From: Candidatus Neomarinimicrobiota bacterium | GTDB lineage: Bacteria; Fidelibacterota; Marinisomatia; Marinisomatales; TCS55 | NCBI GenBank assembly: GCA_018651745.1 | Contig: JABIDL010000020.1 | Location: 4,221 to 68,220 of the forward strand | Direction: 5' to 3' | Length of the DNA: 64,000 bases | Shown here: one piece after another, positions 1-64,000 of the stretch | How the letters are laid out: every line of letters starts with the position of its first letter | Position numbering within the stretch: the stretch's first letter is position 1 | Notes under the pieces: generated by a model | Told to the model about the DNA's origin: nothing | The model's database searches: none | Seen by the model: the letters and a program-made list of their open reading frames with translations, nothing else | Program-made: the position numbers and the translations under genes

Positions 1-517
1 ATAATCCACGTGCGAGCCGTGATACAGTTACCCCTTTTTGTTTTAGGAGTTTCGCAAGATACAAATTGGTTGCTTCCCCTTCGATGCTCGGATTTGTGGC
101 GAGCACAATTTCCATCCCCTCTTTCACACGGATCAATAAAGAGTCTATATTTAAATCATCTGGACCAATGCCATCCAAAGGTGACAATAATCCACCTAAG
201 ACGTGGTATCGTCCCATCGTGATGCTGGATTTTTCAAGCCGATAAATATCGTCGGCATCTTCTACTACACAAATCAAATGATCGTCTCTCTTTGGATCAG
301 AGCATAATGTGCACGGATCTTCTTGCGTTATGGAACCGCAAATAGAACAGGCCAAGATGGATTGTTTCATATCTAAAACGGCTTCAGCTAAATGAATCGA
401 TTGTTCTTTCGGAGCATTTAGTAAATAAAATGACATGCGTTCTGCAGTTTTTTTCCCAATTCCGGGGAATTTTGCAAATTGCTCAATTAATCGATCAATA
501 GTGTCCGGTACAGCCAT
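1..517 (-). CDS. recR: Recombination protein RecR (3' end outside window)
   Basis: Only the N-terminal 172 residues are in the window; the gene continues past the left edge. RecR acts with RecO/RecF in loading RecA at gapped DNA. The translation from the ATG at 517 starts MAVPDTIDRLIEQFAKFPG followed by the helix-hairpin-helix segment IGKKTAERM. A four-Cys zinc finger follows (CSICG ... CTLC), and then the Toprim start, with VVEDADDIYRLE. The start lies one base after the ybaB stop, so the two are co-transcribed. Order dnaX-ybaB-recR is the conserved bacterial arrangement, which supports the call. Confidence 0.95.
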   Translation of the reverse strand, partial: MAVPDTIDRLIEQFAKFPGIGKKTAERMSFYLLNAPKEQSIHLAEAVLDMKQSILACSICGSITQEDPCTLCSDPKRDDHLICVVEDADDIYRLEKSSITMGRYHVLGGLLSPLDGIGPDDLNIDSLLIRVKEGMEIVLATNPSIEGEATNLYLAKLLKQKGVTVSRLARGL

Positions 518-518
518 A

Positions 519-845
519 TTACATTCCCGGAATTTTACTTCCACCCATCATGGGTCCCGCTATCGAATTCAGACGCTGCTTACTTTCGTCATCTGCTTTC
601 CGCATGGCTTTATTTACAGCAGAAAGTATGAGATCCTCCGCCATATCCACCTCTTCGCTCAATAATTCCGGTTTCAATTTTAATTCGAGTAATTCATGTT
701 TTCCATTAACAATAGCAGTAACCAAACCTGATCCTGCATCAGCTTCGACTGTCAGATCAGCAAGTTCGGCATGAGCAGATTCAAGTTCTGCTTGCATTTT
801 CACCGCCTGTGCTTTCATTTTATTTAACTGTCCTTTATTAAACAT
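519..845 (-). CDS. ybaB: Nucleoid-associated protein YbaB/EbfC family
   Basis: 108-aa small DNA-binding protein of the YbaB/EbfC family, normal family length. It begins MFNKGQLNKMKAQAVKMQ, a family hallmark, continues through a helical segment rich in E and A, then the VNGKHELLELKLKPELL strand region. It ends in a Gly/Met/Pro-rich tail (MMGGSKIPGM). It lies between dnaX (3 bases upstream) and recR (1 base downstream) in one operon. The family binds DNA as a dimer; its exact role is not known. Confidence 0.93.
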   Translation of the reverse strand: MFNKGQLNKMKAQAVKMQAELESAHAELADLTVEADAGSGLVTAIVNGKHELLELKLKPELLSEEVDMAEDLILSAVNKAMRKADDESKQRLNSIAGPMMGGSKIPGM

Positions 846-848
846 AAG

Positions 849-2531
849 CTACCTCATTATTTCTCCATCAAATCGTTCAATCATTTTTTCCAAAATAGGA
901 TCTTCCCCATTAACCGATTTTGCTTCATCATTTAATTGGTCTGGATCTATTTTGGGTTTAATATCCTTATCAATAGTGTAATTTAATCTCAACACTTTCC
1001 CGACAACAGATTCAATAATTGTCTCTATATCTTCTCTATTCTTTTTTAGGGAATTCACAGAAAATTTGGATGTGTCCGGGATGCTGATTGTTAACTTACT
1101 TCCTTGGACATCTTGTGGAATTGAATGTTCCAAAATAGATCCCAAAGATGGACGCTTGGATGATAAAGTAGTTAAAAATTGACTCCAGTGATTATGTATA
1201 GCACCTAAATTTATTCCATTCGAAAGACCATTCGGTTCCGATTCTGGTGCTGTTCTTTCAATGATTGGTACTTCCTTTGGTTCAACCTTCTTTTCAGAGA
1301 CGGAAGGCTGACTCAAAACCGCCGCACCTTTTGGTTTGACTTCAGGATTACTTTGTGGATTTGAATTGTCTTCTCTTGCTGGATATTTTTTTGGTAATCC
1401 CCCGGACACAGGTCCGTTGTTAATTAAATTTTCGATGGATTGCGTTTGATCCATTTCCAATAGTTTTAATGACATCATTTCCATTAACAGCTGGGGTTGT
1501 TCTGATCGTTTTATTTCTTTAGAAAAATCGCTGATAACATTTCCGATCCTTAATAAATCCCGGTTATCCCAAAATGTAATTTCTTTTAAATAGGATTCCC
1601 GAATATCTTCATTCAATTCAAGAGCATCCAATCCCTTGTTAACAGATGCAAATAATAAATTCCGAATATGATGTGTCAATCCAAAAACTATGTCCTCAAG
1701 CGGTGTTCCGAATGACCGAATTTCCCGTAACAAAGCTATCAAATCTTCACTATTCTTTTCACGTAGATATTGTGTGTATTGGAAATATAATTCATGCGGA
1801 ATGAGACCAAGCACTTTACTGACTTCTTCCATAGAAATCACATCGCCCCCATAAGCAATAACTTGATCGAGAATACTTAAAGCATCCCGCATACTTCCAT
1901 CAGCTTTGCGAGCAATTTCTTTTAAAGCATCTGCTTCAACTATTACTTTTTCATCTTTTAAAATATGCGATAGTCTGTCTTGAATCACCGGAACAGAAAT
2001 TCGATGAAAATCGAACCTTTGACACCGTGAAATAATAGTTGAGGGCACTTTCTGTATATCGGTAGTACATAGCATGAATTTCCCGTGAGGCGGTGGTTCT
2101 TCTAATGTTCTTAGCAAAGCGTTAAACGCCTGAGTTGTAAGCATGTGTACTTCATCAATAATGAATATTTTATAGGGAGCATTTACAGGTGCGTACTTAA
2201 TGACCTCTCGAAGGTTTCGTATTTCATCAATACCTCGATTAGATGCGCCATCAATTTCCAGGACATCCATATTTCTTCCATCGGTAATTTCAGTACAAAC
2301 GGTACAAGAATTACAGGAAACTCCCTCTTTTGATTTGGGACAGTTTAGGCTTTTCGCTAGAATCCGTGCGGATGTTGTTTTTCCGACCCCGCGAGGACCG
2401 GTGAAAATATATCCTTGCGCAATCCTGTCTTTTTTAAACGCATTTATAAGCGTTGTTGAAACATGATCTTGTCCAACCAAATCCTCAAAGGATTGTGGTC
2501 GCCATTTTAATGAAAGGACTTGGTAGCTCAT
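849..2531 (-). CDS. dnaX: DNA polymerase III subunit gamma/tau
   Basis: 560-aa clamp-loader ATPase. Walker A is GPRGVGKTT at residues 45-53. The zinc module Cys64, Cys73, Cys76 and Cys79 follows. Walker B/DEVH is near residue 126, with the SRC arginine-finger motif (SRCQRFDF) downstream. Residues about 370-440 are a low-complexity linker (P/S/E/N-rich), and the C-terminal 120 residues form a tau-like domain. The start ATG at 2531 opens with MSYQVLSLKWRPQ, close to the canonical N terminus. It is the first protein gene of the dnaX-ybaB-recR operon and lies just after the SRP RNA gene, an order also known in Bacillus. Whether a shorter gamma form is made by frameshifting cannot be told by eye. 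Confidence 0.96.
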   Translation of the reverse strand: MSYQVLSLKWRPQSFEDLVGQDHVSTTLINAFKKDRIAQGYIFTGPRGVGKTTSARILAKSLNCPKSKEGVSCNSCTVCTEITDGRNMDVLEIDGASNRGIDEIRNLREVIKYAPVNAPYKIFIIDEVHMLTTQAFNALLRTLEEPPPHGKFMLCTTDIQKVPSTIISRCQRFDFHRISVPVIQDRLSHILKDEKVIVEADALKEIARKADGSMRDALSILDQVIAYGGDVISMEEVSKVLGLIPHELYFQYTQYLREKNSEDLIALLREIRSFGTPLEDIVFGLTHHIRNLLFASVNKGLDALELNEDIRESYLKEITFWDNRDLLRIGNVISDFSKEIKRSEQPQLLMEMMSLKLLEMDQTQSIENLINNGPVSGGLPKKYPAREDNSNPQSNPEVKPKGAAVLSQPSVSEKKVEPKEVPIIERTAPESEPNGLSNGINLGAIHNHWSQFLTTLSSKRPSLGSILEHSIPQDVQGSKLTISIPDTSKFSVNSLKKNREDIETIIESVVGKVLRLNYTIDKDIKPKIDPDQLNDEAKSVNGEDPILEKMIERFDGEIMR

Positions 2532-2560
2532 AATCTGTTTAGAATCATTCTTGTAATTTA

Positions 2561-2586
2561 TAAAAAATTATGGTCGTGCGCCATAG
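2561..2586 (-). terminator. Rho-independent terminator after SRP RNA
   Basis: On the minus strand a TATGG/CCATA stem with a 7-nt loop (CGCACGA) is followed by a run of six T. It lies between the SRP RNA and the dnaX start, so the RNA can end before dnaX. Seen directly; strength not assessed. Confidence 0.6.
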
Positions 2587-2624
2587 TTTGACTTACCTGA
2601 AATTTAAAGCTGTAAACCAGTAAA

Positions 2625-2725
2625 CTCCACTCCAGCACCCATCGGCTTATTGCTTAAAAACGTACCGCTGCTCCCTTCCGGGCCTGACGGGATTCAGTTA
2701 AAAGTAACTCCAATAGGATGAAGCT
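2625..2725 (-). ncRNA. ffs: Bacterial signal recognition particle RNA (4.5S type)
   Basis: The minus strand carries the near-universal SRP helix-8 core, with GTCAGGCCCGGAAGGGAG followed directly by CAGCGGTA. Flanking arms pair as CCTATTGG with CCGATGGG, giving the expected long hairpin. It is a short form without an Alu domain and binds Ffh in co-translational targeting. A terminator hairpin follows about 40 nt later. The gene precedes dnaX, the same order as scr-dnaX in Bacillus. The core is certain; the outer ends given here are approximate to 10-15 nt. Confidence 0.88.
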
Positions 2726-2928
2726 TCAACGTCACTTAATTCAAGAATCAAATCCAGCATAAGCCTCGCCATGGCATTCGATCCTGCTATAGCGGATTGC
2801 AGGTTACAGGGCACCGCTGTCTCCCCATCTAGCACGACCAAATTTTCAAAAAACTTCTCGCTCACCAATCGAAGATTGCGAAGATTGGTGGAATCAATCT
2901 CGATGTAAAATCGGGACGACCTCTGCAT
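2698..2928 (-). CDS. Possible 76-aa ORF between tRNA-Ala copy and SRP RNA (doubtful)
   Basis: An open frame of 76 codons starts at an ATG that is itself the ATG of a copied tRNA-Ala anticodon arm (GCAATGCAGAGG) and ends TAA inside the 5' arm of the SRP RNA. The translation is moderately protein-like (MQRSSRFYIEIDSTNLRNL at the start), but there is no recognisable family and no Shine-Dalgarno. The overlap with a structured RNA argues against it. I list it because it holds the position that a GIY-YIG gene occupies beside the other copied tRNAs here. It may be a decayed cargo gene or chance. Confidence 0.2.
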   Translation of the reverse strand: MQRSSRFYIEIDSTNLRNLRLVSEKFFENLVVLDGETAVPCNLQSAIAGSNAMARLMLDLILELSDVEASSYWSYF

Positions 2929-2931
2929 TGC
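2886..2931 (-). repeat. Degenerate partial copy of tRNA-Ala(CGC) with hairpin in place of T arm
   Basis: Six bases past the tRNA-Ala gene, the minus strand repeats its 14-nt segment GCAATGCAGAGGTC exactly (2918-2931 versus 2962-2975). It then has a hairpin (2898-2916, plus-strand arms TCTCGAT/ATCGGGA, loop GTAAA) where the T arm should be, then TGATTCCACCA, similar to the tRNA 3' end. The hairpin has the same TCCCG-type outer sequence as those next to tRNA-Ser(GGA) and tRNA-Gly. Confidence 0.5.
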
Positions 2932-2936
2932 TTTTG

Positions 2937-3009
2937 TGGAACCGAGGAGGATCGAACTCCTGACCTCTGCATTGCGAACGCAGCGCTCTCCCAACTGAGC
3001 TACGGCCCC
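2937..3009 (-). tRNA. tRNA-Ala(CGC)
   Basis: 73-nt cloverleaf on the minus strand: acceptor GGGGCCG/CGGTTCC with two G-U pairs, D arm GCTC/GAGC, anticodon loop TTCGCAA giving anticodon CGC, T arm AGGAG/CTCCT with TTCGATC loop, discriminator A. CCA is not encoded. A partial copy follows immediately downstream. Confidence 0.95.
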
Positions 3010-3165
3010 AAAAAATAATCACATTACGCTAAGGCTATTTATCCGCCGTAGCAAACCATCGGCGTGCTGGCCCAAAATATAACACACAATTTAACGGATA
3101 TTCTGAACTCGAGGCAATAGTTTGCCAAGTTTCATAATTCAATTAAATAAAATATAGAAAAACTA

Positions 3166-3600
3166 TTACTTTTTCTTCTTCCGTTTAAAGAATCCTTTTT
3201 TCTTGGGTTTTTTCTCTTTCTTTTCATCAGTTTCCCCTTTTTTATTTATCCCACTTGACTTGGATTCTTTCTCCTCAATTCTTTTTTCCCAATCACTTGC
3301 ATCTTCCTGAGGCTCATCTAAACTTTCGGTCGAATCCTTTTCAGGCGTGTCCGACTCATTGGCTTTATTCGCCCAGCGGTTCTTCAGTTTTTCTTGTCGT
3401 TCCATAGATCGCTTTTTCAAGTCAACCAGCATATCAGATACTTCCTCATGGAAATCCGCCACCGTTTTTTCTAAACGATTCATCAGTTCTTCCAAAAGTG
3501 GTTCCCCATATCCTTCACCAATTCCATCGGAAATTTTATGTAATTGCTCACTTATATATTCTTTTTGGGGATCTAGTTTTTCAGTAGGTTTTTCAGCCAT
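3166..3600 (-). CDS. Hypothetical charged coiled-coil-like protein with poly-Lys tail
   Basis: 144 aa, no family recognised. Residues 1-80 are amphipathic and helical in appearance (EYISEQLHKISDGIGEGY, then EELMNRLEKTVADFHEEV). Residues 80-125 are acidic and low-complexity. The last 20 residues are almost all Lys with two Phe (KKKGFFKRKKKK). No signal peptide or membrane span is visible, so it is likely cytoplasmic or nucleic-acid or membrane-surface associated through the basic tail. A good Shine-Dalgarno (AAAGGAG, 6 nt spacing) supports the start. It is the last gene of the FecR-OMP/selenoprotein operon. Confidence 0.7.
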   Translation of the reverse strand: MAEKPTEKLDPQKEYISEQLHKISDGIGEGYGEPLLEELMNRLEKTVADFHEEVSDMLVDLKKRSMERQEKLKNRWANKANESDTPEKDSTESLDEPQEDASDWEKRIEEKESKSSGINKKGETDEKKEKKPKKKGFFKRKKKK

Positions 3601-3611
3601 TTTAGACTCCT

Positions 3612-4409
3612 TTAGTTTTTTAATTTGTCCATGTCATCAGGTGTTAGTTTAAATACAGTTTTTGGCGATGTTAAAACGGAAAATATTTGAAATGATTCCG
3701 ATCCAGCCAACAACCCAAAAGTAGCACCTAAAAAGCGATTATACCATGCAAAATCTATATCCGGACGCGTTTGGACATTCCACCCCTCAGAAAGTAAAAT
3801 GCCGGCTAAAGCACTTAAAGAATACACAATTGGTTTCCATGAATTCCGATCTTTAATCTCTTCTCGATAGGTGATTTGCTTCATATTCCACATTGGAATT
3901 ATTTCAATGGAAATGGGCGTTTGAATTTCCAATTGATTGTTTTCAAAGGATGTAAGTGTCCCCTGAATTTTGCTGCCGTTTCTATGCATTAACGTGACAA
4001 ATTGTCCACTGGGAATATTTTGAACCGTTTCTTTTGTTCGCAGAAATGTGAGGTTTTCCCGAATCCCGAGTCGATCGTTTTCTGTAATCATTTTTTGTAA
4101 ATTCACGTGCGTTTGCATGGTTGTGAATTCTTGTAAGGAATAATATCGTTTTGAAGATTGCAAATTACTGAATTCCACGAAAACAATTCTCGCCATGTAC
4201 TTATTTTTTTTGATTTCGTAAAATTGCACACTTTCTAATCCTTTGACTCCCTGAATAATTCCGTAGTGAATATTTTCTTCTGCATCAATGAGGAATCCTA
4301 CTTTTTTGCTTAAGGCTATTACTTCAGGTTCAGATCCATTGGACCATCCAAACAGAATGGCCATCAATAAACTATTCCGAATCAAAAAGAGCAATGATTT
4401 CATTGTCAT
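3612..4409 (-). CDS. Hypothetical secreted/membrane protein, 265 aa
   Basis: No family recognised. A hydrophobic N terminus (residues 5-22, SLLFLIRNSLLMAILFGW) looks like a signal peptide; an alternative start is Met3. The middle is mostly beta-rich, with a GSKIQGTLTSFENNQLEIQT segment typical of a small SH3-like or LSm-like barrel. Two weakly hydrophobic stretches follow near residues 195-210 (IVYSLSALAGILLSEGW) and 225-240 (FLGATFGLLAGSE). The layout, short secreted beta domain then hydrophobic segments, resembles the plus-strand gene at 52904-53704, though no close similarity is visible. Its start overlaps the 3' end of the Rdx selenoprotein gene by 38 bases in another frame. Confidence 0.65.
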   Translation of the reverse strand: MTMKSLLFLIRNSLLMAILFGWSNGSEPEVIALSKKVGFLIDAEENIHYGIIQGVKGLESVQFYEIKKNKYMARIVFVEFSNLQSSKRYYSLQEFTTMQTHVNLQKMITENDRLGIRENLTFLRTKETVQNIPSGQFVTLMHRNGSKIQGTLTSFENNQLEIQTPISIEIIPMWNMKQITYREEIKDRNSWKPIVYSLSALAGILLSEGWNVQTRPDIDFAWYNRFLGATFGLLAGSESFQIFSVLTSPKTVFKLTPDDMDKLKN

Positions 4410-4602
4410 CAGGAAAACGGTCTAAAGATTTTTTTGAAAAGATTAGGTTTTGATTTAGTATGACTTCAAATACGCCTCTGCCGGAAGGTATCATCTTTAG
4501 CGAAGTAATTTTCGTCCCGTAATTTTCGAGTAATTCGGTGGCCAGACCGGCCGCCCTTGGGAGGTAATTTCAAACGGTGCAATATTCGATTGATATGTTC
4601 AT
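4372..4602 (-). CDS. Rdx-family (SelW/SelT-like) selenoprotein, CxxU
   Basis: 76 codons read from ATG at 4602, with one in-frame TGA at 4570-4572 (codon 11) and a TAG stop at 4372-4374. The N terminus is MNISIEYCTV, then UGA, then NYLPRAAGLATELLENYG. This gives the CxxU redox motif in exactly the place of the Rdx fold, after the first beta strand and before helix 1. The rest fits the family: GRGVFEV (Gly-x-Phe-Glu-Val strand), then IFSKKSLDRFPDDNEI (the skk...RFP signature). Rdx proteins are small thioredoxin-like proteins thought to act on glutathione or thioredoxin; the exact substrate is not known. A hairpin 17 nt after the UGA (4540-4552) fits a bacterial SECIS. Standard gene calling misses this gene. 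Confidence 0.85.
4540..4552 (-). promoter_or_regulatory. SECIS-like hairpin in the Rdx selenoprotein gene
   Basis: On the mRNA, GGCC-GGUCU-GGCC: a 4-bp stem with a 5-nt loop containing the exposed GGU. It starts 17 nt after the UGA, inside the coding sequence, as known for bacterial SECIS elements read by SelB. The same GGUCU loop is found in the UshA-like selenoprotein gene at 59412-59428. Confidence 0.6.
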
Positions 4603-4610
4603 AGAAAGTC

Positions 4611-4751
4611 CTAAAATGAGGTTATCCAAAAAATTCCGAAAATTACAAGCATGGCTGACATTCCAACGAGAAATATCGCGGCTTTTTTAAAACCCTTCCC
4701 ACCGGAATCATAGCGATAAATCGTCGTTTCATTATTTGCTTCAGTCGCCAT
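4611..4751 (-). CDS. Small single-span membrane protein, 46 aa
   Basis: A short ORF begins at the ATG overlapping the end of the FecR-OMP gene (stop and start arranged TGACATG) and ends TAG eight bases before the Rdx selenoprotein. The sequence begins MATEANNETTIYRYDSGGKG and continues FKKAAIFLVGMSAML, then VIFGIFWITSF. That is a polar 23-residue N terminus followed by one strong transmembrane helix (about residues 24-45). The tight spacing on both sides argues for a real translated gene. No family recognised; the N-in/C-out or reverse topology cannot be fixed. Confidence 0.65.
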   Translation of the reverse strand: MATEANNETTIYRYDSGGKGFKKAAIFLVGMSAMLVIFGIFWITSF

Positions 4752-4752
4752 G

Positions 4753-7008
4753 TCAGAATGTAAAAGCTGTTTCAATCGTTGTCATTTTCACAGGTTCGAG
4801 ACTACCTGTACCATCATCACGGTAAAACTGTTTAAAATCCCAAATAAGACTCACACCCGAACTCACTTCGTATCCTAGCCTGTATCCCAGCACTGTATTA
4901 ACGGATGGATTCGCAAAATCAAACGGATTTGAATCGTTGTTGCGCTGATAATACACCATTGCTTCGCTGAGCTTTGGAATTTTTTCTGCGTTGATATTGA
5001 TGGAAGCTGTAAAACTCTTCACTGTGTCAGTTTCTGAGGTCATATTCGCATATGCGCCGGTAATACTAGCAAAGCCGAATACATCCGCACCCATCGACCC
5101 GTAGAACCCTGTTAAATCTTCGTTCATAGTTGAATCTGCAAACAATAGCATATCTTTTGTATAGATCGATGCCTGCTCGTCAACAAATGTTTGAGTTACA
5201 CGGGTAATGTCGTATGATTGATCAAAAAACTGAGGTACGTAATACCCGCTTTTCATTCGGAATTCAAAACTGAAATTCAGAAAACTGAATACGCTGGCTC
5301 TAATGCCGGGAACGGAAAAACCGGATCCGGATCTCGCTGGGCGGTAAAATGTAGAAGCGCCTGACGAATCCTGCGTTCCCGCTTCAGGAAAATTCAAGAA
5401 ATTGAACTCAGCATATATGTCCAGTTTAAATACTTTTCCTTTAAGAACAGGATATCCAATATCAACCGCATAACCCGTTACTGAAGCTTTATTATCTTCA
5501 ATACTAAAAGGGGTGCCTTTAAGACCAAGATTCGTTTCATTGGCATCCACAACATTGTTTCCATTCGCATCAATATCAACCAGCGAGCTGTCTAGTCCCG
5601 GATGCGGATCCGGAAAACCATCTCCGTCAGTGTCGTTCCAGAGAGAAACGTCATCCGGAAAATCATCAAAAATATCCGGATATGAATCATCATCTTTATC
5701 GGACATACCGGAAAATTGGTTCATATCCATTACAAAATTAGCACCGATTCGTAGCGGGAATTTTTTAGAGACCGTATAAGATCCACGTAAACCCATTAAG
5801 GTGCCACCTCGAGAAAAATCCTTGATATTTGAAAGAAATACTTCAGCACCCATTTTTCCAAAATTGACACCTGTATTAATGCCAATACGACGGATAGACG
5901 GGAATTCCATCATATTTGAATATCCGGAAAGCAAACCACCATATCCGAGCGTTACATTATCCATAGAACCCCATTTAACCCAAAATGGATCTTCCTTTTC
6001 TCCCCAACGAATGAAGAGGAATTTGTCAATATAATCACTGGCTTCATCCCATTCATCTTTTCGAATTTCGCCTGCATTATCAATGTACAAAGCAAGATCA
6101 AGGCCAATGCCGAGTTTCCCAATTTTGAATTCCGGACGAAGCGCTAGCTGATTGTAAAGAACACCATCAATCGTAACCGATCCAACACCTAGACCCAGAT
6201 CAAATGGTTTGTCCGGTACGTCTTTTGTATCTGCATCAGGTTCGCCTGCATCTTCACCTTTTTCAGCTGACTGCTCTTCAGAATCTTCCGGTTCTTCCGT
6301 TTCCTCAATCTCTTCCTTTTCATCTACTTCTTCAGATTCCTCAATTTCTTCCTGCGTTTCAGAATCTTCTTCAGATTCCTCTTCTTCAGCTTCTTCCTCT
6401 GGCTCTTCCTGAAAACCGGTTTCCGGGTCTTCCGGATAATCTCCGGGTGCGGCAGGTGCTTGCATTAAATTTCCCATGGAATTTGAGATCGCCTTTTGCC
6501 CGGCACCTACATTAACAGTTTGTCCTGTAATCTGATTTGTTACATCAAAATTCCCAGACTTCCCTATAAAATTATCAACTCCAGCAGGATTTACGATTGC
6601 TGCAAATTCTGTTCCTTTTACACTAGCGACAGACACCGGAGTTTCTACTCGGAAATTTTTAGTACGCCCTTCTTTATTAATGTTATTTAATATCGTTCCC
6701 TGATCAATTTGAAGCGTTCGAGTATTAGATGTTTCGATAAATTGGAATTCTGTATTTTCACGAACTTTCACTACTGAACGATCATCAATAAATATTACAA
6801 CCGCAAAACCACTTTCTCCGACGCGCATCGCATCGCCATTATTGATTGCCAAACCAGGTTTAGCTGCCTTATTGAATGATGAGCTTCCCATCGTTTTCAC
6901 CTTTACATCTCCATTGGACTTCATAACTCGTGCAATCGTTTCAGCTTGTCCAATACCGACAAATATTCCTAAAAATGTAAGTAATAATAGTTTTCGATTC
7001 CGTTTCAT
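4753..7008 (-). CDS. FecR-domain protein fused to an outer-membrane beta-barrel
   Basis: 751 aa. Signal peptide at residues 1-22 (LLLLTFLGIFVGIGQAETIA). A FecR-like beta domain follows at about 40-170 (NNGDAMRVGESGFAVVIFID, then FRVETPVSVASVKGTEFAA, both hallmark segments). A strongly acidic E/S/D-rich linker lies at about 195-265. From 270 to the end there are alternating aromatic beta strands ending in TAFTF, typical for an outer-membrane barrel with terminal Phe. One barrel loop (about 430-490) carries Asp-rich calcium-binding repeats (DKDDDSYPDIFDDFPDD, DTDGDGFPDPHPG). FecR domains normally sense or bind in the periplasm. Here the domain probably sits under its own barrel. It heads the operon that contains the Rdx selenoprotein. 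Substrate unknown. Confidence 0.8.
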   Translation of the reverse strand: MKRNRKLLLLTFLGIFVGIGQAETIARVMKSNGDVKVKTMGSSSFNKAAKPGLAINNGDAMRVGESGFAVVIFIDDRSVVKVRENTEFQFIETSNTRTLQIDQGTILNNINKEGRTKNFRVETPVSVASVKGTEFAAIVNPAGVDNFIGKSGNFDVTNQITGQTVNVGAGQKAISNSMGNLMQAPAAPGDYPEDPETGFQEEPEEEAEEEESEEDSETQEEIEESEEVDEKEEIEETEEPEDSEEQSAEKGEDAGEPDADTKDVPDKPFDLGLGVGSVTIDGVLYNQLALRPEFKIGKLGIGLDLALYIDNAGEIRKDEWDEASDYIDKFLFIRWGEKEDPFWVKWGSMDNVTLGYGGLLSGYSNMMEFPSIRRIGINTGVNFGKMGAEVFLSNIKDFSRGGTLMGLRGSYTVSKKFPLRIGANFVMDMNQFSGMSDKDDDSYPDIFDDFPDDVSLWNDTDGDGFPDPHPGLDSSLVDIDANGNNVVDANETNLGLKGTPFSIEDNKASVTGYAVDIGYPVLKGKVFKLDIYAEFNFLNFPEAGTQDSSGASTFYRPARSGSGFSVPGIRASVFSFLNFSFEFRMKSGYYVPQFFDQSYDITRVTQTFVDEQASIYTKDMLLFADSTMNEDLTGFYGSMGADVFGFASITGAYANMTSETDTVKSFTASININAEKIPKLSEAMVYYQRNNDSNPFDFANPSVNTVLGYRLGYEVSSGVSLIWDFKQFYRDDGTGSLEPVKMTTIETAFTF

Positions 7009-7081
7009 AATACCTCTCTCAATTCTATTTAATTCAATGCTAAGCTGAAATTTACTTAATTATTTACAGACTTCAAGTGAT

Positions 7082-9865
7082 TCAGTTCGCATTTTCATTA
7101 TTTTGGTTCAGATAATCTCTTACGAGCACAGCGATTGGATAAAATGGATGTTGTATTGCTGTCGTCAATCCAATTTCGCAAGTCAAGCTGGTAGAATATC
7201 CTATTACCTCTTTTTCTGTGTTTTTCCACTTTTCTGTAATGTCTGATGTCGCGCTGGCTGTGAGTTCTGGATGTGTCAAACCTCTATCTCCGGCAAACCC
7301 GCAACAAAAGGAATTTTCCGGATATTCCACAGTTTTTGCACATTTTTTTGCAATTGCTATTAAATCTGAGTCAGTTTTCATCTTTTGATCCGAGCAGGTT
7401 GGATGGACCAGGATTTTTCTCTCTAATGGTGGGAGGACTTCCTTTTTCAATACAGTTTTCATGAAACTTGACATGTCCATAAATGTCAAACCGAATTCTG
7501 AAGATTCTTTGGAAATTTCCATGAATTGGGTCATGCATGGAGACGTATCTATTAAAATTGAGTATTTTCCATTGTTTGATACTTCTTTTAACATGGATAT
7601 GGTTTTCTCTGCCATGCGTTTTCCTGCCTGTGCAAATCCTTTTGAAACAAAAGGTTGCCCACAGCAAAACGTATCAATCCCATCAGGAATCATTAACTCT
7701 ATCCCCGCACTCCGGACAATTTCATCCAATACATCTGCCATGCTTTGTTTTCCACCTGCACCAAAAATCCTACTAATACAGGACGGGAAATAAATCATTT
7801 TTTTTCCTTGCCCAAACAAGCCGGGTTTGATTTTATTTGCCTTTTCCGGAAAATTAAGATTCCATCCCGGGAATTTGGGAAATATTTTTTGCGTGATTTT
7901 TGAGATACCAGTCATAATTGTATCACCGAAAAACTTTCCTTTTGCTAATGCCGTTCTTGCGCAAAACTGGATAAATGCAAAATGGTCCACACACCAATTA
8001 GCAAGCGCAATAGAAATGTCACTTGCTTTAGATTCTCTCAAAGACTTGATATACGACCCTGTATTGATATTGACCGGACAGGAAAGCTGACACAATCCGT
8101 CTGTAGCACAGGTATTTTCACCATCGTAATGATATTCCTTAAGCACCTGAATAATTCTTGGGTCATTTTTGGATCGCATGGATACAATTTCCCTCGAGAC
8201 CGCGATACGTTGGCGTGGTGTCATGGTTAAATTTTTTGAAGGACAAACTGATTCGCAAAATCCGCATTCAACACAAAGATCAATTTTTTCAGAAACATTG
8301 GGTAATGGCTTTATATTCTTTAAATGAAGTGAATTATCCCTATTCAATAAAACACCTGGATTCAAAATGTGATTAGGATCTGAAGCCGATTTGATTTTCC
8401 ACATAATATCATACAATTCGCCGCCCCATTCCGCCTCAACAAATGGTGCCATATTTCGTCCGGTTCCATGTTCTGCTTTTAATGAACCGTCAAATGTAGT
8501 CAAAGTCATTTCGGCAATATCTCTCATCAACCCATCAAATCGGCTGATTCCCGTAGATGTATTCAAATCAACAGAACTGACGAAATGAAGATTTCCGTCT
8601 TTCGCATGCCCGAAAATAACCGCATCTTTAAATGTCCATTTTTGAAATAATTCTACTAGAGAATCAACCGCTTCCGGCATTCGACTATAATCGACACAAA
8701 TATCCTCTGTAATTAATGTCGTTCCCGATTTTCGCAATGATCCGACGGTTGGGTAAAGACCTTTTCTGATTTCCCAAATTCGATTTCGAATTTGAGTTTC
8801 GGATGAAAAATTCTGCAATATTTTTGATTCTTGCTTTAATTCTAGCTGAATGGCATTGCACATTGCATTGACAGTTTCCTTGTCATCCCCATGGAATTCA
8901 ATGAGCATTCCCGTCGAATTCTTATTTAAAATGGTTCTATCGTAAATAGGATTATCTCTATACGAAATGGTACAAAGGGATGCGTAATCCATCAATTCTA
9001 CAGCGCTGGCATTTTTTTCTATTAACATCGGTATAGATTCACAAGCGTCATGGATGGATTCAAATAATAATAGTCCTGTAGATTTTACCAACGGATTAGG
9101 AATTGTGTTCAAAACAACTTCAGAAATAAATGCTAATGTTCCTTCGGATCCCACAAGCAAATGAGCAAAAATATCCAATGGATTATCATAATCAAGAAAT
9201 GCATTAAGTGAATACCCTATCGTATTTTTAATGCGATATTTATTACGTATTTTTTTCATCAAAATAGGTGAAGATTCAATCTGAAATTTGCATTGGTGAA
9301 TCGCATCGCAGAGATCAGATTCTTCTGACAGAAACCTTTCTCGATCTTCCTTATTGTCTGTATTGTAAAGATTTCCATTTGCCAGAATAAACCGGATTGA
9401 ATCCAAAGTATGATATGCATTGAATTGGGTGCCACAAATCATTCCTGAAGAATTATTGGATACAATTCCTCCAATCATACATGCATCCATAGATGCGGGG
9501 TCCGGGCCAATCTTTCGACCGTATGGTGCTAAATAACGATTGGCATGACTACCGATAATTCCGGGCTGTAGTCGAATTTTGTCACCATTTTCAAGTATTT
9601 TGAATGATTTCCAATCTCTCACCGTTTCGGCTAGGATTCCTTTTGTGACGGATTGCCCGGATAATGAGGTTCCCCCAGCACGAAATGTGACTGGAATCTT
9701 GTTGGAGTAACAATGTTTCATCAAAGCTGAAACATCCTTATCATTTCTGGGACGGACAACTGCTTCGGGTACTAGCCGATACATGCTTGCATCATGTGCG
9801 TAAGCAAGTCGATCGATTAATCGAATAGATACGCGTTCTTTAGGAAGAACGGAGTTAAGCATCAT
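7082..9865 (-). CDS. FAD-linked oxidase / 4Fe-4S / CCG-domain fusion (D-2-hydroxyacid dehydrogenase, YdiJ-like)
   Basis: 927 aa, three modules in one chain. An N-terminal GlcD-type FAD domain at about 40-250 has RAGGTSLSGQS and GPDPASMDACMIGGIVSNN. A FAD-oxidase C-terminal domain ends near 515 (FGHAKDGNLHF, EHGTGRN). Two ferredoxin-type clusters follow (CVECGFCESVCP and CATDGLCQLSCP). The C-terminal pair of CCG cysteine domains (CCGQPFVSKG, CCGFAGDRG) binds a non-cubane cluster in HdrB-like proteins. The layout matches the large D-lactate/D-2-hydroxyglutarate dehydrogenases that pass electrons to the quinone pool or a cytochrome. No signal peptide, so cytoplasmic. It overlaps the upstream thioesterase by one base and is probably translationally coupled to it. 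Confidence 0.9.
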   Translation of the reverse strand: MMLNSVLPKERVSIRLIDRLAYAHDASMYRLVPEAVVRPRNDKDVSALMKHCYSNKIPVTFRAGGTSLSGQSVTKGILAETVRDWKSFKILENGDKIRLQPGIIGSHANRYLAPYGRKIGPDPASMDACMIGGIVSNNSSGMICGTQFNAYHTLDSIRFILANGNLYNTDNKEDRERFLSEESDLCDAIHQCKFQIESSPILMKKIRNKYRIKNTIGYSLNAFLDYDNPLDIFAHLLVGSEGTLAFISEVVLNTIPNPLVKSTGLLLFESIHDACESIPMLIEKNASAVELMDYASLCTISYRDNPIYDRTILNKNSTGMLIEFHGDDKETVNAMCNAIQLELKQESKILQNFSSETQIRNRIWEIRKGLYPTVGSLRKSGTTLITEDICVDYSRMPEAVDSLVELFQKWTFKDAVIFGHAKDGNLHFVSSVDLNTSTGISRFDGLMRDIAEMTLTTFDGSLKAEHGTGRNMAPFVEAEWGGELYDIMWKIKSASDPNHILNPGVLLNRDNSLHLKNIKPLPNVSEKIDLCVECGFCESVCPSKNLTMTPRQRIAVSREIVSMRSKNDPRIIQVLKEYHYDGENTCATDGLCQLSCPVNINTGSYIKSLRESKASDISIALANWCVDHFAFIQFCARTALAKGKFFGDTIMTGISKITQKIFPKFPGWNLNFPEKANKIKPGLFGQGKKMIYFPSCISRIFGAGGKQSMADVLDEIVRSAGIELMIPDGIDTFCCGQPFVSKGFAQAGKRMAEKTISMLKEVSNNGKYSILIDTSPCMTQFMEISKESSEFGLTFMDMSSFMKTVLKKEVLPPLERKILVHPTCSDQKMKTDSDLIAIAKKCAKTVEYPENSFCCGFAGDRGLTHPELTASATSDITEKWKNTEKEVIGYSTSLTCEIGLTTAIQHPFYPIAVLVRDYLNQNNENAN

Positions 9866-10302
9866 TAGAATTGATGTAAATGAGCTATGACTTCTTTAGG
9901 TACAGGAATAGAATGATTATTGTTATAGTTAAATGAAACCATCCTGAATAAACCGACGCAAAGAGGATGGTCTTTAGTCTTTGAAAAAACAGCGCCTAAC
10001 AAGTCAAAACTCTTATTCCCAACCCTGTTTACTCTATGGCATATATTTAACTCAACCGGGTGCTCACATTGGTCAAGATATACAATATCCATTCCACCTA
10101 AAATAATACTTTTATCTTGTTCTTTCCGTACACTTGAGAATCCCATAGAAACATAAAAATCCGTCCGGGCGGATTCCATGTAGGTAAGGTAAATTGCATG
10201 GTTCAAATGTCCAATCGCATCCATATCTCGCCATCTTGAATTCATTTTAATTATATGATCAAAATCGGATCGAGTTAACGCGTTATAATTTGAATTTTTC
10301 AT
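9865..10302 (-). CDS. Acyl-CoA thioesterase, hot-dog (4HBT) family
   Basis: I chose the ATG at 10302 (MKNSNYNALTRSDFDHI) because longer reading runs into the tRNA-Ser gene; this gives 145 aa, normal for the family. The motif RWRDMDAIGHLNHAIYLTYM contains the Asp and the HxN typical of YbgC/4HBT thioesterases. The following helix is MESARTDFYVSMG. It hydrolyses acyl-CoA thioesters; chain length is not predictable. The start lies 4 bases after the tRNA, so the mRNA may be cleaved from a tRNA-mRNA transcript. It overlaps the oxidase gene by one base. Confidence 0.85.
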   Translation of the reverse strand: MKNSNYNALTRSDFDHIIKMNSRWRDMDAIGHLNHAIYLTYMESARTDFYVSMGFSSVRKEQDKSIILGGMDIVYLDQCEHPVELNICHRVNRVGNKSFDLLGAVFSKTKDHPLCVGLFRMVSFNYNNNHSIPVPKEVIAHLHQF

Positions 10303-10306
10303 ATTG

Positions 10307-10394
10307 CGGAGAGGGAGGGATTCGAACCCCCGATGATCTAGGACCATACCGCATTTCGAGTGCGGCGCATTCAGCCAGGCTCTGCCACCTCTCC
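10307..10394 (-). tRNA. tRNA-Ser(CGA)
   Basis: 88-nt class II tRNA on the minus strand: acceptor GGAGAGG/CCTCTCC, discriminator G, anticodon loop CTCGAAA (anticodon CGA), long variable arm (TATGGTCCTAGATCATC), T loop TTCGAAT. CCA is not encoded. Confidence 0.95.
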
Positions 10395-10474
10395 CCTTTG
10401 GTTCTATAAATTCCTAAAGGATCATTATTTACCAAAAATCTTTGGTCAATTTAAATGGGTTAATCCTAAGATTT

Positions 10475-11200
10475 TTACGGAAACAGATTATATCTAATAA
10501 TGTGAAAAAATGCGGAAACACCATCTCGCCAGGTGATTTTTTTTCCTTCATCATAGGTTCGTCCGTGATAAGAAATCGGTACTTCATAAATGCGATACCC
10601 TGCTTTGGAAACTTTTGCTGTAAATTCGGGTTCAAATCCAAACCTATTTGATTTAAATGTGATTTTTTCTAAAATTTCTCTCTTAAACATTTTATAACAC
10701 GTTTCCATATCCGTTAAGTTTAGGTTAGAAAACATATTTGACATAAGCGTTAACATTTTATTTCCAAAATAATGCCAAAAATACAATACTCTATGCGGAC
10801 CGCCAAGGAACCGGCTGCCGTAAACAACATCCGCATTTCCGTCAATTATCGGTTTCATTAGTTTTGGATACTCTTCAGGATCGTATTCAAGGTCTGCATC
10901 CTGAATTACAACGATGTCACAAGATGCTTTTTCGAATGCTGTCCGCAAAGCTCTTCCTTTGCCATAATTTTTTTCATGTTGGTAAAACTCAAGTTTCACA
11001 TTTGGATATTGATTCTTCAAATCATCCAATGCATTCTTTACCACCGATGCAGAATGATCTGTAGAATAATCATCCACAAGAATCATTTCATTAACGCAAG
11101 GTGATTGCGCTACTTTGTTCAATAGCGCCACAACACTATTTTCTTCATTAAAAATTGGAAGAACTACGGTTAATGTAAGATTTGATTCGGGGGAAGTCAT
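10475..11200 (-). CDS. Glycosyltransferase family 2, dolichol/polyprenyl-phosphate mannosyltransferase-like
   Basis: 241 aa with the GT-A fold. It starts MTSPESNLTLTVVLPIFNEEN, with VVLPIFNEENSV as the nucleotide-sugar strand and LVDDYSTDHS next. QDADLEYDPEEYPK carries the DxD metal motif, and VYGSRFLGG and ETCYKMFKRE are typical of DPM1-like enzymes. No transmembrane tail. It would load a sugar onto a polyprenyl phosphate, which a membrane transferase such as the overlapping upstream gene (4-base ATGA overlap) could then use. The pair plus tadA form one operon. Confidence 0.88.
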   Translation of the reverse strand: MTSPESNLTLTVVLPIFNEENSVVALLNKVAQSPCVNEMILVDDYSTDHSASVVKNALDDLKNQYPNVKLEFYQHEKNYGKGRALRTAFEKASCDIVVIQDADLEYDPEEYPKLMKPIIDGNADVVYGSRFLGGPHRVLYFWHYFGNKMLTLMSNMFSNLNLTDMETCYKMFKREILEKITFKSNRFGFEPEFTAKVSKAGYRIYEVPISYHGRTYDEGKKITWRDGVSAFFHIIRYNLFP

Positions 11201-12729
11201 GATTTATACTTGAATTCAAGGACATAATTTTCGGGTGCTTGTGTGACATACACAAGCTTAAATAATTCAGGATATTTTTTTACAGCCGGCACTAAATACC
11301 GAGGAGTAGATGAAAACCCTAATTGATCCACAATAACATATTTTACTTCATTATCTACCAAATGTTGAACTACCTCATCCGGTTTAAGAGAATATTTATA
11401 TCGTACACACTTTCTATCGCTAAAAAGGTAAGTAAATTCTCCTTTCCTGCAAGAGATAATATCAGTTTTATCTGAGTTCCGCTTAATCCATTGAGATGCT
11501 GATTTGTATTGCGCGAATTGCACAGGATAAGATGATCTCCCAGTTTCGATTCTTGCAATATTTGAACCGATTACACTAATGAATACAATTCCCCTGATCC
11601 ATAATGATTTATCCCAATTTTTCAATAGTGAAAATCCATAAGTTCCAATTAATAGTAAAAATGGAAGCATCGGAATAACAAATCTTTGGGTAGTCCAGAC
11701 AGACGGCCATATCAGCAGAATACCACATCCGCAAACTGTGATAGAAACAATTAATGAATTCTTTTTTCGAATTCCGTTTATGATTCCTGCAACCAAAATA
11801 ATGGTGATTAAAATTGCTAGGATAGTAAAAACAATAGCACCCTGACCATTTCGTATTGCAGCAAGAGCATTAGCATTAAATATCGTCGGAAAAGTCATAC
11901 TAGGAATTATACTATTTGAATACAGTAAAAAATTATCTACCAACCGTTGAACCAAGTCACCAAGCGAAGCCATACCAAGTTCGGGTCTATACGGGTTTAT
12001 TTGAAATATTTTTGCGCCATATCCACCTGCTGATACTCCATAGAATTTTTTTATTATTCCCCAAAATAATAATGGGCCAATTGATGAAATTCCAAATACC
12101 ACGCTTTCTTTCCATTGTTTATTGATGATTAAAAATAACAAACCAGATGGAACTAAAAAAATTAATGCAGATCGGGTCAGAAGACCAATCGCACAAAATA
12201 ATCCTGCTATAACAACAGGTTTGTAATTATTTTTTGTTATTCTTTGCAAAAATCCTACTGTCATGATTGCAAAAAACATAGATGGAATTTCAGACATAAC
12301 CCAATGACCAAAACTAACAATCTCAAAATTTAAAGCAAGAATGATTGCCAATAAAAATCCAATCAATTTTGATTGAGGGGAAAATGCCCAATAACACGCC
12401 AAGACAGACGCAACATAAAACAAGGTAACAAGTATTTTATAATCCACAATGGTACCGGGAGTAATCCAATGAGTGATTGCAATTAGTAAAGGGAAAATTG
12501 GTGGATATTGACTGTGAAATGATTCTGCAGGCGCATGCATATTCTTATAACCATCACCATCGGCTATTGCTTCCCCCAAAATTATATAAATCGCATTATC
12601 ACCGTTAGTATGAAGAAATTTATCAAATGAAATCACTGCCATGAAAACGCAAACTATAAATAATATTCCATAAGATAGGGTGGGATTTTCGGAAACCCGT
12701 TTTAATCTATCTTTAATCGTAACTATCAT
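11197..12729 (-). CDS. Polytopic membrane glycosyltransferase, GT39/ArnT-like
   Basis: 510 aa, about 10-11 hydrophobic spans from residue 15 to 400, then a soluble C-terminal domain of about 110 residues. The first periplasmic loop has DGDGYKNMHAPAESFHSQYP. An acidic residue pair in this loop is typical of GT-C enzymes that use polyprenyl-linked sugar donors (PMT, ArnT). It shares a 4-base overlap with the GT2 gene and with tadA, so all three are translated together. Probable role: adding a sugar to an envelope lipid or protein at the outer face of the inner membrane. Acceptor unknown. Confidence 0.75.
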   Translation of the reverse strand: MIVTIKDRLKRVSENPTLSYGILFIVCVFMAVISFDKFLHTNGDNAIYIILGEAIADGDGYKNMHAPAESFHSQYPPIFPLLIAITHWITPGTIVDYKILVTLFYVASVLACYWAFSPQSKLIGFLLAIILALNFEIVSFGHWVMSEIPSMFFAIMTVGFLQRITKNNYKPVVIAGLFCAIGLLTRSALIFLVPSGLLFLIINKQWKESVVFGISSIGPLLFWGIIKKFYGVSAGGYGAKIFQINPYRPELGMASLGDLVQRLVDNFLLYSNSIIPSMTFPTIFNANALAAIRNGQGAIVFTILAILITIILVAGIINGIRKKNSLIVSITVCGCGILLIWPSVWTTQRFVIPMLPFLLLIGTYGFSLLKNWDKSLWIRGIVFISVIGSNIARIETGRSSYPVQFAQYKSASQWIKRNSDKTDIISCRKGEFTYLFSDRKCVRYKYSLKPDEVVQHLVDNEVKYVIVDQLGFSSTPRYLVPAVKKYPELFKLVYVTQAPENYVLEFKYKS

Positions 12730-13187
12730 AATTCATTTCTTTTTTTCATAAAAAAGTTTGATAAAATATCAGCACATTCGTTTTCCATCAAACCACCAAT
12801 TACGGCTATTGGTTTCCCTAGCCTACGATCCCCGCACATTTGATAGAGAGATCCGCAACACCCTTTTTGTTCATCATAGCACCCAAATACAACTTGTTTT
12901 AATCGTGAATTGATAATTGCTCCGGCACACATTGCACATGGTTCTTTGGTAACATACAAAATAGAATCGTTCAGCCGCCAATCTTCTAGCGTATTGGCAG
13001 CGGCTGTTATAGCAATGATTTCAGCGTGGGCTGTAGGATCTTTTAATAATTCGGTCTGGTTATAACCGCGTCCAATGATTTTAGAATTATGAACAATGAT
13101 TGCCCCGATAGGGATTTCACCATTTTTAAGAGCCTTCTCAGCTAGTGAAAAAGCTTTTTCCATGTAAGATTTATGAATTCCGTTCAT
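12726..13187 (-). CDS. tadA: tRNA-specific adenosine deaminase
   Basis: 153 aa, normal length. Zinc-deaminase motifs are HAEIIAI (His and catalytic Glu) and PCAMCAGAI (two Cys). The ATG at 13187 opens MNGIHKSYMEKAFSLAEKA. It makes inosine at the wobble base of tRNA-Arg(ACG). That substrate tRNA is encoded in this window at 22450-22523, which supports the role. The end overlaps the membrane glycosyltransferase by four bases. Confidence 0.95.
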   Translation of the reverse strand: MNGIHKSYMEKAFSLAEKALKNGEIPIGAIIVHNSKIIGRGYNQTELLKDPTAHAEIIAITAAANTLEDWRLNDSILYVTKEPCAMCAGAIINSRLKQVVFGCYDEQKGCCGSLYQMCGDRRLGKPIAVIGGLMENECADILSNFFMKKRNEL

Positions 13188-13222
13188 TGGGAATTTTTAA
13201 AATGGATTTTTGTATTTTTATT

Positions 13223-13894
13223 CTACGGGGTCGCCAAATATGTCTGTAACGAATCCAACTGAACGGCTAGTTCTCTTCTACCATCAACTGTTAAAATATC
13301 GATATTTGCTACACTAATACTAGGATTTAACACAGCCCAAATTTCGGAAACATGATCCAAACTTTGTGAAAAGTTTCCTACTCCGAAATTGGACATCCCA
13401 AGTGTCAACATGACATCAAGATAGTTCATCGTTGTATCATGAGTAAATGTCCAAGGTGTTTTATTGAATCCAACAGTTGCACCAATTACAGTGTCTCCCC
13501 AAATGATTGCCATGGAATCGTCACCCACATTTCCACGTGCATTGTACGCAAAACAAAGTCCTGCTTTTAATTCATTTGCAACATCAATTACATTAAACGG
13601 ATCATCGGAAAGCAATATCCCTTTATTGAAGTACTTGATACTTGAATCTATATAAGTCAATTGTCCAAAAGACCATGCAATACCGTTGTACCCATCTTTA
13701 TAAATCGTATCATTTTGAATTGAATTCTGAAACCAAAGAGCGCTGTTAGAAAAGTCTTCTTGTTCATACAAAGTCCATCCATACTCCGACATATCTTGTG
13801 CGGTTGCATCATAATTATTTCGACAAGCATCACCCATAATAACCATAAATATCATAGCTAATATCAGACCTGAGTTTTGAAAAAGTTTTTTCAT
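13223..13894 (-). CDS. Lipoprotein with TPR-like repeats
   Basis: 223 aa. A lipoprotein signal ends at Cys24 (IFMVIMGDAC). The mature part has two or three helix pairs of TPR type (YGWTLYEQEDFSNSALWFQN, then DGYNGIAWSFGQLTYIDSSI). It overlaps the giant T9SS protein's start by four bases and so is its operon partner downstream. A periplasmic scaffold or assembly role for that protein is a guess from position only. Confidence 0.7.
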   Translation of the reverse strand: MKKLFQNSGLILAMIFMVIMGDACRNNYDATAQDMSEYGWTLYEQEDFSNSALWFQNSIQNDTIYKDGYNGIAWSFGQLTYIDSSIKYFNKGILLSDDPFNVIDVANELKAGLCFAYNARGNVGDDSMAIIWGDTVIGATVGFNKTPWTFTHDTTMNYLDVMLTLGMSNFGVGNFSQSLDHVSEIWAVLNPSISVANIDILTVDGRRELAVQLDSLQTYLATP

Positions 13895-16800
13895 CGAATT
13901 AACATAACTTTTAATGTTTTAGCAATTCCTCTATCAGTCATCATTCTTGCAAAATAAATTCCGGAAGAAACTGGAACACCAAATTCATCTTTACCAAACC
14001 AGCGAACCGAATATCGTCCGATAGATTTATCTTCATTCACTAAAGTCTTTACATGTTGCCCGAGTAAATTATAGATTGAAAGATTCACTTTTTGGCGAGG
14101 ACCCTGAACTATCCCGAGATCATATTCAATCGTTGTTACTGGATTGAATGGATTCGGATAATTTTTATGGATAGAGGTCATTTCGGGGACAAATATTGTT
14201 TTAAGACCAAGTTTGAAATATCCCATTTTTTCTGACCATGCTCTAACCAAACCATATTCAGTAATAGAAGGAAGTTCTTCCCACTTTCCACCGTCGATTC
14301 TCCTATGAATTGCCTGGTTATCATCTGTTGCAGGAAGCATTACCTCAACAGCTCCATCAAAATCAAAATATTCATTTCCCAATAAATATGAGGCTTGATC
14401 GCCAAAATATGGACCAAACATGGTGGAATCGGAAATCATCATTAATTGATCATTTCTAACTGATCCGGGGTATCCGTTCACCCTAAAACGCCCATCTATA
14501 CTTGAACCGGTCCAAGTTCGTGCAGAGGTTGCGAGCGATAGGTTTATTCCTTTTGAAATTGAAGTATCACCTACAATTCCTTTTGCCAAAATATCAAAAA
14601 TATAAACGCCCGGACTCGTAAAATAATAATTTCCAGCATAAGTGTAAAGACCTACAGTGTCAATTGCAATTGGAATACTCTGAACTTCCACAGAACATCG
14701 CTTAACCTTTTGAGCGGTATCTGTTACAAAAAGATCATAATAATTCGTAAATGCATTATTTTGTACAACACTTAAAAATAAATGCGGCCTTGGAACTCGA
14801 AGAACATCAATCGTGAATGTGACTGTGTCTGATTTTACGTTAGTTTCGGAAAAAGTGGATCTATCTCGAACAATCAATCGGATGACCGATGAATCTGACC
14901 AAAGTTTTTGTGGTTCAAATTTGATCAAATATCCAGTCGTGTCTATAGAAAATGAAGTGTCAGAAATTGACATGTAACCAGAATTCGTTAAAGCGCTTAT
15001 ATGAAAATAAAGTAGCGTATCATCAACATCTGTTACATAAGAACCCAAATCAAGAATCAGTGAATCATTTTCGGTTACAGTAGTATCGGAAAGCAGTACA
15101 GTTCCTTTATTTATTTCAGGTGCATCATTGTTGGGCGTAACCGTGACAAATGTTGTATCGCTTGCAAGCGCCCCTTGTGGGTCTGAAACTTCAAAAATGA
15201 TTTGATAATCCTCAATATAGTAATTTGAATCTGCATCAAAAGTTGCAAAAGTGTTACCTCCACTCGTATCAATGGTAACTTGAATTTTTGTAGATCGGTT
15301 TACTGGAAGGTTTAAAGAGTTCTCTGAATCAGAAAATAAAGAATTCTGTTTCGAAGACGTTTTAGGTTGATATTTTCGTCTGATATTTTCCTTGGCAATG
15401 TCTGATGTATTTGGACCAAAAACGAATGAAGGCATTGTTCTTGGATATCCTGGTATATCAGGCGTTGTCGCCAATACAGCAGTCCAACTCAGTTCTGTGC
15501 TATCGTTGTCCACATCCGTTGCATAAGTTGTCATTGTGTATTTCACTGTATCCTGATAATCTTCTTCAAAAGATATTTGCCTTGCTGGTGTTACGATGGA
15601 AACAACAGGTGTATCATTCACTCCAATCACTGTCATGTTCCATGCAGTGGAATCAATAAATTTGGTTGACTCCCAATTGTCTTTCACCCAAGCAGTGATC
15701 GTATATTTCCCGGTATCGGCCTGAAGTGGCGTCCACGAAACGATAGCGGAATCCTTGCTAATTTGGGTAATAGTGGCTGAATCTGCAGAAATAGTACCTG
15801 TAATTCCGACAGATTGAATTTTATAAAAACTTATAGAATCGGATAGTAAAGTAAGAAAATCTGGATCAGACACAGTTAGTGTGTCTTTCCATAGAATATC
15901 TTCATACGATATTGCAGAATCCATTGAAGCGAGAGTCGGTTTTGTATTATATCTTCGAAAAGTAGCGGAAGCAAGTGTATCTGAAATGTTTCCAGCAACA
16001 TCGAATGCGCGGATATGAATGCTATACTCATTATCGTGCTCTAATGGAAGCAAGGTGTCAAACGATGCTGTTGACATCGTATTTACCCAATTCATGAACT
16101 GGGTAATAGAGTCATCCCCAACATGTGCAATGGCAACTTGATATTTATCAAGACCAGAAGCGGTAGCGGGTGTCGGTTCATCAAAATCATCCCATTCAAC
16201 TCTAACAGTATCACTAGAGATCAATGTATCCACATTTAATGTATTTCCAACGGTTATTTGGTTTGTCCCAATAGTCATTTTGTTTGGATCATAAACATAT
16301 TTGGTTATGCTTTCTGTTCCGTTAGTAAAATTCCCTGCAGCATCATATAAAACAGCCCGTGTTACAATACTATCGCCTTGAACTAATCCTTCCGGTGTTA
16401 AAGCTGCAAGTATTTCAGCAGTTGTCTTGTAAACAACCGAATCAACGGTAGTCTCAATACTGTCTTTAGCTCCAACCTGAACCCACGTTGCAGCAGGCAT
16501 ACGCAGAGGAATGCGCATTTGTATGTAGATATCCCCGCCAAAAAGTAAGGTGCCATCATTTTGATCAATCGGAACCACAACTGATACACTGTCGGTTTCA
16601 CCATTAATCCATCCAGCAACCTGATTGTAACCGAATGTTGTAATCGTGCTGACGGTAAATGGGGTCGGATCTGTATTATCTACAACAAACTCGGTACTAT
16701 CCACATAAATTAATGTTTTATTACCAGCTACATCGTAGGCAGTTAATGTAGCCTTCAGGTTACCATCATTCGTGCTGCTGTCTGGCAAAGTGAATGAAAA

Positions 16801-19800
16801 AGTCCATGTTGTATCATTATTTGAATTATTACCTGCCGTACCGGTAAAAGAAGCAGTGGTAGAATCGGCATATTGAACATTTAATACAGGTTCAGGATTT
16901 GTCCCGGTATGCTCATTAAATTGTGCAATGAGAGTAATTTGATCTTGGTATTTTCCAAGATTAGTGAGATGCGTTTGGGTAGTATTCACATAAGTCAACG
17001 AGCAGGTTGGCGCGGTATAATCTAAAATGACATTAGCCAAACTAGAACTTTGAACAAGATTCCCAGATGTGTCTTCGCTGCTAACATATAGCGAATATGT
17101 TCCTTCAGAAATACTTCCTTCTGTAATAGTAAAATTAGTTCCCGTAGAATCCGAACCTACCACTGATATAATACTATCAATTGCCGTATTTGCAGTATCT
17201 ACAACCATGAATTTCATTTGTGTACCCGATTCTAGATTTGTAGTTCTAAAAGTCGGTGACCGATCTTTTGTAATATTATCGTTGTCTGAATCTCCCAAAT
17301 CTTCTGTAGAAAGTAAATCCGGAGCAGAAGGTGTAGAAGGATCTATAAGGTCAATAATGACTGGATAAAGTGCTTCACTTGTGTCAGAGATATTTCCAGC
17401 TGAATCCATAGCAAACACATTAAACGTATAGGTCCCGGAAATTAAAGCGCTGGTTTGCAACGTATCAGAATCGAGTTGGGAAGTCCATGAGGACGAAACA
17501 ACCGTAGATGAATCTTTCAGAAGAAACACAGAATCAATAATTCCGGGACTAGTTGGACTTACGCCTGTAATTTCAAACTGTGGTTGATCAACGTTTGTTA
17601 TTTCATCTGTGTTTGAAACCCATCCGCTGTCTATAGCAGTTAACATTAAAGGTGCACTATTAGGTTTGGCAGGAGCTTCTGTGTCAATTTCCACGGATAC
17701 TGCTGTAGATGCATCTGAAAGATTTCCGGCATAATCCCGCAAAAGAGAAGAATAACTGTAAGTTGCGTTTGCTGTGACTGTATCGGTAGAAACTATATCC
17801 GGACTGGTGCTGGTAACATCTCTCCCGACCGTATCGGTATTTGTAATGATATATACTGAATCTGTTGCGCTTCCTCCCCAGACATTAAATCTTGGATTAA
17901 CAACATTGGTTAAATTATCTGAATCTAGTACACCGCTGTCATCCGCCGAACGAAGCGTTAGCGTAGGTGCGGTAGGAGCTTGCGAATCAAGTGTAATATC
18001 TAATAATGATGCGCCGGAAAGGGTTGTGGCGGTATTTCCGGCAGAATCCACTGCATATGCGTGAACTGATATAACACCGTTTCCAAAAACTAAAAAACTT
18101 GTATCAATTGTAGATAACGTAATATTTGTAGAATTACCACTGGTTACAAATCCATTCCCAAGTGTATCCTGGACGCTACCTTTTTTGAGAACTACGAAAA
18201 TAGAGTCACCCACAAAACCATCATCACTCGTGATTGTAAATTGTGGTGTAAGTTTGTTCGTTAAATTATCAGTTGAGTCTACGCCGGAATCCGATGTTCC
18301 TTTTAAATCGGCAGAAGAAATGGAATTGGGATTTGTTAAGTCTATTGTTAAACTAAATCCATTTGCAATCGAGGTTGTGTCAGAAACATTTCCCGCAGAA
18401 TCAATAGCAACTGCTCTGAGAGTGTACGATCCTTCAGGTATATTGGTTTCAGGTGTTAAATTGTCTGTTCCTCCATGGCCTATAGCTACAACCGAATCTA
18501 CCGCGGTAGTAATGCCGGTATAAAAAACTCTAACCGAATCTCTGTTGTTTGCATCCAGGTTTGAAACAATAATTGTAGGTTTCTGAATATTTGTATATCC
18601 ATCATTATCGTAATGACCGGAATCGTCGGTAGATAAAATTCCTGTAATTGACGGAGCATTTGGAGCATCTGTGTCAATTTGTATATAGAAGGATTCAGAT
18701 GTTTCAGATGAATTTCCAGCAAGATCAATTGCCTTCACACGTGCCCAAAATTCATTATCGACTTGAGATGAAGCTGTTAATGTTGCTGAACCGGACACGT
18801 CAATTGGTCCTGACACTACCACAGACCCGATACTGACAAGAGTTCCAAAATAAATATCTGCTGAATCGGGATAATCGGCATTTAGTGAAAATTCCGGTGT
18901 ATTATCATTGGTAATACCATCCGAAGAACTAATCCCAGGGTCGCTGGTAAGGGTCAGATTTGTAGGTTTGGTCGGGTTGGTAACATCCAAGACTAAATTA
19001 TTTCCCATCGCGCTGGAAAGTGAACCAATATTCCCGGCCGGATCTTTTGCAATTGATTTAACAACATGCGTTCCCTCTGTTGCAGAGCTTACAGTTATAT
19101 CCACTGTTGTTTCTGATGCTTTTCCTCTTCCGACCGTATCTGTGCCAAAAAGAATGAAAACAGAATCATCTGCAGTGACTCCACTGACTGTGAAAATAAG
19201 CGTAGTTTCCTTTGTTACATCATCATTATCAAATTTCCCGCTATCATCAGCTGCTTGTAAATCAATTCCACTTGGAGCATCTGGACCTGAAACGTCAATT
19301 GTAATGGATTGATTAAATCCTGTCGTGTCCCGCAAATTTCCCGCACTATCTAAAATAGCTGCTGTAACATAATAATTTCCTTCATCCTGATTTACTGTTG
19401 GTTGAAGTGTATGCGGATCAGCAGTAATAATTTCCGCATCAACGGCATTTGTGGATCCGTCAGACTTATCCGTGAAATATAAAATGATGGAATCCGCATC
19501 GGCAATACTGGTACTAGAACCTGATAAATCAATTTCAAATTTGGGACGCTGGTTACTGGTAATTTTATCTGTCTGACTTTCACCCGTGTCATTGGTTTCA
19601 TCCTCTACCATATTTATGCTAACAAGTGCGGCAGGAAATGTAGAATCTATACTTACACTAAAAGCAGCGGATGCATTACTAACATTCCCCGCCAAATCTA
19701 TATCAGTATAAGTAATTGAATACGTTCCATCTGCACCAACATCGGGAATGGTGATTTCTATATTACTCGTTGCCCCCGCCAAAGCGGTTACAACTTTAGA

Positions 19801-21375
19801 TCCATCCTGATAAACATAAATAGAATCCGTGGAAGCTTCTGCAGCAAAAACAAAAGTTGGAGTTCTTCGGTTTGTTAATCGGTCATTAGTTAATGTTCCC
19901 GTGTCGTGCCCAGATTTAAGACTTGGTGCAGAAGCAGGGTCGCTCGGAGCTGAAGTATCCACAACGAGGTCTGGGGTAAGGTAGGATGTTGCACCAGAAG
20001 TATTTCCGGCAGAATCAACAACAAAGGCTGCTATAGAATTATATGTTGCTGCGCCCAAGGCGTTTGCTGCAGGAACTGTAAGCGTAATGGTTCCATTTGT
20101 CGCAACCCAACCGCCTACCAACACCGTAGCTCCGTTTTTAACTTCTATAGAATCTCCAGCCAGCACGCCGGCACCTGTCATAATAAATGTTGGGGTCGTA
20201 TCGCTGGTATAATGATCAGATTGGCTGAACCCTGTATCAACATTTTCATCCGTATCCAAATTTGGCGTTACATTTGTAGCGTCTGCATCGGTATCAATTG
20301 TAACAGAAATAGAATTTGATGCGCTTGACCGATTTCCTGCCGGGTCAACTATGACAGTCGTGACCGTATAGGTTCCATCAGTTATGGCACTGCCTATAGT
20401 AACATCCACAATATCATCATTATCTGTGGTGCTGTCTGTGGCTGATCCATCCAGATAAATTACTGCCCGTCCAAAAGTCCAACCAACATTGCTAACCCAA
20501 TTTGATAATTCTGATCCACCCACTCTAAAAGTAGGAGTATTATCATTGGTTAATCTGTCCCATTCGGAAATACCACTATCCGTGCTAGACAATAAATTCC
20601 ATTCATTGGCTTGATCTGCATCTTCTTCGGACACGACCAATGGTGGCGATGGCGAAGTTTGATCTAAATAAACATATAAATATGTGGAAGTACCTTCGCT
20701 TCCATATTGATCTTTAGTAACCGTATATACAGAATTAGTGCCGGCGACGAGAGATGCTGGCCATTGATATGACGCGGAACCAGAACTAGCTTCCACATGA
20801 TTTACGGCAGATCCAACATAAAGGGTAACTGTATGCGTACCTCCAGCGTTTGCATTTGAAATGCTAAATTCAACACCATCATCATTCGTATAATTATCAG
20901 AATCGCTTCCGCCTGTATCATCGTTCGCAACTAGGTCCGGTTGGTCAGTAGCTGTTGGAGCTGTTTCACGAAATTGAAAAGTTCCTGCTGTAAGGGTGTC
21001 TTGTTGGGCACCATTATTATATCTTATAACATAAACCGTAAAGTTGACACCCGTTCCCCGACCCGAAATATTTTCAATGGTTGAAGAGCTAGTATTTGAT
21101 AAAGAATAGGTACTAGCTGAAAGGCCATTTGTAGTGCCTCCAAAATATTTCCACGTTTCTCCGGCTACTACTCCATAAACTGCATATCCATTCCCATCAC
21201 CTGAATTACTTAAAACGATTCCAGTTACATCAATATCTGTATTTGTATTATTCCAATAATAATCAGTTCCACTTCCCGTGACTACATTGCCACCATCAGG
21301 GACAGCAGTCTGTGCTTGTAAGAAAAAAACGGTAGCCCCTCCTACCGTCAATAGAATCCTGAGGAATTTATTCAT
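13891..21375 (-). CDS. Giant T9SS-secreted Ig-like repeat protein, 2494 aa
   Basis: Signal peptide at residues 1-22 (ILLTVGGATVFFLQAQTA). From about 130 to 1650 there are roughly a dozen Ig-like repeats of about 110 residues. Each opens with a DxxxPxxP motif, has an Asp-rich loop (DSGxxDxDNLTN), and closes with DxAGNxS. A fibronectin-III-like stretch follows (near PATASGLDKYQVAI), then two or three cadherin-like domains (SYEDILWKDTLTVSDPD, TVTENDSLILDLGSY). The last about 90 residues are a Por sorting domain: NYPNPFNPVTTIEYDLG, GQHVKTLV, SGIYFARM. The protein should cross the outer membrane by type IX secretion and stay on the cell surface or be released. The Asp-rich loops suggest calcium binding. 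Partner lipoprotein overlaps its 3' end. Confidence 0.85.
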   Translation of the reverse strand: MNKFLRILLTVGGATVFFLQAQTAVPDGGNVVTGSGTDYYWNNTNTDIDVTGIVLSNSGDGNGYAVYGVVAGETWKYFGGTTNGLSASTYSLSNTSSSTIENISGRGTGVNFTVYVIRYNNGAQQDTLTAGTFQFRETAPTATDQPDLVANDDTGGSDSDNYTNDDGVEFSISNANAGGTHTVTLYVGSAVNHVEASSGSASYQWPASLVAGTNSVYTVTKDQYGSEGTSTYLYVYLDQTSPSPPLVVSEEDADQANEWNLLSSTDSGISEWDRLTNDNTPTFRVGGSELSNWVSNVGWTFGRAVIYLDGSATDSTTDNDDIVDVTIGSAITDGTYTVTTVIVDPAGNRSSASNSISVTIDTDADATNVTPNLDTDENVDTGFSQSDHYTSDTTPTFIMTGAGVLAGDSIEVKNGATVLVGGWVATNGTITLTVPAANALGAATYNSIAAFVVDSAGNTSGATSYLTPDLVVDTSAPSDPASAPSLKSGHDTGTLTNDRLTNRRTPTFVFAAEASTDSIYVYQDGSKVVTALAGATSNIEITIPDVGADGTYSITYTDIDLAGNVSNASAAFSVSIDSTFPAALVSINMVEDETNDTGESQTDKITSNQRPKFEIDLSGSSTSIADADSIILYFTDKSDGSTNAVDAEIITADPHTLQPTVNQDEGNYYVTAAILDSAGNLRDTTGFNQSITIDVSGPDAPSGIDLQAADDSGKFDNDDVTKETTLIFTVSGVTADDSVFILFGTDTVGRGKASETTVDITVSSATEGTHVVKSIAKDPAGNIGSLSSAMGNNLVLDVTNPTKPTNLTLTSDPGISSSDGITNDNTPEFSLNADYPDSADIYFGTLVSIGSVVVSGPIDVSGSATLTASSQVDNEFWARVKAIDLAGNSSETSESFYIQIDTDAPNAPSITGILSTDDSGHYDNDGYTNIQKPTIIVSNLDANNRDSVRVFYTGITTAVDSVVAIGHGGTDNLTPETNIPEGSYTLRAVAIDSAGNVSDTTSIANGFSLTIDLTNPNSISSADLKGTSDSGVDSTDNLTNKLTPQFTITSDDGFVGDSIFVVLKKGSVQDTLGNGFVTSGNSTNITLSTIDTSFLVFGNGVISVHAYAVDSAGNTATTLSGASLLDITLDSQAPTAPTLTLRSADDSGVLDSDNLTNVVNPRFNVWGGSATDSVYIITNTDTVGRDVTSTSPDIVSTDTVTANATYSYSSLLRDYAGNLSDASTAVSVEIDTEAPAKPNSAPLMLTAIDSGWVSNTDEITNVDQPQFEITGVSPTSPGIIDSVFLLKDSSTVVSSSWTSQLDSDTLQTSALISGTYTFNVFAMDSAGNISDTSEALYPVIIDLIDPSTPSAPDLLSTEDLGDSDNDNITKDRSPTFRTTNLESGTQMKFMVVDTANTAIDSIISVVGSDSTGTNFTITEGSISEGTYSLYVSSEDTSGNLVQSSSLANVILDYTAPTCSLTYVNTTQTHLTNLGKYQDQITLIAQFNEHTGTNPEPVLNVQYADSTTASFTGTAGNNSNNDTTWTFSFTLPDSSTNDGNLKATLTAYDVAGNKTLIYVDSTEFVVDNTDPTPFTVSTITTFGYNQVAGWINGETDSVSVVVPIDQNDGTLLFGGDIYIQMRIPLRMPAATWVQVGAKDSIETTVDSVVYKTTAEILAALTPEGLVQGDSIVTRAVLYDAAGNFTNGTESITKYVYDPNKMTIGTNQITVGNTLNVDTLISSDTVRVEWDDFDEPTPATASGLDKYQVAIAHVGDDSITQFMNWVNTMSTASFDTLLPLEHDNEYSIHIRAFDVAGNISDTLASATFRRYNTKPTLASMDSAISYEDILWKDTLTVSDPDFLTLLSDSISFYKIQSVGITGTISADSATITQISKDSAIVSWTPLQADTGKYTITAWVKDNWESTKFIDSTAWNMTVIGVNDTPVVSIVTPARQISFEEDYQDTVKYTMTTYATDVDNDSTELSWTAVLATTPDIPGYPRTMPSFVFGPNTSDIAKENIRRKYQPKTSSKQNSLFSDSENSLNLPVNRSTKIQVTIDTSGGNTFATFDADSNYYIEDYQIIFEVSDPQGALASDTTFVTVTPNNDAPEINKGTVLLSDTTVTENDSLILDLGSYVTDVDDTLLYFHISALTNSGYMSISDTSFSIDTTGYLIKFEPQKLWSDSSVIRLIVRDRSTFSETNVKSDTVTFTIDVLRVPRPHLFLSVVQNNAFTNYYDLFVTDTAQKVKRCSVEVQSIPIAIDTVGLYTYAGNYYFTSPGVYIFDILAKGIVGDTSISKGINLSLATSARTWTGSSIDGRFRVNGYPGSVRNDQLMMISDSTMFGPYFGDQASYLLGNEYFDFDGAVEVMLPATDDNQAIHRRIDGGKWEELPSITEYGLVRAWSEKMGYFKLGLKTIFVPEMTSIHKNYPNPFNPVTTIEYDLGIVQGPRQKVNLSIYNLLGQHVKTLVNEDKSIGRYSVRWFGKDEFGVPVSSGIYFARMMTDRGIAKTLKVMLIR

Positions 21376-21388
21376 GCTCAGTTATGAT

Positions 21389-22210
21389 TTATATACTTAC
21401 GCCGAGAATCAAAATTCCGTCCATCCAACTTACGGTACCAAGGTCAGCCCCCTTAGAGTCTTTCACGCCAAAACCTGTGGTCGATCGGACGCCAAACCTG
21501 ATTTCCACCGCATTACCGAGTGTAAGTCCATAAGAAGATTCAGCAGTTAATCCGAAAACATTTCCGACGAGACCTGCCCCCAGTTTTACTTGTCCGGGAC
21601 CAGCAGGAAAGGACAATATTCCCATAGCCAAAAAACCACTGAATTCGCCGCCTACAGGCTTGTAATTGGTAAATGAGAAAGTTCCAAGTTCAGCACCCAA
21701 GCGGAATCGGAGCGGTCCGACTTGCATCAGTGCAGGAAATTCAAGTCCTGCTTTAAAATCAACACTGGAATTGTATGTATTTAATTGGTGATTTACAAAA
21801 CCGGGTGATGCACCCATAATTGTGAGCGAATATCCCTGCCTCTCAGCAGCATCTGCTAATTCAACATCCTCAAGTTCTCCTTCTCCGTCAAATTCTTCGT
21901 CTTCATACTCTTCATCATAAATTTCTTCGTCATCACCTTCTTCATAAAATGCATCATCTTCTTCATCAAAATATTCATCTTCTTCATACTCTTCGTCCTC
22001 GAATTCATCATCATATTCTTCATCTTCATAATCTTCTTCATACTCTTCGTCTTCATAATCCTCATCATCGTACTCGTCCTCATCATCCCCCCAGAATATT
22101 TCGACGGGATCATCCGAGTCATCTTGTGCAACCAGAGTACTTCCAGATGTAAATAATAGGAAAAACCCAAGAAAACCGGGTAATAATATTCGATATATAT
22201 ATTGATTCAT
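21389..22210 (-). CDS. Outer-membrane barrel protein with long acidic Asp/Glu/Tyr tract
   Basis: I start at Met at 22210 (MNQYIYRILLPGFLGFFLLF) because GAGG lies 6 nt upstream and a signal peptide begins there; the frame stays open to 22339, but that leader has no signal character. The protein is 273 aa. Signal peptide to about residue 28, then about 85 residues almost wholly D, E and Y (DDEDYEDEEYEEDYEDEEYD), then about 150 residues of beta strands (FRLGAELGTFSFTNY, GQVKLGAGLVGNVFGL). That is an 8-strand-like small barrel with an acidic periplasmic or surface tail. The gene is 13 bases before the giant T9SS gene. The tract may bind calcium or cations. Confidence 0.7.
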   Translation of the reverse strand: MNQYIYRILLPGFLGFFLLFTSGSTLVAQDDSDDPVEIFWGDDEDEYDDEDYEDEEYEEDYEDEEYDDEFEDEEYEEDEYFDEEDDAFYEEGDDEEIYDEEYEDEEFDGEGELEDVELADAAERQGYSLTIMGASPGFVNHQLNTYNSSVDFKAGLEFPALMQVGPLRFRLGAELGTFSFTNYKPVGGEFSGFLAMGILSFPAGPGQVKLGAGLVGNVFGLTAESSYGLTLGNAVEIRFGVRSTTGFGVKDSKGADLGTVSWMDGILILGVSI

Positions 22211-22449
22211 TCGCGCCTCATTTGGACATGCTATGTGTAATTTATTTTTCATTGAAGGAATCCTTACCTCGCGTGGGAATTCTTTCGGTAGGTGAATATA
22301 ATTCTCACCGTCAATCCAATGCAATTGCAAATCTGACATAATATAAGTTTCTTTTCTACTAAATTATAAATGGTTTTATATGTAATACTAAGTGATATAG
22401 ATCAAAATTAAGAACTTAGAAAAATCTTCCTAATCTAAATCCAATTTAG

Positions 22450-22523
22450 TACGCCCGGGAGGATTCGAACCCCCAATCCCCTGGTCCGTAGCCAGGTGCT
22501 CTATCCAATTAAGCCACGGGCGC
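22450..22523 (-). tRNA. tRNA-Arg(ACG)
   Basis: 74 nt on the minus strand. Acceptor GCGCCCG/CGGGCGT with a terminal G-U, anticodon loop CTACGGA (anticodon ACG, substrate of TadA), T arm GGGGG/TCCTC-like with TTCGAAT loop, discriminator A. First of three tRNAs in a cluster. Confidence 0.93.
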
Positions 22524-22590
22524 ATATTTTTCGATGTTCTAAACCAAAATTTAAGGGATTCCTCTATCCAATACCCCCGAAATTATGACG

Positions 22591-22662
22591 TAGCTCGTAG
22601 GGGGATCGAACCCCTGTTGCAGGAATGAGAATCCTGAGTCCTAACCACTAGACGAACGAGCC
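22591..22662 (-). tRNA. tRNA-Glu(CTC)
   Basis: 72 nt. Acceptor GGCTCGT/ACGAGCT, anticodon stem CAGGA/TCCTG, loop TTCTCAT (anticodon CTC), T loop TTCGATC, discriminator A. Confidence 0.93.
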
Positions 22663-22668
22663 AATGCG

Positions 22669-22739
22669 CTGGGGAGCAGGGTTTCGAACCCCGATTGCCT
22701 GGGCCAGAGCCAGGTGTCCTGCCGTTAGACGACTCCCCA
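22669..22739 (-). tRNA. tRNA-Gln(CTG)
   Basis: 71 nt. Acceptor TGGGGAG/CTCCCCA (U1-A72, typical for Gln), anticodon stem CCTGG/CCAGG, loop CTCTGGC (anticodon CTG), discriminator G. Six bases upstream of tRNA-Glu on the minus strand. Confidence 0.93.
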
Positions 22740-22818
22740 TAATGATTATCAAAAATCGGGCGGAAATATACGGATGTTTACCGTGTTCGCTCAAAGATTA
22801 TTTACAGTGTTGGGGCTA

Positions 22819-24600
22819 TTATTTAACCAGGAATGCTTTGCGCAATTCCTGAGCAATCGGTGTTGAAATCTTCACAAAGTAAATACCGGAAGAATAAGCG
22901 GAAGCATCCCAAGTAAAGACATGGAAACCACCAGACATGTAAGGATTATCCACCAATGTGGCCACATGCTGACCTGTAATATTATAAATGGAAATATTGG
23001 TATACATTTCATACGGAATTGAGAATGGAATGGAAATTGATGGATTGAATGGATTTGGATAGAGTGCCTCAACTTTTAAATTTTTGGGGACTTCAATTTT
23101 CTGAGGTAAGCCAGATTCCGAAGAAACTTTAATCAGACATCCGCCTGGGCTACATGCTACAATATCTGAAATTCCTCGTATTTGAGATGGGAAATCCATG
23201 ACTAATTTATATTGGCTTTGGTTCCCGCTGATGTCTGCAACAATGACTTCCATATTTCCTTCTAACATTCGTGATTCAATAATCCAACCATTAGGCAGAT
23301 AAACATTCTCAAGAACTTCATTAGAAACAGGATGAGAAAGGGTGAATTGGATTCCACTAACCTCATTTGAACTTTCAATTATAATTGATGTGCGGTCACG
23401 TCCCGGCAATATAGAAATTTCTCCGGTACCGGTTTCTCCTTTACTTAAATTAGATGATGGATATACTATTTGGTAGGCAAGTTGCACAATATCTAACATA
23501 CTTACAGAGCCGTTGCCGCTGTAGTCTGCAATTTCCGCGGCGCAACCTGGATAATCATTGTCTTTCCAATAATCTACAAGTGTCAATACATCAAAAATAT
23601 CAATAGACGGCGCATTGTTAATCATATCACCATTGATATTCCCGGCAACCCAAATATTTACATTATCGCAAGGATCACAAACGTCCCCCGGACCATCATT
23701 ATCAGTATCTAGCTGATCAGGATTATACGTTTCAGGACAATTATCAACATCAGATAGTATTCCGTCACCATCAACATCAGCATTCATTGCATCTATTAAT
23801 ATAGCATTTACTTGAAAAATTTCATCACTCGATGAATTCTGCACAATAGCGATAACTTTCAAATTTTCTTGCACCCAAGAAGAACCAATATCAAACGATC
23901 CGGAATAAACTTGAGATTCTCCCGAAGAACTAATTGTCAAATTTTCCGGAGGAGTGAAATCTCGATTTACATTTCTGGCCATATGATATTGGCCTACTGC
24001 ACCCCAATAGGAATATATATTATCTTCAACTAGAAAAACATATACTCGCTGGTTAGAAGAACTATGATCAGAATCCATAGACACTGTAATATCATAATCA
24101 ATTGTACCGTTATTGACCAACCCATTAATATCTATCGAATAGGGTGATGTAGCGCCAATCATTCCGTTATAGATAATAAGAAAATTATCATACATAGGCG
24201 GCCAATTTGCATTGGCGTATCCACCTTCAGTGCTTTCCAAGCCATTCCATTCTGAATGAGGAATCCCGTTGATAGTGTACAAATTTGCTCTCATATCGTA
24301 CATTGCTGGAATAGAAAAATCAGAATTAGAAGGTGTATAGACTGCGTTATGAAGTTCTATACTGAAAAGCGTTTCGGGGAACTGATTTAATAAGGTGTCT
24401 ATCGCAAAACTTGCGCTTGGGCAGTATGGTCAGTCAAGCCCGGTAAAATCTTCTACGAATACTTTTTGATCGGAGCGGCTTGCCATTTCAACGATTTCGC
24501 GAAGATTTCCCTTAGAAACCAATTGATTTGGATTCGAAATCAATTTTTGAGAAAAGATTGCACTCACCACTACAGTAAGAAATAATATGTTTTTATTCAT
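22819..24600 (-). CDS. Secreted Omp28-like selenoprotein (UxxC) with dockerin and T9SS sorting domains
   Basis: Read from ATG at 24600 with one in-frame TGA at 24430-24432: 593 aa, Sec57. Signal peptide at 1-17 ([17 protein letters not shown]). The thioredoxin-like motif [18 protein letters not shown] aligns with the FTGxxCxxCP site of the Omp28 family, with Sec in place of the first Cys. Translation stays open and sensible on both sides of the UGA. A beta domain follows, then TSP3-type Asp repeats (about 274-312, [16 protein letters not shown]), a dockerin-like double EF-hand region (about 322-380), and a C-terminal Por sorting domain ([14 protein letters not shown] ... GIYFVKIS). The redox domain is therefore placed outside the outer membrane. 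A caller that stops at UGA would start this gene at 24303 and lose the redox site. Confidence 0.82.
24403..24415 (-). promoter_or_regulatory. SECIS-like hairpin in Omp28-like selenoprotein gene
   Basis: mRNA sequence CGCAA-GUU-UUGCG: perfect 5-bp stem with a GUU loop (or 4 bp with AGUUU), 14 nt after the UGA. Position and exposed G fit the bacterial SECIS pattern. It lacks the GGUCU loop of the other two. Confidence 0.5.
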
Positions 24601-24662
24601 TATTTAATCCGAGTTTATTAATAGCCAAATTTTAGTTTTTTCAATTTAAGAATAATTCAGTC

Positions 24663-26393
24663 TTAAAACATAGAAGTGAAACTGATCTTGAATCCGTCTT
24701 CAAATGCTTTTATCTCTCGACATACACCATTACTACAAACCAAGCCTCCTTGCAAAGATCCATACATCACAGATAAGCGATGCGTAGGTGAAACATTATA
24801 AACTGCATCAATCGCAATCCAACTTCGTTCAATTTTCGCAAATCGCTTCAATAATTTTTCAAGTTCGTTCCCTGTAGAAGATTTAGCAGTCGTCCCATAT
24901 TGGAAAGTTGAGATATTATCAATACTCAATGTGAATGACCATTTGGGGGATTTAGAAACAGATAATGCAAAAAAGCGATTTTCTTGCTCCGGTTTTCGAA
25001 AAAGGCTTATTGATGTATCCAATGTGGTTATTTCGTTAAGTTTATCTTCCTGAACATAGTTTTTTGTAACATATTGATATTCACTCGAAATTCCGATATT
25101 CAAACCATTGGGAAACAAATAATCAAATTCTATCGGAAGGGATGTACCCTGTATTTCTTCATACATCAACCTACGACTAGAATCAGTATAGATATTCCTA
25201 ATCAGGAGTGAAACGTCATTCAAAAAATTGACTCCGACATTAGAATGCAATTTATCGTTTAAGAAAAACCCATCTATGTTCACATTCATTTCCTTTACCG
25301 GATTGGATGGTTTTTCTTGACTGAACAAAAATCCGGTTGTTGAATTTGGAACCCAAGTGAACCAATCAACTTGTGACCAAATATGGGTTCGGCTTGCCTG
25401 CGCAACATGTGCGGAAAAAGTGATTCTATCCGTAATCGGACCACTGAGTTCAATTTGAATTCCTTTCTCGCTGTTAAAATCCACTGGATGCGTTAAACGA
25501 TTTTGTAGGGTTGATGTAAATTCATTAATTCCAATTGGAGGTTGCTGAAAAGGCGTTCGCCCACCATAATAATTCACAATATCAGATCGGTAGTTAGGAT
25601 CAATATCCAAAAATTGATACCTTTTCATGTCCACACTAAGCGTCCATAAACCTAAATAAATGTTCATATTTGCAAATAAACCATGACCACTATTTTCCGA
25701 TGTTGTGCTGTCCGTATGATCTTCAAGTGTATTATTATCCACATATTCTGCGTAGAGATCGAAAAAATCGCCAAAATATTCGATCCTGCTGCCAAGCATT
25801 GCAGTTATCAGCTGCACAGAATCCGGCGGAATGGGGTGATTTTCTCTGGTACGTAAATAAGATAGTCCAAGATTCATTTTCTTGTACTGCGCAGAAAGGT
25901 CGACACCGAAAAGGGAATGGTCAATTTCATAATTGTGCACACGATCATTGAAATTATTCACATAAATGCTACTTTGGCGGATAGTACTCTCCCCTGAAAT
26001 AAATTTACTTTCCAACCAATCATTCGAATATTGAAATGATAATCCCCGAATACCGTTGTCAAAATCAATAGACTGATCATCAAACTGGTTCAGTACCAGC
26101 CCTCTTCCCCAAATCTGGTAAATGTCACCAACTTTTAGCAGGAACGGACCATTATTATACTCAAAGCTTATTTTTCTAAGACCATTGAATGATTTTCCAA
26201 GTTCTGGTTCCGGGCTGAATTCAAATTCTCCCCAAAATGATACATGATTCCAAAATCCATTCAACGCAAGATGTGTTTCAGAATAATTGAATCCGTTTTC
26301 GCTTTCACCAATTTGAAGTTCAGAATTCCCGGAAATTGCTACCTGTCCATGCAATATTATTGTGGTAAATAGGATGGCAACCGAGTGCCGCAT
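24663..26393 (-). CDS. Outer-membrane beta-barrel protein (DUF6029-like)
   Basis: 576 aa. Signal peptide at 1-20 (HSVAILFTTIILHGQVAIS). The rest alternates aromatic and polar residues as in a large barrel. KVGDIYQIWGRGLVLNQFDD is a segment I associate with the DUF6029 family of Bacteroidota-type outer-membrane proteins. The C-terminal segment (FEDGFKISFTSMF) ends with Phe. It lies between the TlpA thioredoxin gene (14 bases upstream) and the extracellular selenoprotein, so the three could work as an envelope redox or assembly group. Substrate unknown. Confidence 0.7.
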   Translation of the reverse strand: MRHSVAILFTTIILHGQVAISGNSELQIGESENGFNYSETHLALNGFWNHVSFWGEFEFSPEPELGKSFNGLRKISFEYNNGPFLLKVGDIYQIWGRGLVLNQFDDQSIDFDNGIRGLSFQYSNDWLESKFISGESTIRQSSIYVNNFNDRVHNYEIDHSLFGVDLSAQYKKMNLGLSYLRTRENHPIPPDSVQLITAMLGSRIEYFGDFFDLYAEYVDNNTLEDHTDSTTSENSGHGLFANMNIYLGLWTLSVDMKRYQFLDIDPNYRSDIVNYYGGRTPFQQPPIGINEFTSTLQNRLTHPVDFNSEKGIQIELSGPITDRITFSAHVAQASRTHIWSQVDWFTWVPNSTTGFLFSQEKPSNPVKEMNVNIDGFFLNDKLHSNVGVNFLNDVSLLIRNIYTDSSRRLMYEEIQGTSLPIEFDYLFPNGLNIGISSEYQYVTKNYVQEDKLNEITTLDTSISLFRKPEQENRFFALSVSKSPKWSFTLSIDNISTFQYGTTAKSSTGNELEKLLKRFAKIERSWIAIDAVYNVSPTHRLSVMYGSLQGGLVCSNGVCREIKAFEDGFKISFTSMF

Positions 26394-26407
26394 AAAATCA
26401 ATAATTG

Positions 26408-26923
26408 TTAATTTTCTTCAGATTTAGACAGGTTGAGAACCCTTTGGATTTGGTGCTCAATTTCCACTTCATCGCCAGCCATATATCCTTGGTGACGCCA
26501 TACAATTTCACCCGCTTGGTTAACCAATAACGTAGTAGGAAGCAACCGGGCATTCAATTTTTCGGAAATTTGTTTATTGGGGTCCATCGCAACAAGAAAA
26601 TTGAATTTCCTAGAGCGAACTGTAGATTTTACTTTTGACAAACTTTTCGGAGTATCTTGATTGATGCTTAACACTTTAAACCCGGTTTCTGCATATTTTG
26701 CGTGGAAGCCATCCAGGAAACGCATTCCTTTTAAGCAAGGTTTGCACCACGTAGCCCAAAAATCAATCAGTACAGGTCCATCCTCTAGCAATTCATTCAT
26801 AGTCATTTTTTTGCCATCAAGCATTTTGAGTTTGAAATTGGGAATTTTTGTGGTGTTTACAGAACCTTCTGCCAAAAGGATAGTAATAAGACAAATTGAA
26901 ATTGTGAATAAATATTTCATCAA
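26408..26923 (-). CDS. TlpA-like periplasmic thioredoxin
   Basis: 171 aa, signal peptide at 1-20 (FTISICLITILLAEGS). Thioredoxin fold of the TlpA/ResA/AhpC-TSA type: FKLKMLDGKKMTMNELL, the active site FWATWCKPCLKG (CxxC), and the cis-Pro region LLPTTLLVNQAGEIVWRHQG. It acts as a thiol-disulfide reductase in the periplasm. Here the site uses two Cys while the nearby secreted Omp28-like protein uses Sec. A partnership is possible but only positional. Confidence 0.88.
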   Translation of the reverse strand: MMKYLFTISICLITILLAEGSVNTTKIPNFKLKMLDGKKMTMNELLEDGPVLIDFWATWCKPCLKGMRFLDGFHAKYAETGFKVLSINQDTPKSLSKVKSTVRSRKFNFLVAMDPNKQISEKLNARLLPTTLLVNQAGEIVWRHQGYMAGDEVEIEHQIQRVLNLSKSEEN

Positions 26924-27009
26924 TTTTTTCTATTTATTGAAAAATGAACACTCGACCGTGGATAATAATCGAGCATTTTTTGAAAGGGAATCCAATCAGT
27001 TTCAACCAT

Positions 27010-28299
27010 CTATAAATAAGGTCGAAGAAATAATTCTAATTCGTGTTCAGGAATAAACTTGAGGCTGATTCTTTGAAGGTTTCTTGCTTCATCAACATCT
27101 ATAATAAATGAATAGTCCACCGGGATATTAACTGCTTCCATAGCAACTTGAAGTGACCACCCACCAACGGTAAAATCTATCAATTGAGCAAATTTTCGTT
27201 CTACAATATAATGAATACGTTCACTTTTGGCCGTGTGCCACACTTTTTCCGGAGTATCCACAATGACAACTTTTACTGCACCATTATTATCGTAAAACCG
27301 TATGACCGGAACAGCACGGTATTTACCAAATTTAATTCGTTTGGTTAGTTCACCGGGGAAATTGAATTTGTCTTTATCAAAAAAGAAAACTGTGAGCGCA
27401 CCTTCTTGCTTAAGTCCGGAATATGGCAATGAAGTAAGCATTTCTTTAATTACATTGCCTTTAATTGAAAAATTTACCGGAAGATGAATGGTTATTTTTC
27501 CGATGTTATCTTCTGAATAGATAAAATCTGGACGCGTAATGGTTACTTCATACGGATCAGCCATAAGTTTGTCAAGAACCCCAATCAGCATGGATGTGTT
27601 TTCTGCCATATCGGGATCGCCGGAAATAAAAGGGTCGGAAGTAATATCCATAGACCACTCGCCACCGGATTTTTTATAATTTGGTTTAATAGGAATTCCT
27701 CTCGCGCCAGCCATAATATCCATAGACGCCTCTAAAGCTTCAAGGGATTTGTCTATTTCTATACCCACTTCAGAGGATGATCTGGCATAGGATTTGTCCA
27801 TTGGACTTGGCTTAGATTCAAGTAAAGCAGGATATTTCGAAGGTGCGATTTTAGGCAGGAATGGTGTCAGCATTGTCTGGATTGCCTCCGTTAATTTTAT
27901 ATTGAGCTTGGGGATTTCATTATATTTTTCAGAAATTTTTCGTCGATCAGCTTCCTCCCAAGTTGCAACGTCAATCAATTGAATATTGATTTGGATATTA
28001 TCTAAAGATCTCGAAAACTTGCCAAGTAACAGTAGATTTTTAGATCCGCGAGGTTGGTGTAGCATTAACGAGCGGTTATCCATAATTACTTCAAGATCTT
28101 GTCTATTTTTTAAAACAACTCCCTGCTGGTTTGTCAGCTGAGCATTTAGCATATCCACGAACCCCTGGGCAAGCCAATCTACGGATTCATCCCGTTCAGT
28201 ATTTTCGAACTTGAGGATATAGACGAAAGTCTTTGGAGCAGAAAAGGCGATAGTAGAAAACGCTATTAGCGCAATGATGGTTTGTTTGCTTCTAAGCAT
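27010..28299 (-). CDS. Secreted TolB/CsgG-like protein
   Basis: 429 aa. Signal peptide at 1-20 (TIIALIAFSTIAFSAPK). Residues 25-160 form a FlgO/CsgG/TolB-N-like domain: VYILKFENTERDESVDWLAQ, FVDMLNAQLTNQ, and an LLLGKFSRSLDNIQINIQLID pair, which is the standard core of this fold. The remaining half has beta-rich segments (KITIHLPVNFSIKGNVIKEM, an STN-like strand pattern). It heads the run thioredoxin - barrel - selenoprotein. Likely periplasmic or outer-membrane lipoprotein-free assembly factor; specific role unknown. Confidence 0.65.
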   Translation of the reverse strand: MLRSKQTIIALIAFSTIAFSAPKTFVYILKFENTERDESVDWLAQGFVDMLNAQLTNQQGVVLKNRQDLEVIMDNRSLMLHQPRGSKNLLLLGKFSRSLDNIQINIQLIDVATWEEADRRKISEKYNEIPKLNIKLTEAIQTMLTPFLPKIAPSKYPALLESKPSPMDKSYARSSSEVGIEIDKSLEALEASMDIMAGARGIPIKPNYKKSGGEWSMDITSDPFISGDPDMAENTSMLIGVLDKLMADPYEVTITRPDFIYSEDNIGKITIHLPVNFSIKGNVIKEMLTSLPYSGLKQEGALTVFFFDKDKFNFPGELTKRIKFGKYRAVPVIRFYDNNGAVKVVIVDTPEKVWHTAKSERIHYIVERKFAQLIDFTVGGWSLQVAMEAVNIPVDYSFIIDVDEARNLQRISLKFIPEHELELFLRPYL

Positions 28300-28310
28300 A
28301 CGAATTCAAA

Positions 28311-29729
28311 TTAGTCGCTTTGAGGTAGTTTTTCCAATGCAAATTTAAGGCGACGGATACAAATTTCTTTTCCCAATATTTGCATCAATTCAAACAATGA
28401 TGGGCCAAATCCAATTCCTGTTAATCCTAGTCTGACAGGATGAATTAATTTACCTGCAGATATTTCGAGTTTTTCTGCTGATACACGCAATGCCGATTCA
28501 AGGTTTTCTTCTGACCAATCTGTCAGTCCTTCTAAAGACAAAACATAATTCTGTACGAATTCATTTATCGATTTATCTTTCCACCGTTTTCGAACTGCTT
28601 TTTCTTCATAATTTTCAGGATCTTGAAAATAAAAAGCACTTAAATTTCTCAATTCGGATAAAGATTTGACGCGGTCTTTCAAAGAAGATATAACTTCCAT
28701 CGCAAAAGATTCTGTGGATCTGTTCGCCCAATCCGGGTAAAGTGCATTCATCATTTCAAATACTTGAGGGCCGGTTAAGCGAAACATATGTTGTCCGCTC
28801 ACCCAATGTAATTTCTTCTCGTCAAATACAGCACCTTTTTTTTGAACTTGCGATATATCAAACAATTCAACCAAATCTTCACGCGTAAATATTTCCTGTT
28901 CTGTATCCGGATTCCACCCCAACAAGCCAAGGTAATTCAATAATGCATCCGGCACATAGCCTTCATCCCGGAATTCTTGGACACCCGGCGCACCATGGCG
29001 CTTACTTAACCTTTTTTTATCCTGCCCCAAAATCATTGGTAAATGTGCAAATTCGGGCTCAGTAAAACCAAATAATTTATAAATAATGAGTTGCTTTGGT
29101 GTATTTGGGATATGATCTTCACCTCGAATAACATGTGTAATTTCCATCGCATTATCATCCAGTACACAAACAAAATTAAATGTTGGGCTCCCATCAGATC
29201 GAGCAATAATAAAGTCGTCTATTTCGGAATGTTGCACGGTTATAGCACCGTAAATAAGGTCTTTGTAGTGGGTCTCCCCTTTGGGAATTTTTATGCGAAT
29301 TGTATAGTTCTCTCCCCTATTCAGTCGATCGCTCTCTTCTTTTTCATCTAAATTTCTACAGGTTTTAGCATACCGATAAACACGTTTTTCTTTATCTGCA
29401 ATTTTTCTATCCTCATCAAGTTTTTCTTTAGAACAAAAACAGCGGTACGCATTCCCGTCTTTTAAGATGTGCTGGATTGCTGCATGGTAGGAATCTTCTC
29501 TTTCAGATTGAAAAACGAGCGGCCCGTCCCATATAAGACCCAACCATCGCATAGATTCGCAGATTTGATCTACATATTTCTGTTGCGATCTCTCTTTGTC
29601 TGTATCTTCGATGCGTAGATAAAACTGACCTCCTGTTTTTTTCACAAAAAGCCAATTGAACAAGGCTGTCCGAGCACCTCCTAAATGAAGTTCCCCTGTT
29701 GGGCTGGGAGCAAATCGTACTTTAGTCAT
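28311..29729 (-). CDS. gltX: Glutamyl-tRNA synthetase
   Basis: 472 aa, normal for the bacterial class I enzyme. HIGH-type motif at residues 8-20 (PSPTGELHLGGAR) and KMSKS-type motif KRLSKRHG near 240. The catalytic Rossmann domain is followed by the helical anticodon-binding region. It charges tRNA-Glu, and in many bacteria also tRNA-Gln before amidation. The window has both tRNA-Glu(CTC) and tRNA-Gln(CTG). No glnS or gat genes are seen here. Confidence 0.96.
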   Translation of the reverse strand: MTKVRFAPSPTGELHLGGARTALFNWLFVKKTGGQFYLRIEDTDKERSQQKYVDQICESMRWLGLIWDGPLVFQSEREDSYHAAIQHILKDGNAYRCFCSKEKLDEDRKIADKEKRVYRYAKTCRNLDEKEESDRLNRGENYTIRIKIPKGETHYKDLIYGAITVQHSEIDDFIIARSDGSPTFNFVCVLDDNAMEITHVIRGEDHIPNTPKQLIIYKLFGFTEPEFAHLPMILGQDKKRLSKRHGAPGVQEFRDEGYVPDALLNYLGLLGWNPDTEQEIFTREDLVELFDISQVQKKGAVFDEKKLHWVSGQHMFRLTGPQVFEMMNALYPDWANRSTESFAMEVISSLKDRVKSLSELRNLSAFYFQDPENYEEKAVRKRWKDKSINEFVQNYVLSLEGLTDWSEENLESALRVSAEKLEISAGKLIHPVRLGLTGIGFGPSLFELMQILGKEICIRRLKFALEKLPQSD

Positions 29730-29779
29730 TTGATTGAATTTAATTCGAACATAAGCTTTGCTAAATTACAAAAGATAAA

Positions 29780-30586
29780 TCAAAGTAAAGAAAACAACTC
29801 CGCAAGAAATCTATCTGTAAAAATGATGAATTCTAGGAATTTGAAAGATGAGATGATGGATGGAAGCAATACAATTTCTAATAGAATAAAACCAAATACC
29901 ATGCCCGTTCCAAATGGAATTTGAATGGGGTTTTTATCTAAATTTTTTATTTTCATCATTGCGACCCAATAAAGAATTCCAAACACAGAAGCAATAAAAT
30001 ACATTAAAAAAGAACGATAAGGTCCAAGATAAAATCCCAAAGAAATTGCCAAAAGTATATCGCCACCGCCAAGATTTTTGCGTTTATTAAAAACTTGCAC
30101 TATCCAGCTGACACCCCAAATAAATCCCGGACAAAATACCATCCCGGCTATATGGTATTTCCATGAAAAACTGCCAAAAAATAATGATGTTGCTAAAAAG
30201 ATGAATGAGGCGATTAAAAGCCCATGATAAATTTGAAAATGTTTTAAATCAATAATGGCAATTGCTAAAAGGAAACAAATCCCCAGACAAAGTGAGGTCG
30301 TTTCAAATGGATGATTGAAATTGAAAAATAATATCCAAATTCCAGCACAAAGTAATTCAACGATTGGATATTGCCATGAAATCCTACCCGAACAATAGCA
30401 GCATTTTCCTCCAAATATGAAAAAGGAAAACAGGGGAATGTTCATCCACCACTTAAGAGGTGTGTTGCATAAAATACAATGAGAACCGGGGGTAATAATA
30501 CTTTCTGATTTTGGCACCCTCACGATTAGAACATTGATAAATGAACCGATAAGTAAACCGAATAATATTTTAAGAGTAAGAATCAA
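29780..30586 (-). CDS. pilD: Prepilin peptidase (type IV leader peptidase)
   Basis: Family A24 aspartic peptidase and N-methyltransferase of the inner membrane. Two CxxC pairs of the cytoplasmic loop are CILC and CYC(S) near residues 35-70. The catalytic Asp pair is AIIDLKHFQI and the GxGD-type motif GGGDILLA. About seven to eight hydrophobic spans. No good ATG is found: the open frame runs back into the tRNA-Ser(TGA) gene. I propose the TTG at 30586 (LILTLKILFGLLIGSF), 16 bases after the tRNA, giving 268 aa. No pilin or pil genes are nearby. Confidence 0.85.
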   Translation of the reverse strand: MILTLKILFGLLIGSFINVLIVRVPKSESIITPGSHCILCNTPLKWWMNIPLFSFFIFGGKCCYCSGRISWQYPIVELLCAGIWILFFNFNHPFETTSLCLGICFLLAIAIIDLKHFQIYHGLLIASFIFLATSLFFGSFSWKYHIAGMVFCPGFIWGVSWIVQVFNKRKNLGGGDILLAISLGFYLGPYRSFLMYFIASVFGILYWVAMMKIKNLDKNPIQIPFGTGMVFGFILLEIVLLPSIISSFKFLEFIIFTDRFLAELFSLL

Positions 30587-30602
30587 GGGGCTGGAATCGT
30601 TG

Positions 30603-30691
30603 CGGAGGCGAGAGGATTCGAACCTCTGGTCCACGTAAGTGGACGCTGGTTTTCAAGACCAGTGCATTCAGCCAGACTCTGCCACGCCTCC
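30603..30691 (-). tRNA. tRNA-Ser(TGA)
   Basis: 89-nt class II tRNA. Acceptor GGAGGCG/CGCCTCC, discriminator G, anticodon stem CTGGT/ACCAG-type with loop CTTGAAA (anticodon TGA), long variable arm with GTCCAC/GTGGAC stem. Confidence 0.95.
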
Positions 30692-30718
30692 AATTTTAAG
30701 TATGAGTTAATATTGATT

Positions 30719-30806
<88 letters not shown>

Positions 30807-30811
30807 AATAT

Positions 30812-31063
30812 CTAAACAATTCCAATAAGCTGTTTAAACGCTTCTCCACCTTTGTATGATTTAATCTTCTTTTCCCTTTTTCGTGCTTCTGCTATTGTAC
30901 CATAATTTTCTATGTGAATCAACTGTAGTGGCCTTCTCAATTTAGTGGATTTTACCGATCCATTGTTATGAGCAATTAATCTTTCTTCAAAATTTTTGGA
31001 ATAACCAATATAATAATTTCCGTCTTTTAAACTTTGAAGAACATAAACACAATATTTACTCAT
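30812..31063 (-). CDS. Small GIY-YIG nuclease between tRNA-Ser repeats
   Basis: 83 aa from the ATG at 31063 (MSKYCVYVLQSLKDGNYYIG). A longer frame to 31117 is only the tRNA fragment read as protein. The GIY-YIG core is CVYVLQSLKDGNYYIGYS, with Arg in FEERLIAHNNG and Glu in EARKREKKIKSYKGG: the whole single-domain fold (UPF0213/YhbQ type). The stop lies five bases before the intact tRNA-Ser(GGA). The gene is bracketed by a 30-bp direct repeat of the tRNA 5' end, with a 17-bp perfect hairpin next to one copy. I infer a homing-type or mini-mobile element enzyme; a housekeeping repair role as for YhbQ is the alternative. Confidence 0.8.
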   Translation of the reverse strand: MSKYCVYVLQSLKDGNYYIGYSKNFEERLIAHNNGSVKSTKLRRPLQLIHIENYGTIAEARKREKKIKSYKGGEAFKQLIGIV

Positions 31064-31079
31064 ATTGATTATAGGTACA

Positions 31080-31126
31080 TCCCGCAGAATGCGGGACTCC
31101 TTAAGCCACTCGGACACCTCTCCAAT
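31080..31126 (-). repeat. Partial tRNA-Ser copy joined to a TCCCG hairpin
   Basis: 31097-31126 repeats, base for base, the first 27 nt of tRNA-Ser(GGA) plus three flanking bases (intact copy 30780-30809, 30 bp). It breaks off after the D arm and continues into a perfect hairpin, TCCCGCA-GAA-TGCGGGA on the plus strand (31080-31096). The GIY-YIG gene starts 17 bases further on. The pattern is that of an insertion in the tRNA gene that restores one full copy. Confidence 0.85.
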
Positions 31127-31141
31127 CGAGCATAAAAATAA

Positions 31142-31798
31142 TTAATTGGATTCTTCGGATTTATCCTTTTCCTCTGAATCTTCAGTACCATTTTCTTCAA
31201 CAGTTTCATCAGTTTCTTCGGGTTGTTCATCTTCCGGTGTGTCGGCATTTTCGGCCTTATCTTTTTCTTCAGAAGATTCTTTTGATTCATCTTCAGAAGA
31301 ATCTTGAGACGATTCTTCCAATTTAATTTCCGGTTCTACGTTAGGTTCTGGATCTTCTTTTGAATTAGTATCTACAGGTTCTTCATTCTCTGTATTTTCG
31401 GTTGAACCATCTTCAGTTTCAACATCTTCCAATGATTCTGTAGTCGCATTTTCCGCTTCGGTAGATTCATCAACCTTTTCTTCTGCATTCGGATCCGGTG
31501 ATGATTCGGAAACTGGTTCTTCTGCGAGATCTTTTTCTTGAGTGTCTTCAGATTGTTCAGCCCCTTCTTCCTGCACTGCATCATTATCCAAAACAATATC
31601 CGCCAAATGAGCTTCTTCATCCATACGCTTTAAAGCACCGTCCAAAGTTTCACCATCGTTCATTTTTACCATTTGTTCATTAAAACGGTAGTACCCAGTC
31701 TTTTCGGATAACACACTTTTTACATATTTAACAAATGTAGCTGCTTTATCCTTTTTGCCTTTCGCTTTATCTGCAAATGATTTTTGTTTCTTAGCCAT
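31142..31798 (-). CDS. Hypothetical protein with basic N terminus and long acidic disordered tail
   Basis: 218 aa. Residues 1-30 are Lys-rich (KKQKSFADKAKGKKDKAATF). Residues 25-70 look folded (FVKYVKSVLSEKTGYYRFNE, then a helical stretch DGALKRMDEEAH). From 75 to the end it is almost only E, D, S, T, N and P. No signal peptide, no membrane span, no family recognised. The opposite charges of the two ends resemble nucleoid or ribosome-associated proteins, but this is only composition. The tRNA-Ser fragment lies 19 bases downstream. Confidence 0.65.
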   Translation of the reverse strand: MAKKQKSFADKAKGKKDKAATFVKYVKSVLSEKTGYYRFNEQMVKMNDGETLDGALKRMDEEAHLADIVLDNDAVQEEGAEQSEDTQEKDLAEEPVSESSPDPNAEEKVDESTEAENATTESLEDVETEDGSTENTENEEPVDTNSKEDPEPNVEPEIKLEESSQDSSEDESKESSEEKDKAENADTPEDEQPEETDETVEENGTEDSEEKDKSEESN

Positions 31799-31883
31799 TG
31801 TTATACTTTCTTTTGATTTATGTTAATAAAAATTATCAATGAATTTAGTGGCTTATTCGTATTAATTCAAAAACCAATTCACC

Positions 31884-34800
31884 TTATGGTTTGTAATCAT
31901 ACTCCATTATTTCTCCATCAGACCAAGATGTTGGGTTTTTCTTTGCTTTTGTTAAGACTTTAATCCTATTTGGTCCAATAAATTCAATTAGACTAAATCG
32001 TTTTTCACCTGTATCCGTTTGTTCGGTTTCTAATATCCACGGAGAAGATGAATAATCAATGGTATAGGTTCCAAATGTCTGATTACTAATCTTACTTCCA
32101 ATGGCTGCACCCTCAGCGAATTCCCCCGTCAATCCAAATGAACCATTCAGCGGTGTAAAGGTCCACACCACCTGCATAATAGGTCCCTGCCAATACCAAT
32201 TTCCTTCAAGGCTTCTGACGTACGTTATCCCGTTAATAGATACCGGATCATTCTCGTTCCCGGCAATATCTTTTCCGGAAAAAGATAAACTATATTCCGT
32301 TCCGGGCGATAATTCATTCATATTGTTTAATTCAATATTAGGATGTTCACCTGCATTTAGTTCATCATCAATTAATAGTATTGCGTGTGGCGCTTGGGCA
32401 TCGGGATTGCCTCCGGTTCGAGAGAAATTAACAGTCGCCGTTGTTAACAATTCTGAATTTGAGTAGGTCAAATTCGGTCCCAGCATAACTTGATTCCCAC
32501 TTGGTTTTTGAAATAAAATTTTAGGTTTGGTTATATCATACAAAACATCATTCGAAACGTTTAAAATAGAATTAGAAGTGTTAGAATTATTTGCTAAATC
32601 CATACCTTTAAATTTGACCAGATATATGGATCCATCTTGCAATGTTGCAGAATTTGATAAATGAGTTGGCGATAATTGAACAATCTCTAATTCCAAATCT
32701 TGTAAAGATACTGAATGCGGGGAAGATGGATCAGTGGTCCCTCCTGTTTGAATATAAGTTATGCTACCTTCTGATAAAGGTTCGGATATTTTATATGCTA
32801 ACTTAGAATTATTTATTGTCGAATTATTTTCCGGATATAACAATTCCAATGTTGGAGGAATATCATCGTACACGATATTCATAACAAGTTTTTTACCAAT
32901 ATTCCCTGAAAAGTCCGCTCCTTCAAATGTGATTCGGTACATCGTTCCCGTCACAAGATCTGGTTGGATAACCGTCTCCGACGAATGACTTCCTGCAGAT
33001 AGCATTTCCGAGGTAAAATCTACTCGATGAGGCACACTCGGATCATCAGTTCCTCCCATGTATTTCCAAGTAAATGCCCCGGATTTTAATGTTTCATTTA
33101 TAGTGAACTTGACTAAAGGTGAATTAATTCTACTCGTCATTTTTGGAAACAGATTGGTAAACATGGGTTTTGAAACATCATAAGTAAGCCCATGAGCAAG
33201 GTCTATTCTGGTGGAATTTCCTGCTCTATCTGTTCCCGTTGCCAATAATGAATACACTGTTCCATCCTGCAATTCCGTTTGAAAACTTAGCGACCCAAGA
33301 GTTGGCATACCGTTTGCCAATTCGGATTCAGAAAATTCAATATTGCGAGGACTTAATGGGTCTGTTTCGCCGCCGGTAGCTGACCACACAATTGATCCAT
33401 TTACCAATAGCTCATCAATTTCGAATTGAACATTAGGATCTTTAATGAACATTTTTGTTACGGGTAAATAATGGGTAAAACTGGGTGGCTGGTTATCAAA
33501 ATGCATTTCAGTTAAATGTGCTGTAGCAGAATTCCCGGCAAGATCAACACCGTGTAACGCCATTGAATAAGTCACATCACTCACCAATTTCGGTGAATTA
33601 CTCAAAAGGATATTATCATATTTTCCTGCCAACAAATATTGGCCCGTCAACAGCTGTTGATGTGGCGAATTTGGATCCGGTTCACCGGAAACCCGCGTCC
33701 AAGAAATGGCTGCCTCTTGCAAAGTCTCACCTATCCTAATTCCAAATCTAGTATGATTGACAAACGTATCAACCAACGGTGAAGTGATTTCCAAAAATGG
33801 GCGATCTCTATCAATTTGGATATTTTCTACAACAACAGTCGTAGCGACATTTCCTGCTAAATCTTCCCCTGAATATGAAATCGAATACGTTGATCCACTC
33901 ACTAATTCCATACTTGTCAAATCCAATGAATATTCTCCTGGATTTAAATGATTCGCTTCCAATGAAAAGGTATGTGGGCTTTTGGGGTCTATTTGCCCAC
34001 CGGTTTGTATAAGGTTAATGTCCCCTTTTTTAAGGTTTTCATCGGAAAAAATATTTACCATTAAATTTTGATGAAATGATTTTGCTTCAGGATAGTGAAT
34101 GGAAAGTGCTGGATCAGTAATGTCATAATTTATTTCTGTAAGCGTGACAGTCTCAGATCGATTCCCTGCAAAATCCATTCCGTCAAAACTAATTGTATAA
34201 ATACTTCCATCTTGCAAGGGATGATTGACATTTATCAATTCGTGGATTCCGTTGCTTAACTCATCCTCTGCCAATTGATAAACATGCGGACTCCCGGGGT
34301 CTGGGGCACCACCGGTTCGAAAAAATGTTATTGAGCCATCTGCCATCTTTTCTGATGACGAAAAAGAAACAGTAGAATGGTTCACTTTTGAAGAAGGAAT
34401 TGGATAATTCAATGTTAGCATGGGAGGTTTTACATCAAATAAAACGTTTGTAGCTTGAGCCACCTTTGCAATATTCCCCGCATTGTCTCCTCCTTCAATC
34501 GAAATCGTATATCGCCCTCCATCCGCAAGTTTATCCATGATATTGAGGTCAAATCCAGAATGCATTCCTTGTTCCATTTCTATTCCAGACATTTCATGAA
34601 TATGCGGTGAATTTGGATCCTGCGTGCCACCGAATTGAATAAATCTGATTTTTCCCCAAGCAAGATTGTCTGAAAGCATATAAGAAACATCGCTGGTTTT
34701 TATCTGTTCGGAATCGAGTGGCTGACTAATTGAAATTATCGGGGGCTCATTGTCAAAACCGACATCAGAAACCACATTAGATGTAGCTTCATTTCCTGCA

Positions 34801-37800
34801 AAATCGACCGTAGATACTGAATAATTATATATTGCGCCGTTTACAAGATTTGGTCTGTTTGTAGATAAAAAATATAAAGCTGAAAGGTCTTTTCTGCCTT
34901 TTTCTAATTCGGCGCCGGTCAGTTGAATGAAATGTGGAGATTCAGAGTCCATTTCACCATCCGTTCGTTTGATGGTTAATGTAGCCTCTTTTACATTTTC
35001 ATTGATTGAATAGGAAAATGTTTCTTCACGGATTTCAGAATTCGATATCGGGTTCAATATATTAATTTCCGGAGGGTTAATGTCGTAGGAAATATTTGAA
35101 TTTGTAGCGGCATCGCCAACATTACCGGCTAAGTCAGTACCCGATAGCGTAATAGAATACACGCCGCCGTCTTCCCACACATCCAACCCCGGAATCGTTA
35201 CATTATTAAAATTATTTGCATTCAAATATTCACCGGACAATGCTACTCGTATTGGTTGTTGACCATTTTGGAGCAACTCGATGGATCCCTCCTTTAAATG
35301 TTCACTAATGCCAAACGAAATTGAACTTTGCCTTACAAATGTGTTAGACTCGGGCGCAAATAATGCAATATTTGGTTTTTCGCTGTCAAATTTAATATCA
35401 GTTATATTTGTTGGACTTGTTTCATTTCCAGCTAAATCTTTTCCATAGAATTCCATTTCATATACAATACCACTTTCCAAGCCAACAGATGGCGGTAACT
35501 CACCCCCTCCTATACCGGCTTTAAGTCTATTTCCATCTAATTTGAGTTCAAATTTTCCTTGACCTAAATTTTTTGTTTTGCCGATGCTGATTTTTCCTTC
35601 GGTTAAATCTTCTGTCAGATTGTACGAAAGGGTAATTGAATTTAATAATGTGTCACTCGATGGTGAAATATGGATAAATGCAGGTTGGGTAATATCATAC
35701 TTAATATTTTCCAAAATTGATATTTCTGACAGATTCTCAGCGCGATCAAATCCCTGGATGGCAATTGAATAAAATACGCCATCTACCAGATTCAATCTAT
35801 CCATTGAATAATCATTATATTCACCTACTTTCAAAAGTGCATCGGTTAATTGTAATCGATGCGGACTGGCTTCATCGGCACCATCCGTTGCTGTCCACGT
35901 TATATTACCACTTGATAAAGTTTCATTTGTGGAAAATGAAAAACGTGTATGATTAACAGAAGAATTGGAAGATGGTTCTGTTAATTTGATTTCCGGTGGT
36001 GTACCGTCGTAAGTGACGTTTATAATATCTTCTGCAATACCTTCATTCCCGGCTAAGTCAACTCCGGTAAATTTGATAGTATTTGGAATATTTTCTTTGA
36101 TGGATAATAAAGAGCCAGAAATAATATGTATTCCTTTAGCTAAATATTCCAGTCCCAAATCAATTTGCGATTCTTCATATTCACTCGAAATCCAGGTTAT
36201 CGAACCACTTTTGAGTGTTTCATTGAGAGAAATTTTCATATCAGAATTTGTGATATAACTATCACTAACCGGTGATATAATATTCAAAATCGGCATAGAA
36301 ATGTCATAAATAATGTTCGTTTCAATCAAAGGCTCCGAATTATTCCCTGCAAAGTCAGTACCAATGACAGAAATAGTGTAATTGGTTCCATCTTTTAAAT
36401 TTCGCATGTGGCCTACGAAATTTGGATTTTTTGATGCTGTTTTTAACTCTTCCGGGGATAAGTCTATTGTAAAATTTTGATTACCGGATATCATCACTTT
36501 TCCGGATGCCAATACTTCAGAAATGGTAAAGATGATGTCATCTGAATTAATAAAACTATTTGATTTTGGAAACAGATTCGTTATTTCTGGAGGCGTTCGA
36601 TCAACCCTGAATTCTGTTATTGTAACTGGTGTAGCCTGATTCCCGGCTGGGTCTGTCGCTTTGATGGAAATATTATACAACCCACCGTCTGTTAAGATTG
36701 GTTGAATATATGTATCTGAATGATGGATTCCTTTTTTAGCTGCTTTTTCTGCGATTTCAAAAAGTTTATGAAGCGGAGCACCGGAAATGTCTTTTCCATT
36801 CCATGCAATAGAACCGGTTGCAATGTTTTCAGAAAGGCTGTATTCAATGTCGGTTAAGGCACTTATAATTTGACTGTTTGGTGAAACAATTTCGATTACA
36901 GGTGGCGTGATATCATATAAAATATTATTAACGTAAACCGTATCACTATAATTTCCTGCAAAATCAGTTGCATAAAACTGAAGGTCGTATGTTGATCCAT
37001 CTACGAGATTTGGCTGATTTTTTAAAACTATATTAGTAGTCAATCCATCGTTCAATTCTTGGCCCTCTAACACAATGATTTTCGGAGATTCTGTGACAGT
37101 TGTTCCACCGGATTGAGACCAAACCATAAAGGCAGTCTTCAACTTTTCGCTATTATTAAAACTTACTTTCGTATGATTCACTGCGGAATTTTCTTTCGGC
37201 ATTGTAATGGATAACCTCGGCGGAGTAGAATCAAAAATGATGCGTTGAATTGTTTTATTAGCAATCATATTTCCTGCTCTGTCTCGTCCTGAGAATTCAA
37301 CTGTATAAATTCCTTGTTCAACGAGAGTTGGACCATTCAAAAGAAAAACATCTTGGTGGTCACCCTTTTTCAACATCGCATCTTTCATATTAAAAATATA
37401 GGGACTATTGGAATCAGGTTTTCCACCGACAAATCGATACAATACAGATCCTTCAAATAGATCTTCGTTGATAGAAAACCCGATTGCCGGCGTGGAAATA
37501 TATTGATCATCCTGAGGATATAAAGGTGTTAATACCGGAGCGGTTATGTCATACAGGATATTTTCTATCGTAGGAATATTTGATTCATTTCCGGCTGGAT
37601 CTTTTCCACGAATAAATACCCGATAAATTGTTCCATCAACCAATAAAGGCGCTCTTACGATGACCTGATTATCTTTGTTTCCCGCGTTCAATTCAAACCC
37701 AACCAGAGGCTGGATATGAGGTGAATTATTATCATCCCTTCCACCCATCTTTTCCCAAATTACTTCTGCACTCAACAAATCTTCGCTCAATGAAAAACTG

Positions 37801-40400
37801 ATTTCTTTATGATTTACCGCCGTTCCGGATTCAGGAAATGTCAAAGAAATATCAGGAGGGGTAAAATCATACATGATATTAGAAAGAATAACTTCTTCAG
37901 CGTGATTCCCAGCGCGATCTGATCCATTAAATGATATAGAATAAAGGACATTTTCTAACACATCAGGCATTCCTTCAATTTCGATTTCTAAATGTTCGCC
38001 GGGTTTTTTATCCTGATCTGACCAAATAACTTCGAATGGATCATTTAACTCCCCATCGGTTTCGGTTGGATTCCAAACAATCATGCCTTTATTTAGCTTT
38101 TCTGATAAAGAATATGAAATATGTGTATGATTCAAAATCATTTCGGACAATGGATGGGGCACTGAAATAATTGGTTTGGAAAAATCGTATAAAATATCTT
38201 CGATCATCAAAGTATCAGATTGATTCCCTGCTCTATCTGATCCTCGGAATTCAAGCTTGTAAATTCCACCATCCACAAGTCTAGGATTATTCCTTAGCGT
38301 AATGTCTGCATGAATCCCTGATTCTAATTCTTCTTTGGCCAGATTCATTCTATAGTTGTTCTTTGGATCTTCTTCCCCTCCAGTTCGAGTCCATTTAATT
38401 GACCCTTCATGTAATTTTTCAGACAATGTATATGATAAATTATGATGATTCAGGGCAGAACCATTAAGTGGCATTAAATCAGTAAATTTAGGTGGACTTG
38501 CATCAAATAGTATATGTTGTATTTGAATCAATTCCCCTTCGTTTCCGGCATAATCTATTCCGGTAAGGGTAAGTGCATATTCGGTTCCATCTACCAATTC
38601 GGGTTCTTGTTCTAAATTGATTCGAATTTTTTCACCTTTTGTAAGTTCATCCTTTAGAAGTGGGACGATTCGTGGCGAACTAGAATCAGCGGTCCCATCC
38701 GTTCTATCCCAACGAAATTCAGCAGCTTGTAAATTTTCATTAAAAGCAAATGAAACAGACGGATCACGAATAGCTACATCATTTATCGGATAAATCAAGG
38801 TTAGAACAGGTGGTGAAATATCGTAAAATATAGAATCCACATTTACAATTTTAGATATATTCCCGGCTAGGTCAACGCCAGACACCGAGAAACGATACAT
38901 TGCACCATCAACAAGCATAATGGATTCGGTAACATCTAATTTGAATTCTGATCTTTCTTCAGAAATCATTTCTCGATCAATGATATGCGGCGCATTCACA
39001 TCTTTCAAACCAGCCATCTGACGAATTTCTAATTTCCAAGATTGAATTGCTTCATCCGTTGAAAAGGTCGTATTCCCATTATTAATAAACGAAGCTAATG
39101 GAGGATTCGTAAGAGAAAATCTTGGTGCGGTAATGTCATAATGAATCGAATCAACTTTTACAGGAATTGAAATATTTCCAGCTTTGTCAATTCCAATCAT
39201 TTCAAGTTGGTATATTACACTATCCTGCAAATCAGTTTGATTGGTTAAAATCATTTTTCCTGAATCTGGAATCAATTCATTTTCAATAAATTGAATAGTA
39301 TCAATGGAAGTATTAAAATCAACGTTGTCAGGAATCCACATAACAAAAGCACGTTCCATAGATTCTGAAACACTAAACCCAAATTCCGGTTGATTGATAT
39401 GAGGATCCACGTTCAGTGTTAAAATTGGTGGTGAATTATCAAAAACTAAATTCCGAATGATTCGCTTATTTGCCACGTATTCTTTTGTTGTAAATCCTGT
39501 AAATGTAACATCGTATTCCAAACTGTCGATCATAAGAGTGTCAACTCTCCAATCAATCAGATGATTCCCTGTTTTAATTTCAGCCTTACTCATTTGGAAG
39601 CGTAATGTATCTTGAAGATGACGCCAAGTAGAATCAGATAAAGTCCACGCCAAAAACCCGTACTCAAGATCACCGTCCAATTTATAACCAACTCGAGAAT
39701 GATTGACTAAGGATGAATCTTCAGGAGACAAAAAATGTAATATTACCTCCGTTCCATCTGCAGCAAGATTGATTTCAAATGCAAGTGTATTTGTCGAATC
39801 ATATTCAAGAATGTGAGTAACATTTGTAATTGGGTCAGTAGCATACAGCCATTTACGCATAGATTTGCCGGAGGGTCGTTTAATCCATTCTTGTTTCGAC
39901 ATATACCCAAGAGAATCGTATTCAAATCTAATGTTTCCGTACTCAAACGCATCCACATCTAAAAACTGATAGGTTTCAACTCGTCCGCTCTTATTAAATG
40001 TTTGGATGGTAAACCGGTCATTCCATCGCTTTACCGTATCTACTCCATATACATATTCGATATACGCTTCCGTTTTTTCCTCATGACCAAATGTAGTCTT
40101 TTGAACCATTACCGTATCATTAATCAGGATTTCCTTTGTGGATAGGTCATCTGTAGAGTCCGCGTATGTATATCGCTCAAACCGAGTCATGTCACCCTGT
40201 TCGTTTATGATGGATTTTAGGATCAATTTCCCTTGAGAATCAAAATCAGCGCGAATGTATATTTTTCCGCTTACTTTATATTTTGACACCGGCTGATCAC
40301 TAAGAAACTCAGCTTCGGACTGATAGTATTTCGTTTGATCTTCCGAAAGCGCAAATAGACATAGCGCAAGTGTGAAAATGGAAAGGATAACCCGTTTCAT
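31884..40400 (-). CDS. Giant secreted Ig-like repeat protein, 2838 aa
   Basis: Signal peptide at 1-19 (RVILSIFTLALCLFALSED). Residues about 25-310 are beta-rich with YD-type segments (FDSQGKLILKSIINEQGDM). Then come about 23 tandem repeats of about 100 residues. Each starts with DxxPPxL, has a SINHxxVSFS-like strand, often TGGxxDPxSPH, then LVDGxxYxxxxxGxDxAGN, and ends NIxYD. The last about 125 residues form a different, Trp-rich beta domain (GNWYWQGPIMQVVWTFTP) and lack the T9SS sorting motif. Repeats are well diverged, so this is old, not a recent expansion. It should be a long fibre outside the inner membrane. How it crosses the outer membrane is not evident. Confidence 0.8.
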   Translation of the reverse strand: MKRVILSIFTLALCLFALSEDQTKYYQSEAEFLSDQPVSKYKVSGKIYIRADFDSQGKLILKSIINEQGDMTRFERYTYADSTDDLSTKEILINDTVMVQKTTFGHEEKTEAYIEYVYGVDTVKRWNDRFTIQTFNKSGRVETYQFLDVDAFEYGNIRFEYDSLGYMSKQEWIKRPSGKSMRKWLYATDPITNVTHILEYDSTNTLAFEINLAADGTEVILHFLSPEDSSLVNHSRVGYKLDGDLEYGFLAWTLSDSTWRHLQDTLRFQMSKAEIKTGNHLIDWRVDTLMIDSLEYDVTFTGFTTKEYVANKRIIRNLVFDNSPPILTLNVDPHINQPEFGFSVSESMERAFVMWIPDNVDFNTSIDTIQFIENELIPDSGKMILTNQTDLQDSVIYQLEMIGIDKAGNISIPVKVDSIHYDITAPRFSLTNPPLASFINNGNTTFSTDEAIQSWKLEIRQMAGLKDVNAPHIIDREMISEERSEFKLDVTESIMLVDGAMYRFSVSGVDLAGNISKIVNVDSIFYDISPPVLTLIYPINDVAIRDPSVSFAFNENLQAAEFRWDRTDGTADSSSPRIVPLLKDELTKGEKIRINLEQEPELVDGTEYALTLTGIDYAGNEGELIQIQHILFDASPPKFTDLMPLNGSALNHHNLSYTLSEKLHEGSIKWTRTGGEEDPKNNYRMNLAKEELESGIHADITLRNNPRLVDGGIYKLEFRGSDRAGNQSDTLMIEDILYDFSKPIISVPHPLSEMILNHTHISYSLSEKLNKGMIVWNPTETDGELNDPFEVIWSDQDKKPGEHLEIEIEGMPDVLENVLYSISFNGSDRAGNHAEEVILSNIMYDFTPPDISLTFPESGTAVNHKEISFSLSEDLLSAEVIWEKMGGRDDNNSPHIQPLVGFELNAGNKDNQVIVRAPLLVDGTIYRVFIRGKDPAGNESNIPTIENILYDITAPVLTPLYPQDDQYISTPAIGFSINEDLFEGSVLYRFVGGKPDSNSPYIFNMKDAMLKKGDHQDVFLLNGPTLVEQGIYTVEFSGRDRAGNMIANKTIQRIIFDSTPPRLSITMPKENSAVNHTKVSFNNSEKLKTAFMVWSQSGGTTVTESPKIIVLEGQELNDGLTTNIVLKNQPNLVDGSTYDLQFYATDFAGNYSDTVYVNNILYDITPPVIEIVSPNSQIISALTDIEYSLSENIATGSIAWNGKDISGAPLHKLFEIAEKAAKKGIHHSDTYIQPILTDGGLYNISIKATDPAGNQATPVTITEFRVDRTPPEITNLFPKSNSFINSDDIIFTISEVLASGKVMISGNQNFTIDLSPEELKTASKNPNFVGHMRNLKDGTNYTISVIGTDFAGNNSEPLIETNIIYDISMPILNIISPVSDSYITNSDMKISLNETLKSGSITWISSEYEESQIDLGLEYLAKGIHIISGSLLSIKENIPNTIKFTGVDLAGNEGIAEDIINVTYDGTPPEIKLTEPSSNSSVNHTRFSFSTNETLSSGNITWTATDGADEASPHRLQLTDALLKVGEYNDYSMDRLNLVDGVFYSIAIQGFDRAENLSEISILENIKYDITQPAFIHISPSSDTLLNSITLSYNLTEDLTEGKISIGKTKNLGQGKFELKLDGNRLKAGIGGGELPPSVGLESGIVYEMEFYGKDLAGNETSPTNITDIKFDSEKPNIALFAPESNTFVRQSSISFGISEHLKEGSIELLQNGQQPIRVALSGEYLNANNFNNVTIPGLDVWEDGGVYSITLSGTDLAGNVGDAATNSNISYDINPPEINILNPISNSEIREETFSYSINENVKEATLTIKRTDGEMDSESPHFIQLTGAELEKGRKDLSALYFLSTNRPNLVNGAIYNYSVSTVDFAGNEATSNVVSDVGFDNEPPIISISQPLDSEQIKTSDVSYMLSDNLAWGKIRFIQFGGTQDPNSPHIHEMSGIEMEQGMHSGFDLNIMDKLADGGRYTISIEGGDNAGNIAKVAQATNVLFDVKPPMLTLNYPIPSSKVNHSTVSFSSSEKMADGSITFFRTGGAPDPGSPHVYQLAEDELSNGIHELINVNHPLQDGSIYTISFDGMDFAGNRSETVTLTEINYDITDPALSIHYPEAKSFHQNLMVNIFSDENLKKGDINLIQTGGQIDPKSPHTFSLEANHLNPGEYSLDLTSMELVSGSTYSISYSGEDLAGNVATTVVVENIQIDRDRPFLEITSPLVDTFVNHTRFGIRIGETLQEAAISWTRVSGEPDPNSPHQQLLTGQYLLAGKYDNILLSNSPKLVSDVTYSMALHGVDLAGNSATAHLTEMHFDNQPPSFTHYLPVTKMFIKDPNVQFEIDELLVNGSIVWSATGGETDPLSPRNIEFSESELANGMPTLGSLSFQTELQDGTVYSLLATGTDRAGNSTRIDLAHGLTYDVSKPMFTNLFPKMTSRINSPLVKFTINETLKSGAFTWKYMGGTDDPSVPHRVDFTSEMLSAGSHSSETVIQPDLVTGTMYRITFEGADFSGNIGKKLVMNIVYDDIPPTLELLYPENNSTINNSKLAYKISEPLSEGSITYIQTGGTTDPSSPHSVSLQDLELEIVQLSPTHLSNSATLQDGSIYLVKFKGMDLANNSNTSNSILNVSNDVLYDITKPKILFQKPSGNQVMLGPNLTYSNSELLTTATVNFSRTGGNPDAQAPHAILLIDDELNAGEHPNIELNNMNELSPGTEYSLSFSGKDIAGNENDPVSINGITYVRSLEGNWYWQGPIMQVVWTFTPLNGSFGLTGEFAEGAAIGSKISNQTFGTYTIDYSSSPWILETEQTDTGEKRFSLIEFIGPNRIKVLTKAKKNPTSWSDGEIMEYDYKP

Positions 40401-40448
40401 GGATCGAAATTTAGGCGATCCTACCCACGGATGGAATGATGAGTTATT

Positions 40449-41489
40449 TTATTGTTTTTCTGAATACTCGCGTCTTTTTCGCATTTTTTCAACTGCGAGT
40501 TTCCGCATGTCTTCTACCGAGTCGAATTCGTCAACAATCTCTACGCCAAGAAGCGTTTCGATTGCATCTTCTAGCGTGATCAAACCAACTGTACGATCAT
40601 TTTCATCCGTAGCAATAAATAGATGTTCACGTTTCTTTACTAACAAATCGAGTATTTCCGAAACAGATTTTTTTTGATTAACACTTATCACAGGTCCTGC
40701 CAATGTTTCCATCGTTACATTAAATTTATCTTCAGCTTTACTTTTTATGATTTGATATCGCCGCACCATTCCAATGATGTCATCCAAATCGCTACCATAA
40801 ACAGGAATCCGAGAGAAAGATATATTTTTATTGGTATCAAGAACTTCTTTAACGGTTTGGTTTTTTTGAAGAGTGAACAAAACAGACCTAGGCGTCATTA
40901 CTTCTTCTGCGGTAATATTATCCAGTCGAAGAAGATTTTCGATAATCGTTCCTTCCCGATCTTCAATGGCGCCTTCATCTTCACCCATTTCTGCCAAAAC
41001 GCCGATTTCTTCCCGCGTTACCTTTATAACAGCTTCATCTGCTCCGAGCCAATTAGACACTAATTCCAAAAGCAAGACAAAGGGATAGTTAATCCAAATC
41101 ATCAATTGGATCATGTAAGCTGTTGAGCCTGAAATTCGTTTCCAATGAATTACACCAAGTGTTTTAGGTATAATTTCTGAAAAAATTAGAATAGACAATG
41201 TCAAAATTCCAGATGCGATTGCCACCCATTCTGATCCAAGGAGTATATATGCCTGCGCACCCACACCTGCAGCGCCAACCGTATTAGCAACTGTGTTTAA
41301 TGTTAAAATAGCTGCCAAGGGTCGATTGATTGACTCTTTCATTTTTTTTAATATTTTAGCACTTTTATGGTTTTCTTTTTCCATCATCATAATATGGGTA
41401 TGAGTTACAGAAAGAAGAACTGATTCCAGAAGTGAACATAGAAATGACACAGACAAGGCGAGTAGGAAATAAACAATTAACAAAGTCAT
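40449..41489 (-). CDS. CNNM/CorC-type membrane protein with CBS pair
   Basis: 346 aa. An N-terminal DUF21 (CNNM) domain of four spans occupies about 1-150 (YFLLALSVSFLCSLLESVLL, ... LSILIFSEIIPKTLGV, with the family SEIIPK motif). A linker with EGTIIENLLRLDNITAEEVM TPR (MTPR) leads into two CBS motifs at about 190-325. The usual CorC/HlyC C-terminal domain is absent, so this is a short form. The family is linked to magnesium or sodium export. It lies 13 bases after the gene for a TIGR02206 membrane protein on the same strand. Confidence 0.88.
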   Translation of the reverse strand: MTLLIVYFLLALSVSFLCSLLESVLLSVTHTHIMMMEKENHKSAKILKKMKESINRPLAAILTLNTVANTVGAAGVGAQAYILLGSEWVAIASGILTLSILIFSEIIPKTLGVIHWKRISGSTAYMIQLMIWINYPFVLLLELVSNWLGADEAVIKVTREEIGVLAEMGEDEGAIEDREGTIIENLLRLDNITAEEVMTPRSVLFTLQKNQTVKEVLDTNKNISFSRIPVYGSDLDDIIGMVRRYQIIKSKAEDKFNVTMETLAGPVISVNQKKSVSEILDLLVKKREHLFIATDENDRTVGLITLEDAIETLLGVEIVDEFDSVEDMRKLAVEKMRKRREYSEKQ

Positions 41490-41502
41490 ATAGATAATGT
41501 AA

Positions 41503-42219
41503 TTAAGTAGAAATCAATCTACTAATATTTTCCTTTCGGTATTTAAGTCCATATGGAAGATACACAACGGCAAAATGCAGAAGTCCCGCAATTTCAAGTC
41601 CGATTAGATGTTCCGGAAAATCACCGATAATAAACGGATTTTCAACAATCGGCGGTGCACAGATGTACATATAATTTGCATCTATTAACCAATTAAATAT
41701 GCCAATAATCGGTAATAATATTTGGGAACCGAGGAATATTTTCCACCATGAACCGGGTCTCGGCTTGAATCCTAGAAGGATCGTACACATCAATGCACTT
41801 AGTATAATTCCTCCATGGGAAATATAATATTCTACAAATAAAAGCCCCTGCCAGCCTTGTGTAAATTCCGGCGTAACCAGCGAATGAAATGCGCCAGGAA
41901 TTCCCCAGAAATATACCAATTCAAATAACAGTTGTTTCCTGACTAAAAGTACAATGCCGGAAAGAATTGCCGACAATCCACAAAGATGCAGCGGTAAACT
42001 GTTGTATATATCCCAGCCAACAGTATAATGAACATATGGATGCACCAAAATAGCTCGCGCAATCAAGAATGCAGCCACCGTCTTTATGAGCATTTCCCTT
42101 TTTATGGAATCAAGCTTTTTTCCAATAAATATAATCCCAGCAATTAAGCCGGCAGACCAGATGATCGTCTGCCACCAAATTGGCGTCAACGGAATAAGTA
42201 TTTCGTGCGGACTGGTCAA
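41503..42219 (-). CDS. TIGR02206/YwaF-family integral membrane protein
   Basis: 238 aa, six to seven hydrophobic spans. Contains the family segment YNSLPLHLCGLSAILSGIVLL and an HGGIILSALMC span with His; the P-H-C and W residues in LPLHLCG and GWQGLLFVEYY recur in this family. Function of the family is unknown. The CNNM gene follows with 13 bases between, so they are likely co-transcribed. Confidence 0.75.
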   Translation of the reverse strand: MTSPHEILIPLTPIWWQTIIWSAGLIAGIIFIGKKLDSIKREMLIKTVAAFLIARAILVHPYVHYTVGWDIYNSLPLHLCGLSAILSGIVLLVRKQLLFELVYFWGIPGAFHSLVTPEFTQGWQGLLFVEYYISHGGIILSALMCTILLGFKPRPGSWWKIFLGSQILLPIIGIFNWLIDANYMYICAPPIVENPFIIGDFPEHLIGLEIAGLLHFAVVYLPYGLKYRKENISRLIST

Positions 42220-42296
42220 TGTTTATTATAGGGTTTTGTGGTGGTTTAATTTTTTGAAAAACCTCATTAGAGACTCCTATTCTCATTTATTATTCT

Positions 42297-42395
42297 AATC
42301 CCGCACACGGAGTGTCGGGAGAAGAATCTCAAACGTCTGGTTCGTATTCATAGATTATTTGAAATCACCCTCCGCCATCCGCCGAATCAGAATGA
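42297..42395. repeat. Degenerate intergenic palindromic repeat
   Basis: The 200-base gap holds an isolated hairpin TCCCGCACAC/GTGTCGGGA (near 42300-42321) followed by AGAATCTC and, 70 bases on, TCAGAATGACA. Read on the minus strand this resembles the dispersed repeats that begin TGTCATTCTGA and include GAGATTCTTC, common in FCB-type genomes. The outer TCCCG/CGGGA is shared with the hairpins joined to tRNA fragments. No gene is seen in the gap. Confidence 0.45.
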
Positions 42396-42419
42396 CAGTG
42401 AAAAACTTGAGAAATTTTG

Positions 42420-43232
42420 TCAATTCTTTTGGAAGACTTTACTTAAATACACAAGGCGTCCATTTGTAAATCCATTGTAAATGCGCGACCCTTTTACAGC
42501 AGCAAAATCATTGAAAGCACTTCGGATAAATCCCGGGACAAATTGGCTAATGGCTTTTTCTTTTCGATTCGTGATACCATCCAGCGCTTTGAGGACATTT
42601 TCGGTAATGACTTCCTCTTTGACTATGGTCAAACCTGAATGTTTAAATACAGTTTCCAATGCATCCACATCATCCGCCCCACGCAAATCCACCCAGGAAA
42701 AAATACCTCCCGGTTTTAGCACGCGCTTCACTTCGCCTACGAACGATTCCATGGAACCGTAGCAATGGGACGATTCCACGTTGATGACTGCATCAAAAGT
42801 TTCTGCCTCGAAAGGCAAGGACTCCGCATCCCCTTGCACATAGTCTAAATTATCTTCATTAAAAAACTGGTTGGCGAGTCCTACGGCGTTTTCCGAATAA
42901 TCCAGCCCTGTCATGTGAGCCGGATTCAAATAGGATGCCACATACCACGATCCGCCGCCACGGCCCGAACCGACCTCCAATATCCGCTTTCCGTTTGGAT
43001 CTGCAGATTGTGCCGCATGGTGATAAAGCTGAATGAAATAGCGGTCTTCTTCGTCTTCCTCAGATTGTAGTTCAATCGGCATAGAACCGTTCAATGGCGC
43101 ATATCCGTAATTCATAAAGCGCCAGTTTTTCCCCTCGTGTTTTTTTGCAAGTTTCTGATACCACCATTTCCAAATCGCTCGGCGAATTGTCGGCGAAAGT
43201 TGAATGATTTTATTAAAGAGTTTTGATAGCAT
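42420..43232 (-). CDS. Class I SAM-dependent methyltransferase
   Basis: 270 aa. SAM motifs: RILEVGSGRGGGSWYVA (motif I), MTGLDYSENAV (acidic loop), DYVQGDAESLPF, FDAVINVESSHCYG, and VLKPGGIFSWVDLR (post-III). The order and the ESSHCYG segment resemble phosphatidylethanolamine N-methyltransferases and glycolipid (phthiotriol-type) O-methyltransferases. The first 40 residues (LSKLFNKIIQLSPTIRRAIW) are amphipathic and could sit on the membrane. Substrate unknown. The gene is separate, with an 83-bp repeat upstream. Confidence 0.82.
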   Translation of the reverse strand: MLSKLFNKIIQLSPTIRRAIWKWWYQKLAKKHEGKNWRFMNYGYAPLNGSMPIELQSEEDEEDRYFIQLYHHAAQSADPNGKRILEVGSGRGGGSWYVASYLNPAHMTGLDYSENAVGLANQFFNEDNLDYVQGDAESLPFEAETFDAVINVESSHCYGSMESFVGEVKRVLKPGGIFSWVDLRGADDVDALETVFKHSGLTIVKEEVITENVLKALDGITNRKEKAISQFVPGFIRSAFNDFAAVKGSRIYNGFTNGRLVYLSKVFQKN

Positions 43233-43285
43233 TTATTTTTATCGGATAATGTGGTGTATTTCGTCAAATAAGTTTGTTGATTTTT

Positions 43286-43368
43286 GTCATACCGGACTTG
43301 TTCCGGTATCCAGCAAGGATAATCAAATGTTTTCTGGATACCAGGTATCCTTCGGATCCCGGTATGAT
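43286..43368. repeat. 83-bp dispersed repeat, copy 1
   Basis: Begins GTCATACCGGACTTGTTCCG and ends ATCCCGGTATGAT, so its ends are inverted repeats (GTCATACCGG / CCGGTATGAC). Internal palindromes CCGGACTTGTTCCGG and GGATCCGAAGGATACC are visible. A second copy of the same length lies at 45408-45490, on the other side of the TolB/TPR gene, in the same orientation with two or three differences. Confidence 0.9.
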
Positions 43369-43376
43369 ACTGTTGT

Positions 43377-45389
43377 TCAATCCAACCCCTGCATTTTTCG
43401 CATTTCCGCAATCAAGTCTTTAAATGGTTTATAGTCTTGTATCTTGGCCATTTCAGCATCGTGTAGCAAAAATCCGATCCAAGCATTCATGGGCATCACA
43501 TTATACACTTTTCGCAATTCCTTTAACGCAAGATCAAATTCGCCTACTAAAACATAAATTTTGGCCAATTGGTAATTATAATCCCCTCCTTGTAGCTTAT
43601 CAGTCTCTATGGATTTTCGGGCAATAGCTTTTTCACCATTTTTAATGGCTTCTTCAAACCTTCCCAAATAAGCAAGAATCTTCCCTTTAGAAAATAAAAA
43701 ACGTTCATCATTAGGTAATTCTGCCAATTTTTGATTTACATCAAGCAATGCTTTTTCAAAATATTGGTTTGCTTTCTCTTTATCGCCTTTTGTTTTATAT
43801 ACAATTCCCAGCAAGTAATCATTGTTTCTATAGATAGTCTGGTTTATTGCATCTTCTTCTTTCATACGATTAATGTTTTTTATGGCATTATCATAATCTC
43901 CTGAAATCAAATAATAAAAACTAATTTCACCATAAAACCAACTTTCATGGTCTATCTTTTTCGCTTCTTCCACCACTTTTTTAAATTCATCAATATCACC
44001 GTTCCGTCCAAATTTTTCAGTATTATTGAGTCCCAAACCCATACCTATCTCCATACCCATATCTTTGGCTATAGAATAGTAATTATCAAATTTTTCCGTT
44101 AATCCAAGCAAAGTACTCATTCCTATTAATTGATTTGGATATTGATAATTCTTTGGATCCATCTCCATACATTTTTCCATCAAATCATAAGATTCCTGAA
44201 ATTTCCCCTGCCGTCTGTAAACAAGGGCCTGACGCCATAAAGTTTCAACATTATTTGGTTCAAGACGATCAGCAAGGGCAAATTCCTTTAATGCTGTTTC
44301 GTAATCCGCTTGTATATAATAGTAAAATCCGACGCTCTGGTGCACTTCTGCTAATAGCGGATCAAGATCCATGGCTTTATCCAATGCAGCCTTGGAGTTT
44401 GCTAACCGGGCTTCTGACCGATCCATACCTAAGAAATATATCCATGAATGAATTTCCCCAAGCCTGGACTGAATGTAAGCAGATTTCGGGTCCAACATTG
44501 CCGCCTTCTCATACAGTTCCATTTTTTTAGTATTTTCTTCTTTAATAAACCACTTTAAAGGTTTTGTTTTCTGAAGCAATTCATAGGCGTCCGGATTGGT
44601 GGTCATTGTCTTATTCAGCCGTTCCACATCCTTGTCTGTCATTTCCGTTTCCAGTGCAGCGGCGATGCTTTTTGCCACTTCTGTCTGAACCGTAAAAATA
44701 TTGGCCATATTCCTATCAAAAATGTCCGCCCATAGATGTTCGTCTGTAATTGCATCAATCAACTGCCCTGTAATGCGCACTTGATCTCCAGCTCGCCGTA
44801 CGCTTCCTTCTAATATATTGGTAACACCCAACTCCCTGGCAATATCCTTAATATTCATTTTGGTATCTTTATACTGCATCACCGATGTTCGGGAAATCAC
44901 TTTTAATCCTTCAATTTTAGAAAGGTACGTAATGATATCTTCCGTAATACCATCGCTAAAATAGTCATCATTCTCCCCCTCACTCATATTATCAAACGGC
45001 AGTACTGCGATGGAAGCTCGTGTATCAACCGGGGAAGTTTCGCTTTTGCCAAATCCAACTGCCACATAATATCCGAGTCCAATACCCAGTATAATTCCCA
45101 CAATAGCAAACCACGAACGCTTTTTCCCGAAAGTAGCGCGTGTATCAGATGTTTCCATTGGCTGACTTCGGACAATGCCTTTGTTTGTTACATCAAACAA
45201 CCACGAGAAAACGATAATGACCGGAAAACCAATGAAAATTAAAATAATAATCATCCGTCCTGCCCAGTCTGGAATACCAAATATAGGAAAGACAATCTCC
45301 ACTATTTGCATAATAATAAATGCGACTACAGCATAGGCTGCAGCAGTGCGATAAACTTTGCGCTGTTTTAGTTCTTCGAAGAAAGACAT
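43377..45389 (-). CDS. Membrane-anchored TolB-like/TPR protein
   Basis: 670 aa. Residues 1-15 (MSFFEELKQRKVYRTA) and two spans at about 17-70 form the N-terminal membrane part common to proteins often annotated as adenylate-cyclase-like regulators. A third hydrophobic segment is near 95-110. A TolB-like/FlgO domain at 125-260 has IAVLPFDNMSEGENDDYFSD, LEGSVRRAGDQVRITGQLID and EHLWADIFDRN. From about 265 there are 9-10 TPR repeats (AEVHQSVGFYYYIQADYETA and similar). There is no cyclase catalytic domain in this chain. Likely a scaffold or signalling adaptor on the inner membrane. It is flanked by two 83-bp repeats and stands alone. Confidence 0.8.
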   Translation of the reverse strand: MSFFEELKQRKVYRTAAAYAVVAFIIMQIVEIVFPIFGIPDWAGRMIIILIFIGFPVIIVFSWLFDVTNKGIVRSQPMETSDTRATFGKKRSWFAIVGIILGIGLGYYVAVGFGKSETSPVDTRASIAVLPFDNMSEGENDDYFSDGITEDIITYLSKIEGLKVISRTSVMQYKDTKMNIKDIARELGVTNILEGSVRRAGDQVRITGQLIDAITDEHLWADIFDRNMANIFTVQTEVAKSIAAALETEMTDKDVERLNKTMTTNPDAYELLQKTKPLKWFIKEENTKKMELYEKAAMLDPKSAYIQSRLGEIHSWIYFLGMDRSEARLANSKAALDKAMDLDPLLAEVHQSVGFYYYIQADYETALKEFALADRLEPNNVETLWRQALVYRRQGKFQESYDLMEKCMEMDPKNYQYPNQLIGMSTLLGLTEKFDNYYSIAKDMGMEIGMGLGLNNTEKFGRNGDIDEFKKVVEEAKKIDHESWFYGEISFYYLISGDYDNAIKNINRMKEEDAINQTIYRNNDYLLGIVYKTKGDKEKANQYFEKALLDVNQKLAELPNDERFLFSKGKILAYLGRFEEAIKNGEKAIARKSIETDKLQGGDYNYQLAKIYVLVGEFDLALKELRKVYNVMPMNAWIGFLLHDAEMAKIQDYKPFKDLIAEMRKMQGLD

Positions 45390-45407
45390 TTCTAAATCAT
45401 CTCTATT

Positions 45408-45490
45408 GTCATACCGGACTTGTTCCGGTATCCAGCAAGGATAATCAAATGTTTTCTGGATACCGGGTATCCTTCGGATCCCGGTATGAC
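45408..45490. repeat. 83-bp dispersed repeat, copy 2
   Basis: Nearly identical to 43286-43368, and with complete inverted ends (GTCATACCGG ... CCGGTATGAC). About 20-30 bases further (45510-45540) a different remnant, TCATTCCTCGCAATGACG, resembles the common GTCATTGCGAGGA-type repeat. No gene lies between 45390 and 45540. Confidence 0.9.
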
Positions 45491-45540
45491 AGTTTTTGTT
45501 GGCAGTGTAATCGACATTTCATTCCTCGCAATGACGATAA

Positions 45541-45810
45541 TTATTCTTCCTCTTCAGCGGGTTCTGGCACATCATCCACAGCATCTGAGCCTAACCTTAC
45601 TGAATGAATCGGTACCGTCCAAATCTTCCCGGATGCATCTTTCAAATGATACCGAGTTGGAAAATGAATGATGGCATCAACAGTCAATTTGGAACCAATG
45701 GAAATCTCTTTCCCAAATTCACGGTGATCCCTGAGAAGCGTCACTTCTGTGCCGGCTTCTATTCCGCCGTGTTCATCAGACGGAAGATGAAATTCTTTTG
45801 ATTCTCCCAT
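45541..45810 (-). CDS. Hypothetical small SH3-like protein, 89 aa
   Basis: No family recognised. Short beta-rich sequence (GTEVTLLRDHREFGKEISIG, KLTVDAIIHFPTRYHLKDAS, KIWTVPIHSVRLG) like a KOW or SH3-type barrel, then an acidic end (PEPAEEEE). Cytoplasmic, no signal. It stands between the repeat copy and the glycosyltransferase gene, 28 bases after the latter's stop. Confidence 0.55.
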   Translation of the reverse strand: MGESKEFHLPSDEHGGIEAGTEVTLLRDHREFGKEISIGSKLTVDAIIHFPTRYHLKDASGKIWTVPIHSVRLGSDAVDDVPEPAEEEE

Positions 45811-45837
45811 ATTAGAAATTAACAGAAGTCTTCCATC

Positions 45838-46677
45838 TTAATCCACATTCTTTATTCTAAACTTTCGTATAAAATTCTGACATTCTTCTATAACCATTTC
45901 GTTTTCACGTTTATTGGCGCCTTGTAATACAATTTTAGCCTTTTCTATGAGCATTTTAATCGCAGCGTTTTTATAAGAGTCTGATAAAGTTTCATCAGAA
46001 ATTAGCTTATCTAACGCCTGAATTCTAAATCTATCCATTCCCCAATGTTTGCGAGAAAGTTGATCCTCATGACCACCATATTTTACAATGAGTTTTTCTA
46101 CCAAATAATGAACAGGATATTTTGAGCAAATCCTAAGCCACAAATCGTAATCTTCGCAAACTTCCAATAATTCATCAAACATTCCTATTTCAGAAAACAA
46201 TGCTCTTTTGATCAATACTGAAGATGGTGAAATCAAGCACAACGGCAGACATTTTTCAAAGATCCACCCACCGGATTTTTCATGCTTTTTCATAGGATTG
46301 ACTCGAACGCCATTGCGGATCCATATTTCATCCGTATGAATCAGGACAGCTTTCGGATTTTTTTGAAAATGATCCAATTGTTTCTCAATTTTTGTCGGAA
46401 GCCATTCATCGTCCGAATCCAAAAATGCAATCCATTGATGTGTTGATTTTACTATTCCTGTATTTCTAGCAGAACTTACGCCGGCATTTTTTTTACTAAC
46501 CAATTTAACATCAGGAAAATCTCGTTTAACTAGGCCAGCTGTTCCGTCAGTAGAACCGTCATCCACTACAATGATTTCATCGGGTTTTACAGTTTGATTT
46601 AATACAGAATGAAGCGCACGTGGAAGGACATTTTTTCTATTCCAGGTAGGAATAATGACAGAAACAGATGTGGTCAT
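45838..46677 (-). CDS. Glycosyltransferase family 2
   Basis: 279 aa. N-terminal GT-A domain: VSVIIPTWNRKNVLPRALHS, IIVVDDGSTDGT, GVSSARNTGI, and the DxD motif FLDSDDEWLP. C-terminal part has EICxxYDLWLRI-like CEDYDLWLRICSKYP. No membrane span, so it acts at the cytoplasmic face, probably on surface polysaccharide or glycolipid. The start is 8 bases after a terminator hairpin for the upstream gene, so it needs its own start signal very near the ATG or read-through. Confidence 0.88.
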   Translation of the reverse strand: MTTSVSVIIPTWNRKNVLPRALHSVLNQTVKPDEIIVVDDGSTDGTAGLVKRDFPDVKLVSKKNAGVSSARNTGIVKSTHQWIAFLDSDDEWLPTKIEKQLDHFQKNPKAVLIHTDEIWIRNGVRVNPMKKHEKSGGWIFEKCLPLCLISPSSVLIKRALFSEIGMFDELLEVCEDYDLWLRICSKYPVHYLVEKLIVKYGGHEDQLSRKHWGMDRFRIQALDKLISDETLSDSYKNAAIKMLIEKAKIVLQGANKRENEMVIEECQNFIRKFRIKNVD

Positions 46678-46684
46678 AAATTAA

Positions 46685-46709
46685 AAAAGGGAAGCATGGC
46701 TTCCCTTTT
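46685..46709 (-). terminator. Terminator hairpin between MORN gene and glycosyltransferase
   Basis: AAAAGGGAAGC-ATG-GCTTCCCTTTT: perfect 11-bp stem with a 3-nt loop and A/T runs on both sides, so it could work in both directions. It lies 23 bases after the MORN gene stop and 8 bases before the glycosyltransferase start. Confidence 0.75.
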
Positions 46710-46731
46710 ACATTGTTTTATTAAATAAATA

Positions 46732-47226
46732 TTAGCGTACAAAATTACCGTTACTCCATACTTCTTCACGGTCAAATTTTCCATCAGGATTCCAATAAGT
46801 CCAAGTACCGTGCCATGTACCATTTTTGAAATTACCAGACTCACCTTTGGTACCATTATTCCACCACACAGTCCACTCACCAGTTTTCAATCCATTATGA
46901 AACGAACCTTCTTTATGCGTCTGCCCATTTTCATACCAAAAAGTCCAGACACCTTCCTGGTAATTATCGGAAAATGATCCTTCCGCTTTTTTATTTCCGT
47001 TTTCCCAATAGTATTCCCATAATCCTTCTTGACTTCCGTTATCATATTCACCCGTGACTCTCGGTGAACCATTGTCGAAATTCCACACCCAGCTACTATC
47101 GGCAATTCTGTTAGTTAAAAATCCATCATATTCTACGGTCGTTTCGTCAAGCATCCCTGTTGTAGAACGAGTTCCGCAAGAAATCCACAATAAGATTATG
47201 GGCAATAATGTATATAATGTTTTCAT
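46732..47226 (-). CDS. MORN_2-repeat lipoprotein (YwqK-like)
   Basis: 164 aa from Met at 47226; the longer frame to 47265 is the upstream repeat read as protein. Lipobox ends at Cys17 (IILLWISCG). It has about five to six MORN-variant repeats of 22-23 residues with NGxxxGxWxxYxxNG (SQEGLWEYYWENGNKKAEGS, YQEGVWTFWYENGQTHKEGS, LKTGEWTVWWNNGTKGESGN). Predicted in the periplasm or on the inner face of the outer membrane. Similar repeats occur in proteins of unclear function often called YwqK antitoxins. Its 5' flank is duplicated at 48093-48174. Confidence 0.8.
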   Translation of the reverse strand: MKTLYTLLPIILLWISCGTRSTTGMLDETTVEYDGFLTNRIADSSWVWNFDNGSPRVTGEYDNGSQEGLWEYYWENGNKKAEGSFSDNYQEGVWTFWYENGQTHKEGSFHNGLKTGEWTVWWNNGTKGESGNFKNGTWHGTWTYWNPDGKFDREEVWSNGNFVR

Positions 47227-47300
47227 ATTTTCAATCAAAAGTGATGTGGAACTTAGGACATTCAAACTTTATGAAAAACATTCAATTCATTCGGTATGGA
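47219..47300. repeat. 82-bp duplicated 5' flank, copy at MORN gene
   Basis: The 82 bases that include the first codons and the upstream region of the MORN gene recur at 48093-48174 with about four to five mismatches, same orientation, 874 bases apart. The repeat includes the probable promoter and the ATGAAAAC start. Confidence 0.88.
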
Positions 47301-47308
47301 TTGTATTT

Positions 47309-48055
47309 CTACAATGAATTTGAAACAATGGTTAAATATCCTTCGTTCACAATGAAATATTTTGGATATAATTTTCTGATTTCTTTATGAACTTCTTTAT
47401 TGTCTTCTACAAAGTAAACAAATTCATCGGCTAAATATGGAATAATGTTCTTCATTGTATTTAAAATGCTACTATTGGAATGATAGCCGTCATCTATACA
47501 AATATCTATTTTATCTCCCTTCAATAAACCGCCAATTAATTCAGTATTATCTAGAAACTGATCAAACTCATAAAGTTCGGGATGGTTGTTTTGGAATGCT
47601 CCAATTTTTTTCAAGTTTTTCATATTTTTGTTTATGTGTTCCAGATCTATATCAAATCCAAGAATCCGCCCATTTTTAAATAGCTCACACCAAATTGCCA
47701 ATCCTGTACCTTTAAGAATACCAATCTCCACAAGAGTTAGAGGTTTCCCCCTCATCACAAAAGGAATGAGATATTTTGAATAATTTGATGCATACCCATG
47801 GTGAAGCATCCTATCTCCACCTATCATGCCTCCAATTAGTAGTTGTTTTTCGGATCGTGGATCCTTTGGGCTAACCTTTGTCCTCGGTACGTTAGTGTGA
47901 ATTCCTCCGTACTTAATTTCAGTATTTATTAGCCAATCTTCAGTTCCTGGATTAATTGAAGAATGTCTAATTATCCCACCTAACTGATATTTACAAATTT
48001 TACATTTGTTTCTTATTGAAACTAGAATTTGTTTAATGATAGTAATTATTTTCAT
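47309..48055 (-). CDS. Class I SAM-dependent methyltransferase inserted between duplicated flanks
   Basis: 248 aa from ATG at 48055 (MKIITIIKQILVSIRNKCKI). The frame stays open to 48139, but those 28 codons are the duplicated flank and a MORN remnant in the wrong frame. Motif I is LVEIGILKGTGLAIW, with the acidic loop ILGFDIDLEH and motif DICIDDGYHSNSSI. The family resembles sugar or macrolide O-methyltransferases and cephalosporin-hydroxylase-like enzymes with the D-D-x-H motif. Zinc-ribbon-like CKICKYQLGG is near the N terminus. It probably modifies a cell-surface sugar, like the neighbouring GT2. Confidence 0.7.
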   Translation of the reverse strand: MKIITIIKQILVSIRNKCKICKYQLGGIIRHSSINPGTEDWLINTEIKYGGIHTNVPRTKVSPKDPRSEKQLLIGGMIGGDRMLHHGYASNYSKYLIPFVMRGKPLTLVEIGILKGTGLAIWCELFKNGRILGFDIDLEHINKNMKNLKKIGAFQNNHPELYEFDQFLDNTELIGGLLKGDKIDICIDDGYHSNSSILNTMKNIIPYLADEFVYFVEDNKEVHKEIRKLYPKYFIVNEGYLTIVSNSL

Positions 48056-48104
48056 TTTCCCAATAATATACCCACAAGCCTTCTTGAGTACCGTTTTCAT
48101 ATTT
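48047..48104 (-). pseudogene. Remnant of a MORN-repeat paralog
   Basis: Read in the frame AAC-GGT-ACT, the minus strand encodes NGTQEGLWVYYWENENN, one MORN repeat very like NGSQEGLWEYYWENGNK of the intact gene. It is fused directly to the duplicated start region (ATGAAAACGG). The two frames do not match, so the paralog is dead here. Confidence 0.7.
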
Positions 48105-48174
48105 TCAATCAAAGGTGATGTGAAACTTAGGACATTCAAACTTTATGAAAAACATTCAATACATTCGGTATGGA
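48093..48174. repeat. 82-bp duplicated 5' flank, second copy
   Basis: Second copy of the MORN gene's upstream region (see 47219-47300). Here the start codon joins a MORN repeat fragment and then the methyltransferase gene. It overlaps the last codons of the secreted protein gene at 48156. Confidence 0.88.
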
Positions 48175-48665
48175 TACACAACAATTCTCCAGCGCAAACT
48201 GCTTTCTACATTAAGATGGTACATTCCAGCCTGAACATTGTAAATAACGACTAATTCCTCGTGAGATGATTTCTTTTTTTGCCAAGATTCATCTAATGGG
48301 AAATTCGACCGAATCGAGAAAGTTCCATTAACCACTGCCATACCATCTTCTGAAACAATTTCGTATTTGGAAATGGGTGCTACCACTCCTTGAGCTTGGT
48401 AAGTTGTAACCTCAAAAGACGCCTCAGTTCCTGGCAAATAAAAACTACGAGTTGATCCGATTCCTTCACCATGGAAAAATTGAACCCCCATTCCGGAATC
48501 TTCGGTCTGAAAGAATAATGATATAATTTTTTGGAATATGGATATTTTTTCAGTATTTGAAGTGTCAGAAGTTTGAGCTTTTAGCGAGAAAGAAAAACTA
48601 ATTAGAATAGTAAATAGTAATCTAGAATTCCATTTTAATATTCGGCTTAGGTAATGATTCATCAT
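48156..48665 (-). CDS. Hypothetical secreted protein, 169 aa
   Basis: Signal peptide at about 15-30 (LLFTILISFSFSLKAQT). The mature part is beta-rich (GSTRSFYLPGTEASFEVTTY, YHLNVESSLRWRIVVYP), similar to a carbohydrate-binding or sandwich fold, but no family is recognised. A hydrophobic stretch (ISIFQKIISLFF) at about 42-52 precedes it. No operon partner is obvious; the 3' end overlaps the 82-bp duplicated flank. Confidence 0.6.
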   Translation of the reverse strand: MMNHYLSRILKWNSRLLFTILISFSFSLKAQTSDTSNTEKISIFQKIISLFFQTEDSGMGVQFFHGEGIGSTRSFYLPGTEASFEVTTYQAQGVVAPISKYEIVSEDGMAVVNGTFSIRSNFPLDESWQKKKSSHEELVVIYNVQAGMYHLNVESSLRWRIVVYPYRMY

Positions 48666-48734
48666 TTTAAAAAAGGTCGGGTATCATTTCTTTGAATTCG
48701 AAACACCCACTATTTTACGACGTGAAACCAATGG

Positions 48735-48818
48735 TACCCGGGGCCGGACTCGAACCGGCACGGCCAATTAGCCAACAGATTTTAAGTCTGTAGTGTCTAC
48801 CAATTCCACCACCCGGGC
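48735..48818 (-). tRNA. tRNA-Leu(TAA)
   Basis: 84-nt class II tRNA. Acceptor GCCCGGG/CCCGGGT, discriminator A, anticodon stem ACAGA/TCTGT with loop CTTAAAA (anticodon TAA), variable arm TGGCTAATTGGCC, T loop TTCGAGT. Confidence 0.95.
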
Positions 48819-48859
48819 AATTCATTATAGGGCTTCACAAGAATATAACTACTCATGAG

Positions 48860-48933
48860 AGGCGTCGGCCGGATTCGAACCGGCGAATGACAGTTTTGCA
48901 AACTGCTCCCTTAGACCACTTGGGTACGACGCC
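48860..48933 (-). tRNA. tRNA-Cys(GCA)
   Basis: 74 nt. Acceptor GGCGTCG/CGACGCC, discriminator T (U73 is typical for Cys), anticodon stem GCAGT/ACTGT with loop TTGCAAA (anticodon GCA). D arm TACCC...GGGA. Confidence 0.92.
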
Positions 48934-49001
48934 ATTATTTAAGCAACATATAATCTTCATAAATAGGCGAGGAATATAATTCGTCTTTTGGTGCGGTACA
49001 A

Positions 49002-49148
49002 TTAGACAAGCCTAAATAAAAGCTCACTAATTGAATCAATCTTGATTTTAAGATTATTCAAAGTCTGCGCTTGAATCCATAACTGGGCCATTAAAGATAA
49101 AAATCCAACAATCACAAGCGCATACAATATTTTGATATGTTTTTCCAT
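49002..49148 (-). CDS. Small membrane protein, 48 aa
   Basis: Starts at the ATG at 49148 with AGAAGGGA 4-5 nt upstream, a good Shine-Dalgarno. The sequence begins MEKHIKILYALVIVGFLSLM, with one hydrophobic helix at 6-24, followed by an amphipathic C terminus (NNLKIKIDSISELLFRL). No family recognised. The divergent gene at 49193 lies 44 bases away, so both may share the spacer as a promoter region. Confidence 0.55.
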   Translation of the reverse strand: MEKHIKILYALVIVGFLSLMAQLWIQAQTLNNLKIKIDSISELLFRLV

Positions 49149-49192
49149 ATTTCCCTTCTTTTCAACCTTAGAACTTTTCCGTAGCTTGAAGC

Positions 49193-49417
49193 ATGGATAT
49201 TCTCAAACTTTCAATCTTTGAGCGCCTTCGGGATTTTCGAGTCCCAATGGCTGTCCTCGATGAAATTTTTGCAAATAGCGACGATTTAGCAATTTTGATT
49301 AAATCCTGGCGTGAACTCGAATCCGCCGGAATGACCGGTGACCAAATTGCATCGCAAGTAGCAGATACGATATTTAAAGAATTGGATATTGATCCTCATG
49401 ATTTTGACGAAAAATAA
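49193..49417 (+). CDS. Hypothetical small cytoplasmic protein, 74 aa
   Basis: One of few plus-strand genes. Helical sequence (LSIFERLRDFRVPMAVLDEI, WRELESAGMTGDQIASQVAD), with a positive-negative periodicity of a small helical bundle and an acidic end (DPHDFDEK). No signal or span. Its 3' end overlaps the convergent 49396 gene by 22 bases. No family recognised; presence of a good protein-like composition is the main support. Confidence 0.5.
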   Translation: MDILKLSIFERLRDFRVPMAVLDEIFANSDDLAILIKSWRELESAGMTGDQIASQVADTIFKELDIDPHDFDEK

Positions 49418-49758
49418 TGCTTAAAATATTTAACCGGTTTATCCTGATCTAAGATAATTTGGTAATTCCTTCCTTTAATAGTTTTCAATTGGTTAATAAC
49501 TCCTACCGCAGATTTATCTAATTCCCAAGCATCTAACGATCCATTCTGAATCTCTTGATGAAGCTCATCAACTTTTTCACCCAATATTTTTAGATCCACC
49601 GATTTCCAATCCGTTAAGTGGATATCAGGATTATGGATTAAGTTTATCCAAACAATGGTATTCGCATATTTCAATTTTTGAACGTCTTTTTCCATTTGTG
49701 GGTCTGATCCAATGAGATGACCCATTGAAATCGTTACAATAATAAGGAAAGTTTTCAC
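49396..49758 (-). CDS. Hypothetical secreted protein, 120 aa
   Basis: Signal peptide at 1-17 (KTFLIIVTISMGHLIGS). The rest is helical (PQMEKDVQKLKYANTIVWIN) with LGEKVDELHQEIQNGSLDAW, and it ends in a short beta segment. No family recognised. The start overlaps the stop of the M3 peptidase gene by four bases (ATGA type), so it is translationally coupled to it. Confidence 0.6.
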   Translation of the reverse strand: MKTFLIIVTISMGHLIGSDPQMEKDVQKLKYANTIVWINLIHNPDIHLTDWKSVDLKILGEKVDELHQEIQNGSLDAWELDKSAVGVINQLKTIKGRNYQIILDQDKPVKYFKHYFSSKS

Positions 49759-51836
49759 AGTCCAAGACTTCGGGTAAATGCTTCACTATTTGGCTCTCTT
49801 CCGAGAAACTCTCTAACTAGATCCAGCGGATTTTCTGTTCCACCCTTTCCAAGAATCACTTCTCTATAACGTTTCCCTGTTTCAGGATCCATTATTCCTT
49901 TTTCTTCGAAAATAGAAAACATATCCTGCGCAAATACTTTAGACCACATATATCCATAATAAGCGGCACCATAACCATTGAGATGCCCAAAGGCTGCCTG
50001 CATGTGTGTCCCGGCTTGCATCGGATAAAATGTGATTTCGTTTTGAAGCTTATTCACAATTTTCGTTGTTGACATTTCGCCTGTCGGATCGAATCCGTCA
50101 TGAAGCGTAAAATCTAGCACACCGTAAAATATTTGCTGAAGCGTTCGAGTCCCAGAATTCACGTTTTTTGCAGCTATCATTTTGTTCAACAATTCATCAG
50201 GGATCACTTCACCAGTTTCATAATGTTTCGCAAAAAGCGATAAAGATTCTTTCTGCCACACCCAATTCTCTAACATTTGCGATGGTGCTTCTACAAAATC
50301 TCGTGGAACCGATGTTCCTGCATAGCTCATAAGATTCGATTCTGTTAGGACGCCATGCACTAAATGTCCGAATTCATGAAAGTAAGTTTCTACATTATCA
50401 TGCGTTAGTAAAGATGGTTGAAATTCGGTTGGTTTTGGGAAATTGCACACCAAAGCAGTCGCAGGTTTTTGATACCCATTGTCTGTCATTTTTCCCATCG
50501 TAACAGAAAATGCGGCTGCATGTCCGTATTTATTTGGTCTCGGAAACATATCGAGATAAAACCTACCTATCAAATCCTTCGATTCTCGATCGTAAACCTC
50601 AAACATTTGTACATCTTCGTGCCAAATTGATGGATGCTCAACTTGTTTAAATCGAACATCAAATAATGTTTGATAAATGGTAAAAAGTCCTTCTGTTACA
50701 TTATTGAACTCGAAATACTTGCGAACTTCTTCAGGGTCCAGATCAAATTTTTCCTTCAAGATTTGATTGTAATAAAAGCTAGCCTCCCACGGCTGAATGA
50801 CATTCTCGTCTTTTCCGGTACGTTTCGATTTGATCTTCAACATTTCATTCACATCAAGCTGTCCTTTTGGCCGAACTTTCTTTTTTAAGTCATTTTCAAA
50901 ATTCCAGACATTCTCTGGGTTCTGCGCCATGCGGTTTTCCGTTCTATACTCCGCATACGAAGCATAACCAAGCACCTGAACCAGTTCCCGGCGCTTGCTG
51001 ATAATATTATCCAAAACAGATAAATTGGAATTTTTCGCACGATTTTTGTATTTGAACTGAAGCTGCTCTCTCGCTTCATCTGACTCTGAAAATTCCATGA
51101 ACGGCACATACGATGGATACGGCATATCAATAGCATAACGACCATCATCCAGCAAATGCTCTTTTTGATACGATTCCGGAAGACCTTTCATTTCCTTTTC
51201 CGTTACATAAAGCGTATCCTGAAAATCAGATATATTTTTACTGAATTCCAACCCGAGATCAGACAATTCGTTGAAAATGATTTTCACCTTATCTCGTTCT
51301 TCCTTCGACAAATCAAAACCGCTTCGCTTGTAATCCAAAATCGTATCATCCAGAAATTTCTTTTTATAGCCTGAGAGACCTATGGCTTCTGCTGAAGCAG
51401 AATACGCCATGACGGCATTGTACAAATCTTCATTGAGCGAAAGATCCGTAATGTATTTTTGAATGGTGCGGCTGGATTCCAATCCTTCATCTCGAATCAG
51501 TTTTTCTGTATGGGTGGATCCCATCAGGTAGCCCGGACTCCATACCGCTTCAATCGCGACATAAATATCATCAATGCTAACCATTGTATTTTTGAAATTA
51601 CGATTTTCATCTGCAACGGCTAGAATCTCGGCTAGAATCATATCAGTTGATTCCAAAGCATAGGTTGTGGCACGCTTAATATGCCCAGGTTTTAAAGCAC
51701 TAAAATCGTGCACATCATTAAAATCTACTAACAATGGATTATTGATCGGTTTCCGTATTTTTGGATTCTCTTTATTATACATAAAAAGAACGACAGCGAT
51801 AGAAATAATGCCAATAAAAATAGTATTCTTATTCAT
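49755..51836 (-). CDS. M3-family zinc oligopeptidase (Dcp/oligopeptidase A type)
   Basis: 693 aa. A hydrophobic start (FIGIISIAVVLFMYN) at 5-19 anchors or exports it to the periplasm. Zinc motif HEFGHLVHG near residue 490, inside TYFHEFGHLVHGVLTESN; the third ligand Glu lies about 25 residues later (FVEAPSQMLENWVW). N-terminal helical region and C-terminal YGAAYYGYMWSKVFAQDMF are typical of M3 enzymes. It cleaves short peptides (dipeptidyl carboxypeptidase or oligopeptidase activity). Coupled to the 120-aa secreted gene downstream. Confidence 0.92.
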   Translation of the reverse strand: MNKNTIFIGIISIAVVLFMYNKENPKIRKPINNPLLVDFNDVHDFSALKPGHIKRATTYALESTDMILAEILAVADENRNFKNTMVSIDDIYVAIEAVWSPGYLMGSTHTEKLIRDEGLESSRTIQKYITDLSLNEDLYNAVMAYSASAEAIGLSGYKKKFLDDTILDYKRSGFDLSKEERDKVKIIFNELSDLGLEFSKNISDFQDTLYVTEKEMKGLPESYQKEHLLDDGRYAIDMPYPSYVPFMEFSESDEAREQLQFKYKNRAKNSNLSVLDNIISKRRELVQVLGYASYAEYRTENRMAQNPENVWNFENDLKKKVRPKGQLDVNEMLKIKSKRTGKDENVIQPWEASFYYNQILKEKFDLDPEEVRKYFEFNNVTEGLFTIYQTLFDVRFKQVEHPSIWHEDVQMFEVYDRESKDLIGRFYLDMFPRPNKYGHAAAFSVTMGKMTDNGYQKPATALVCNFPKPTEFQPSLLTHDNVETYFHEFGHLVHGVLTESNLMSYAGTSVPRDFVEAPSQMLENWVWQKESLSLFAKHYETGEVIPDELLNKMIAAKNVNSGTRTLQQIFYGVLDFTLHDGFDPTGEMSTTKIVNKLQNEITFYPMQAGTHMQAAFGHLNGYGAAYYGYMWSKVFAQDMFSIFEEKGIMDPETGKRYREVILGKGGTENPLDLVREFLGREPNSEAFTRSLGL

Positions 51837-51857
51837 GAGTTTTCCTTTCGGTCAATA

Positions 51858-52193
51858 TTATAAACTTGATGAAACAATAAACACAAATACTGCTGCAATT
51901 GAGCAATATGCAATGCAGGATGTAAATCCTTGAAACGATTTCGATGCTTCAAAATCTGCTTCATGCTGTTCCATGTTTGCATTCATTAAATATCTTGAAT
52001 TGTTAATTGATTTCCGGCATTGAAACCTATCCCAATAAAATACTGGGACTTCCCAAACCTTTAATGATCTTAGCCCATGCTCTTTTACTTTTTCGATCAA
52101 GGGCGTTCGGCAAGGGTGGTCTTCAGGATTCTCAACCTGAGCAGAAATTACGGCTAGACCGGAACAGAAAAAAATTAAGATTATTTTCACCAT
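51858..52193 (-). CDS. Hypothetical protein with signal peptide and C-terminal span, 111 aa
   Basis: N-terminal signal (IILIFFCSGLAVISAQ) at 3-18. A mature helical part has three Cys (HPCRTPLIEK, WDRFQCRKSI) and ends in a hydrophobic helix (SCIAYCSIAAVFVFIVSS) at about 90-108. No family recognised. The start overlaps the barrel gene's stop by seven bases, so the two are coupled. Confidence 0.55.
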   Translation of the reverse strand: MVKIILIFFCSGLAVISAQVENPEDHPCRTPLIEKVKEHGLRSLKVWEVPVFYWDRFQCRKSINNSRYLMNANMEQHEADFEASKSFQGFTSCIAYCSIAAVFVFIVSSSL

Positions 52194-52858
52194 CCAAAAA
52201 TAATCCGCATAGTAATCATAGGCACATTACTTAGATTTAACACAGGACCCGTAACTGTATCCCCCTGAAAAGTCCACTTGGTTTCGTCATAATAATTTTC
52301 CATAAATCCAATTTTCGATTCTAAACTCATCCAAGTAAATAAATGATATCTTAGACCGATAGAACTAGTAAACCCAAACCATGTTGTCGTCATTTGATCA
52401 GACCGAGATACAATTGAAGAAGGATTTCCGAAATCACTTAATAGATTATCCCACTCTTGGTCTGTTGCATCTGTAGTCATTGAAATAGTTCCTGAATTGT
52501 ACATCGGCGATAAAGTAAAATTAAATTCAATTCTTTTCCATGGACGATAAAATGATTCAATTGAAAATTCTCGATATGTCAAAGTCCGAGTAAATGGAAA
52601 CGTATTGATATTTCCAATTTCGAAAGAATTATGCGATGCATATCCCACACGTACATTGGGATAGAATTGATAAGAAACTCCATATCCGATTAATATATTT
52701 TCTGTTACTGAAGTTGGTGTCGGAAAAAGTGAACTGTTTTTAAATCCCGTTAACTCCGGTGAATACAATCCCATTTCTAAATGGGCACTGATTTTGGGTT
52801 GAGCGGATAAAATTCCGACCATTATAATCCCGAAAACTAGTTTTTCTTTGCCATGCAT
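52187..52858 (-). CDS. Outer-membrane beta-barrel-like protein, 223 aa
   Basis: Signal peptide at 1-20 (LVFGIIMVGILSAQPKIS). The mature part is beta strands with alternating pattern (IEFNFTLSPMYNSGTISMTT, FTSSIGLRYHLFTWMSLESK), ending in ITMRIIFGW. This is typical of an 8-strand barrel of about 200 residues. No specific family recognised. It begins 45 bases from the divergent plus-strand gene at 52904. Confidence 0.65.
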   Translation of the reverse strand: MHGKEKLVFGIIMVGILSAQPKISAHLEMGLYSPELTGFKNSSLFPTPTSVTENILIGYGVSYQFYPNVRVGYASHNSFEIGNINTFPFTRTLTYREFSIESFYRPWKRIEFNFTLSPMYNSGTISMTTDATDQEWDNLLSDFGNPSSIVSRSDQMTTTWFGFTSSIGLRYHLFTWMSLESKIGFMENYYDETKWTFQGDTVTGPVLNLSNVPMITMRIIFGW

Positions 52859-52903
52859 TAGGTGTTGAATTTAATGGCTGAATTGTTCATAATTAAGGGC
52901 AGA

Positions 52904-53704
52904 ATGAAACACTTTTTTTCAATCATACTCACCATTCTTTTATTTTCCTCTTTCGGGAAGCCAAATGACGTCCAGCACGTTATTGTGATGAATGATGGAA
53001 AATCAAAAATTGGACTCATCGATTCAATGGATTACAATACGGTCCACTATTTCGATATCGATGAACAAAAACAAATTTCAACCAACATGCAGGAAATCTA
53101 TTATATTTACGAAGACTTAAATAAATCTTTTTACTTCAGCCCCTCCTTATTTGATCGGTTAGATTACGCAGAAGAACGGGGCGGTTATGTTATAACAGTC
53201 CAAAATGATACCATCTTTTATAATCAAGTCAAATTTAACCGAAATTTGAAAGATCCCCTCGCACTTCTATACTTACGAGATGGCGGATTTTCAACGATCC
53301 CACTATTAGACCTTCATGCTATCCGCGTCGATAAAACCGTAATAGAACATTCCGTTCGAAAAGGTGCACGAGCAACGAGCGCTGCATTTCTCATTTCAGT
53401 GTATTTTCATCTAAAGGACAGTTTTTCAAATGCAACTAATTATTTGCCAAATTTTGTCCAGACTGAAAATGGTGAACAATTTCAATCGATAACATTCATA
53501 TTCCCGGTAACTACAATGGGTTGGATGATTTATGATCTTATTATCGATAAACGGACAAATTATATCCGCCCATTAGAACGTGAGAAACAATTTCCACGAA
53601 GCATGTTTGTTTTTTCTCTGAAACGGAAAATTAAAGGCGGACTTCGGAATCAGTGGAAGCAAATTTTTCCAAAGAAACATATTCCAAATATACTGGCAAG
53701 ATAA
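52904..53704 (+). CDS. Hypothetical secreted protein, 266 aa
   Basis: I chose Met at 52904 (MKHFFSIILTILLFSSFG) because it begins a clear signal peptide and has AAGGGCAG 8 nt upstream; the frame is open to 52862. After the signal, small repeated beta units (VIVMNDGKSKIGLIDSMDYN, YVITVQNDTIFYNQVKFN) suggest SH3-like folds. A hydrophobic stretch (FIFPVTTMGWMIYDLII) is near 205-220, and a basic C terminus follows (LKRKIKGGLRNQWKQIFPKK). The plan resembles the 265-aa protein at 3612-4409. Unknown function. On the opposite strand to its neighbours. Confidence 0.6.
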   Translation: MKHFFSIILTILLFSSFGKPNDVQHVIVMNDGKSKIGLIDSMDYNTVHYFDIDEQKQISTNMQEIYYIYEDLNKSFYFSPSLFDRLDYAEERGGYVITVQNDTIFYNQVKFNRNLKDPLALLYLRDGGFSTIPLLDLHAIRVDKTVIEHSVRKGARATSAAFLISVYFHLKDSFSNATNYLPNFVQTENGEQFQSITFIFPVTTMGWMIYDLIIDKRTNYIRPLEREKQFPRSMFVFSLKRKIKGGLRNQWKQIFPKKHIPNILAR

Positions 53705-53736
53705 TGACTAACCGCAGGGGTCGCGGTAATAATATT

Positions 53737-54540
53737 TCAATTTTTCAATCTTTTTTTACTTACTTTCGGAACGCCAAATAATTTCAAAACCCAGTCGCCT
53801 AATGTTGGAGAAATCTGATCTAAGGCCAATAATGGTTTCATTGGTCCCTGATTTACAATAATCTGCGCTTTATTTTTTTTGATCGCCTTCAAAACTGCTG
53901 ATGCTACTTTCTCTGCTTTGGATGACCCCAGCAAAAACGGTGGTTTCACACCGGCATCATGGTACATCCCCGCTTCGGAAACAAATCCCGGACAAATAAC
54001 CGAAACATTCACTTTAGTTCCTCTCAAATCCTGCCGAAGCCCATCCGTCCACATAATGACTCCTGCTTTACTGGCGGAGTAGATATTGTTCAAGGACACA
54101 CCTTTTTTTCCGGCGAGCGACGCAATATTTACAATATGCCCGCCTCTCTCTTTCATTCTTCCCAAGGTCAACCGAACCAATTCCATTGGTGCTTTAAGGT
54201 TTAAATCAATTATGGAATCAATATCATCTTTAGCATAATGTTCAAATGTGTTATACTTCTCGATCCCTGCATTATTTATGAGAATATCGATCTCGCCTGC
54301 TGTTTCGCGAACGGTTTCAATGAGAGCTTCAAACGTGGAAGTGTCCGCCAAATTCCACGGAATCGAATAACACGTTCCTCCTGTATTTTGAATCATTTTT
54401 TCGGTCTTTATGAGCCCACCTTCTGATCTTGCCACTCCAACAATTATTGCCCCTTCTTTGGCGAGCACCGAAGAAATTAACGGACCAATTCCGCGAGAGT
54501 TTCCCGTTATAAGTGCAATTTTTCCATTAAGATTATTCAT
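53737..54540 (-). CDS. Short-chain dehydrogenase/reductase
   Basis: 267 aa from ATG at 54540; the earlier frame reaches into the M28 gene. The Rossmann TGxxxGxG motif is ALITGNSRGIGP, NNAGIE (NNAG) follows, and catalytic Ser is in IVNIASLAGK with YSASKAG (YxxxK). NADP(H)-dependent oxidoreductase of the classical SDR family; substrate unknown. It overlaps the M28 peptidase stop by four bases. Confidence 0.9.
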   Translation of the reverse strand: MNNLNGKIALITGNSRGIGPLISSVLAKEGAIIVGVARSEGGLIKTEKMIQNTGGTCYSIPWNLADTSTFEALIETVRETAGEIDILINNAGIEKYNTFEHYAKDDIDSIIDLNLKAPMELVRLTLGRMKERGGHIVNIASLAGKKGVSLNNIYSASKAGVIMWTDGLRQDLRGTKVNVSVICPGFVSEAGMYHDAGVKPPFLLGSSKAEKVASAVLKAIKKNKAQIIVNQGPMKPLLALDQISPTLGDWVLKLFGVPKVSKKRLKN

Positions 54541-55898
54541 TCTTTTTTTACCCTTGGGAGCCTTTCCGGCATATCCGCAACTATAAATGCGAGAACCGCC
54601 ATCGCCGCTTTGCATTTGTTCACTTCTTGAGGATCAAGTTTATCCATCATATCTGCATTGGTATGATGAAACCAAAAATATTTTGATCCTTCAACATGCA
54701 ACCCAGCTTGAGGGACACCAAATGGTTTCATCGGACCAATATCAGCACCGCCGCCGCCAACTTTTATTGTCCCGGCACCGATAGGTTCAAGTAGTGTGCC
54801 AATCTCACGTATGATTTCCAACGCTTTTGGCGAACCAGTAAATCCAAATCCTTCCGGAGCGAAAACTCCACCATCAGATTCTACCGCTAATATATGATTT
54901 GGTAATTCATCTAAATGCGCATCACGGTAAGCTTTCCCACCACCCAAACCGTTTTCCTCATTGGTCCACAGAACACAGCGGATGGTTCGTTTGGGTTTGA
55001 GCCCGAGAGATTGAATTACATTTAGAGCATCCCACGCTACCATGCAGCCGCCCGCGTCATCCATCGCGCCCTGACCAACGTCCCAGGAATCTATGTGTCC
55101 CCCTATGACCACAATTTCTTCCGGTTTTTCTGATCCCCGGATTTCAGCAATCACATTCCGGGATTTAGCATCAGGAAACATTTTTGCAGACATCTTTAGC
55201 TTCACCACAATTTTCTGTCCGCGGTCTTGCATACGCTGAAGCATCATCGCATCTTCCACTGTGATGGCAGCGTGCGGAATTTTTCGAACACCATCTTCAT
55301 ATTTCATTACACCGGTGTGTGGCGTATCCATGGAATAAGGTCCAACTGATCGAATCAAACTTGCTACAGCACCTACTTTGGCTGCCTCAGAAGCACCGCT
55401 ATATCGATACTGCACCGTTTTTCCGTAACTGGTAAATTCCGCATTAAATAATACAATTTTCCCTTTGGCTTCTGCTTTTCTCTCTTCGAGCTCGTTAAAA
55501 TCTTTTACAACCAAAACTTCCGCACAAATACCGGTCCTTGGTGTAGATATGCTACCGCCGAGACCTAACATATTTAAGTTTTTCCGATGTGGTACCATGA
55601 GTTCAGCAGATTCTTCTCCTCGGACCCAATGGGGAACCAATACCCCTTCAGCATGAACATTATCCAGATTGTCATTCTTCATCTCATTTAAAATCCAGTC
55701 AATGGCGTCCTCAAGATTTTTGCTTCCGCTGAAGCGAGGACCGAACGTATCGCACAATTCGGAAAGACGATCGTATGTGGCGCTATCCTTCAAGGAAGCT
55801 TTGATAATGGCATTCGTTGTTGCCGAATAATCAGAAACAGTTTGGGCAAAGAGAGTATGGCAAACAAATACAGTGTAAACAATTCGAGTTAATTTCAT
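54537..55898 (-). CDS. M28-family zinc aminopeptidase/carboxypeptidase Q-like
   Basis: 453 aa with signal peptide (YTVFVCHTLFAQTVS) at 7-21. A PA (protease-associated) insert at about 115-210 (GICAEVLVVKDFNELEERKA) precedes the peptidase core. Zinc ligands: VIGGHIDSWDVGQGAMDDAG (His and bridging Asp), NEENGLGGGKAYRD (catalytic Glu and ligand Glu), AVESDGG (Asp) and FWFHHTNADMMD (His). The family is exported and removes N-terminal amino acids or splits dipeptides. Coupled by overlap to the SDR gene. Confidence 0.9.
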   Translation of the reverse strand: MKLTRIVYTVFVCHTLFAQTVSDYSATTNAIIKASLKDSATYDRLSELCDTFGPRFSGSKNLEDAIDWILNEMKNDNLDNVHAEGVLVPHWVRGEESAELMVPHRKNLNMLGLGGSISTPRTGICAEVLVVKDFNELEERKAEAKGKIVLFNAEFTSYGKTVQYRYSGASEAAKVGAVASLIRSVGPYSMDTPHTGVMKYEDGVRKIPHAAITVEDAMMLQRMQDRGQKIVVKLKMSAKMFPDAKSRNVIAEIRGSEKPEEIVVIGGHIDSWDVGQGAMDDAGGCMVAWDALNVIQSLGLKPKRTIRCVLWTNEENGLGGGKAYRDAHLDELPNHILAVESDGGVFAPEGFGFTGSPKALEIIREIGTLLEPIGAGTIKVGGGGADIGPMKPFGVPQAGLHVEGSKYFWFHHTNADMMDKLDPQEVNKCKAAMAVLAFIVADMPERLPRVKKE

Positions 55899-55972
55899 AT
55901 TAGATGATCCTTAATTTTAATTACAATATGCAAAATGAATTGCAAATTTATAATCGTTTTTTGTATATAAAA

Positions 55973-56293
55973 TCAGTTGAACCAAACTCCCATTCCACCT
56001 GCCCTGAGCGCTTTTCCTAGCATGGTTTCAATTTCTTCTGCATCTTTCCGCGTTGGAATAGGATTATATTTTTCGTATAGATCTTTCCGGAGTTTGAGCC
56101 CAAACCGTTTTGCAAACGTATTAGATTTGTATCCTTCTTTGTGTTGTTCAAATCTTATCTCCGGTTTTCGCGTAGATTGCCCAACATAAACGCAATTGTT
56201 TCCTTTTATATATTTTGGGTTTTTGTTTCTGAATTTTTTTAAATCTGCAACAAGACGGTCAAGTTCAATGACATAAACGTAATAGCGTTTCAT
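55973..56293 (-). CDS. GIY-YIG domain protein, 106 aa
   Basis: Contains YYVYVIELD near the start, then a loop with Lys, then NCVYVGQSTRKPEIRFEQHK (YVG, with R for catalysis) and a Glu helix (TRKDAEEIETMLGKALRAGG). This is another type of GIY-YIG than the two next to tRNAs and has no tRNA fragment beside it. It lies 8 bases after the PNPOx gene, in one operon. Possible role in DNA cleavage or repair is unproven. Confidence 0.7.
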   Translation of the reverse strand: MKRYYVYVIELDRLVADLKKFRNKNPKYIKGNNCVYVGQSTRKPEIRFEQHKEGYKSNTFAKRFGLKLRKDLYEKYNPIPTRKDAEEIETMLGKALRAGGMGVWFN

Positions 56294-56301
56294 TTTAGTA
56301 T

Positions 56302-56928
56302 TTACTTTTTCGTATCGATAACAGGTTGGAAAGTTTTTTTGATTTCTTCTGCAGTTTTAAGATCTACCTTGTTATTTCTTTCTTTTAATTTTTCGATCAG
56401 AATTTTTCTTTTATTTACACTCATATTTTGTCCAAATTTGAATTTACAATCAATTTTTCCCGGAGCAATTTTGAAAATAATTACTTCTTCTAAAGCCTGT
56501 TTATATAGGGAATCTTTGGTTGTTATTTCCTTATAGTTCCCTTCAGGTTGATATTTTTCCATCAATCCTTGTAACATCATTGCTTTTTGTTCCAAATCAT
56601 TTACTACATTTCCTTTTCCGATTATATAAACAGATTTGAAAAATACTGTTGCTGGGCAGGCATAATCTTTTGCGATCCAATAAGATGGAATCATGGAGTA
56701 CATTTCTACCATACTAAAAGTCACTTTAGGATTTGTTTGAAATACATCAAATTTGTCACCTTCGTCTGCTCCGTGAAAATAAATGCAATTATTCTGAAGA
56801 ATAAAATTTAACGGAATTACACGAGGGTATTCTTTTGGATCAACCATACCAAGATACCCAACAATACAATTGTTCGCTATTGAAATCAGTTCATTAGCAT
56901 GATTTGGGATAAATTCAGACCGTCTCAT
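56302..56928 (-). CDS. Pyridoxamine 5'-phosphate oxidase-family flavoprotein
   Basis: 208 aa split-barrel fold: CIVGYLGMVDPKEYPRVIPL, NNCIYFHGADEGDKFDVFQT, KVTFSMVEMYSMIPS. The pattern matches the PNPOx-like/NimA-type proteins that bind FMN or heme. The FKSVYIIGKGNVVNDL strand is typical. Longer than usual (about 150) by a helical C-terminal extension (LIEKLKERNNKVDLKTAEEI). Substrate not predictable. Confidence 0.82.
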   Translation of the reverse strand: MRRSEFIPNHANELISIANNCIVGYLGMVDPKEYPRVIPLNFILQNNCIYFHGADEGDKFDVFQTNPKVTFSMVEMYSMIPSYWIAKDYACPATVFFKSVYIIGKGNVVNDLEQKAMMLQGLMEKYQPEGNYKEITTKDSLYKQALEEVIIFKIAPGKIDCKFKFGQNMSVNKRKILIEKLKERNNKVDLKTAEEIKKTFQPVIDTKK

Positions 56929-56987
56929 TTGTTAGTTATTCTTACTAAAATTTAACGATAGCATTTGAACTTTTTATCCAAAACATA

Positions 56988-57011
56988 AAACCCTGCAAAT
57001 TTGCAGGGTTT
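56988..57011. terminator. 24-bp perfect palindrome, probable terminator
   Basis: AAACCCTGCAAA/TTTGCAGGGTTT: perfect inverted repeat followed on the minus strand by TATGTTTT. It lies 7 bases after the second tRNA-Gly fragment, so it probably ends the tRNA-Gly / GIY-YIG transcript; it could work both ways. Confidence 0.65.
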
Positions 57012-57018
57012 AAGTGGG

Positions 57019-57056
57019 TGAGCGAGAGATCCCGACTTAGTCGGGACGACATCCAC
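57019..57056 (-). repeat. 38-bp tRNA-Gly-derived repeat with TCCCG hairpin, copy 2
   Basis: Plus-strand TGAGCGAGAGA then TCCCGACTTAGTCGGGA then CGACATCCAC; identical to 57304-57341. The hairpin (57030-57046, 7-bp stem, loop TTA) contains the GIY-YIG stop codon. The flanks are tRNA-Gly 3' acceptor and variable-region sequence. Confidence 0.9.
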
Positions 57057-57297
57057 TTTGCTTAATCAGTTTCTCAGTCATTATTCTGCTTTTCCACCCT
57101 TTGAATTCCATTTCACGTTTTACAGCTTCACTTTTTGTAGCAAAAGTTTCATCATATTTCAATTCCCACGGAATTCCCACTTTTGTAAATGGGTTTATAC
57201 CGGAGTTATGCCGCTTTAATCTTTTCTTTAAATCTTTGCAATGACCGTAATAATATCGATCCCTGCTATCTGAAAATAAAATATAAGCGTAATACAT
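57037..57297 (-). CDS. Small GIY-YIG nuclease between tRNA-Gly repeats
   Basis: 86 aa. GIY-YIG core: YYAYILFSDSRDRYYYGHCK, catalytic Arg in LKKRLKRHNSG, then FTKVGIPWELKYDETFATKS and Glu in EAVKREMEFKGWKS. A complete single-domain nuclease like the one beside tRNA-Ser(GGA), but of clearly different sequence. The C terminus (SGCRPD) and stop are encoded by tRNA-derived repeat and hairpin. The start is 7 bases after the other repeat copy. I infer the enzyme that moves or maintains the element; function not proven. Confidence 0.82.
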   Translation of the reverse strand: MYYAYILFSDSRDRYYYGHCKDLKKRLKRHNSGINPFTKVGIPWELKYDETFATKSEAVKREMEFKGWKSRIMTEKLIKQSGCRPD

Positions 57298-57301
57298 AAA
57301 T

Positions 57302-57360
57302 TTTGAGCGAGAGATCCCGACTTAGTCGGGACGACATCCACGTTGGCAACGTGGTGCTCT
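57302..57360 (-). repeat. Partial tRNA-Gly copy with T arm replaced by hairpin
   Basis: Two blocks match the intact tRNA-Gly gene exactly: 57302-57314 (3' acceptor side, equals 57371-57383) and 57332-57360 (anticodon and variable region, 29 bp, equals 57399-57427). Between them the T arm CGAGATTCGAACTCG (57384-57398 in the intact gene) is replaced by TCCCGACTTAGTCGGGA (57315-57331). The 5' acceptor and most of the D arm are missing. Confidence 0.88.
57304..57341 (-). repeat. 38-bp tRNA-Gly-derived repeat with TCCCG hairpin, copy 1
   Basis: Identical to 57019-57056, 285 bases away in direct orientation; the two copies bracket the GIY-YIG gene. This copy is inside the larger tRNA-Gly partial copy. 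Confidence 0.9.
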
Positions 57361-57374
57361 CCTAATATTATTTG

Positions 57375-57447
57375 AGCGAGAGACGAGATTCGAACTCGCG
57401 ACATCCACGTTGGCAACGTGGTGCTCTACCAGCTGAGCTACTCTCGC
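57375..57447 (-). tRNA. tRNA-Gly(GCC)
   Basis: 73 nt. Acceptor GCGAGAG/CTCTCGC, discriminator T, D arm GCTC/GAGC, anticodon stem CCACG/CGTGG with loop TTGCCAA (anticodon GCC), T arm GCGAG/CTCGT-type with TTCGAAT loop. A changed partial copy follows 14 bases downstream. Confidence 0.96.
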
Positions 57448-57487
57448 AATATTGTCAAAATATTCTGACTGAATTTATTCGAAAACT

Positions 57488-57508
57488 AAAACCTGTCAAA
57501 CAGGTTTT
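57488..57508 (-). terminator. Terminator at the end of the MauE/DoxX gene
   Basis: Minus strand AAAACCTG-TTTGA-CAGGTTTT: 8-bp stem and 5-nt loop, followed by AGTTTT. The stop codon of the membrane gene lies in the loop. It ends the selenoprotein - rhodanese - MauE transcript ahead of the tRNA-Gly gene's region. Confidence 0.7.
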
Positions 57509-57942
57509 GGGTAGAATTCCAACAATCTTGAGGGGCGATTCATGACCCATAAACAAAAACCTAATAATATGAAATCTTGAAAAAGTGTTGAAAAACCTAA
57601 AGAACGTCCGGTTTCGGTTACCTTAAAACAACCACAGGAAATATCAATCCCGCGCCCGAGTGCTTGACTTATAGAGACTATAAACATAATCAGCATCGCA
57701 GTGATGAGTAAATTTGCACCGTCCACCAAAATTCCTGTTATCAGGAGAACTCCGGCAAGTAACTCAACCCACGGTAAAAATATTGCCATGGTATTTTCAA
57801 GTCCAAAGGGAACCAATTGATAGTTGGCAATGGCACGTGCAAATAAATCAGGATGTGCAATTTTATCTAAACTGGCATATACAAAAAATCCACCTAAAAT
57901 CCATCTTGCCAGAACCGGTCCATATGTTTTAAGCCGATCCAT
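57496..57942 (-). CDS. MauE/DoxX-family membrane protein
   Basis: 148 aa, four hydrophobic spans (LARWILGGFFVYASLDKIAH, FLPWVELLAGVLLITGILVD, LLITAMLIMFIVSISQAL, LGFSTLFQDFILLGFCLWVM). The cytoplasmic or periplasmic Cys motif DISCGCF is typical of MauE-like proteins, which support disulfide or redox maturation. The gene starts at the last base of the rhodanese stop. It forms an operon with a rhodanese and the UshA-like selenoprotein. Confidence 0.82.
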   Translation of the reverse strand: MDRLKTYGPVLARWILGGFFVYASLDKIAHPDLFARAIANYQLVPFGLENTMAIFLPWVELLAGVLLITGILVDGANLLITAMLIMFIVSISQALGRGIDISCGCFKVTETGRSLGFSTLFQDFILLGFCLWVMNRPSRLLEFYPKPV

Positions 57943-58436
57943 TATTGTGAACTTTCAGTCGGATAACCGGCTTCATCCCATGACAGCCAACCTCCCTTAA
58001 ATACATACAGTTGAGTGAATTCGGAAAGCTGCATATCGTAGGCAAGATCCTCGCTAGATCCACAATCATCATCGCTGCAGTAAATTACAATCGGTTTTTC
58101 TTTTCCCTGAATTGAATCAATTCTAAATAAGAGTTCCATGAAATTATCGCTCACAATGGCCCCCTTAATACGTCCTTCTTTCCAATATTCTACACCTCGA
58201 GCATCTACGAATAGAATTCCTTCATCATGTAAAATTTTGGCTTGGGACAGAGAAATACCGGTCAAAATTGGTTCTTCAATATTTTCTACCTCGAGCAAAA
58301 TCTCTTTCGTTACAGTCAACTCTTCAGCAATAAAGGGAATTGAATCTGAACGAATTGCATTTGAAATAAACCCCAAAATGATGGTAGTGATAACAATTAA
58401 TAATGACTGGTGTATTGGTGAATGTATTGGAATCAT
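57942..58436 (-). CDS. Membrane-anchored rhodanese-like protein
   Basis: 164 aa from Met at 58436 (MIPIHSPIHQSLLIVITT), which starts 8 bases after the selenoprotein stop; a longer frame overlaps that gene. One span at 12-30 (LLIVITTIILGFISNA), then a rhodanese domain: LSQAKILHDEGILFVDARGV, EGRIKGAIVSDNF, active-site loop VIYCSDDDCGSSED, VFKGGWLSWDEAGYP. The first Cys of YCSDDDC is the persulfide-forming residue. Rhodaneses carry sulfur (and in some cases selenium) as per-chalcogenide. Here the domain faces the periplasm. Confidence 0.85.
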   Translation of the reverse strand: MIPIHSPIHQSLLIVITTIILGFISNAIRSDSIPFIAEELTVTKEILLEVENIEEPILTGISLSQAKILHDEGILFVDARGVEYWKEGRIKGAIVSDNFMELLFRIDSIQGKEKPIVIYCSDDDCGSSEDLAYDMQLSEFTQLYVFKGGWLSWDEAGYPTESSQ

Positions 58437-58444
58437 TGAAGCCT

Positions 58445-59572
58445 TTAGCCTGAAGATTGGTTTTTTTTTGTGAGTTCCGAACACGTTTCTAGGATTCCAT
58501 CAACGATTGTAAGTAATTCTGGGTCACTTTTAATTTTCCTATTTAAATCTACCAAAGCATATTCGGATGTGTTATTTGCATTATCAAGTTCAGCTTGTAT
58601 CAGCTGTTTCTTAACATTGTATTCTGTAATAATACTTAAGACATTCGGCTGACCGGCATATAATTCTTTAAGTGATTTGTCAGGATCTCGTTTTTGCAGA
58701 TTTTCCAATCGTCTATTTATGAGACCAAGCTCACCCACTTTTGGAGAAGTATTCACAATGGCTTCATCTCGATTATTAAATGATAAGCTAATTTGAGCTA
58801 TATATTTTCCTTGTATTCCGGTAGAATAAATCATTGGACCGGAGGGCTGATTAACACTTGGCTGTGTTCTCGATCGTGTTTTACTTAAAAAAATGTAATC
58901 CGCTGTGGGAAAGTTTTCTCTTAGTTTAGCTGTAATTTTTCGATCAACATTTGCAAGAATTATCGCAATATCTGCTTTGGATTCGACCTCTTTTAAATAT
59001 CTCTTTCCTGCAGTAAAAACATCATTTATACCAAGATCATCAATATGGGGCGGAAGATGATCAGTCAATCCGATAACTGCAATTTTGATACCATCACGAT
59101 CCAAAATAATATATGGCTCAAAGATTAAATTAGCTGTCTCCTTCTCTACAATATTTGCCGAAATAAATGGGATATTACTTGACTGACCAAGGGTTAGCAA
59201 AAAATCTTTCCCATTCGCAAAATCAAATCCACCAACATTAATGCAGTCATATCCAATCCTGTCATATCCATCCATTATGGTTCGAGCTTTAAGGATATCG
59301 GCGTCGCGAGTGTTTCTTGGCAATACATCGGATTTGAAAAATGCATCTCCGGAATCTAATACAAGCAGGGTTTTTCCTGCTTTCCTGAATTTATTTACCT
59401 GTGTTGCGCGTCTGGGCAGACCGCCCAGTGGATTCTTTTTTCAGCCACAGGGATCTAATTGACCGTGCACATTGGCTGTCACAAGCATCACTATATTGGC
59501 TTCTGGCGATGTTTCGCAAGACCAAACAGCGAGTAGTACAAATATTAGAATTGTATTATTTATGATTTTCAT
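58445..59572 (-). CDS. UshA-like lipoprotein metallophosphatase with PCGU selenocysteine motif
   Basis: Read from ATG at 59572 with one in-frame TGA at 59441-59443 (codon 44): 375 aa. Lipobox ends at Cys19 (VLLAVWSC). The N terminus continues NIVMLVTANVHGQLDPCG, then UGA, then KKNPLGGLPRRATQVNKF. Homologs with Cys at this place have PCGC, so Sec replaces the second Cys. The rest fits the UshA/calcineurin-like phosphatase fold: LLVLDSGDAFF (metal Asp), NVGGFDFANGKD, AVIGLTDHLPP. The usual NDxHG is ANVHG, so metal binding may be altered. Followed by rhodanese and MauE genes in one operon. A caller that stops at UGA places the start at 59323. Confidence 0.85.
59412..59428 (-). promoter_or_regulatory. 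SECIS-like hairpin in UshA-like selenoprotein gene
   Basis: mRNA CUGGGC-GGUCU-GCCCAG: perfect 6-bp stem, 5-nt loop GGUCU, 12 nt after the UGA. The strongest of the three hairpins. Its loop equals that in the Rdx selenoprotein gene 55 kb away, although the coded residues differ (LGGLPR versus AAGLAT). Confidence 0.72.
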
Positions 59573-59615
59573 AATCAAAGAAGTTAAATGATTTTAATCA
59601 TTGTTTAAAACAGGA

Positions 59616-59930
59616 TTAACCGCCGGATGGTTTTGCGATATGTCCTTTTTTGATCAGAATGCTGACAATTTTATCTCTGTGGTCTCCCTGAATGAGAATT
59701 TCCCCATTTTTGACAGATCCGCCAGAGCCACATGATATTTTCAGCTCTTTTCCCAGCGATTTTAAATTAGATTCCGTCCCTTTAAAACCTGAAACAATTG
59801 TTACCATTTTGCCACCACCAAGTTTTCTTCTCATGATTCGGAAGTCCTGTTTGGATGCTGTTTTCTGCTCCGGCTTTTCCTCAGCAGAGTCAGGATCGGT
59901 CGAGAAAACGATTTGTGAATTTATTGCCAT
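59616..59930 (-). CDS. yciH: SUI1/eIF1-like translation factor YciH
   Basis: 104 aa. A flexible acidic N terminus (about 1-30) is followed by the SUI1 domain: RIMRRKLGGGKMVTIVSGFK, LKSLGKELKISCGSGGSVKN, GEILIQGDHRDKIVSILIKK. These match eIF1-like YciH proteins that affect start-site fidelity on the 30S subunit. It lies between the UshA-like operon and the collagen-like gene on the same strand. Confidence 0.93.
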   Translation of the reverse strand: MAINSQIVFSTDPDSAEEKPEQKTASKQDFRIMRRKLGGGKMVTIVSGFKGTESNLKSLGKELKISCGSGGSVKNGEILIQGDHRDKIVSILIKKGHIAKPSGG

Positions 59931-60015
59931 AATTTTTATCTACAACTTGAATTAAGAACATTCCTATTATTCCCCCATCGTTCTATACAAACGTGGAATA
60001 ATATTCAGGCTTAAA

Positions 60016-60552
60016 CTAATAAGAAATAGATCCTTTTGAGTTCCAGGATTGAAGGTCTTCGGAAACATAACTGTGGCCGTCCTCAGTAATGGCGATGTAG
60101 AAATTTTTCTGTCCTTCCCCTCCGGATAAAAATGATAAGGATACAAAATTTTTGTGTTCCCCAACGCGAACTATAAATTCATATTCTTCTCCCAATGTTA
60201 CCGGATTTTTGTTTTTCAGCCGATATAGATTCCCGTGACTCGTTAGAATTGCAAAACCCATGATTGGAGGTGCAATGCCAAATGAAAATTGAACCGAGGC
60301 GACAATGACTTCCTCACCAGAATTAATCATAGATGGCTCTTTCACTTTTTTCAAAGCAGCTTCAAGCTGGCTTAATAATGCAGGGTCCACCTTACCGACA
60401 TCGCCTTTAAGTCCTTGAATACCTTGTTCCCCAGGTGGTCCTTGAATACCATCTTTTCCGGGAATTCCCGCTTCGCCCTGGGGACCCGGCTTACCTGTGG
60501 GTGTGCAAGAAATCCATAGAAAAGTGGACAAAATAAAGATAAAATATTTCAT
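60016..60552 (-). CDS. Collagen-like lipoprotein
   Basis: 178 aa. Lipobox ends at Cys16 (ILSTFLWISC). Residues 20-55 are Gly-X-Y repeats (GKPGPQGEAGIPGKDGIQG, PPGEQGIQGLKGDVG): about ten triplets with Pro in X or Y. A C-terminal beta domain follows (ASVQFSFGIAPPIMGFAILT, FIVRVGEHKNFVSLSFLSGG). It could form trimers on the outer membrane. The start is at the last base of the upstream PycTM-like gene's stop, so the two are coupled. Confidence 0.75.
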   Translation of the reverse strand: MKYFIFILSTFLWISCTPTGKPGPQGEAGIPGKDGIQGPPGEQGIQGLKGDVGKVDPALLSQLEAALKKVKEPSMINSGEEVIVASVQFSFGIAPPIMGFAILTSHGNLYRLKNKNPVTLGEEYEFIVRVGEHKNFVSLSFLSGGEGQKNFYIAITEDGHSYVSEDLQSWNSKGSISY

Positions 60553-61088
60553 TAACCCGAAAACAAAAATGGAAGTGCTCTACTCCAAGCCATATACATA
60601 ATAATCAGAAGTTCCGAAATAATTGCAATGGCAAAATACATAATAGCTTTTTTAAGAGCGGAATTTTTGTATTTATTAATTTTCCCTAATGCAAAGACTT
60701 GGTTAGAAAACATATTATACATTTTTTCATCATCTTCAGCAACTTCTTTAAGATATGTTGCATATTCCTGCGATGAATTGAATTGGCTAATTCCACCAAA
60801 AAATGTGGCATTGACTTCCGGCGAATCATCCAGCGGCCTGTCATTTCTTATCCTGGGTACAATGACAAGCACAAGATTGATGATCGAAATGAGTGCAGCA
60901 ATAAAATAAATTAATACAAGTGTTACTGTAACCCAGTTTATTTGAATTTTTAAAAAATGAATAATAAAAAATACCATGAATACTCCCAAAATAGACATCA
61001 ACGTAAATGCTTTCTGGTCCGTACGCATTAGAATCTGCTGCTCACTATTCAGCACATGGAAAAGTGCTTCAAAATTGCTACCGTTCAT
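60552..61088 (-). CDS. PycTM-like membrane protein (Pycsar effector-type)
   Basis: 178 aa. N-terminal helix then RTDQKAFTLMSILGVFMVFF, matching the D-x-K-A start of the first span in PycTM/DUF5706 proteins. A second span (VTLVLIYFIAALISIINLVL) follows the first closely, then a cytoplasmic region with FNSSQEYATYLKEVAEDDEK, and a third hydrophobic segment near the end (AIMYFAIAIISELLIIMYMA). In known Pycsar systems such proteins act as effectors beside a pyrimidine cyclase. No cyclase is seen here; the partner is a collagen-like lipoprotein. The family match is by eye and moderately sure. Confidence 0.5.
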   Translation of the reverse strand: MNGSNFEALFHVLNSEQQILMRTDQKAFTLMSILGVFMVFFIIHFLKIQINWVTVTLVLIYFIAALISIINLVLVIVPRIRNDRPLDDSPEVNATFFGGISQFNSSQEYATYLKEVAEDDEKMYNMFSNQVFALGKINKYKNSALKKAIMYFAIAIISELLIIMYMAWSRALPFLFSG

Positions 61089-61127
61089 ATCGTTTTAACT
61101 TTCTCATTTTTCATTGTTAAAAATTTG

Positions 61128-61200
61128 TGGAGCCAGACGGGATCGAACCGACGACCTCCTGAATGCCATTCAGGCGCTCTCCCAACTGAGCTATGGCCCC
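61128..61200 (-). tRNA. tRNA-Ala(GGC)
   Basis: 73 nt. Acceptor GGGGCCA/TGGCTCC, discriminator A, anticodon stem CCTGA/TCAGG with loop ATGGCAT (anticodon GGC), T arm GTCGG/CCCGT-type with TTCGATC loop. A 13-base copy of its 5' end lies 55 bases upstream. Confidence 0.94.
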
Positions 61201-61238
61201 AAATTATCAAAAACCGGACCGTAGCGAAGTTGCTGCCT

Positions 61239-61267
61239 TCCCCGCAACTGCGGGGAGCTATGGCCCC
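61239..61267 (-). repeat. Short tRNA-Ala(GGC) 5' fragment joined to a hairpin
   Basis: 61255-61267 (GAGCTATGGCCCC on plus) equals the 5' end of the tRNA; flanking AATTAT also matches closely. It joins the hairpin TCCCCGC-AACT-GCGGGGA (61239-61256). Plan as at tRNA-Ser(GGA): 5' tRNA part, then a 7-bp GC-rich hairpin. No nuclease gene is left here; the 38 bases up to the intact tRNA hold nothing recognisable. Confidence 0.65.
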
Positions 61268-61346
61268 AATTATGTTTAATAAAGCGCGGTGAATTTAAAC
61301 AAGGCGAAGAAAAGTAGAATAGAATAATTGTATGGAAAATATTGAA

Positions 61347-62063
61347 TCATAATTCTTTTTTCACTTTTTCCAGTAATGTGATCATCATATCAAAGGTCAT
61401 TCTGCCGGTATTTACATTCCGCGGGCTCGGATGGTAACATCCCCAAAGAAGAAACCCGTTCGGCATTTCGTATTTTTTATCATGCCCAAAAGGATAATCC
61501 TTTACTTTTAGATCGAACTCTTTCCGAACGTATTTAAAACAGCCGTCAAAGGCGATTTTCCCAAGCGCCAGAATAATCTTCGGCTTCAGCAATTCCATCT
61601 CCCTTTGAAAATATCCCGAGCAGTTTTTGAGTTCCTCGCTCGTTGGTTTATCTCCGGGAGGAACGCATTTCAGCACCGGTGTCATAAAGGTATTTTTGAG
61701 TTTTAGCCCATCATCAACAGCATCCGAATTTGGCTGATTTGCCAGCCCGGCATGGTGAAGGCATTTCATGAGAAAGTCTGCAGATTTGTCACCGGTGAAT
61801 ACGCGAGCGGTTCGGTTGCCGCCGTGTGCCGCCGGCGCGAGACCTACAATTAAAAGATTTCCGTTTGGATCTCCGTAACCCGGAACCGGCTTCCCCCAAT
61901 AATTCCAATCCCTGAATTGTTTGCGTTTTTCACGGGCAATTTTGGTGCGAAAATCCACAATTCGAGGGCACTCGGCACATTGGATTAGTTCCGAATATAA
62001 CGGCGCCAGCGGACCGCTTTGTAAGGATGGATGAATATCGGAGGTTGGTGAAAGGCTATTCAA
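61347..62063 (-). CDS. Uracil-DNA glycosylase, family 5 (UdgB-like)
   Basis: 238 aa. Four Fe-S Cys are in CAECPRIVDF, LKCVPPGDKP and ELKNCSGYF. Active-site motif GLAPAAHGGNRTARVFTGD replaces the GEGPG pattern of family 4 by GLAPA, which defines family 5. The second motif is CYHPSPRNVNTGRM. It removes uracil, hypoxanthine and related bases from DNA. The start overlaps the quinone oxidoreductase stop by eight bases; the pair is an operon. Confidence 0.88.
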   Translation of the reverse strand: MNSLSPTSDIHPSLQSGPLAPLYSELIQCAECPRIVDFRTKIAREKRKQFRDWNYWGKPVPGYGDPNGNLLIVGLAPAAHGGNRTARVFTGDKSADFLMKCLHHAGLANQPNSDAVDDGLKLKNTFMTPVLKCVPPGDKPTSEELKNCSGYFQREMELLKPKIILALGKIAFDGCFKYVRKEFDLKVKDYPFGHDKKYEMPNGFLLWGCYHPSPRNVNTGRMTFDMMITLLEKVKKEL

Positions 62064-63078
62064 ACGGCGTCAGCAATACTTTGCCAAAATTCTTGTGATC
62101 ATGGATGTACTGGTGAGCCTCGGCCGCTTTGCTGAACGGAAAAACCGAATCCACTTCCGGCTTGATATTTCCATCATAATACCACTTCAACAATGTGTCG
62201 GTCGCAAGTTTCATATCCGCTTCACGATCTCGCAGCATTCCCAAATGACAACCAAACACGGCTTTGTTCGTTCCCATCAGTTTTACGGGACTGAACCTCG
62301 GCATGGACACAAATTCTTTCAAAAGTGTAAACCATTTTCGTTTGTTGCTGACGGCAGCAGTGGAAAACCCGTAACAGACGAGCCGTCCGAAACTTCCCAT
62401 CGCCCTAAAACTTCGATTCAAATGCGAGCCGCCGATGGGATCCAGCACCACATCCGCGCCGCGCCCGCCGGTAATTTTTTTTGTGTACGTCACAAAATCG
62501 GTGTCATGGTAATCTATAATATGTTCAGCGCCCATTGCTTTCAGTCTCTCATGCTTATGAGCAGATGCTGTTCCGATCACATTGGCGCCCAGAATTTTTG
62601 CGATCTGCAGCGCGGCGATTCCGACACCGCCTCCTATGCCGTGCACCAACAGCCATTCATCTTTTTTTAGATTTGCCTGCATGATCATCATCACATACGC
62701 CGTTAAATAATTGACGGGAATTGCTGCGGCGTCTTTGAGATGATCTTCTGATTGTAACGGAAAAACCCTGTCCGCCGGAATGTTGATTGCTGACGCATAC
62801 CCGCCAAACTGCGTCAGCGCAACCACCGGTTGACCAACGAGATTCGAATCTTCCTTCTCTCCAGCTTTTATCACCATTCCGGAAATTTCGTATCCGGGCG
62901 TAAATGGTGGTTTCGGTGCGCTGGGATACAATCCCATCCTCATGAGCAAGTCAGCAAAATTGATTCCCGCGTAATGCACCTTGACCTGAACTTCGTTCGG
63001 TTTGGGATTTGGCAATTCTGAAGATTGGACGCTAAGTACAGACGGCGCGCCGTTTTGCGTGATAACTACTTTTTCCAT
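62056..63078 (-). CDS. NADPH:quinone oxidoreductase-like medium-chain reductase (VAT-1-like)
   Basis: 340 aa. GroES-like N-terminal domain (HYAGINFADLLMRMGLYP, GYEISGMVIKAG) and Rossmann domain with WLLVHGIGGGVGIAALQIAK. No structural or catalytic zinc Cys, as in the QOR family. NADPH-dependent reductase of quinones or enones. GC content here looks higher than in most of the window. The divergent lipoprotein gene on the plus strand begins 158 bases away. Confidence 0.88.
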   Translation of the reverse strand: MEKVVITQNGAPSVLSVQSSELPNPKPNEVQVKVHYAGINFADLLMRMGLYPSAPKPPFTPGYEISGMVIKAGEKEDSNLVGQPVVALTQFGGYASAINIPADRVFPLQSEDHLKDAAAIPVNYLTAYVMMIMQANLKKDEWLLVHGIGGGVGIAALQIAKILGANVIGTASAHKHERLKAMGAEHIIDYHDTDFVTYTKKITGGRGADVVLDPIGGSHLNRSFRAMGSFGRLVCYGFSTAAVSNKRKWFTLLKEFVSMPRFSPVKLMGTNKAVFGCHLGMLRDREADMKLATDTLLKWYYDGNIKPEVDSVFPFSKAAEAHQYIHDHKNFGKVLLTPFE

Positions 63079-63236
63079 TAGGAAAAATTAATGGTAAGCG
63101 GGGAATAATTCAGTATGAATACGCTATCCAAATCATTTTAATTATTCAATAAAAAAATATCATTTGAATTACCCAATACTTTGATAAGGAAATCTGCGCT
63201 GAATCTTAATCAAATTTTGCAGTAACTTCTCCCGTC

Positions 63237-64000
63237 ATGGGTTCTTTTTCTTATTCGTCATTTTCCACCGGAATACAACCATTGCTCTTTTCTCTGATAA
63301 TTCTTCTCACCCAATCCGCCTGCCCAGATAACCCCAAAGAAATTGTATGCGGGGAAAACCAAGTAGACGTAAACGGCACTTGCGAATGCGCGGATGGCTA
63401 CCACTGGAACGAAGACCAAACCCAATGCCTGCTGGACACCACCAGCCACAACTTTGTGTGGGAGATTGATACACTGGGGATTGGTGGAAGTTATTTGAAG
63501 GATGTAGCCGTAATTGATGAGAACAATGTGTGGGTGGTGGGTCAGATTGAAACGGACAGCGGGTATTTTGGGGCTGCTATTTGGAATGGAGAGGAATGGA
63601 CTTTGAAGAAACTCCATGGTCCGGGTATTAACACCCCATCTATTAAACCTAGAGGAATATGGGCCCTTTCAGAAAATGATATTTGGTTTGCTTCTGGGAG
63701 TATATATCATTGGGATGGGGTTGAAACATCATTGATGTGGCAAAGAAATATCGGTACAAATGAGACAGTGGAACAGGTTTGGGGCACCTCCTCTTCTGAT
63801 CTTTATTTTGTTGGTGGAAATGGTAACATTGTCCACTACGACGGCAGTGATTTTAGGCGGATGGAGAGTGGGACGGAAACAGGGATAATAAACATATGGG
63901 GATTAGATGGCCAACATATATGGGCAGTTACATACCAAAACAATGCTAATGGCATAATCAATGAGGTCTTATTTTATAATGGAAATGAATGGACTACAAA
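63237..64000 (+). CDS. Beta-propeller-like surface lipoprotein (3' end outside window)
   Basis: Starts ATG at 63237 (MGSFSYSSFSTGIQPLLFSL) with lipobox ending at Cys29 (ILLTQSAC), and is open to the right edge (254 codons seen). A Cys-rich EGF-like or metal-binding section follows at 38-66 (VCGENQVDVNGTCECADGYH). Then repeats with VWVVGQI, IWFASGSIYHWDG, LYFVGGNGNIVHYDG, IWAVTYQ every about 45 residues, each with a Trp/Asp blade pattern like Kelch or YCF48 propellers. Likely exported lipoprotein. The antisense 119-codon frame at 63258-63617 is a shadow. Confidence 0.8.
   Translation, partial: MGSFSYSSFSTGIQPLLFSLIILLTQSACPDNPKEIVCGENQVDVNGTCECADGYHWNEDQTQCLLDTTSHNFVWEIDTLGIGGSYLKDVAVIDENNVWVVGQIETDSGYFGAAIWNGEEWTLKKLHGPGINTPSIKPRGIWALSENDIWFASGSIYHWDGVETSLMWQRNIGTNETVEQVWGTSSSDLYFVGGNGNIVHYDGSDFRRMESGTETGIINIWGLDGQHIWAVTYQNNANGIINEVLFYNGNEWTT

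Follow-up and report, generated by a model that had tools for sequence, protein, structure and literature searches.

The window, a stretch of 64,000 nucleotides from a Neomarinimicrobiota genome of 1.86 Mb, carries at its tRNA-Gly(gcc) gene the set of features listed in Table 1. The intact tRNA-Gly is followed by a residual copy of part of its own sequence, a small GIY-YIG nuclease ORF and a second, shorter residual copy, all of which were found where the original prediction had placed them. In both residual copies a 17-nt hairpin stands in place of the 15 nt at tRNA positions 50-64, which bears out the proposed exchange of the T arm for a hairpin. The nuclease stop codon was rightly placed inside this hairpin, at 57030-57046 in the right copy, and the C-terminal residues ..GCRPD are therefore encoded by tRNA-derived and hairpin sequence. 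Two points of the prediction held in part. The unit was described as bounded by perfect direct repeats at 285 bp; the spacing and a perfect stretch of 38 bp were recovered, but the full repeats are 42 bp long with one mismatch. Likewise the hairpin exchange in the copied tRNA stands, but the left copy falls short of a complete tRNA and consists of positions 21-49, the hairpin and positions 65-74.

Table 1. Features of the two elements and the scar in the window
Feature	Position	Strand	Basis or composition
Intact tRNA-Gly(gcc), functional copy	57374-57447	-	ARAGORN; Rfam RF00005, 70.8 bits
Left residual tRNA-Gly copy	57305-57360	-	Positions 21-49 (57332-57360), hairpin (57315-57331), positions 65-74 (57305-57314)
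Left hairpin TCCCGACTTAGTCGGGA	57315-57331	.	Sequence match
GIY-YIG nuclease ORF, 86 aa	57037-57297	-	PF01541, E=3.5e-13
Right residual tRNA-Gly copy	57020-57060	-	Positions 36-49 (57047-57060), hairpin (57030-57046), positions 65-74 (57020-57029)
Right hairpin TCCCGACTTAGTCGGGA, with nuclease stop codon inside	57030-57046	.	Sequence match
Terminator-like inverted repeat AAACCCTGCAAATTTGCAGGGTTT, downstream of right tRNA-Gly copy	56988-57011	-	Inverted repeat
Intact tRNA-Ser(gga), second element	30719-30806	-	ARAGORN
Second tRNA-associated GIY-YIG ORF, 83 aa	30812-31063	-	Ends 5 nt ahead of intact tRNA-Ser
Hairpin TCCCGCAGAATGCGGGA, tRNA-Ser element	31080-31096	.	Sequence match
Residual tRNA-Ser copy, positions 1-27 + 3 nt flank	31097-31126	-	30/30 identical to 30780-30809
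Decayed scar behind tRNA-Ala(cgc) (2936-3009)	2888-2930	-	Positions 36-49, mutated hairpin TCCCGATTTTACATCGAGA, 3'-end remnant; without nuclease

A whole-genome search found TCCCGACTTAGTCGGGA exactly twice in the 1.86 Mb, at these two positions only, and about 0.07 near-matches would be expected in the window by chance. Searching the same genome also revealed a second element at tRNA-Ser(gga), spanning 30719-31126 with the nuclease ORF directly before the tRNA, so that the window holds two elements (Gly and Ser) together with one decayed scar at tRNA-Ala(cgc); neither the second element nor the scar figured in the original prediction. One pair is broken in the TCCCGATTTTACATCGAGA hairpin of the scar, and a tRNA-Ala scar with the hairpin intact lies at the corresponding place in another genome (G010, locus L258). 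Most other TCCCG..CGGGA matches in the window's own genome lack adjoining tRNA sequence and are chance-like, while most such loci checked in G010 are at tRNA or tRNA-like sequence, and a general dispersal of hairpins through the genome was rejected on these observations. A single gene separates the tRNA-Gly element from a further GIY-YIG ORF of a different type (55973-56293, minus strand; PF01541, 6.9e-6), and synteny of the M28 peptidase suggests that the stretch with this ORF may itself have been inserted between tRNA-Gly and the peptidase.

The nuclease subfamily and its tRNA genes

The 86-aa ORF of the window belongs to the GIY-YIG superfamily by its profile match and by its conserved GIY, YIG, Arg and Glu. 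The GIY-YIG domain alone covers residues 1-73, and a separate DNA-binding region was not found in the ORF. Related proteins are likewise about 80 aa long and consist of the catalytic domain only, with Y5, Y16, G18, R26, H30 and E62 invariant in an alignment (A1) of 13 diverse members.

Searches of the taxonomic family, the phylum Neomarinimicrobiota and, with a single protein as query, relatives elsewhere gave 173 distinct GIY ORFs; the genomes are for the most part metagenome assemblies. No more than 400 nt separated 136 of the 173 from a tRNA gene (101 were within 100 nt), and all 136 lay on the strand of their tRNA, with about 20 isoacceptors represented. Beside 123 of these 136 ORFs stood partial copies of that very tRNA, and where the tRNA was upstream the ORF often started no more than 10 nt from the tRNA end (45/114). 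Two patterns recurred. Intact tRNA, nuclease and hairpinned 3' fragment follow each other at Gly, Ala, Pro, Val, Leu, Asp and others, and a hairpinned 5' fragment precedes nuclease and intact tRNA at Ser-gga and Met. Beyond the phylum the arrangement was also found in Flavobacterium, Melioribacteraceae, Ignavibacteriae, Cryomorphaceae, Desulfobacteraceae and Parcubacteria. The tRNA association is specific to the subfamily: 132 of 162 ORFs scoring at least 75 bits were near a tRNA, as against none of the 13 lower-scoring GIY ORFs (48-62 bits) in outgroup genomes.

The remaining 37 ORFs were away from tRNAs, some of them at contig ends. At three such loci (L038, L233 and L249) repeated ATTCCGG..CCGGAAT or ATCCCG..CGGGAT hairpins are found alongside the ORF in an Ssn-like manner. 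At L035 and L033, tandem repeats of about 40 nt, with the unit cttcggtcggcaggccaacttgcgtattgctatgcggtac in L035, occupy the space between tRNA-Ser and the GIY ORF.

The dN/dS ratio of nuclease genes was 0.05-0.33 over nine comparisons, a range that indicates purifying selection on the nuclease in relatives. In a tree of 157 nucleases, with shuffled labels as control, the tRNA isoacceptor label changed 44 times compared to 89-102 in the shuffles, and the host-family label changed 68 times compared to 81-90. Nuclease lineages therefore track the target more than the host.

Hairpin positions and allelic states

The hairpins are mostly TCCCG..CGGGA and replace the D, anticodon or T arm in the tRNA copies. 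Their stems are kept and their loops are variable, and the outer pairs co-vary (TA, CG, GC). On tRNA coordinates 63 junctions, not all independent since several of the genomes are related, fell in the T arm 29 times (13.7 expected), in the anticodon arm 18 times, in the D arm 13 times and in the variable region twice, one (L157) being placed in no arm. The acceptor stem had none of the 63, where 14.6 would be expected. Identical junctions recur across tRNAs and phyla, namely 49|58, 56|57 (a plain T-loop insertion, GTTC|GA), 56-57|65, 49|65 (the tRNA-Gly element of the window), 26|44 (precisely the anticodon arm) and 12|19 (the D arm). The hairpin excess per genome was correlated with the number of nucleases (rho 0.60, p 4e-5). 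In Flavobacterium/Bacteroidetes loci (L159-L161) copies of tRNA-Arg(tcg) have a CCTGCCTGCCGGCAGGCAGG-type hairpin inserted in their D loop, and the copy in L161 is full length apart from it.

The DoxX - tRNA-Gly - M28 peptidase locus was empty in one genome (L170) and occupied in another of the same genus (L176), with flank identities of 85/90 on the 5' side and 73/87 on the 3' side. The tRNA-Gly span was 74 bp in the empty and 555 bp in the occupied allele. In the latter, hairpinned fragments of the resident tRNA-Gly abut both native flanks, and the space between them is taken up by the nuclease and an intact tRNA-Gly that has a terminator of its own. The proposal that the element carries its own altered tRNA end is thus reversed for tRNA-Gly at this pair of loci, the best one available: because the native flanks abut the hairpinned pieces, these are the remnants of the resident gene, and it is the intact tRNA that travels with the nuclease. 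Between tRNA-Pro and LeuS, the site is empty in the window's own genome and in many relatives, occupied in G034 and G038, and scarred without a nuclease in G024, G025 and G010. The scars of G010 are tandem 55-bp units of a tRNA-Pro fragment with the hairpin TCCCGAGTTTACATCGGGA (L196:1-160, L251:860-1029). Elsewhere (L006, L022, L099, L112 and others) the nuclease itself is present in tandem copies, which are evidence of repeated insertion or unequal recombination.

Presence/absence polymorphism as in homing elements is thus seen among relatives at defined sites in tRNA-Gly and tRNA-Pro. A mini mobile element targeting tRNA had been predicted, an idea to be abandoned if the arrangement occurred in no other genome and close strains all had it with no empty site. 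It has been strengthened instead, since the arrangement occurs in dozens of genomes at about 20 kinds of tRNA, with empty, occupied and scarred alleles at syntenic loci.

A homing-type reading and its competitors

We consider it fairly probable (roughly 0.6) that these loci harbour a minimal homing-type mobile element specialised on tRNA genes, which makes good the tRNA that it disrupts and is transcribed from the tRNA promoter. Comparison of the loci shows, at the sequence level, tRNA specificity, alleles in empty, occupied and scarred form, a restored tRNA, the positions of the hairpins and selection on the protein. That the enzyme cuts, that the element homes through repair, that the hairpin protects and that the tRNA promoter drives expression is what we infer. 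The unit would be a stand-alone GIY-YIG catalytic-domain ORF joined to tRNA sequence. Its nuclease would cut a tRNA gene that lacks the element, close to a loop or an arm base, and recombinational repair from an occupied copy would bring an intact tRNA end, the nuclease and the hairpin into the break, with the hairpin at the start of the right-hand homology, for example at position 57/58 or 64/65. After entry the cell would retain one complete tRNA beside the nuclease ORF, accompanied in the best example by a terminator of its own. Of the resident tRNA, 5' fragments, 3' fragments or both would persist next to the native flanks, their arms interrupted or replaced by hairpins. The hairpin may rid the residual copy of its cut site and may discourage recombination that deletes the nuclease. 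Because the ORF is invariably on the tRNA strand and often 0-8 nt past the 3' end, it probably relies on the tRNA promoter for expression and on tRNA processing for release.

That the hairpin blocks cutting is plausible for the residual copies. Hairpin protection alone does not account for the survival of the intact tRNA adjoining the nuclease, nor does it require that one class of hairpin sequence is found in different tRNAs and phyla. The ORF, as judged by its domain content, also lacks the separate DNA-binding domain that is usual in a homing enzyme.

The intact tRNA would survive if the protein acts on folded single-stranded DNA. Ssn proteins are single-stranded DNA nucleases among the small GIY-YIG proteins of UPF0213 / COG2827, which share size and fold with the proteins studied here; next to the genes of some members stand TCCCG-type hairpins. 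Homology to UPF0213 is evident in the matches to 1zg2 (E=6.1e-16) and 1ywl (7.9e-13), and the closest solved folds are UPF0213 proteins and the structure-specific nucleases SLX1. A difference is that the lower-scoring outgroup GIY genes, 0/13 of which are at tRNAs, form a separate score class. It is possible, though not the reading we favour, that an Ssn-like nuclease recognises both TCCCG hairpins and the arms that a tRNA gene forms as folded single-stranded DNA, whether in transformation, in conjugation or in synthesis of the lagging strand. Chromosomal tRNA genes in duplex form would then be safe and incoming empty alleles would be cut, and arms would give way to hairpins at stem bases and loop tips, a scheme to which we attach the same minority weight. 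The junctions do coincide with the bases of arms and the tips of loops (49|58, 56|57, 56-57|65, 49|65 and 26|44, the last being the anticodon arm exactly), two GIY ORFs away from tRNAs (L233, L249) are flanked on both sides by ATCCCG..CGGGAT hairpins, and the hairpin excess follows the GIY count of each genome (rho 0.60); selection could, however, set the hairpin position instead. More tentatively still, and on balance doubtfully, the loci could represent a categorically new type of mobile element, a stand-alone GIY-YIG domain that recognises tRNA-gene DNA in its folded form, cleaves it at the bases of arms and the tips of loops, puts its own TCCCG hairpins in place of tRNA arms and renders the cell dependent on the carried tRNA.

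A system at the RNA level is improbable, whether the nuclease or the hairpinned tRNA copies control how tRNA is processed or a tRNA-cutting nuclease and an immune hairpin form make up a toxin-antitoxin pair. The ORF does lie on the same strand within the tRNA transcription unit, stems are preserved through pair changes while loops vary, and the hairpinned copies can fold. The GIY-YIG relatives found are, however, DNA nucleases, the hairpinned copies are often short fragments that decay after loss of the nuclease, and empty alleles are common, which argues that there is no general need for such a system. Ordinary tRNA duplication and pseudogene decay with the GIY gene as a chance passenger is scarcely credible, for although tandem arrays clearly arose by recombination between repeats (L196, L022), some 20 tRNA kinds, 136/136 ORFs on the tRNA strand, specific hairpins at specific arms and a subfamily-specific association speak against it, and as a full explanation it is refuted by the association and hairpin counts.

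If the homing-type reading is true, the elements form a very small and common class of bacterial selfish DNA in which one nuclease domain seizes essential tRNA genes, linking homing endonucleases, gene rescue and DNA hairpins. They would account for many "GIY-YIG family" genes and many tRNA fragments of environmental genomes that have so far had no explanation, offer naturally occurring replacements of tRNA arms at defined positions and perhaps provide compact nucleases whose targets in tRNA genes are defined. The mechanism is accessible to experiment, as a sequenced and named strain, Flavobacterium sp. SUN046 (L161), has an element.

Comparison with known systems

A targeted literature search, with subscription journals mostly outside its coverage, found no earlier description of the arrangement. 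A group I intron was rejected, as the tRNA alone reached the Rfam gathering score in the window element and no intron was found in six related loci, and so was a defence system, the only PADLOC match having E=0.025. A phage vehicle was rejected since close relatives gave only three weak partial matches in phage records and none in viral contigs (two scans). Like the tRNA islands of tyrosine recombinases, the element uses tRNA genes as sites and the tRNA end is restored. It differs from them in its units of about 0.3-0.5 kb, its hairpins, its insertion in D, anticodon and T arms and the residual fragments at both flanks; the insert holds an intact tRNA and the GIY ORF only, and no integrase.

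SegB of T-even phages is a free-standing GIY-YIG homing endonuclease (PMC13096335, PMC2988022) that cuts within tRNA genes at RAWTSGAAC and drives tandem amplification (PMC13096335). The complement of this site, GTTCSAWTY, is the T-loop sequence where many of the hairpins described here are located. Shared with SegB are a GIY-YIG gene adjoining tRNA genes of many isotypes, its location in or beside the target tRNA genes (136/173 here), tandem amplification and horizontal mobility. SegB is however phage-borne with its own promoters, and hairpin-substituted tRNA fragments or a restored tRNA end have not been described for it, whereas the proteins here are chromosomal, about 80 aa long and made of the catalytic domain alone, and the missing DNA-binding region speaks against placing them firmly among SegB-like enzymes. 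The fungal mitochondrial mORFs, found in atp6 of Allomyces and in atp6, atp9, cox2 and nad3 of Glomus (PMC3630166), are endonuclease ORFs that enter an essential gene, supply a replacement end and strand the native end downstream, and the one at atp9 is GIY-YIG. The same gene rescue is seen here, with a replacement end beside the endonuclease and the native end stranded as hairpinned fragments at the native flanks. The mORFs differ in their mitochondrial protein-coding targets and in a stranded end without replacing hairpins, and a whole tRNA is carried here. SegB and the mORFs are the closest parallels, and by analogy the element would operate like SegB combined with a gene-rescuing mORF.
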